Shown here piece after piece: positions 1 through 24,211 of a stretch of 24,211 nt of DNA. A program made the position numbers and the translations under genes. Positions within the stretch are counted from its first letter, which is position 1. Every line of letters starts with the position of its first letter. This stretch comes from a virus, in the IMG/VR virus record IMGVR_UViG_3300033153_006621, positions 1-24,211 of that record; one strand, 5' to 3'. The notes under the pieces are model-generated. The model was not told where the DNA came from. It saw nothing but the letters and a program-made list of their open reading frames with translations, and did not search any database.

Positions 1-452
1 TCAGTAGTACCACTTTTTTCCAATATTGCTGGTATATGGTGTACTTTATGCCCACTCTCAATCAAATTTAAACAAGCTTTTGTGCGGCGGTAACCAGCTT
101 CTAATTTTAACTGGCCATCTGCCATACGCTTAACACGTACTGGGTTTTCTACCCCCCTTGCTTTTATAGAATTTTCAAGAGTTTTTATATCACCATAATC
201 TTTACGTGGGTTATCGTCCCAAACCACTACCAATTTCTTTGGGTTAACTTTTAGCAGTTCGGTTTTGCCCACAATACCATCGGAAACTTTCTTAGCTGTT
301 TCAACCTTAGGGGACACCTTCTTTTTAGGAACTGCCTTTTTAGCAACAGCTTTCTTTTTAGTGCTAGCTTTTTCATTTTTGCCACCTTTTAAATGCTCCT
401 CTAAACGATCGGCTTCGGTTGCAACGCTTGTTTCTTGGCTACTTTTAGTCAT
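1..452 (-). CDS. ParB-like nuclease domain protein, C-terminus outside the window
   Basis: The reading frame runs open off the left edge; 150 codons are visible. Residues 1-60 are Lys/Ala-rich and probably disordered (KKKAVAKKAVPKKK). From about residue 67 the sequence matches the ParB/Spo0J N-terminal domain: DDNPRKDYGDI (79-89), GVENPVRV (100-107) and the GxRRxxA motif of ParB box II as EAGYRRTKA (118-126). ParB proteins bind parS and hydrolyse CTP to load clamps in plasmid and chromosome partition; phages also carry ParB-fold proteins with other roles. The start is ATG with AAGAGGA upstream. No ParA is visible, so partition is an inference supported by the rep and iteron region. The missing C-terminus prevents telling a partition ParB from a phage ParB-domain protein. 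Confidence 0.82.
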   Translation of the reverse strand, partial: MTKSSQETSVATEADRLEEHLKGGKNEKASTKKKAVAKKAVPKKKVSPKVETAKKVSDGIVGKTELLKVNPKKLVVVWDDNPRKDYGDIKTLENSIKARGVENPVRVKRMADGQLKLEAGYRRTKACLNLIESGHKVHHIPAILEKSGTT

Positions 453-467
453 TGTTCCATCCTCTTA

Positions 468-995
468 CTATTTTAATTTAAATTCATTGATCACCTTTAT
501 AAGTACCGAAAAAGGTACTAAGGCGGGCACCTGCTTCTTTCTTGCAGTATCATCTTTTGTAACTTCTCTACACGCTCTTAAATATATACCTCCTTCATCG
601 TTGTCCTTCCAAACATCAATTAATAACTCATGCGTGTTGCCATCAATATGTTCAATAGGATATTTTCCCGTATGCAACTTTGATAATCTTGTTTTTCCCT
701 TTTTATCTTTTTCAGTGCTTTTAATTGGCAGATAACTAATATCTTCCTTTTCCCAATCAGAAGGAGATATTCTCCAACCAGTTTCTTGGCCAATATCATC
801 TATACTTGTTCCTTTTGTAATATGATAATGCTCCGTATATTCTCCATCCTCATCTTTAAAAGAGACTTTAACTGCCCTTTTATTATGACTTATAACTTTT
901 CCTATTTTAAGTTTTCCCTGTAACGCTCCAAAACCATTTGCTATTACTGAATTTTTATAAACAATTATTAACTTAATCTTTTTTAGTTTTCCCAT
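468..995 (-). CDS. hypothetical protein, 175 aa
   Basis: A 175-residue soluble protein that I do not recognise. It starts with a basic stretch (MGKLKKIKLII), is rich in charged residues throughout, and has no signal peptide or membrane segment. An SD-like AAGGGG lies before the ATG. The first 23 bases overlap the end of the preceding gene, and it ends 15 bases before the ParB-like gene, so the three are probably one transcription unit. Function unknown; the position beside the ParB-like gene suggests an early or maintenance role rather than a virion one. Confidence 0.75.
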   Translation of the reverse strand: MGKLKKIKLIIVYKNSVIANGFGALQGKLKIGKVISHNKRAVKVSFKDEDGEYTEHYHITKGTSIDDIGQETGWRISPSDWEKEDISYLPIKSTEKDKKGKTRLSKLHTGKYPIEHIDGNTHELLIDVWKDNDEGGIYLRACREVTKDDTARKKQVPALVPFSVLIKVINEFKLK

Positions 996-1251
996 TTACT
1001 TTTCCCCTTACACGTTTCTTTTTACTAGCCTTAGGGATAATACTTTCATATTCTTTTTCTGCATTTATATATTTATAAATAACACAACTCATTTCAAATC
1101 CATATTCCATTAGGTCAGGGGTAAGTGGCGCTCTGCCCGCTGATTTAGCTACTATCCTAGAGAAGCCTGATTTAGAAGGTCCTAAATCTTTAGATAAATC
1201 TATTTCTAAAGTTAATTTATCTCCATCCCTTCTTACTATGATGTTTTGCAC
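973..1251 (-). CDS. conserved-looking small phage/plasmid protein, 92 aa
   Basis: Starts at GTG with AAGGA nine bases upstream; no internal Met near the N-terminus offers a better start. The N-terminal half (DKLTLEIDLSKDLGPSKSG, residues 11-29) resembles a short beta-hairpin protein often seen next to phage and plasmid DNA-metabolism genes, whose function I do not know. The C-terminus is strongly basic (KKKRVRGKVNGKTKKD), which would suit nucleic-acid contact, but that is inference. Its end overlaps the next gene by 23 bases. A hairpin at 1277-1310 precedes it. Confidence 0.72.
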   Translation of the reverse strand: MQNIIVRRDGDKLTLEIDLSKDLGPSKSGFSRIVAKSAGRAPLTPDLMEYGFEMSCVIYKYINAEKEYESIIPKASKKKRVRGKVNGKTKKD

Positions 1252-1273
1252 GGTTACAGGTCCTTAAATTCAT

Positions 1274-1310
1274 AAAAGGGATTGCCAGTATTTTCCAACC
1301 GACAATCCCT
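1274..1310 (-). terminator. hairpin with short T tract, weak terminator or attenuator
   Basis: On the minus strand AGGGATTG (1310-1303) pairs perfectly with CAATCCCT (1284-1277), with an 18-base loop, followed by TTTT then ATG. It lies between the 83-aa gene and the start of the 92-aa gene. The T tract is short, so partial termination or attenuation is more likely than full termination. Confidence 0.45.
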
Positions 1311-1334
1311 AATTGTTAGCCAATGCACTATTGA

Positions 1335-1586
1335 CTAATCTTCCACTTTCAATTCAGAAGCTTTTAGATTAGATATATTTTCCTTAATAAAAGCTACGGA
1401 TTCTTTTATATCAACCATAATATCCTTATCACCTCCTTGTGCTTTAACAAAGGTAACAGCAGCAACTTTCAAAGCAGTAATTGCCTTCTTAGCTTCTGCG
1501 GTAGCTTCTTTCAGTGCGGCACGGGCCGCTTTCAATTCAGCCTTTTTATCAACCTTTACTGCTGTTTTCTTTTTGGCTATTGCCAT
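1335..1586 (-). CDS. Lys/Ala-rich small protein, 83 aa
   Basis: I place the start at the ATG ending at 1586 because AAGGAG lies nine bases upstream; the frame is open further up but without a ribosome binding site. The product is MAIAKKKTAVKVDKKAE followed by an Ala/Lys/Glu-rich helix to about residue 50 and a more ordinary acidic C-terminus. Its composition recalls basic histone-like or nucleoid-type proteins, but there is no specific motif, so DNA binding is only a possibility. It stands alone, with about 290 bases without a gene upstream and a hairpin downstream. Confidence 0.7.
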   Translation of the reverse strand: MAIAKKKTAVKVDKKAELKAARAALKEATAEAKKAITALKVAAVTFVKAQGGDKDIMVDIKESVAFIKENISNLKASELKVED

Positions 1587-1875
1587 TTTTCTTCTCCTTA
1601 ATTTAATTTTTAAAAGTGGTGTGGGGCCTTGCAACCCAACCGTATGCCACGAGTTCTAGGGAATCACCGTCCTGCATCTACACGAATGTTCCAGCTTTAA
1701 TACAAGCCAAGTATTTTTCTTTTCTCTATGTTTTATATCTCCATTAAAAATATTTACATAATGAATCCTCCTATTTGCCCGGTTATGAAGTTGCCGGGGG
1801 ACACTTATCTTTTTATTTAAAGAAACAGCCAAATATTCTAGCAGTCTCCTTTAATTATATTAATATTTTCCGATT
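1587..1875. other. gap without a supported gene
   Basis: No convincing gene. On the minus strand an AGGAGG precedes ATG near 1760, but the second codon is TAA, so this looks like a dead start or a leader. A short perfect inverted repeat (CCCGG/CCGGG) sits around 1777-1797 without a T tract. This may be the untranslated leader of the 83-aa gene or the remnant of a decayed gene. Confidence 0.4.
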
Positions 1876-2064
1876 TCAACAAAAAGGTTTTATTTTTCTT
1901 GCCATAGGCCCCTTTGGTGTGCGTCCAGTTTTCTCCTTTGTTAATAGTAAATCATTTTCAAAAATACCATTGCCTACACAACGGTATCTTGGTTTGTTGC
2001 TTTCTTTCCATAACCATCTACAAAGTACTACAAATAATATCATCACTATGACTTGTATTTCCAT
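1876..2064 (-). CDS. small single-span membrane protein, 62 aa
   Basis: Start chosen at the ATG ending at 2064, which has a perfect AGGAGG seven bases upstream; an in-frame start further up has none. Residues 2-18 (EIQVIVMILFVVLCRWL) form one hydrophobic helix, followed by a basic soluble tail with RCVGNGIFENDLLL and ending KIKPFC. The family is not recognised. The upstream gene ends one base before this ATG, so the two are translationally coupled. Small membrane proteins in early phage regions can act in exclusion or host modulation, but nothing here points to one role. Confidence 0.72.
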   Translation of the reverse strand: MEIQVIVMILFVVLCRWLWKESNKPRYRCVGNGIFENDLLLTKEKTGRTPKGPMARKIKPFC

Positions 2065-2065
2065 T

Positions 2066-2236
2066 TTAATCCTCCTGTTTATTCTTAAGTAATGCTTTGA
2101 CAAGTATTGCTATACCAAAACTCGTTCTGAGATTCAAATCTGTATGGGCCCTAATGATTTTTGTAAGTTGGACCCTATTAATATCATTATTTATATTTTT
2201 TAATTTCTCAGCCAATACTTCCCACCTATTTTCCAT
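2066..2236 (-). CDS. hypothetical protein, 56 aa
   Basis: A short gene supported by AAGGAG before its ATG and by tight coupling: its TAA ends one base before the next ATG, and its last codons (GAG GAT) form that gene's ribosome binding site. The product (MENRWEVLAEKLKNINNDIN at the start, IAILVKALLKNKQED at the end) is a mostly helical, soluble small protein that I do not recognise. Confidence 0.65.
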   Translation of the reverse strand: MENRWEVLAEKLKNINNDINRVQLTKIIRAHTDLNLRTSFGIAILVKALLKNKQED

Positions 2237-2270
2237 TTTATGTACTCCTTAACAACCATTATATAATTTA

Positions 2271-2498
2271 TCATTGAGCATTAACGCCCATTTGATTGCG
2301 TAGTATTTTAGTATCATCATCTTTACCACCAAGTCCTAGACTTTCTGATCTACCATAGCATTCTGGTAATCCACCTTTAAATCGAACAAAGCCTGCGGAT
2401 ATTAATCCTTTACGTCCAAGAAACATGCCCATATGCATGTGCCAAATTAAATCTGGGAATAGGAAAAAACCTTTTTCTTCATGCCTTACATATTTCAT
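2271..2498 (-). CDS. small conserved-type phage/plasmid protein, 75 aa
   Basis: ATG start with AGGAAC upstream. It begins MKYVRHEEKGFFLFPDLIWH and carries GLISAGFVRF (32-41) and CYGRSESLGL (48-57). I associate this pattern (KYxRH...FxLFP...WHxH...SAGFV...CYGRSESLGL) with short uncharacterised proteins in proteobacterial phages and plasmids, from memory and not from a search. Function unknown. Its ATG lies one base after the stop of the 37-residue gene upstream, so translation is coupled. It supports a proteobacterial host. Confidence 0.75.
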   Translation of the reverse strand: MKYVRHEEKGFFLFPDLIWHMHMGMFLGRKGLISAGFVRFKGGLPECYGRSESLGLGGKDDDTKILRNQMGVNAQ

Positions 2499-2499
2499 T

Positions 2500-2613
2500 T
2501 TAAATGTTCCTATTTATAAATAACCAACTAACAATGCGTATTTCACTATTATAAGAATCTATAGCGCATTGTGCATTTGCTTTAAAAACAATTAAAGCTT
2601 CTTTAGGATTCAT
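2500..2613 (-). CDS. very small hypothetical protein, 37 aa
   Basis: ATG preceded by AAGGGGAAAC; the product starts MNPKEALIVFKANAQCAIDS. Its first bases overlap the last codons of the upstream 68-aa gene (end 2603) and its TAA lies one base before the ATG of the 75-aa gene, a coupled chain that argues for real translation. Function unknown. Confidence 0.55.
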   Translation of the reverse strand: MNPKEALIVFKANAQCAIDSYNSEIRIVSWLFINRNI

Positions 2614-2809
2614 TGTTTCCCCTTTTTACTTTATCCACATTTTTTATATTTACAATTAATTGTGCTGCTTTTATTCTTTCACTCACACCTTGTTCTGCTA
2701 CAGTCTTAAATCCAACAGATAACAATATATCATCATATGGAAGTATTGCCTCGCGCAATAAGTCAGAATTTTCATATAAGTTTTTAAGAATATTTTGTAT
2801 ATCATCCAT
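2603..2809 (-). CDS. hypothetical protein, 68 aa
   Basis: ATG with AAAGGA upstream. A soluble, helix-rich small protein (MDDIQNILKNLYENSDLLRE, then AEQGVSERIKAAQLIVNIKN) that I do not recognise. It is the first gene after the terminator at 2828-2856, so it either has its own promoter in the short gap or depends on read-through. A perfect DnaA-box-like TTATCCACA (2631-2639) lies inside its coding sequence, probably by chance. Confidence 0.68.
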   Translation of the reverse strand: MDDIQNILKNLYENSDLLREAILPYDDILLSVGFKTVAEQGVSERIKAAQLIVNIKNVDKVKRGNNES

Positions 2810-2827
2810 TTTATTATTCCTTTAGCA

Positions 2828-2856
2828 AGAAAAGAAAGGGGGCATTTCAGCCCCCA
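2828..2856 (-). terminator. rho-independent terminator after the DUF932 gene
   Basis: On the minus strand GGGGGC (2855-2850) pairs with GCCCCC (2843-2838) around a 6-base loop TGAAAT, followed by TTTCTTTTC. It starts about seven bases after the stop codon of the DUF932 gene, the expected place. Confidence 0.85.
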
Positions 2857-2861
2857 ATACT

Positions 2862-3710
2862 TTAAGCGGCTGTTTTTAGTTGCTGCATCTGTACAGCCAT
2901 TTCCCATAATGCTTTATTCAATTTAATATCCTTATCAATTGCTTTCACTGCGCGGGTTTTATTTCTACGCAATCCCTTTTCACCGCGGCGCATAGTGCGC
3001 ACACCACCTTTAAGGATATGCTCTTGTACTACGTTAAAAGTCGACCACAAATCTGTACCTGTATCTACCTTGCGTTGTGGTCTTAACAATTGCTGGTTAA
3101 TACTTGCCTTTGATGTTACAATCTTGTTTTCTTCATCTTCACCATATGCGTATACAAAAGCAGCTTCAGCAAAAATTTGGCGTTCATGCTCTTCCAAATT
3201 AATTGCACGCATACTTTCTACAGCTTGTGCAATCTCAGGCACTTGGTCGATCACTTCATAGCTGCCTTCGATAACTTGTCCCGGTGCATTACAATTATGC
3301 CTTACAGATACTTTATTTAAAGTACTATCTGCAATCACAATACCGTTAGCACAAGCCATACGGAACATGCCAGCATGTAAAATAAATCCGCTTGAACGGT
3401 CGTGGCTATTTGTAAGTAAGAGTTCAACTGCTGAATCACCAACAACAATGTCATCATCCAAACGGCGAAAACGAACAAGATGTTTTGTGAATTCTTCCGT
3501 GCCTTCTTTGCGTACATTTTTTTGCGTAGCATCAACAGGCATCCATTTTTCATCACGCAAGGCATCAATCACTTGGATAGTTGGAATAAATCCATAACGA
3601 TCTGAAACATCATCCCGCGGCGCTTCTGCAAAAATAGATGGCGCATTTGCTAACATTGCTTCATTGGTTAAGGGGCTTGAGTGTGGTTGTGTCATTTCAC
3701 GATAGTACAT
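2862..3710 (-). CDS. DUF932 (phage/plasmid-like) protein, 282 aa
   Basis: ATG with AAAAGGAGAA upstream. The middle carries features of the DUF932 family: FRRLDDDIVVGDSAVELLL (81-99), NSHDRSSG (101-108) and FRMACANGIVI (116-126), matching the family pattern of an arginine followed by a Cys-Ser/Ala-Asn-Gly motif. The C-terminus is basic (RRGEKGLRRNKTRAVK). DUF932 proteins are frequent in phages and conjugative plasmids; their biochemical role is not established. The length is near the usual family size. It is followed by a strong terminator and preceded by a 63-aa gene 21 bases away, so it probably closes the transcript that includes the genes at 3732-4430. Confidence 0.85.
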   Translation of the reverse strand: MYYREMTQPHSSPLTNEAMLANAPSIFAEAPRDDVSDRYGFIPTIQVIDALRDEKWMPVDATQKNVRKEGTEEFTKHLVRFRRLDDDIVVGDSAVELLLTNSHDRSSGFILHAGMFRMACANGIVIADSTLNKVSVRHNCNAPGQVIEGSYEVIDQVPEIAQAVESMRAINLEEHERQIFAEAAFVYAYGEDEENKIVTSKASINQQLLRPQRKVDTGTDLWSTFNVVQEHILKGGVRTMRRGEKGLRRNKTRAVKAIDKDIKLNKALWEMAVQMQQLKTAA

Positions 3711-3731
3711 GGTAATTCTCCTTTTAAATTA

Positions 3732-3923
3732 TTAGCTTTCGTATTGTTCTACTAATGATAATGCACTCACAGGCAAATCTGTTTCAGGAATGTATCTACC
3801 GTCTTCCATGTATGACAAACCATTGTCACCATCAAAAGGGTAGTCCGTACCAGGGCGCTTTAGCGTTACCCGAACAATATCCCCTAGTTTATCTTTATAT
3901 GTTTTGTTATGCTCTAAAAGCAT
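3732..3923 (-). CDS. hypothetical protein, 63 aa
   Basis: ATG with GAAGGAG upstream. A small soluble protein starting MLLEHNKTYKDKLGDIVRVT, with an SH3-like feel (short strands, DGRYIPETDLPV), not identified. It is preceded by a conserved element (GCCTAACG, 11 bases, TCAGGAC) that also precedes the gene at 4218-4430 at the same distance, so the two may be co-regulated. Confidence 0.68.
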   Translation of the reverse strand: MLLEHNKTYKDKLGDIVRVTLKRPGTDYPFDGDNGLSYMEDGRYIPETDLPVSALSLVEQYES

Positions 3924-3953
3924 TGATATACTCCTTCGTTTAATTAATTTAAG

Positions 3954-3987
3954 CTTTTGCCTAACGCTGTATGATTATCAGGACTTT
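3954..3987 (-). promoter_or_regulatory. shared upstream element, copy A
   Basis: GCCTAACG (3958-3965), 11 bases, then TCAGGACTTTT on the plus strand. It overlaps the stop codon of the NUMOD4-like gene and lies 35 bases before the ATG of the 63-aa gene. Copy B at 4460-4493 has the same two conserved blocks with the same spacing. A shared operator, promoter or 5'-UTR element is inferred. Confidence 0.45.
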
Positions 3988-4193
3988 TTTAAAAACAATT
4001 TATACAAATCATCTATATAAAATGTTTTGCGTTTACCATTTCTACAAAGGTCAACTTTTAATGGACCACCACTAAAGGCTTCATAAGGATGCAAAACACG
4101 TCCTATATGTGTACCTTTACCTTCTTTAGCCCTACGGATAATACCTTTTCGATTAATTTCATAAAATCCATAATATATTTTTATCCACTTCAT
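3978..4193 (-). CDS. free-standing NUMOD4-like DNA-binding domain protein, 71 aa
   Basis: Start placed at the ATG ending at 4193, with AAAGGAG upstream; an in-frame TTG further up is inside the previous spacer. The sequence MKWIKIYYGFYEINRKGIIR, then GRVLHPYEAF and LKVDLCRNGKRKTFYIDDLY, follows the NUMOD4 pattern (W..I.GY..YEVSN.G.IRS ... G.YKV.L..NGK.KTF.VH.L). NUMOD4 is the DNA-binding module usually fused to HNH homing endonucleases. Here the protein stops directly after the module and has no HNH part, so it is either a shrunken homing endonuclease relic or a small DNA-binding regulator. It is intact and has a good ribosome binding site, which favours function. Confidence 0.65.
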   Translation of the reverse strand: MKWIKIYYGFYEINRKGIIRRAKEGKGTHIGRVLHPYEAFSGGPLKVDLCRNGKRKTFYIDDLYKLFLKKS

Positions 4194-4217
4194 TTCATTT
4201 CTCCTTTTTAACAATAA

Positions 4218-4430
4218 CTATTTACGCTCCCAATTTTCTACAATTTCTAGAGCTTGATCACCAACAAAAGTATGCACCCTAAAAGATGATTTACGATCTA
4301 GAATAATTAAACATTTTTCTAACTCATCACCATCCGCTTGTATGCCTATAATATCTTGTGTAATACATTTTAATTTTTCTCCTATATGTAAATTAATTTC
4401 CGTTCCATCTTTTAAAGTTATATACATCAT
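4218..4430 (-). CDS. hypothetical protein, 70 aa
   Basis: ATG with AAAGGAG eight bases upstream. The protein starts MMYITLKDGTEINLHIGEKL and ends VGDQALEIVENWERK: alternating short strands, no membrane segment, unknown family. The upstream element at 4464-4489 is shared with the gene at 3732-3923. Confidence 0.7.
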   Translation of the reverse strand: MMYITLKDGTEINLHIGEKLKCITQDIIGIQADGDELEKCLIILDRKSSFRVHTFVGDQALEIVENWERK

Positions 4431-4459
4431 TTTAATTCTCCTTTATCTCTTATATTAAT

Positions 4460-4493
4460 ATTTGCCTAACGTCTTAACGTTGTCAGGACTTTT
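4460..4493 (-). promoter_or_regulatory. shared upstream element, copy B
   Basis: GCCTAACG (4464-4471), 11 bases, TCAGGACTTTT, lying 34 bases before the ATG of the 70-aa gene. The 11-base spacer is different from copy A (TCTTAACGTTG against CTGTATGATTA), so the two outer blocks appear to be what is conserved. Here the spacer also makes a small palindrome, AACGT/ACGTT. Confidence 0.45.
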
Positions 4494-4697
4494 ATTTAGT
4501 AGTAGCGCGTTTCCTTGCGGCACCATTTAGTAGTAGCGCATTTCCTTGCAGCACCATATAAAGGATGATCTTCAAACAATACTACTTTTCCAGTTTCAAA
4601 ATAATCCGTCATAATCTCAGTATTGTCTTTCAAAACTGCCGTATAGAATAACTATTTTGCCCTTTATTGAGGCACTTACTTTATGATAAGTATTCAT
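4492..4697 (-). pseudogene. small gene broken by frameshift and a 3' tandem duplication
   Basis: A good ribosome binding site (AAAGGAG) precedes ATG ending at 4697, but that frame stops after 26 codons (TGA at 4617-4619). A neighbouring frame continues with ordinary protein-like sequence: YTAVLKDNTEIMTDYFETGK, then VVLFEDHPLYGAARKCATTK. The 3' end holds a 31-bp tandem duplication (4494-4524 and 4525-4555, two mismatches). Since 31 is not a multiple of three, each copy reads the same tail (GAARK[C/R]ATTK) in a different frame, and the outer copy ends directly at TAA. The ancestral protein was probably about 60 residues. The family is not recognised. Confidence 0.6.
4494..4555. repeat. 31-bp tandem duplication
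   Basis: Two adjacent copies of a 31-bp unit containing TAGTAGTAGCGC and TTTCCTTGC, differing at two positions (G to A in both cases). It duplicates the C-terminal codons of the broken gene, with an inner short TAG repeat that could have promoted slippage. Confidence 0.85.
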
Positions 4698-4725
4698 TAT
4701 GAATTTCTCCTTTAACTATTAGCAT

Positions 4726-4750
4726 GAAAAGCACACTATAAAATAATGTG
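4726..4750 (-). terminator. possible terminator of the candidate ncRNA
   Basis: On the minus strand the 19 bases from 4750 to 4732 form an 8-bp stem (CACATTAT with ATAGTGTG, one G-U pair) with a 3-base loop, followed by CTTTTC. The stem is AT-rich and the T tract short, so it is a weak candidate. Confidence 0.4.
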
Positions 4751-5199
4751 TTTTATAATGCCGCTTCGGTTCGCTACACCAAAGCTACAAAATGTGTGGG
4801 ATTATATTCGCAGTTAATCTATTAAAGATTCTGGCACGTTTTCCCCGTTGCAGTTAATCGTTTAGATTCTGACACAACTTCACACACTCCTGAATATAGC
4901 GCCCGGTTCGCTTTAAGCCTCTTTAGCAGGTAAGTTTATAAAAAACTTCTAGCACTAATAAAACATTTTGTCATAATGTTTTGGGCTTATGAGTCTATCC
5001 CGTGCGGATAAAGATTTCTGCATTATCCTAGCTAGTTAAAAAACTTCTAGCATATTCGCATTGCGGTTAGCTCACGCCCCGATTTTTATTAGATATAATA
5101 AAAAGCGAGGTCTTGGGTTTGCGCTAGATCAGTTAATATCGTGTATTCTGTCAATCTAGTCTGGGGCTTTCTTACTAATAGCAAGTAGCGACATCCATA
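4726..5199 (-). ncRNA. candidate large structured noncoding RNA, about 470 nt
   Basis: No gene is supported here, but nested complementarity is dense. A closing stem can be built from four successive helices: TCGC/GCGA (5056-5059 with 5188-5191), TTGC/GCAA (5061-5064 with 5181-5184), TTAG/CTAA (5067-5070 with 5175-5178), GCCCC/GGGGC (5076-5080 with 5163-5167). It encloses two hairpins: a 9-bp stem with a 4-base loop (5083-5104), and CTAGAT/ATCTAG extended by CAG/CTG (5124-5159). A second domain, TAAGCC/GGCTTA (4913-4918 with 4984-4989), encloses an 8-bp hairpin (4960-4982) and AAGTTT/AAACTT. A third uses TGTGTG/CACACA (4793-4798 with 4881-4886). The minus strand is favoured because a promoter-like pair sits just before the closing stem and a terminator-like hairpin follows the last domain. 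The RNA class is unidentified. Alternatives are a replication origin or a long leader. Confidence 0.5.
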
Positions 5200-5205
5200 T
5201 ATGTA

Positions 5206-5233
5206 AGTATATACACTATATAGAGTAATACAA
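5206..5233 (-). promoter_or_regulatory. sigma70-type promoter for the candidate ncRNA
   Basis: On the minus strand TTGTAT (5233-5228), a 16-base spacer, and TATACT (5211-5206), each close to the -35 TTGACA and -10 TATAAT consensus. The predicted start near 5199 is eight bases before the first strand of the closing stem (5191). In such AT-rich DNA, chance matches are frequent. Confidence 0.45.
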
Positions 5234-5237
5234 GCTT

Positions 5238-5339
5238 GTAAGTCATTGATTTATATAGCTTTTTATAATTAACTAATCTATAGAAACTTTATATATTATA
5301 TACAATTCATACGTAAGTCATTGATTTATATAGCTTTTT
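5238..5339. repeat. two exact 27-bp direct repeats
   Basis: Copies at 5238-5264 and 5313-5339, 75 bases apart, are identical and begin GTAAGTCATTGATTTATATA. They lie just upstream (minus-strand sense) of the ncRNA promoter. The core ATTGATTTATAT occurs a third time at 5995-6006, before the gene at 5418-5975. They are probable protein-binding sites, either for transcription control or for the replication or partition machinery. Confidence 0.75.
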
Positions 5340-5417
5340 GTGTAAATAAGCTGTTTTATTTGTTTGTACTCAATCCTAAGCGCTCCTAAGCGTTTATTGC
5401 TTGCTTTATATGTGATG

Positions 5418-5975
5418 CTATTGCTTTAGTGTTAAGCGCTTATTATGCGTGCTCACGTTTTGGCTGGTGCGTGAATTATGAAAGACAAAAGGCACAAACA
5501 ACCCTGATTTAATATAGCTAGGAAATTGTCGATTGATTAACGCGGGAAATTTATTATGATTATTCAAAATACTTTTTAAACTGTAAGGCACTCCGATTTC
5601 TTCAAACCATTTAGCCATAATATCTGCATAAAAACTAAAAAGTATGATTTTATATTTTTTATTAATTGTAATTAATTCACCTGTTTTTTTATTATGCATA
5701 ATTATTATCTTTTCTAAATATTGATTTAAAAATTCTGATACTTCAAAAACACGTTTATATAATTTTGGTGAATTTTTAGATAAAACAGATAAGGGCGCAT
5801 AAGGTGTTATAAATGATTTATTTATTATTTTATAAAAAAGTTCAGTATCTTCATTTTCAAAACATGAATCTTTGTTTTTATTTAAAAGTGAATTTATAGT
5901 TTTATTTAAATCAGTTAATTCATCTTCATCTAAAAGTAAAACTAAACCTTTTATTGTTTCCAAATTACTATTCAT
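5418..5975 (-). CDS. hypothetical protein, 185 aa
   Basis: ATG with AAGGAG upstream. The first 35 residues are acidic and helical (LVLLLDEDELTDLNKTINSL), and the rest is basic and aromatic (KSFITPYAPLSVLS, KIILFSFYADIMAKWFEEIG). There is no signal peptide or clear membrane helix; family not recognised. It lies between the structured gap and the iterons, in the same direction as the rep-like gene, so a role in replication or its control is possible. Its leader holds two strong inverted repeats (6005-6061) and the ATTGATTTATAT motif shared with the 27-bp repeats, suggesting regulation. Confidence 0.72.
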   Translation of the reverse strand: MNSNLETIKGLVLLLDEDELTDLNKTINSLLNKNKDSCFENEDTELFYKIINKSFITPYAPLSVLSKNSPKLYKRVFEVSEFLNQYLEKIIIMHNKKTGELITINKKYKIILFSFYADIMAKWFEEIGVPYSLKSILNNHNKFPALINRQFPSYIKSGLFVPFVFHNSRTSQNVSTHNKRLTLKQ

Positions 5976-6004
5976 TTTATACTCCTTCTTTTTAATTGAT
6001 TTAT

Positions 6005-6061
6005 ATGAAACGAAAATAAACGTAGCGTAGCGGAGTTTTTCGTTTCATTGCGCGGAGCGCA
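6005..6061 (-). promoter_or_regulatory. two adjacent GC-containing hairpins in the leader of the 185-aa gene
   Basis: A 12-bp perfect inverted repeat (ATGAAACGAAAA at 6005-6016, TTTTCGTTTCAT at 6037-6048) with a 20-base loop holding CGTAG repeats. It is directly followed by TGCGC-GGA-GCGCA (6049-6061). Both stand out against AT-rich surroundings and lie about 30-85 bases before the start codon ending at 5975. A leader attenuator, operator or origin hairpin is possible. Confidence 0.55.
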
Positions 6062-6091
6062 CAATCTTTTTATTTTACTACGGTTATGAAT

Positions 6092-6140
6092 AATCATATA
6101 ATCTTTAATCATAAAGAATCATAAGCATTTTAAAATCATG
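6092..6140. repeat. AT-rich AATCAT repeats beside the iterons
   Basis: AATCATA at 6092-6098, 6107-6113 and 6117-6123, and AATCATG at 6134-6140, in a strongly AT-rich stretch 40 bases from the first iteron. This arrangement is typical of the unwinding region of an iteron origin; the role is inferred. Confidence 0.5.
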
Positions 6141-6179
6141 CTGTAAACGTTGTGCTATATAGCTTTCTAAAAAAACACT

Positions 6180-6286
6180 GCACTCCAACTTACAATAGTT
6201 CGCACTCCAACTTACAATAGTTTTTAACTATAAGCACTCCAACTTACAATAGTACTGTTTTTATCTGCACTCCAACTATCAATAGT
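6180..6286. repeat. four iterons, probable origin of replication
   Basis: Three exact 20-bp copies of GCACTCCAACTTACAATAGT at 6180-6199, 6202-6221 and 6234-6253, and a fourth with small changes near its middle at 6267-6286. Start-to-start distances are 22, 32 and 33 bases, close to two, three and three helical turns, so all would face the same side of the helix. The fourth copy overlaps the stop codon of the rep-like gene. Direct repeats of this size and phasing next to an initiator gene are the hallmark of iteron origins. The unusual point is that they follow rather than precede the gene. Confidence 0.85.
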
Positions 6287-7190
6287 CATTATATTTAATT
6301 ATCACATTTTCTTCTTTGAATTTTAAAATATATTTGCCAGTTTTTATTTTTTTATTTATTCCTTTAATAGATTTTTCTAAAAAATCCTTCATTCTATAAA
6401 TACGTGTATTTCCACTAATAGCTAATTTATTAATACAAAATTGTCTTATATTTAAATTAATGCCTTTTTCTGTTTTTAAATAGCCTTCTGCTCCTTTTAA
6501 ATATAAATAAAGATTTTTTGATGTAGTACCTTTTAATTGCAAAACAGTTTCATACTTTAATTGTGCTGAAAACTTTATACCTAGTAAATCAATAAACCTT
6601 TTTGTAAATTCAATATGTATACCTTCTTCCTCATCTTTATCGCTATTCCAATATGAATCAATACTACAAATAACATTGCTAATACCTAATGCGTGTTTAA
6701 AAGTAGTAGCTTTATTTCCATTATAAATGCGTATATTTTTTTGATACATTATTGAAGTTTTGCTCCATTTATCAAAAGAATTCCAAAGCATTCCATAATA
6801 TGTTTCACTTATTGGTAAAGCTAAAGCTTTTAAAATAGCATAAGTAGATTTAAAATCCACATAATATTGATTATTTGTTGTAGCTAAATAAATAAGTCCC
6901 ATTAATATTTTATGATCAAATTCACCCGGTAATGGATTTTCTCCCCTATCTAAAAATTGTTCTGCATCTGATAATGCCATACCAACCGCATACCTTTTAT
7001 TTCCTTTACGATTAAAATGCCCAATTTTATCTTTACCTCCAGGCATTAATACAAGTCCATTTTTTCTATCCATATTAATTACAAATCTATTTAATTTATA
7101 CGTAGGTGGAAAACATAAAGGATGCTGGCAGGCTAATCTATTTAATCTAAACTCTTTTTCATTTTCAATTATTAATTCAACTCTTTTCAT
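6279..7190 (-). CDS. iteron-type replication initiator-like protein, 303 aa
   Basis: Start placed at the ATG ending at 7190, with GGGGAGG seven bases upstream; a longer in-frame start at 7259 has no such site. The protein begins MKRVELIIENEKEFRLNRLA and is basic, with alternating helix and strand, as expected of a winged-helix initiator: LPGEFDHKILMGLIYLATTN reads like the first recognition domain (near residue 88), and the second half has YLYLKGAEGYLK and FLEKSIKGINKKI. I cannot assign a named Rep family from sequence alone. The call rests mainly on context: four phased iterons at its 3' end, AT-rich repeats beyond them, and a small HTH gene overlapping its start by 14 bases. Known initiators of this kind bind iterons as monomers and repress their own gene as dimers. 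An unrelated phage replication protein remains possible. Confidence 0.65.
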   Translation of the reverse strand: MKRVELIIENEKEFRLNRLACQHPLCFPPTYKLNRFVINMDRKNGLVLMPGGKDKIGHFNRKGNKRYAVGMALSDAEQFLDRGENPLPGEFDHKILMGLIYLATTNNQYYVDFKSTYAILKALALPISETYYGMLWNSFDKWSKTSIMYQKNIRIYNGNKATTFKHALGISNVICSIDSYWNSDKDEEEGIHIEFTKRFIDLLGIKFSAQLKYETVLQLKGTTSKNLYLYLKGAEGYLKTEKGINLNIRQFCINKLAISGNTRIYRMKDFLEKSIKGINKKIKTGKYILKFKEENVIIKYNDY

Positions 7191-7416
7191 TTTTAGGCCT
7201 CCCCTGCTTAATGTTTTTCTTATGCCATTTTTCCATTTCTTTAATATTATAAAGTACATTTATCCGTGTACTATTTTCATTAGGCATTGGTTGTGTACTA
7301 AATGGACATCCTTTTTTACGCCAGTTTTGTACTGTTAAAACCGTTATGCCAAAATGTTCAGCAACTTGTCTAGCATTTTTATTTCTAGTTGCATTTTTAA
7401 TTCTTATACGTTCCAC
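7177..7416 (-). CDS. small HTH DNA-binding protein, 79 aa
   Basis: Starts at GTG (7416-7414) with AAGGAG upstream. Residues 14-36 (NARQVAEHFGITVLTVQNWR onward) form a clear helix-turn-helix of the type found in MerR-like, excisionase and small-terminase N-terminal domains. The C-terminus is basic (KKNIKQGRPKNEK), with GRP resembling an AT-hook-like clamp. It overlaps the rep-like gene by 14 bases and contains its ribosome binding site, so the two are co-expressed. It may be a regulator or accessory of replication. It is too short to be a full terminase small subunit, and no terminase large subunit is nearby. A 7-bp inverted repeat upstream could be its operator. Confidence 0.72.
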   Translation of the reverse strand: MERIRIKNATRNKNARQVAEHFGITVLTVQNWRKKGCPFSTQPMPNENSTRINVLYNIKEMEKWHKKNIKQGRPKNEKS

Positions 7417-7437
7417 AATTTTCTCCTTTTTATTAGT

Positions 7438-7464
7438 TACATTAATAACTATATATATAATGTA
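7438..7464 (-). promoter_or_regulatory. inverted repeat and AT-rich promoter region of the HTH-rep unit
   Basis: TACATTA (7438-7444) and TAATGTA (7458-7464) are exact inverted copies flanking an alternating AT stretch, 22-50 bases before the GTG start. The position fits an autoregulatory operator over a promoter, but the low complexity weakens this. Confidence 0.4.
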
Positions 7465-7488
7465 TAGATTTTTACATTTTTAAAGAAA

Positions 7489-7522
7489 ATAAAAAAGGGC
7501 GCATGGTTTCCCACACACCCTT
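7489..7522 (-). terminator. strong rho-independent terminator closing the late block
   Basis: On the minus strand AAGGGTGTGTGG (7522-7511) pairs along its full length (G-U pairs included) with CCATGCGCCCTT (7506-7495), capped by a GAAA tetraloop and followed by TTTT ATTTT. This 12-bp stem with a GNRA loop ends the transcript that carries the tail genes, before the replication unit. Confidence 0.9.
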
Positions 7523-7697
7523 AGCAGCTTCCTAAGCAGCTTTTTATACGAAGATAATACACCTATCATTTAATATTAGATTCAAACTCCAAACACTTCT
7601 CCTAACTAGCTGAGGTGATAATAGCAAGCTCACCATCTGTAACACTACCCGTAGCCATAATATGCCTAAATACTTTTAAAAACAGTTAATTTTCATA
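7523..7697. other. short gap between late block and terminator
   Basis: It contains an imperfect hairpin (AGCAGCTT, CCT, AAGCAGCT at 7524-7542) followed by TTTTTATA on the plus strand, where no gene would use it. It also holds an 18-codon frame at 7602-7658 without a ribosome binding site. No further feature is seen. Confidence 0.4.
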
Positions 7698-8120
7698 TTA
7701 GCCGGAGGCTAATTTAGTAATTTGTAATCCCATGTACCACATAGTGAAGGCAAACTGTATTATACCTGCACCAGCAACAATAACACCTATTGTCCATTTA
7801 ACCCTTATATTAATACTATCTATTTTTGCATTAAGACTTGTAGACAATATTTTTAAATCGGGTGTGGTTACATAATGATTTTCCAATTCCCTATGTATAT
7901 CATTTTCTAACTCATCACGGCACTTATTAACTTTATCAGGAAATTCCCGTACTAATTCAAATATACTTGCTACATTATGATCAATAGCTAGCAAACGTTT
8001 TTCTTCATCTTCTTTATGTTGTTTAAAATCACCTATTAGTATGGATAATTTTTCCTTTTCAACACCAGCCTGTATCAAGGCATTTAATTCGTCCTGTGTT
8101 ATAGATATAGGATCAGCCAT
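7698..8120 (-). CDS. coiled-coil protein with C-terminal membrane helix, 140 aa
   Basis: ATG start; an AAAGG lies somewhat far upstream (about 14 bases). Residues 1-105 are charged and helical with heptad-like spacing (EKEKLSILIGDFKQHKEDEE, NKCRDELENDIHRELENH). Residues 108-132 (WTIGVIVAGAGIIQFAFTMW and following) are one membrane helix, leaving a short tail KLASG. It follows the tail tip gene in the late block, where lysis genes often sit, so a holin-accessory or other envelope role is plausible. It lacks the short multi-helix pattern of common holins, and no endolysin is in view. It could equally be a tail-associated membrane protein. Confidence 0.7.
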   Translation of the reverse strand: MADPISITQDELNALIQAGVEKEKLSILIGDFKQHKEDEEKRLLAIDHNVASIFELVREFPDKVNKCRDELENDIHRELENHYVTTPDLKILSTSLNAKIDSINIRVKWTIGVIVAGAGIIQFAFTMWYMGLQITKLASG

Positions 8121-8137
8121 GGCATATATTACCTTTA

Positions 8138-8452
8138 TTATTTAGGAATATCCTTATTAACATTTCCAGCAGCTACTTCATCAAATTTATTCGATAAATT
8201 TATTATTATGGATAATTCTTCTAACCGTTTATTTATTGCAACTTTTTGCCCGCTTAATCTTTCTAATTCTTCCTTTAAAGTTTTTAGTTTCAAATTAATA
8301 TTATATAATTCCAATGAGGATTGCTTAGCTTCTTCCTCATGTGCTTTTATAGTGTGTTTAATTGATAAAACGGTAGCTCCATATTTTTCTTGTATTTCTG
8401 CATTTTGCTTTTCTACAGATACACCTTCAATAACTTCTTTTTTATTAGACAT
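8138..8452 (-). CDS. coiled-coil protein, 104 aa
   Basis: ATG with AAAGGAG upstream. Residues 12-88 are almost entirely heptad-like (HTIKAHEEEAKQSSLELYNI, LKTLKEELERLSGQKVAIN), so a long coiled coil is predicted; no membrane segment. It lies 17 bases before the coiled-coil membrane protein and may form a complex with it. Family unknown. It starts close to the plus-strand gene at 8506, so the two are divergent and may share a control region. Confidence 0.7.
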   Translation of the reverse strand: MSNKKEVIEGVSVEKQNAEIQEKYGATVLSIKHTIKAHEEEAKQSSLELYNINLKLKTLKEELERLSGQKVAINKRLEELSIIINLSNKFDEVAAGNVNKDIPK

Positions 8453-8468
8453 TTTATTTCTCCTTTAT

Positions 8469-8501
8469 TTAACAAATATCAAATTTTAACTATATAGTTA
8501 A
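8469..8501 (+). promoter_or_regulatory. promoter and 16-bp palindrome before the plus-strand gene
   Basis: TTAACA (8469-8474), 16 bases, TATATA (8491-8496) resemble -35 and -10 boxes, giving a very short leader before the ATG at 8506. A perfect palindrome, TTAACTATATAGTTAA (8486-8501), covers the -10 box, the expected transcription start and part of the ribosome binding site. It also lies in the divergent leader of the gene at 8138-8452. A repressor bound here could switch this gene off in the lytic or lysogenic state. Confidence 0.5.
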
Positions 8502-8505
8502 GGGT

Positions 8506-8898
8506 ATGAAAACTAAAATTATATTATTACTACTATTATTAAATACTCCTATCGCTTATGCTGAGGGGCAATTCTCAATCCATTTAGTTACTGGTCATAT
8601 TGGTATAAACAATCTTGAAACTGTAACACCTGGCATTGCCTATACAGAAAAAGGATACCGTGCCGGTGTAATCCGGAATAGTTTTAGATTGCCAAGTTTT
8701 TATGCCGCAAAATTGTATGATATCAATCATCGGTTACGTTTCGGTTTAGGTATCATTACTGGATACTCAATTGAAGGCTTACATTTAAAAGGCGATACAT
8801 CTGGAGTTATACCTTTATTAGCTGCTGAATTTGATATTAATAACCAATTATCAATATTATTTACTGGACGTGCTTTTAATTTAGAACTTAAATTCTAA
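8506..8898 (+). CDS. exported small beta-barrel-like outer membrane protein, probable moron, 130 aa
   Basis: The only well-supported plus-strand gene. Residues 1-19 (MKTKIILLLLLLNTPIAYA) are a typical Sec signal peptide with an AYA/E cleavage site. The mature part has amphipathic strands with alternating aromatic residues (TEKGYRAGVIRNSFRLPSFY, LRFGLGIITGYS) and ends in FNLELKF, a C-terminal Phe as in outer membrane barrels recognised by BAM. The YRAGVxRNS...Y motif recalls small phage-borne barrel proteins whose exact function is unknown; PagL/PagP-type lipid A modification is possible, but no catalytic residues can be assigned. It is inserted between late genes on the opposite strand with its own promoter, and its stop lies five bases from the stop of the tip gene. 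That is the layout of a moron altering the host surface in lysogens. Confidence 0.75.
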   Translation: MKTKIILLLLLLNTPIAYAEGQFSIHLVTGHIGINNLETVTPGIAYTEKGYRAGVIRNSFRLPSFYAAKLYDINHRLRFGLGIITGYSIEGLHLKGDTSGVIPLLAAEFDINNQLSILFTGRAFNLELKF

Positions 8899-8903
8899 AT
8901 ATG

Positions 8904-11900
8904 TTAACCAGCCTGTTCAAATTTTGCATACTGCACATACATACGTGAATCACTGGTTGATGATCTATTATAAGATTCAAAAGTTAATAGATATCCCAAA
9001 TCAGCAGCCCCAGTGGGCAGATTTGTAGTGATTGTCCCCTCTAATGTTCCATCAACATAAAAGTTAACATTGGTTCCTGCCGTGAAATCTGCTATAAGTT
9101 CATAAGTGGTATCCTCAGAAACTCCTGTCATCAATGAAAGTTTTGTTATAGTTGAGCCATTTGCGGCAAATCCATATAAAGTAGTCCCCTCCAGCACAAA
9201 GCCAAATTTCCTATTATATGCACTTTCAGGAGTAGCCGCATATATTGGCCCACTTTGAATATAAAATTCGGCTCCGGCAATATAATCAAACGAAACCCAA
9301 CATTTGAAGCGCCTGCTACTGCTCCAATCAAATCCTGATGCATGAAACCTTCTTTGCAGTATTGCTAGTGCATATTCACCTGATACATTATCTGAATTTA
9401 TCCTCAGCCCTTGATATGTATCAATGTCCACTACAGATGTACTGCCATTTATTGCAGTAGCCCATCCATCAAGAGATTCAAATAAAGTAGAAAAATATAC
9501 ACCGTCATTATTAAAGGCATCAGAACCTAATAACTTGGTATTTTTTCCTATTAATAAATCAGTACCATCAAACCAAACATACTTTTCATTATCATGATCG
9601 CCAACATCTAACTGGTAACTACCACTATCATATCCAAGAAATATTCCTGTGCCAGAGCCTACTGTTTTACCGGTACTCTTTAACGATCCCCCTGCATTTA
9701 AAGTAATACCCCCACCTGTAATTGTGGTGCCTGTTATTAAAGCTGATTGTGTTACATCTGCACCAGATTCTCCCGCCCATTTATTTGTTGCGCTTTCATC
9801 AATTTCATCAGCCGTTTTAGCTATAGGCTGAATCATTACTGAATCTATATCATACGTATGGCTTAATCCTGTATACCATTTTAAAGCAGTGAATGATGCA
9901 TAACGTGTTAATGCTACAGGAGTGTATGTATAAGTTACTTCTGTCCATGAAGTACCTGGCATAGGTCCATCAGCCGGTGCTAACTCAACAGCACCATCCG
10001 CAGTTTGGACCATGGTATCACCACTAACACCAACATGCGTATTACCTTGGTCTAATGGATTACCAGTATACTCCATCCGTAAATAAAGCCCATTAGCTGT
10101 TACTCCTGATGATTTATGGCGGATAGTTACCCTATATTTTTGTTGATCATCAATTGGTATGGCAGGAAATCCATATCCAAAAGCATTATCTGTTGTGTGT
10201 TCAAGCCGCATAAAGTTTTTATTAGAATCACCAAAAGCAATACCCGTTCTATCAGTTATTCCATAATTACCTTGTATACCTGCTGGCTTATCATCACTAT
10301 CAGTAACATCAATATTCCAATTGAATAATAAACCACTACCAACTGATTGGTTGTCTCCAGTAACATCTGCTCCAGCGGCTACGTTAGAACCTGCTCCTAC
10401 CGTTATAGCCCCAGAAATTACAGCATCTATGGCAGTAATAATTCCTGTAGATGCATCTATAGTTACTTTAGGAGTAGCATCATTAGCAGCCCATGCTTTT
10501 ATACCAGTGTCATTTATACGAACGCCTTGCCCACTAGCACCGCCATCGCCTGCTGCTGAACTAGTTTCTAAAATACCTGCTGAAGTAATATTAAATACTG
10601 TACTATTTATTATTCCAGAAGCAAAAGTAGGAGCACTTCCATTTGTAGGTAGATTGAATACAGTACCTAATACACTATCAACACCAACAACACCATCAGC
10701 ACTTAACCTTATATAATTAGTACCTGCTGCATTTTGTACCTGTATCCTTTGATTTGCAGAATCTAAAATTACACGGTTATTATCACTAATAATAGTTGTG
10801 GAATTTATATTCCAACCACCAATTTCACCTGCTGTTGCTGTTATTGTTCCTGTTATTAATAAATCAGCACCATCCCATAATAATTTATTTCCAGCAGAAT
10901 TGCCTACTGAAAATTTCCACGTACCACCATCATCACCTAAAAAGAAACCTGTACCTATATCATATGAGGTTTGTCCAGCTTTTATATGACCGCCTGTTGT
11001 AATACTGGCACCTTTAGATACGCTAGTAATAGTTATAATATCTTCTGTAAACGTTGCTGATTCTATTCCTGATATAGAAATAGGTGCCGCTTTTACTTCA
11101 TATGATGCATAATAATTTGGTACCTGTACTACTTTTTCTTCAGTACCCACAACAATAGTTACAGGAACCCATGCATCTGTTCCTGTTTCACGCATATAAA
11201 TTTGTGATGCATAATAACTAGTATCGCCTGCTGGAGGGTCTACTGAAATTTCAATAGCAGCAAGATTTAAACTCTGCTTACTTGCAACACCTTCAGATAA
11301 ATTTATCGCTGTAGCTGGATTAGCTTCTGAAGGGGTATCAATTATAGGAGTAGAATAGTCAATTAAAGGAATTTCTCTATATAGTCCAGATTTTTGAGAC
11401 TCTCCTAAATATCCTACATAGTAAGATTGGTGATTACCTGGAAATGATAATCCAAATACTTCAACAGCATCAAAAGGATCAGAATTTAAAATACTGCTAC
11501 CTAAATTTGAAATAAAGTGTGTATAAACATCCGATGTAGTAGCAAAACTACCATCTAATATTATTACTAAAGGACCACCAGAACCTCCTGCTCCAGTTCC
11601 ACCATTAAAATATCCACCAGAATACGGGCCATTAACATCTCCTAATTCACCATCATTACCACTTAAATTAATTTCTGAAGATGCGCCAGCAGAAACGCCT
11701 CTACCTTCCAATACTAAAGCGGCCCCTGCATCTGCGCCTGCACCTCCATTAACAAACACGCTTGTAAATATTAAATGATCGCCTCCAGCACTACCAGAAC
11801 TAGGGCGCATATCAATATTATCTAAACCAATTACATCAGTACCATCATATTCTATATAGATTGCGGGTAATCCTGAATTTTCTCCTTCAACAATAGGCAC

Positions 11901-14354
11901 TTCAGTGGATGATACAACTAGTTGAAAACTTGGATTATTAGGATATGTAGTTCCTAAAGTAGAAGTGCCGCCACCACCTTTTGTATTCCCTACATAACCA
12001 ACTTCCCCTACATTTCCTGTAGTAGCACCTTTTCGTCCTAATCCTTTACCATCAATTTTACCATTAATGGTAAATTCACCTTTATATCTAATACGGATAT
12101 TATCATGAACAAATAAATTTATTCCCGTATTTAAAGTTATGTCACCATCCCAATAATAAATTGTTCCGTGTAATTTGTAAGTTTTACCGCTACCAGTAGA
12201 GCCCGCATAGTCTATTAATAATGTTATTTGTGTATCCGAATCAATCGTATCAATTTTATATTCCACACTATCAATTTGAATATTTGTATTATTTAAATTA
12301 TTCCAAGTAGTTCCACTTCCTGTAATTGTTTTAGAACCATTAGTAGCTGTAACCGTGCCAGTACTGTATTCAGCAGCGCCCATAGTTCCAGCACCGTATA
12401 AAGTGCTATCCGCATTAATCACCCATGTACCAGCAATATCAGTTCCGTTTGTTACTGTGGAAATATCCACGCCTTTAGATGTATAATTAGCATCAGGAAT
12501 AACAGTAGTCGAAGCTAATGTAGGTAAAGGTTTAGGACGTTGTGTCGATCCAAATAAAGTTAAAGTTACTCTACCTGTTTTCCAATTTATCGCAACTCTT
12601 TGGACCTCAAAAGAACGGTTAATACTACCACCATCCACAAAATCTTGTAAGCTAATTAATTTAAGTCTTACTATATCACCAATTTCTACCTTATTCATTT
12701 CAGGAGAACAAGTTACAGTTATCCTTTGTGGCGGACCTATATATCTATCACGCGCAGAATCACGGCGCATATGCACACGCGCTTTTGAATAGGTAGCACC
12801 ATGCATTCCTTTAAATGCTACTTCATGTATAGGTGTATCTTTATGTACGGCAATACTTTCATTATCAACTAAAAATTCATTTCTAGTAAATTCCTTTTGT
12901 TTTGCATCCCAATTCCATTTAAACAAAAATTTATTATAAACAGATTTATAATCATGGTTTAATCTTGAAATACGGGCTACATTACTTTCATCTAATAAAT
13001 GATGGTAAGGAGAATCAACTCCAACATAAGTCATCCTTTTTAAGGATAATTCTCCAGTAGATGTTATTGGCATAAAAGCACCAAGTAATAGTAGTAATTC
13101 ACGCTCTACTAATTCTTTACCATCCACTTTAGTTATGTATTGCTGATTAAATGGAACACCAACATCATCATTATTTAAGTTCCACCAATCGTCACCGATA
13201 CCAGTAAATGCACTTGTACTGATATGGTTAGCCGCAATTCCTAAATGCCAATGGTCTGGAAAATAATAAGTAGGTCCACCGCCAACAGGATAAATAATAC
13301 CTGTTAAAAATGCGTATAACGCTTTTACGGCAGGCAGTTCAACATAAATAACTTCCTTAATTTTAGTTCTACGATCTAGTTCAGTATTAGCGCCAATAAT
13401 ATGTTCAATAGATTTAGTATTTAAAGCGCCCCTAGTACAATCATAAAATTGTATATCAGCTAGAAGTGTGAAACTACCTCCTGCTGATTCAGTAATAAAA
13501 GTTTCTACAACTGTAATGCTTGTTGCTGTTGGCGTTCCTGTTATATTAAATGTGCCATTATTACTTGCTGTACCACTAACGATAATTTGCTGTTTATCGG
13601 CATAAACTGATAAATCTGTAGATGTTGAACTAATAACACTTCCAGAAAAAGATATATCCGTTCCCGTAACCTGTATTTCAGATTCTAATTTACTTTTCCA
13701 TTTTACTGTTTCTTTTTCAAATTCAATATAACCAACCGTATCACTCGGCGCATCGGAATAACTTGTGCCATGAAAAACAGTTTCAAAATCCGTAGTACTA
13801 GCAACAGCTATGGCAGTTTGGGTAGAATTAATTGTATAAAGTAAATTTGTAGTTTTTACATCACAAATATTTTTTCTTATTGTTCTTTGAACATCGGAAC
13901 ATTCAAATAAATAAACACCATTATTATCAAGTGAAATATTATCTATAATTTGTGTGCCGCCAGAAGGTATTTCATAAGATGTCCAAGGCAGTCCTTTAAA
14001 ACCAACAGATAACTGCACACGCTTATGGCGTAATCCATCACCTAGAACATCAGGTGATGGATAAAGTTTGGTGTTTATTAAGGTGGTTAATGCTTGTACT
14101 AAATCAGCAGCATTAAAATTTAAATCACCAATTGTTGAATTGGCTTTTATAGGATCAACTTCTTGGGAAGTGCCAGATAGTTCTTGTAATACGCTGTAAA
14201 TAACTGTAGCGCCATCAGGAACAGCGCAATCATCATGTGACGTTAGAACAACAGTATCGGTATTAGCATCATCAAAAGATACCTCCACTGCATATCTTGG
14301 TTCCTTTTCTTCGGATTCATTTATTACCAGAAAATCGGAATTATAATTTCTCAT
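8904..14354 (-). CDS. tail tip / receptor-binding protein with hub and fibre domains, 1816 aa
   Basis: The last and largest tail gene; TAATG overlap with the gene before it. The N-terminal 300 residues read like a baseplate/tip component (SVGFKGLPWTSYEIPSGGTQ at 116-135), with an inserted beta module (about 235-294) also found in the tail tube protein. Residues about 410-615 resemble the hub region of J-like tip proteins (YNKFLFKWNWDAKQKEF; RITVTCSPEMNKVEIGDIVR). A Gly-rich stretch lies near 795 and 855-930. Fibre-like modules follow: KAGQTSYDIGTGFFLG near 1125 is repeated as STGKTVGSGTGIFLG near 1565, and EIGGWNINSTTI near 1178 is a common fibre motif. A carbohydrate-binding-like stretch lies near 1340-1450. 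The last 190 residues look like a concanavalin-type lectin domain. It would sit at the tail end and bind host glycans. Confidence 0.85.
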   Translation of the reverse strand: MRNYNSDFLVINESEEKEPRYAVEVSFDDANTDTVVLTSHDDCAVPDGATVIYSVLQELSGTSQEVDPIKANSTIGDLNFNAADLVQALTTLINTKLYPSPDVLGDGLRHKRVQLSVGFKGLPWTSYEIPSGGTQIIDNISLDNNGVYLFECSDVQRTIRKNICDVKTTNLLYTINSTQTAIAVASTTDFETVFHGTSYSDAPSDTVGYIEFEKETVKWKSKLESEIQVTGTDISFSGSVISSTSTDLSVYADKQQIIVSGTASNNGTFNITGTPTATSITVVETFITESAGGSFTLLADIQFYDCTRGALNTKSIEHIIGANTELDRRTKIKEVIYVELPAVKALYAFLTGIIYPVGGGPTYYFPDHWHLGIAANHISTSAFTGIGDDWWNLNNDDVGVPFNQQYITKVDGKELVERELLLLLGAFMPITSTGELSLKRMTYVGVDSPYHHLLDESNVARISRLNHDYKSVYNKFLFKWNWDAKQKEFTRNEFLVDNESIAVHKDTPIHEVAFKGMHGATYSKARVHMRRDSARDRYIGPPQRITVTCSPEMNKVEIGDIVRLKLISLQDFVDGGSINRSFEVQRVAINWKTGRVTLTLFGSTQRPKPLPTLASTTVIPDANYTSKGVDISTVTNGTDIAGTWVINADSTLYGAGTMGAAEYSTGTVTATNGSKTITGSGTTWNNLNNTNIQIDSVEYKIDTIDSDTQITLLIDYAGSTGSGKTYKLHGTIYYWDGDITLNTGINLFVHDNIRIRYKGEFTINGKIDGKGLGRKGATTGNVGEVGYVGNTKGGGGTSTLGTTYPNNPSFQLVVSSTEVPIVEGENSGLPAIYIEYDGTDVIGLDNIDMRPSSGSAGGDHLIFTSVFVNGGAGADAGAALVLEGRGVSAGASSEINLSGNDGELGDVNGPYSGGYFNGGTGAGGSGGPLVIILDGSFATTSDVYTHFISNLGSSILNSDPFDAVEVFGLSFPGNHQSYYVGYLGESQKSGLYREIPLIDYSTPIIDTPSEANPATAINLSEGVASKQSLNLAAIEISVDPPAGDTSYYASQIYMRETGTDAWVPVTIVVGTEEKVVQVPNYYASYEVKAAPISISGIESATFTEDIITITSVSKGASITTGGHIKAGQTSYDIGTGFFLGDDGGTWKFSVGNSAGNKLLWDGADLLITGTITATAGEIGGWNINSTTIISDNNRVILDSANQRIQVQNAAGTNYIRLSADGVVGVDSVLGTVFNLPTNGSAPTFASGIINSTVFNITSAGILETSSAAGDGGASGQGVRINDTGIKAWAANDATPKVTIDASTGIITAIDAVISGAITVGAGSNVAAGADVTGDNQSVGSGLLFNWNIDVTDSDDKPAGIQGNYGITDRTGIAFGDSNKNFMRLEHTTDNAFGYGFPAIPIDDQQKYRVTIRHKSSGVTANGLYLRMEYTGNPLDQGNTHVGVSGDTMVQTADGAVELAPADGPMPGTSWTEVTYTYTPVALTRYASFTALKWYTGLSHTYDIDSVMIQPIAKTADEIDESATNKWAGESGADVTQSALITGTTITGGGITLNAGGSLKSTGKTVGSGTGIFLGYDSGSYQLDVGDHDNEKYVWFDGTDLLIGKNTKLLGSDAFNNDGVYFSTLFESLDGWATAINGSTSVVDIDTYQGLRINSDNVSGEYALAILQRRFHASGFDWSSSRRFKCWVSFDYIAGAEFYIQSGPIYAATPESAYNRKFGFVLEGTTLYGFAANGSTITKLSLMTGVSEDTTYELIADFTAGTNVNFYVDGTLEGTITTNLPTGAADLGYLLTFESYNRSSTSDSRMYVQYAKFEQAG

Positions 14355-15406
14355 TATTTAATGACCTTAAATGCTGTTGAGAAATGGTTGGCGCCTATAC
14401 GCGTTTCTTTATAACTATCAGATTTAATTTTATATAGGTAAGAATCATAAGGGGAAGAAACTGTACCATATAAATCAAGTGTAAAGGCTTGTGTATTATC
14501 CACGGAATCTAAAAATCTTCTTATTGTATCAAAATTCCCACGTTCTACAGGTAGAGTACGGATATCTAAAGTTTCTTCATTGCGGTGTTTTAATGATTTA
14601 ATACTTCCATCTAAAGTTTTAGTAATATTTTTAATAGTATCTTTTCCGGGGGTAGTCACACTAAATTCCACATCTATATCATAGGAACTACCTACTTGCG
14701 TATAAACCCTTTCTGGATGGAATAAAATTTCTTCTGAATTATAGATAGTTTTGATTTGCGAAATAGCAGGAGCATCCGCGATTGATAATCCAACCAAAGA
14801 TAAAGCGCCATTAGTTAATGGATTAGTTCCTGCAACTGATACTCCCCACCTAATAATTGCACTTGTATTTGTTAGTGTTAACAGTGCCGTGCCTGTTTCA
14901 CTATTATTTAAAACACCATCAATAAATATGTATAAAGTACCTGATACATAAATACATTCATAATAACGCCTAATATCATCATCCACCACAACACCACTGG
15001 TTACGGTGCGTACCGTGGTATTATCATCACAGGTAAATTCCATATTACCAGCAGCATTTATCCTAATAGTTACACGTTGCGCTGTACTAGTACTATCCCT
15101 TTCATAAATTGTTTCATTTGAACTGTTTGCAGATTCTTTTAACCAAAAACGTATACGTATATTACCAGTACCGGGATCAAAATCTGAATCATAATTTCTA
15201 TAAAAATAATTTAATGTTGAAAAGGAAGAATATTCCATTGTTGCCGCATCGGATTCAACCGCTGATTTTACAACTGTTCCGACTTCTGTTAAATCGGCGT
15301 TATTTGCCGTTTGATCAGTAATACCATCAGTAGGTGACATCCATACACCAGCTTCATCAGCCAGTAATAATAATCCTAAAGCAGCGGTATAATTAATTGC
15401 AGCCAT
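14354..15406 (-). CDS. distal tail protein with N-terminal lectin-like domain, 350 aa
   Basis: Lies between tape measure and tip genes, the usual place of the distal tail protein. Residues about 25-225 have LamG/concanavalin-like features (IRIRFWLKESANSSNETIYE, YYECIYVSGTLYIFIDGVLN). The last 120 residues (EILFHPERVYTQVGSSYDID; LPVERGNFDTIRRFLDSVDN; IGANHFSTAFKVIK) fit a Dit-like or minor tail domain that joins tail tube to tip. Fusion of a lectin-like module to the distal tail protein would place extra glycan-binding sites on the upper baseplate. The ATG has only a weak GGGAAC upstream; the tape measure stop is two bases before it, so coupling is likely. Confidence 0.72.
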   Translation of the reverse strand: MAAINYTAALGLLLLADEAGVWMSPTDGITDQTANNADLTEVGTVVKSAVESDAATMEYSSFSTLNYFYRNYDSDFDPGTGNIRIRFWLKESANSSNETIYERDSTSTAQRVTIRINAAGNMEFTCDDNTTVRTVTSGVVVDDDIRRYYECIYVSGTLYIFIDGVLNNSETGTALLTLTNTSAIIRWGVSVAGTNPLTNGALSLVGLSIADAPAISQIKTIYNSEEILFHPERVYTQVGSSYDIDVEFSVTTPGKDTIKNITKTLDGSIKSLKHRNEETLDIRTLPVERGNFDTIRRFLDSVDNTQAFTLDLYGTVSSPYDSYLYKIKSDSYKETRIGANHFSTAFKVIK

Positions 15407-15408
15407 TT

Positions 15409-18177
15409 TTATGTTCCCGTTCTAGCTAATTCACTAGCATTTCTTGAAGTACTGGACATTATGATTACATCATGATTATCCACTAAATTACGAATGTCAC
15501 CTATAACTCTTTCTCTAATGTGCGCATCCCAACCAATCATATCGCCTTGGAATATAACTGTAAGTGTTGGGCGGTCTCTTTCTTCTTCAGGAGTGCGCTG
15601 TTCAGCAGTAGGAATATAATTTTGGTTTACACCAACTCCACTTGTACCCGCACCACCACCGCCAGCACCACCGCCGCCGCCCGCAGCGGCGGCTCCTCCT
15701 GCTCCGGGTGTTGCGTTTTTAATCGCAATCAATCGGGCCAAACCGCCTGCTATTGCAGCAGAAGCAGCAATAGCGCCTCTGGTAGGAGACGTTACATCTG
15801 GAATAGGTAAAAATTGTGAATGGTACGCTTGTTGTGCCGCAGCATAAGTGCTAATTAAGGTTTCGGCTACAGCAAAAGCTTTATATAAATCAAATGTCTT
15901 TTTTCCACCAGCTTGCGCTAAAGCTGCAAATCCACCAAAGAAATTAGAGGCTAAAGATAATCTGGCTTGTTGTGTTTGTGCTTGTAAGGATAAAACACTT
16001 CTACCATGTTTTTCTTCTAATCCTAATAATAATTTATTTTTATGATCTTCGCCTATAATTTGACTTTGGAAGGCTTCCTCAACCATAAACATACGGCGCT
16101 CATAACTTTCTTCTAAACGCTGTTCTTCAGTTAATAGTATTTCATCCACATAATCTATTTTATAGGACAAAGCTTCAGCTTCACGTGCTTCCTTAGCAGC
16201 GATTTTTGCCGCTTCACGCATTTCTATAGCATCTTTGCGTTCTGCTATTTTTTCATCTATTGCCGCAGATTTTTCTTCATACTCATTCTCTATTGCAAAT
16301 AATAAATCATATTTTTCATCTGCTTTTCCTATTTCATCCGTGTATGCCGATTCTATTAAAGTTCTTTTTTCTGCTAGGCTAGCTGCCAATAAATCTCTTT
16401 CACCCATAAAACTTTTCTTTAAAGCATTTATTTTTCCTTCTGTACCTTTATCAAAATCTATATCAACTTCTTTAGGTGTGCCACCATTGCCTCCAGAAAT
16501 TATATCAGATATTTCTTTTCCTTTTTCTTTTAGTTTTAATAGCTGTTGCTCTAATGTATTGATTTTATCATTTGTATGTTTTATTAATAATTCAGCATTG
16601 CGTAAAACTGAAGGTGTTGCATATTTAGTATCTTTAACATTTTCTAAATCAGAAGTATATTTTGCAAGTTCTTTTCTCCTTTTATTTATTTCTGAAGCAA
16701 TGTCATATTGGCTCATACTATTTGCCAAGTCTTTTGTATTATTGCTTAAATCACTAGTTTCTTTGGAAGCTGTTTTTGCGCTAGTCGCCCAAAAAGATAA
16801 TGCTATTGCTGCTGTTGTAATTATACCTACAGGTCCTCCTAATAATCCTAGAACACCGCGCAATCCCCCTGAAGCTATAGTAGCGATCCGTGAAGCGGTA
16901 GTTACCCTAGTCAATGCGCCTGTATATAAATCAGCGGTGGTAGTGGCTTGTATTTGCGATCTAATAGTACCTGCTAAACTTATAGAATAAGCAACAGTAT
17001 TGCGTGCCAATTGTCCTGCCATTAATGATGCAATTACTTTTCCAGCTATTACTAAGTTATCTATTGATCCTGTTAATACCTTAACTACATTTGTTGTTCC
17101 TTGTACCGCAATACGTAACGGATCACCACTACCCACAACTGTTAACTGCAATTCTTCCCATGCTGAATCTAATTTTTTAGTATCACCTTCAAGGTTATTA
17201 ACCTTAACGGTAGCTTGTTCATAGGCTGTATTAGTGCCGGTTAATTTTTCAGTAAGATTTTCTAAAGAATCAGCATTTTCAATCAACGCTTTTGCGGCGG
17301 TCGTGTTCTCTAAACCGAATAATTCCATTACCTCAGTGGTTTCAATTCCACTTTTTAATAATCTTGTTAATGCCCCCGTTAAACCTCCCATTTCCGCAGA
17401 AAGGTCTTTTCCATCTTTTTGTAATTTTAAAATTATATTTCTTAAGCCAACACCCGCACGACTACCCTTTATTGATACAGTGGATAGTGATTGTATTGCA
17501 GCATTTAATTCTTCAAAGGAAATACCAGCACTTGCAGCAACAGTACCAGAATCTCTTAAAGCGTTTGCAGTATCGGCAATTTCTGAAGCACCAAATTTTG
17601 CACCCGCAGCTAGTACATTAATAAATCTTCCAGCTTCATCCGCATCGGCACCAAATTGATTAAGTGCGGAGCCTAATGTAGATGCAGCTTCTGGCAATGT
17701 AGAACCAGAAGCTTCAGCCAATGTTATCGCTTCTTGTGTGACTTTTGCTAAGGCTTCACCACTTTCTAAAAGATCAGGTTTAGCCGAAGCTATTAATTTA
17801 AAAGCTTCTGCTGCTTGTGTTGCGGATAAGGTGGTGCTTTCACCAAATTCTCTGGACCTTTGAGAAAGAAATTCTAAATCTTTTCCGGTTGCCCCAGTAA
17901 TAGCAGATAAATCACTTATTGCCGCTTCAAAATCTCTATGTGTTGCGATAGCGCCGATTAAAACATCAGCGGCTTTTTTCATTGCATATAAACCAGCAGA
18001 AACTAAAGCGGCATTTCTTACCATATTCTTAAAAGAAGTATTTGTTGATTCATTACCTTTTTTTATTTTTTTAGAAGCCTCATCACCAGCCTTACCAACC
18101 TGTTTTATTTGGTTAGTAGCGGTATTGGCACCGTCAGCAGTTACTTTAGCCGTTAGTTCAGCTATTGTTATTCCCAT
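15409..18177 (-). CDS. tail tape measure protein, 922 aa
   Basis: Sets tail length by spanning the tail lumen during assembly. The first 55 residues are helical and Lys/Thr-rich. Residues about 75-260 match the TP901-type tape measure core (FEAAISDLSAITGATGKDLE, STTLSATQAAEAFKLIASAK, AKFGASEIADTANALRDSGT). A hydrophobic stretch (LGLLGGPVGIITTAAIALSF) lies near 445-470, coiled coils fill about 490-740, and a Gly/Ala-rich linker lies near 850. At 922 residues it predicts a tail of roughly 130-140 nm by the usual 1.5 Å per residue, an estimate. Start: GAGGAAG before ATG ending at 18177, inside the end of the chaperone extension (20-base overlap). Confidence 0.95.
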   Translation of the reverse strand: MGITIAELTAKVTADGANTATNQIKQVGKAGDEASKKIKKGNESTNTSFKNMVRNAALVSAGLYAMKKAADVLIGAIATHRDFEAAISDLSAITGATGKDLEFLSQRSREFGESTTLSATQAAEAFKLIASAKPDLLESGEALAKVTQEAITLAEASGSTLPEAASTLGSALNQFGADADEAGRFINVLAAGAKFGASEIADTANALRDSGTVAASAGISFEELNAAIQSLSTVSIKGSRAGVGLRNIILKLQKDGKDLSAEMGGLTGALTRLLKSGIETTEVMELFGLENTTAAKALIENADSLENLTEKLTGTNTAYEQATVKVNNLEGDTKKLDSAWEELQLTVVGSGDPLRIAVQGTTNVVKVLTGSIDNLVIAGKVIASLMAGQLARNTVAYSISLAGTIRSQIQATTTADLYTGALTRVTTASRIATIASGGLRGVLGLLGGPVGIITTAAIALSFWATSAKTASKETSDLSNNTKDLANSMSQYDIASEINKRRKELAKYTSDLENVKDTKYATPSVLRNAELLIKHTNDKINTLEQQLLKLKEKGKEISDIISGGNGGTPKEVDIDFDKGTEGKINALKKSFMGERDLLAASLAEKRTLIESAYTDEIGKADEKYDLLFAIENEYEEKSAAIDEKIAERKDAIEMREAAKIAAKEAREAEALSYKIDYVDEILLTEEQRLEESYERRMFMVEEAFQSQIIGEDHKNKLLLGLEEKHGRSVLSLQAQTQQARLSLASNFFGGFAALAQAGGKKTFDLYKAFAVAETLISTYAAAQQAYHSQFLPIPDVTSPTRGAIAASAAIAGGLARLIAIKNATPGAGGAAAAGGGGGAGGGGAGTSGVGVNQNYIPTAEQRTPEEERDRPTLTVIFQGDMIGWDAHIRERVIGDIRNLVDNHDVIIMSSTSRNASELARTGT

Positions 18178-18442
18178 TGAGGGCTTCCTCTATAGCATTA
18201 ACTTTTACAAAAAGTTCGGTTTTATCTAAACAAGTTAATTCGGCATAAGCCAAAATTTCTGTTAAAGCAATTGGCCTATTTTTACTTAAATCACAATATG
18301 CAATCCAGTAAAGTTCATTAACGGGGGAGAGTTCTGGTCTTTCTCTCAAAGGACCAGGCACCCTCCCTGATCTTCTTTGTACTTCTCTTAATGAAGGAAG
18401 CTCCGCAGCCCACCTATCCATCCAAACTGCGAAGCTTACGAG
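18158..18442 (-). CDS. tail assembly chaperone extension (GT-type), read by -1 frameshift
   Basis: This frame begins within the slippery site at 18442-18448 and codes about 94 residues: LVSFAVWMDRWAAELPSLRE, then RRSGRVPGPLRERPELSPVN and a helical end EELFVKV-like to NGNNNS. It is the counterpart of lambda T in the gpGT fusion: the extension recruits tail tube subunits while the G part binds the tape measure. An internal ATG ending at 18421 exists, but it has no ribosome binding site, and its upstream frame is open exactly to the slip site, which supports expression as a fusion of about 214 residues. Its end overlaps the tape measure start by 20 bases. Confidence 0.85.
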   Translation of the reverse strand, partial: LVSFAVWMDRWAAELPSLREVQRRSGRVPGPLRERPELSPVNELYWIAYCDLSKNRPIALTEILAYAELTCLDKTELFVKVNAIEEALNGNNNS

Positions 18443-18448
18443 TTTCCC
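18398..18448 (-). promoter_or_regulatory. programmed -1 ribosomal frameshift signal
   Basis: On the minus strand, GTG GGA AAC TCG TAA ends the upstream chaperone. The heptamer G GGA AAC (18448-18442) is in the X XXY YYZ phase, so both tRNAs re-pair after slipping back one base. Four bases later AAGCTTCGCAG (18437-18427) pairs with CTGCGGAGCTT (18408-18398), an 11-bp stem with one G-U pair and an 18-base loop. The zero-frame stop is inside the spacer and stem, six bases after the slip site. Confidence 0.92.
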
Positions 18449-18801
18449 ACTTCTTCTTCTATAAAGTTAGCTTCAATAAAGTTTGAAGGATCAGCGGCAA
18501 AACTAATTATACGTGTTCCAATTTCCGTATATGTTTTTAATAATGAAAATTTTGCTTCTTCATTACATTCCATTGGAGTTCCATCATCATTATCTAAATT
18601 TTTCCAATCAATTAAAAGATTCTTAGAAACACATTTTGTGTAGTAATCGTCATCCTCATCATGACCTGGTGCATTAACAGCTTTTTGGTAAGCTTCACTC
18701 ATTGCAGAATTAACCCTAAATTTAACTCCGCGAATAGTTAACCATGCTTTTGCTGTTTTAGCACGTGAACGTTTTAGAAATATATCGGATGCTCTTGCCA
18801 T
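18436..18801 (-). CDS. tail assembly chaperone (G-type), 121 aa
   Basis: ATG with AAAGGAG upstream. Located directly before the tape measure gene and ending in a -1 frameshift site, the diagnostic position of lambda G-like chaperones, whose sequences are poorly conserved. Begins MARASDIFLKRSRAKTAKAW, includes FRVNSAMSEAYQKAVNAPGH, and has an acidic C-terminus NFIEEEVGNS. It is expected to bind the tape measure protein in the cytoplasm and is absent from the finished virion. The longer product by frameshifting joins the frame ending at 18158. Confidence 0.85.
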   Translation of the reverse strand: MARASDIFLKRSRAKTAKAWLTIRGVKFRVNSAMSEAYQKAVNAPGHDEDDDYYTKCVSKNLLIDWKNLDNDDGTPMECNEEAKFSLLKTYTEIGTRIISFAADPSNFIEANFIEEEVGNS

Positions 18802-18829
18802 TTTAATTCTCCTTTATTTAAAAATAAAA

Positions 18830-19150
18830 CTATTGTTTATCGACTACTTTAAATTGTATTGAACGCGCTTTATTTTGGCCTCCACCTGTTTGCGCTTGGC
18901 AGGTTGCTTTTAAAATATCTCCTACAGTTGGCGGTGTTCCTGTATCGCAGGAAAAAATCCAGTCAACATGTGTGCCTGATAAACTTTTTCCTGTTGCAAC
19001 TAATCCAGCTTCCACTGTAATAACTGCATCCAAAAGTGTATCAGCACCTATTTCTTCTAACCAATCGGCCCATTCAAAACGGTATTTTTCATCGTCTAAA
19101 GTGATATCCAAATCGTATTGTAGACCTTCGCGCCATTTTGTTGTGGACAT
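18830..19150 (-). CDS. small virion-associated protein, Ig-like fold suspected, 106 aa
   Basis: ATG with GAGG upstream. Begins MSTTKWREGLQYDLDITLDD, a helical WADWLEEIGADTLLDAVITV, then a strand-rich half (SGTHVDWIFSCDTGTPPTVG, ending NKARSIQFKVVDKQ). The second half recalls short phage structural proteins with an Ig-like sandwich and a SITF.V... ending. Its place in the tail block, between decoration-type proteins and chaperones, supports a structural role, possibly a minor tail or decoration protein; I cannot be more specific. Confidence 0.65.
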   Translation of the reverse strand: MSTTKWREGLQYDLDITLDDEKYRFEWADWLEEIGADTLLDAVITVEAGLVATGKSLSGTHVDWIFSCDTGTPPTVGDILKATCQAQTGGGQNKARSIQFKVVDKQ

Positions 19151-19168
19151 TGTTAAAAACCTCTATAT

Positions 19169-19180
19169 AGGATTAATCCT
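19169..19180. promoter_or_regulatory. 12-bp perfect palindrome in the only sizeable gap of the tail block
   Basis: AGGATTAATCCT reads the same on both strands, 19 bases before the ATG of the 106-aa gene, in a 110-base gap rich in TTTA. It could be an operator or a chance palindrome. No promoter boxes with good spacing and no terminator are seen in this gap. Confidence 0.3.
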
Positions 19181-19260
19181 GCATTGTTTTAAGCATGTTT
19201 TATGTGTTTTATACGCAATCATATTAACTTTTTATTTAACAAGCTTAAAAACGCTTAGGA

Positions 19261-19953
19261 TTAGGCAGCGGTATCACCTTTAACTTCAAGGATTGCACTA
19301 TCACTACTATAAGCGGAAGCGGAAGCATCAATTACGCGTTTTATCCAAATTGCTTTATGTTCTCCGGCAGCAATATCGCCAATGTCTAAAGCGTTACCTT
19401 CACCAGCAGCAGTTTCCCAAGCAGGTTTTGCCCTACAAGTCCAAGTAACCGTTCCATCTACAACAGTACCGCCAGGAGTCGTTGGCCATGTAGGTTCGGA
19501 AGCACCACTAGTGCCTGCCGTTGTTACTTCATATAAATAATTATTAGGGGTAATTGATTCTCTAAAATCAGCTAGTGAATAAGCCGTAGTTGCCGCCCAA
19601 TCTATAGCAGCGCTTGGATCATCCGATTCAGTTCCCATTACACGTTCTACTCCATTAACAGGACTAGAACCTAAAGCAATTTCAGCATCCGAATCGGTAC
19701 TTGGTGTATCTGTATTAATAAATACTTTTGCAGATTGCAAAGCTAAAGTTCCATGTGAATTGTGTACATAAAAACAACGGTATTCAGTATCGCCGGAAGT
19801 ACTTTCTGCACCAGTAACATTATCAAATAAATTTTCTACCGTTGCATCTACAATTTCTACACTACTTTTTACACCGCCCAAAGACGCATCTGGATCAGAA
19901 TTAGATGCTCCACCACTTAAACGAAAATCAATATCACCTGCTACAATAGCCAT
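19261..19953 (-). CDS. virion structural protein with carbohydrate-binding-like module, 230 aa
   Basis: ATG with GGAGG upstream. Residues 1-110 are strand-rich (MAIVAGDIDFRLSGGASNSD; EYRCFYVHNSHGTLAL; SAKVFINTDTPSTDSDAEI), like the rigid decoration or fibre proteins of siphophages. Residues about 118-170 (WAATTAYSLADFRESITPNN, YLYEVTTAGTSGASEPTWPT, then DGTVTWTC) match the short aromatic module with a W...Y......G.SG..EP.WP pattern that is common in phage fibres and chitin- or sugar-binding proteins. The C-terminus is strand-rich again. Probably a tail-surface or accessory fibre protein. Confidence 0.68.
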   Translation of the reverse strand: MAIVAGDIDFRLSGGASNSDPDASLGGVKSSVEIVDATVENLFDNVTGAESTSGDTEYRCFYVHNSHGTLALQSAKVFINTDTPSTDSDAEIALGSSPVNGVERVMGTESDDPSAAIDWAATTAYSLADFRESITPNNYLYEVTTAGTSGASEPTWPTTPGGTVVDGTVTWTCRAKPAWETAAGEGNALDIGDIAAGEHKAIWIKRVIDASASAYSSDSAILEVKGDTAA

Positions 19954-19967
19954 TTTTAATCCTCCGA

Positions 19968-21392
19968 TTAATGCATATCAATTATCCTGCCTTTAGCAGA
20001 AACGGAAACAATCCTACCTTCAGCAGGAATTACTATAACTTCAACAGGTAAAATACCTTGTAGTGTTTGTATATTCCATCTAATAGAAACTGTATTTCCA
20101 ACAACTCCAGCAGAATCCCATTGTACTGTAACCGTGTTACTTGTTTCTTCAAATATATTCCATTTGGATTCTAATTGTTGCGCAATTTCATTTAAAATAT
20201 TCCAACGTAAATCAGAAGAAACGCCCAATTCATTTAAAATATCCCATCTTGAATCCAAGGTATTTGCTATTTCAGAAAATATATTCCATCTTGTATTTAA
20301 TACATTGGAAATTTCTGCAATGGTATTCCAACGGATATCTGTTGTATTACTAATAACGGATAGGCTACTTATTATGTCCCACATTATTTGGGACGTGTTG
20401 CTTATTTCTACTAATAAATTCCAGTTTAAAGTGGATGTATTCGATACATCATTAAATATATTCCATATTGCTTGTAATGTGTTAGAAATTTCCACATATA
20501 TATTCCATATTGCTTGTAATGTGTTAGAAATTTCCACATATATATGCCATCTAAAATCATATGAATTGTAAACTTCTTCATTAAGGTTCCACCGCGCATC
20601 TATGCTATTACTAATTGCCTCAAATAAATCCCACCTTGAATCCATAATGTTACTAACAACACCCGATGCCGCAGATGGTATCCAAATTGTTTTTTCTGGC
20701 CGCTCTACAGGTAAATCACCTTGAGGTACAAAAATCGAGCCTTCATTCGTCAGTGTTAAATCATTAATAAATGATGGCTCATTTTCATCTAAACCAAAAG
20801 GCCAATGCCCGACTTGTGCATCAGGGCGTATTACACTGGGATTAACTCCCCAAGCCAGCATCAATTCTTCGTGCTCTTCCAGAATAGCCTGCCACATTGC
20901 AGGCTCAGCCAAGTCACCCTCAAGAAATGTAGCTGGAGAATTATTCCAAACACAACCAAAAGTAGTGCGATTTAATGTGGGTGTTCGTGTAGCTCCGTTA
21001 GTTCCGGGTGTTCCACCATTAAGACGAACTCTACCTCCTGTAGATGGGCTAACCGTTCCTAACGCGTGTGCCCATTTACCTACTAGATAACCAGCAGGGG
21101 CAGTTGATGCTATTGATGATGACGCCCCACCGTCACGATAAAGCAACCTTAGTGGATCATCCGTAACATTTCCGTTCGCGACTAAATTTATAAAATGATT
21201 ACTTACGCCATTGCGACCAACACCACACAAAGATTGTGCATTAGAATTATCAAATGATCTAAACCATGTAGCTATGGTTAAATCTTGACTTCCATCAAGT
21301 ACCGAACCAAATAACCACTGATAATTTGTGTTAGCACGTACAAAGCGCCTAACACTAGTGGTTATAGCTTTCCGAATAGGAAAAGCAGCCAT
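19968..21392 (-). CDS. LamG-like protein with fourteen 14-residue Trp repeats, 474 aa
   Basis: ATG with AAGG upstream. Residues about 25-190 form a LamG/concanavalin-like domain (DLTIATWFRSFDNSNAQSLC, LVGKWAHALG, GRVRLNGGTPG, FLEGDLAEPAMW), a glycan-binding fold frequent in virion surface proteins. Residues 246-444 consist of 14 tandem units of 14 residues (one of 17) with consensus (I/V)SNT.D.RWNI..E, a Trp at a fixed place in every unit. The last 30 residues end with two similar strands (EVIVIPAEGRIVSVSAKGRI). The repeats predict a long strand-turn solenoid or fibrous stalk. The position among tail genes suggests a side fibre or decoration protein. Confidence 0.72.
   Translation of the reverse strand: MAAFPIRKAITTSVRRFVRANTNYQWLFGSVLDGSQDLTIATWFRSFDNSNAQSLCGVGRNGVSNHFINLVANGNVTDDPLRLLYRDGGASSSIASTAPAGYLVGKWAHALGTVSPSTGGRVRLNGGTPGTNGATRTPTLNRTTFGCVWNNSPATFLEGDLAEPAMWQAILEEHEELMLAWGVNPSVIRPDAQVGHWPFGLDENEPSFINDLTLTNEGSIFVPQGDLPVERPEKTIWIPSAASGVVSNIMDSRWDLFEAISNSIDARWNLNEEVYNSYDFRWHIYVEISNTLQAIWNIYVEISNTLQAIWNIFNDVSNTSTLNWNLLVEISNTSQIMWDIISSLSVISNTTDIRWNTIAEISNVLNTRWNIFSEIANTLDSRWDILNELGVSSDLRWNILNEIAQQLESKWNIFEETSNTVTVQWDSAGVVGNTVSIRWNIQTLQGILPVEVIVIPAEGRIVSVSAKGRIIDMH
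20061..20657 (-). repeat. 42-bp coding repeat array (14 units)
   Basis: Encodes the 14-residue repeats of the LamG-like protein. Most units have diverged at DNA level, but 20456-20545 is an exact 42-bp duplication (2.1 copies), showing recent expansion. The single 17-residue unit (ISNTSQIMWDIISSLSV) interrupts the regular period. Confidence 0.9.
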
Positions 21393-21397
21393 TTTAA

Positions 21398-21850
21398 TTA
21401 ACCTTGCTTAATGGCGTTTTGTTCTAAAGAAACAGTTGCGCCTAGTGCTGTTCCAGTATTGTTGAAAACAACATATTTAAAGTTTTTGGGAACATCAATT
21501 AAATTAAACCGTTTTTTCATCGTCCGTACAGTTGTCTCTGCTGTATAGATTATACTCCCTAGCCAATCCCAATGTGATACATCATCACCGACGGGTGTAT
21601 ATGTGGCATCACTTTCTGAAGTTATACCACCAGCGTAATCTGTTCCATCATCCGTAGAGCCAGCAATATAAATTTTAATATTCCCATCAGAACCTGCTGT
21701 AGTAGTAGTTAGAATTTGCAGAAACATCTCAATCTCATGCGCTAACTCTGTGTCATTATCCACATCAGGGCTTACCCAATATGCCTGATCTGCCAGGTTA
21801 GCCAGATTAGTAACTGCAAGAGCAGTAATTGTAGTATATGATTTTGCCAT
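21398..21850 (-). CDS. virion structural protein, 150 aa
   Basis: Overlaps the preceding gene by one base (TAATG), so translation is coupled. The protein (MAKSYTTITALAVTNLANLA, DNDTELAHEIEMFLQILTTT, GNIKIYIAGSTDDGTDYAGG, FKYVVFNNTGTALGATVSLE) fits a recurring pattern of small siphophage structural proteins with a beta-sandwich, where the N-terminal part names a difference measured between neighbouring strands. I recognise the general type but not the family. Probably decoration or accessory tail protein. Confidence 0.68.
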   Translation of the reverse strand: MAKSYTTITALAVTNLANLADQAYWVSPDVDNDTELAHEIEMFLQILTTTTAGSDGNIKIYIAGSTDDGTDYAGGITSESDATYTPVGDDVSHWDWLGSIIYTAETTVRTMKKRFNLIDVPKNFKYVVFNNTGTALGATVSLEQNAIKQG

Positions 21851-22359
21851 TATTGTGCCCTAGATAAAGTAACATTACCGATACGAATTATACCCAAACC
21901 AATCTGCATAGCTCTGGATGCTTTATTTTGACTCAGTGCAACCAACACACTCACATCTGCTGCTCTCATTATTTCCATATCTCTTAGGGAGGTGAAATCT
22001 AAACTTACAGAAGTAAAATCCACTGAAGTAAGGTGAGGGCTGGTTAGCAAATCAAGGAAGGCTTGAGCGGCATGTTTTCCTCTTAGTGTCACCGGTGTAT
22101 TTGACCCAAAAGGATCATCCCCCACTATTGATTCTGCTACATGATGCAGCCTTCCCAGGATTGATGTTTGGGTCAAATCGGTCCCTGTATTTGAGCGATT
22201 ACCGTTTTCTAACAGATATAACATCATGCCTGATAAATCATCTGATACAGAAAATTGTAAACGATTTAATTCATCTACAACTTCTTGATCTGTCATGCCA
22301 TTATACAAGCTAGGATTATTGTCTAACTCAGCACGTAGTTTTAATATATACATCATCAT
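21850..22359 (-). CDS. conserved-type phage protein, 169 aa
   Basis: Starts with ATGATGATG; any of three Met codons may be used, and the first overlaps the previous stop by four bases (ATGA). The N-terminal LRAELDNNPSLYNGMTDQEV followed by VDELNR is a pattern I associate with an uncharacterised helical protein widespread in tail modules of proteobacterial phages and gene transfer agents (LRAEL...Y.GMTD...V..LN). The remainder is helical (LGRLHHVAESIVGDDPFGSN; MRAADVSVLVALSQNKASRA). Function unknown; it is probably involved in tail assembly or structure. Confidence 0.68.
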   Translation of the reverse strand: MMMYILKLRAELDNNPSLYNGMTDQEVVDELNRLQFSVSDDLSGMMLYLLENGNRSNTGTDLTQTSILGRLHHVAESIVGDDPFGSNTPVTLRGKHAAQAFLDLLTSPHLTSVDFTSVSLDFTSLRDMEIMRAADVSVLVALSQNKASRAMQIGLGIIRIGNVTLSRAQ

Positions 22360-22784
22360 CTAACTCCAAAATCTTCGACTACACCCGGGGCGTTGGCTTG
22401 CATTAGCCCGCCCCTTATATCTAAAGGGCCAACCTCATTTGAGTACCCCCCTTCATTACCGTTAATATGTGTTATTGTAAGGGCGCAATAATAAATGCCA
22501 TCAGGCATTGCTAAATTTGCAAAAGTTTCTTCGACACGTGCATTTGGCACTAATAATGATGCATCTGTAATAATAAAAGTCGATGTATAATTACCTGAGT
22601 TATTACCACAATAAATATTAGCAGATTGTATTTCTCCAGGTTGAATAATACTATTATCTAACATCTCACCAGAATTAGTCCAGACAAAACGGGATAAATG
22701 TATAGTTGGATCACCCAATACCAATCCAGATATGCAAATTGTAAATAGTACTATTGATAAAAAAGATGTTAATATTTTAATCAT
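22356..22784 (-). CDS. exported small protein, possible fibronectin-III-like domain, 142 aa
   Basis: Start placed at the ATG ending at 22784, with AAAGGAG nine bases upstream; the frame continues further up into the tail tube gene without a ribosome binding site. Residues 1-24 (MIKILTSFLSIVLFTICISG onward) form a Sec-type signal peptide, probably cut after VLG. The mature 118 residues are strand-rich with two cysteines (C59, C100) that could form a disulfide once outside the cytoplasm, and end in TITHINGNEGGYSNEVGPLD, like the last strands of a fibronectin type III domain. A secreted product inside a virion gene block is unusual. It could be periplasmic and affect superinfection or the envelope, or be a virion protein with a membrane-targeted precursor. 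Its end overlaps the next gene by four bases. Confidence 0.7.
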   Translation of the reverse strand: MIKILTSFLSIVLFTICISGLVLGDPTIHLSRFVWTNSGEMLDNSIIQPGEIQSANIYCGNNSGNYTSTFIITDASLLVPNARVEETFANLAMPDGIYYCALTITHINGNEGGYSNEVGPLDIRGGLMQANAPGVVEDFGVR

Positions 22785-22806
22785 TTTATTCTCCTTTATT
22801 ACTTCT

Positions 22807-23940
22807 TTATAAACTACTGCTAATAATAATTGAAGCCCCTGTAGTCGCATCATATTCAGCACGGAAAGGACCGCTCATTGTTAAAGCACCTTCACTGTCA
22901 GTAGGTGGTGTAGGCAAATCATAATAGGATCGTGGAAAAGTAAATCCATAATAAGCTGAGCCTTCATTTGAAGAGAAGGCCAGATTTTTTGCAGTATGGT
23001 TATTACTATCTGTATATTCAGCCAAATCTTCAAAAAAGAATCCTACATTTCCAGTAGATTGTCTACGTCCTTTAAACTGATCTACTTTTTCACGGTTACC
23101 AATAACAAATCCATCTGATAAATTATTTGTTAAAGTAAAATCAAATGATGTCATATTGGTATTAATAACATCATCAAGCAAAATAACTCCTGAAAAAGAA
23201 GTCATTGGATCAGCAGTAGAAACATCCGCTGCCGCAGTGCCTACAGCAGTTGGAACACCTTCAGTTCTACCATTAACAGTAAAAGTTAAATCCATTGCTT
23301 TTTCAGGAGCAATACTTAATGCCATGCTATTAACTAAGCAGCCAGCAAAAATAATTTCTTGGTCAATATCTGTCCAACGTTTGAATATTGATAAATAATT
23401 TCCAGTGCTTCCGCCTTTCATATATTTAGCAGCGATTACTTCATCACCACCACCAGATTCATCAACTAAAGCACTACCAACAACAGTTAGAGTTAATGCT
23501 ACTACTGCCGTCACCTTGAACCATCCGTTGTTTGCAGCAGTTGTGAATCCAGATGATAATACCCATTGCCCAACTATGAAACCGTCTGTAACAAAGCTAC
23601 CTGAGCCCCTGGTAAATGTATTGCCCGAGGCTACAGCATCTAAAGTGGAAGCGCCTGTGGTTGTCTCTGTCCAATCGTCAAACATAACAGATTTTAAAAA
23701 TTCATCATGTGATGCTGCACTTAATTCAGTAACTAAATCACCACCTACATTTTTATTACCTTGGATATCGGAAGCACTTTCGCCATCAGAGCGGATTTCC
23801 CCCGATTCAATATTACCATTAGTGCCTCCAAAACTATCAGTATTTTTACGGATAGCTTGTGGAGTTCCTGCTGGCGTTACACCAGGAGTAACTTCAACTA
23901 AATACGCTAGTTCTACACTAGACCCTTGTGCTCTTGACAT
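22807..23940 (-). CDS. major tail tube protein, 377 aa
   Basis: Forms the hexameric rings of the non-contractile tail tube. MSRAQGSSVELAYLVEVTPG and VTPAGTPQAIRKNTDSFGGT match the N-terminus of Phage_tube_2-type tail tube proteins, followed by EIRSDGESASDIQGNKNVGG (48-67) and a C-terminal half with FKRWTDIDQEIIFAGCLVNS and SLSIAPEKAMDLTFTVNGR-like strands. Residues about 108-168 contain an inserted beta module related to one in the tip protein; many tube proteins carry such an outward-facing domain. ATG with AGGA upstream. It lies between the terminator-like gene and the accessory structural genes, as expected; no head genes are in the window. Confidence 0.88.
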   Translation of the reverse strand: MSRAQGSSVELAYLVEVTPGVTPAGTPQAIRKNTDSFGGTNGNIESGEIRSDGESASDIQGNKNVGGDLVTELSAASHDEFLKSVMFDDWTETTTGASTLDAVASGNTFTRGSGSFVTDGFIVGQWVLSSGFTTAANNGWFKVTAVVALTLTVVGSALVDESGGGDEVIAAKYMKGGSTGNYLSIFKRWTDIDQEIIFAGCLVNSMALSIAPEKAMDLTFTVNGRTEGVPTAVGTAAADVSTADPMTSFSGVILLDDVINTNMTSFDFTLTNNLSDGFVIGNREKVDQFKGRRQSTGNVGFFFEDLAEYTDSNNHTAKNLAFSSNEGSAYYGFTFPRSYYDLPTPPTDSEGALTMSGPFRAEYDATTGASIIISSSL

Positions 23941-23956
23941 TATTTAATCCTCCAAA

Positions 23957-24211
23957 TTAATGGTAAAAATAGAAAGGACACTGTACAGTAGCTTGCCAAA
24001 AACCATGCCTATCGTCCCTTCCTTGTAATGGTTGTGGTGCCGTAAAACGTATTGCAACACCATTATCCGATGTTATGCGCAGCCCCGCAGGAAAAATTCC
24101 CATAACATAGCCTTCTAATTCAGAAGATTCTCCAATACCAGTTCCTAATTCTGTAAAAATATCTATAGATATCATTGCTTCATATTTACTATTACCACCA
24201 ACTCCTATTTC
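23957..24211 (-). CDS. tail terminator/completion-like protein, N-terminus outside the window
   Basis: The frame is open from 23957 through the right edge (85 codons visible), so a start at the internal ATG ending at 24175 is unlikely. Visible parts (IGVGGNSKYEAMISIDIFTE, LGTGIGESSELEGYVM, FTAPQPLQGRDDRHGFWQAT, VQCPFYFYH) match the ending of gpU/DUF4128-like tail terminator proteins: a strand of the form a-v-v-q-v-d-i-f, a G.G....A..L stretch, and a closing GW/FW....V..PF.... These cap the tail tube and fix its length with the tape measure. The location directly before the tube gene agrees. Confidence 0.72.
   Translation of the reverse strand, partial: EIGVGGNSKYEAMISIDIFTELGTGIGESSELEGYVMGIFPAGLRITSDNGVAIRFTAPQPLQGRDDRHGFWQATVQCPFYFYH

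Follow-up and report, generated by a model that had tools for sequence, protein, structure and literature searches.

We find that the minus strand of the window (the whole stretch of viral DNA analysed, 24,211 nucleotides) carries, between ~5200 (5' end) and ~4730 (3' end), an RNA of ~470 nt whose conserved structure is almost certainly real. It is best read as the founder of a new family of large structured RNAs in phages, of which two members were found, and the locus is best explained as a gene for an independently transcribed, untranslated RNA. In general kind it is a gene-free region with a covarying structure kept across different phages. The large multi-domain noncoding RNA suggested for this strand by the original prediction is supported by fold statistics on the two strands, a colinear homologue and many compensatory changes. 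An internal-loop hairpin that occurs in four copies, diagnostic of the RNA, had been overlooked there.

The region 4726-5199 had been described as devoid of genes, and our check of reading frames agrees: it holds no credible gene on either strand, and the longest frame on the RNA strand has 31 codons. The proposed comparison with dinucleotide-shuffled sequence gave a minimum free energy (MFE) of -120.4 for the minus strand versus -102.2 in the shuffles (z -2.92; 1/100 shuffles as good) and a weaker signal for the plus strand (z -1.78). The homologous RNA in locus L142 has the same bias, with a z of -3.6 on the RNA strand versus -0.8 on its complement. The gene lies on the minus strand amid minus-strand genes, and the conserved G-U pairs that flank the internal loop of the repeated hairpin would turn into C.A mismatches on the opposite strand.

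The homologue occupies L142:7808-8290 in a 54-kb viral contig (record G001). It was reached by a two-hairpin pattern scan of IMG/VR, which returned mostly chance matches, followed by local blastn, which singled out L142. The two RNAs are colinear and of equal length, with four modules in matching order. Their global alignment has a z of 18.4 against dinucleotide shuffles, and of 14.8 after removal of everything from module B on, the region that contains the pattern letters. Similarity begins at the 5' end, where both have AUGUCGCUAC, and extends through module C; the last ~85 nt do not align. The G001 primase is related to primases of Stenotrophomonas and Pseudoxanthomonas phages. Comparison of the proteins of the window with those of L142 gave only weak matches, to the tape-measure protein and a 67-residue piece of a tail protein; judged by sequence, no other convincing gene is common to the window and L142, and the two phages otherwise appear different. 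A ~22-bp hairpin at L142:8228-8275 immediately follows the homologous RNA; it uses GATAGTGG, which also takes part in an alternative upstream pairing (CCACTATC), and could be a switch or a processing site.

The elements of the locus, all on the minus strand, are as follows.

4726 to ~5200, minus strand: large structured RNA, recognised by fold z, the L142 homologue and covariation
5206 to 5233, minus strand: promoter-like site, -35 TTGTAT (5233-5228, weak) and -10 TATACT (5211-5206)
5185 to 5194, minus strand: conserved 5' element AUGUCGCUAC, identical in L142
5171 to 5185, minus strand: P2, hairpin CUUGCU-AUU-AGUAAG; L142 has CCUU-AUAU-AAGG in the same position
5124 to 5159, minus strand: module A, CUAGAU-UG-A-CAG-AAUA-CACGA-UAUU-AAC-UG-AUCUAG
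5075 to 5123, minus strand: P5, CGC.AAA.CCC (5123-5115) with GGG.GCG (5080-5075); 6/6 pairs kept, 1 compensatory
4990 to 5074, minus strand: P6, 5074-5058 with 5005-4990; 13 pairs, 7 compensatory
5051-5031 and 5028-5006, minus strand: P7a and P7b, hairpins enclosed by P6
4914 to 4989, minus strand: P8, UAAGCC (4989-4984) with GGCUUA (4919-4914), enclosing P9 and module F
4982-4960, minus strand: P9, inside P8
4923 to 4958, minus strand: module F, UUAG-UG-C-UAG-AAGUUU-UUUAU-AAACUU-ACC-UG-CUAA; 6 compensatory changes versus L142
4912-4898, minus strand: P11, hairpin AGCG-AACCGGG-CGCU (4892 to 4912 together with the next element)
4897-4892, minus strand: conserved single-stranded AUAUUC, directly after P11
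4847 to 4878, minus strand: module B, GUUG-UG-U-CAG-AAUC-UAAAC-GAUU-AAC-UG-CAAC
4809 to 4838, minus strand: module C, CG-UG-C-CAG-AAUCU-UUAAU-AGAUU-AAC-UG-CG
4764 to 4785, minus strand: 3' hairpin CUUUGGU-GUAGCGA-ACCGAAG, which cannot be aligned to L142
4733 to 4751, minus strand: weak terminator candidate, a 3' hairpin followed by CUUUUC

The module consists of an outer helix, an internal loop and an inner helix. The loop reads UG-N-YAG / A(A/C)C-U(G/A) and is asymmetric, 4x3 (N-YAG / A(A/C)C); the outer helix terminates in U-G and G-U pairs. Hairpins of the form CAGAAT-loop-ATTAACTG occur in three exact copies versus 0.00 expected in shuffles, and the diverged fourth copy (UGCUAG...ACCUGC) has the same anatomy. 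While the internal loop is constant, both helices, outer and inner, and the apical loop differ freely from copy to copy and from phage to phage; the copies thus covary among themselves, since their helix sequences differ. A module descriptor finds exactly four matches in the window record and four in the L142 record, in the same order; 100 shuffles of the window gave no match, and 3.05 Mb of other loci gave a single one. Because the descriptor was composed with both sequences in view, its specificity rather than its sensitivity is informative. Identity with the UAA/GAN loop (3x3, UAA opposite GAN) was rejected: the strict descriptor has no match in 4726-5199 and the module loop is 4x3. Kink-turns are defined by a 3-nt bulge followed by tandem sheared G.A and A.G pairs; by reading, the shorter loop strand carries no GA in any of the eight modules. 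GGA, the mark of CsrA/RsmA sites, is absent from the apical loops of all eight.

The check for compensatory changes in homologues that the original prediction had proposed revealed many of them versus L142. All 75 consensus pairs form in both phages, 28 of them kept by double changes, and the controls for this set lean in its favour because it was derived on the same alignment. In an unguided MAFFT alignment of the part from module F to module C (161 columns), 33/33 pairs form in both sequences, with 11 double changes; none of 500 shuffles was as good and slid structures gave 0-2, the helices having been picked with both sequences in view. A full-length structure of 80 pairs taken from the window alone has 89.7% of cells paired, a figure depressed by MAFFT misaligning columns around module A and P2, and 18 double changes (0/500 shuffles). 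The helices of module A and P2 are also kept when aligned by hand. P5, P6 and P8 were contributed by RNAalifold. The U-rich hairpin enclosed by P5 (~5104-5083) is missing from L142, and two pairings, GCCCC/GGGGC and CCUCG/CGGGG, would draw on the same G's as P5, which is tentatively preferred because of its single compensatory change. A candidate 5'-3' closing pairing, P1 (GAUGUCGCU 5195-5187 with AGCGGCAUU 4765-4757), by which the conserved 5' element may pair with the 3' end, appears in the MFE structure of the window RNA and has a weak counterpart of only 5 bp in L142.

The four-step closing helix paired by eye in the original prediction (TCGC/GCGA, TTGC/GCAA, TTAG/CTAA, GCCCC/GGGGC) can indeed form where it was placed and is the MFE structure of nt 1-150 alone, with pair probabilities mostly >0.9, but its probability falls to 0-0.15 in the full-length fold. 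When the model transcript is grown past 4990, the helix drops from 0.90 to 0.08 and P6, which takes its 3' arm and excludes its outer steps, rises up to ~0.6. At aligned columns of L142, only 9/17 closing-helix pairs are possible. The closing helix is therefore probably not part of the final fold. Support for P6 is comparative, a matter of aligned sequences; the folding energy of L142 taken alone does not favour its own P6. Since L142 could form other long pairings of the 5' arm, with low predicted probability, a transient early helix is conceivable.

The ends of the RNA were considered together with the adjoining signals. The -10 box lies exactly 11 nt upstream of AUGUCGCUAC in both phages (TATACT in the window, a perfect TATAAT in L142), which is consistent with a putative transcript start 4-5 nt upstream of this element. 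The promoter TTGTAT-16-TATACT previously suggested is present at 5233-5206, but its -35 box is poor and the site is missing from the promoter scan list. Similarly, a terminator-like hairpin does precede CUUUUC at 4751-4733, but it is weak and the terminator scan does not list it. The position of the 3' end is unsure because the last ~85 nt do not align.

In searches of Rfam 15, the window RNA had no match at the gathering threshold and no credible one at E<=10, and the L142 RNA had no credible match at E<=10. The covariance models of ROOL, GOLLD and OLE gave no match to the window at gathering, nor to the window or L142 at E<=10, so that the caution of the original prediction, which had named GOLLD and ROOL without claiming identity, was right. 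ARAGORN detected no tRNA genes in the window, which is a fragment, or in the L142 locus; tRNA islands are frequent near ROOL and GOLLD, although not required. The window RNA resembles ROOL as a large, ornate RNA encoded by a phage or prophage, but it differs in having no Rfam match (E<=10), no adjoining tRNA island and, as its hallmark, the internal-loop hairpin in four copies. With GOLLD it shares large size, phage origin and multi-hairpin domains; GOLLD is often >800 nt (PMC12286853), whereas the window RNA is about half as long, with neither tRNA nor Rfam match. A ~800-nt noncoding transcript of ICP1 (PMC7567579) and lncRNAs of phage K (PMC9241854) are likewise large RNAs from gene-free phage stretches, and model R1 has no match in the whole genomes of either phage. 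As it matches none of the GOLLD, ROOL, ICP1 and phage K RNAs, we file the window RNA as a new family within large phage RNAs; very probably it belongs to no known family, the literature compared being openly licensed papers.

Searches for further members covered several kinds of data. Blastn searches of phages and plasmids with the RNA as query gave chance matches or matches to the upstream repeats only. Scans of viral contigs with an exact 20-mer, single modules and other motifs yielded, among the matches listed, chance hits in mostly coding sequence, except for L142; L321, one match listed in the scan of genome contigs, lacks the RNA and was rejected. Relatives were also sought via neighbour proteins (tape measure, Rep-like protein, DUF932). 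The closest DUF932 relative listed, 66% identical to the window's protein, is encoded by L196, a 45.9-kb viral contig in which model R1 finds no RNA; the RNA is thus not tied to the DUF932 gene. Over ~2.85 Mb of fetched loci, model R1 recovered the window, L142 and nothing else that held up; two weak matches (17 and 16 bits) were rejected, as many of their pairs are broken.

What the RNA does can be approached from the conservation pattern of the module. A constant internal loop within freely varying helices suggests a docking site, used four times, and the RNA would then work as a multivalent platform. One protein, of the host or the phage, might be bound via the four equivalent sites and be titrated or scaffolded. 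We put a probability of roughly 0.4 on this explanation as a whole, and the protein-platform mechanism within it is offered tentatively, on the grounds of sequence conservation. In action it would resemble the protein-titrating RNAs of the CsrB/RsmZ type, in which a short hairpin site is repeated many times. The CsrB/RsmZ site is GGA in apical loops; here, in contrast, apical loops vary, the internal loop is constant and there are only four copies. The fuller proposal, that the RNA represents an unknown class able to dock one protein at four identical sites, serves as a decoy or scaffold during infection (for example, of a host RNA-binding or defence protein) and moves as a self-contained gene between unrelated phages, is rather doubtful in its entirety. 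Only a few large structured RNAs are known from phages, and what they do is unknown. The new family offers a simple repeated site that lends itself to mutation and to use as bait, making the question of a binding partner directly testable, and the four-module signature, with one other match in 3 Mb, is specific enough for finding more members by descriptor.

A loop that served as a bend or a tertiary motif would give the same conservation pattern. The main alternative to the protein platform, although in itself unlikely, is that RNA alone builds a scaffold or cage of the GOLLD/ROOL type, with the four internal loops as tertiary or intermolecular contacts. GOLLD and ROOL build cages via loop and A-minor contacts (PMC12286853), and the window RNA is similar in size class, phage location and possession of several multi-hairpin domains; moreover, the 7-nt apical loop GUAGCGA of the hairpin at 4764..4785 is complementary to UCGCUAC at the 5' end (5191-5185). 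The lack of an Rfam match to either family, the lack of tRNA genes in the window and the L142 locus and a length below that of GOLLD speak against it. A cis-acting leader (riboswitch, attenuator or translational regulator) of a small downstream gene would explain why a ribosome-binding site (RBS) and a small open frame follow ~25-40 nt after the RNA in both phages with no strong terminator between. We regard this as quite unlikely, since the downstream frames of the two phages look unrelated and that of the window carries a frame change and a 31-bp duplication that break it; in addition, the conserved part stops ~100 nt before the RBS, the intervening stretch being the part that does not align.

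Still less probable is a trans-acting regulatory RNA that pairs with target mRNAs through unpaired AUGUCGCUAC and AUAUUC, its modules only stabilising it or binding a chaperone. Both segments are identical in the two phages while stems change, but stability alone needs fewer than four copies of one internal loop. Finally, the hairpins might act as DNA, in a replication origin or recombination site, given two perfect direct repeats just upstream (5238, 5313) that are similar to repeats in gene-free plasmid sequence. Neither the conserved RNA nor the similarity between the two RNAs includes these repeats, and the conserved G-U pairs and strand bias in folding fit RNA, not DNA, making this reading highly improbable.

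Several features of the surrounding sequence deserve mention. A small phage gene with a good RBS (4494-4697) is seemingly broken: frames 4697-4617 and 4633-4496 look like two parts of a single protein separated by a frame change, and the tandem duplication (4494-4555) lies inside the latter frame. Between minus-strand genes, a plus-strand frame (8506-8898) encodes 130 aa with a signal-peptide-like start and no Pfam match. The 326-aa protein encoded at 6279-7259 looks like a putative replication initiator; it had no match in Pfam, PHROGs, NCBIfam, PDB sequences, phages or plasmids. A second gene-free piece, 6000-6149, folds with low energy when read on the minus strand (z -3.17), and its plus strand has a terminator-like hairpin at 6049. 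The direct repeats, 27 bp each (5238-5264 and 5313-5339; AAAAAGCTATATAAATCAATGACTTAC on the minus strand), resemble elements in gene-free DNA of plasmids from Aliivibrio (2 copies, ~68 bp apart), Burkholderia and Acinetobacter, in the last case upstream of a replication gene; they are perhaps iterons or recombinase sites.
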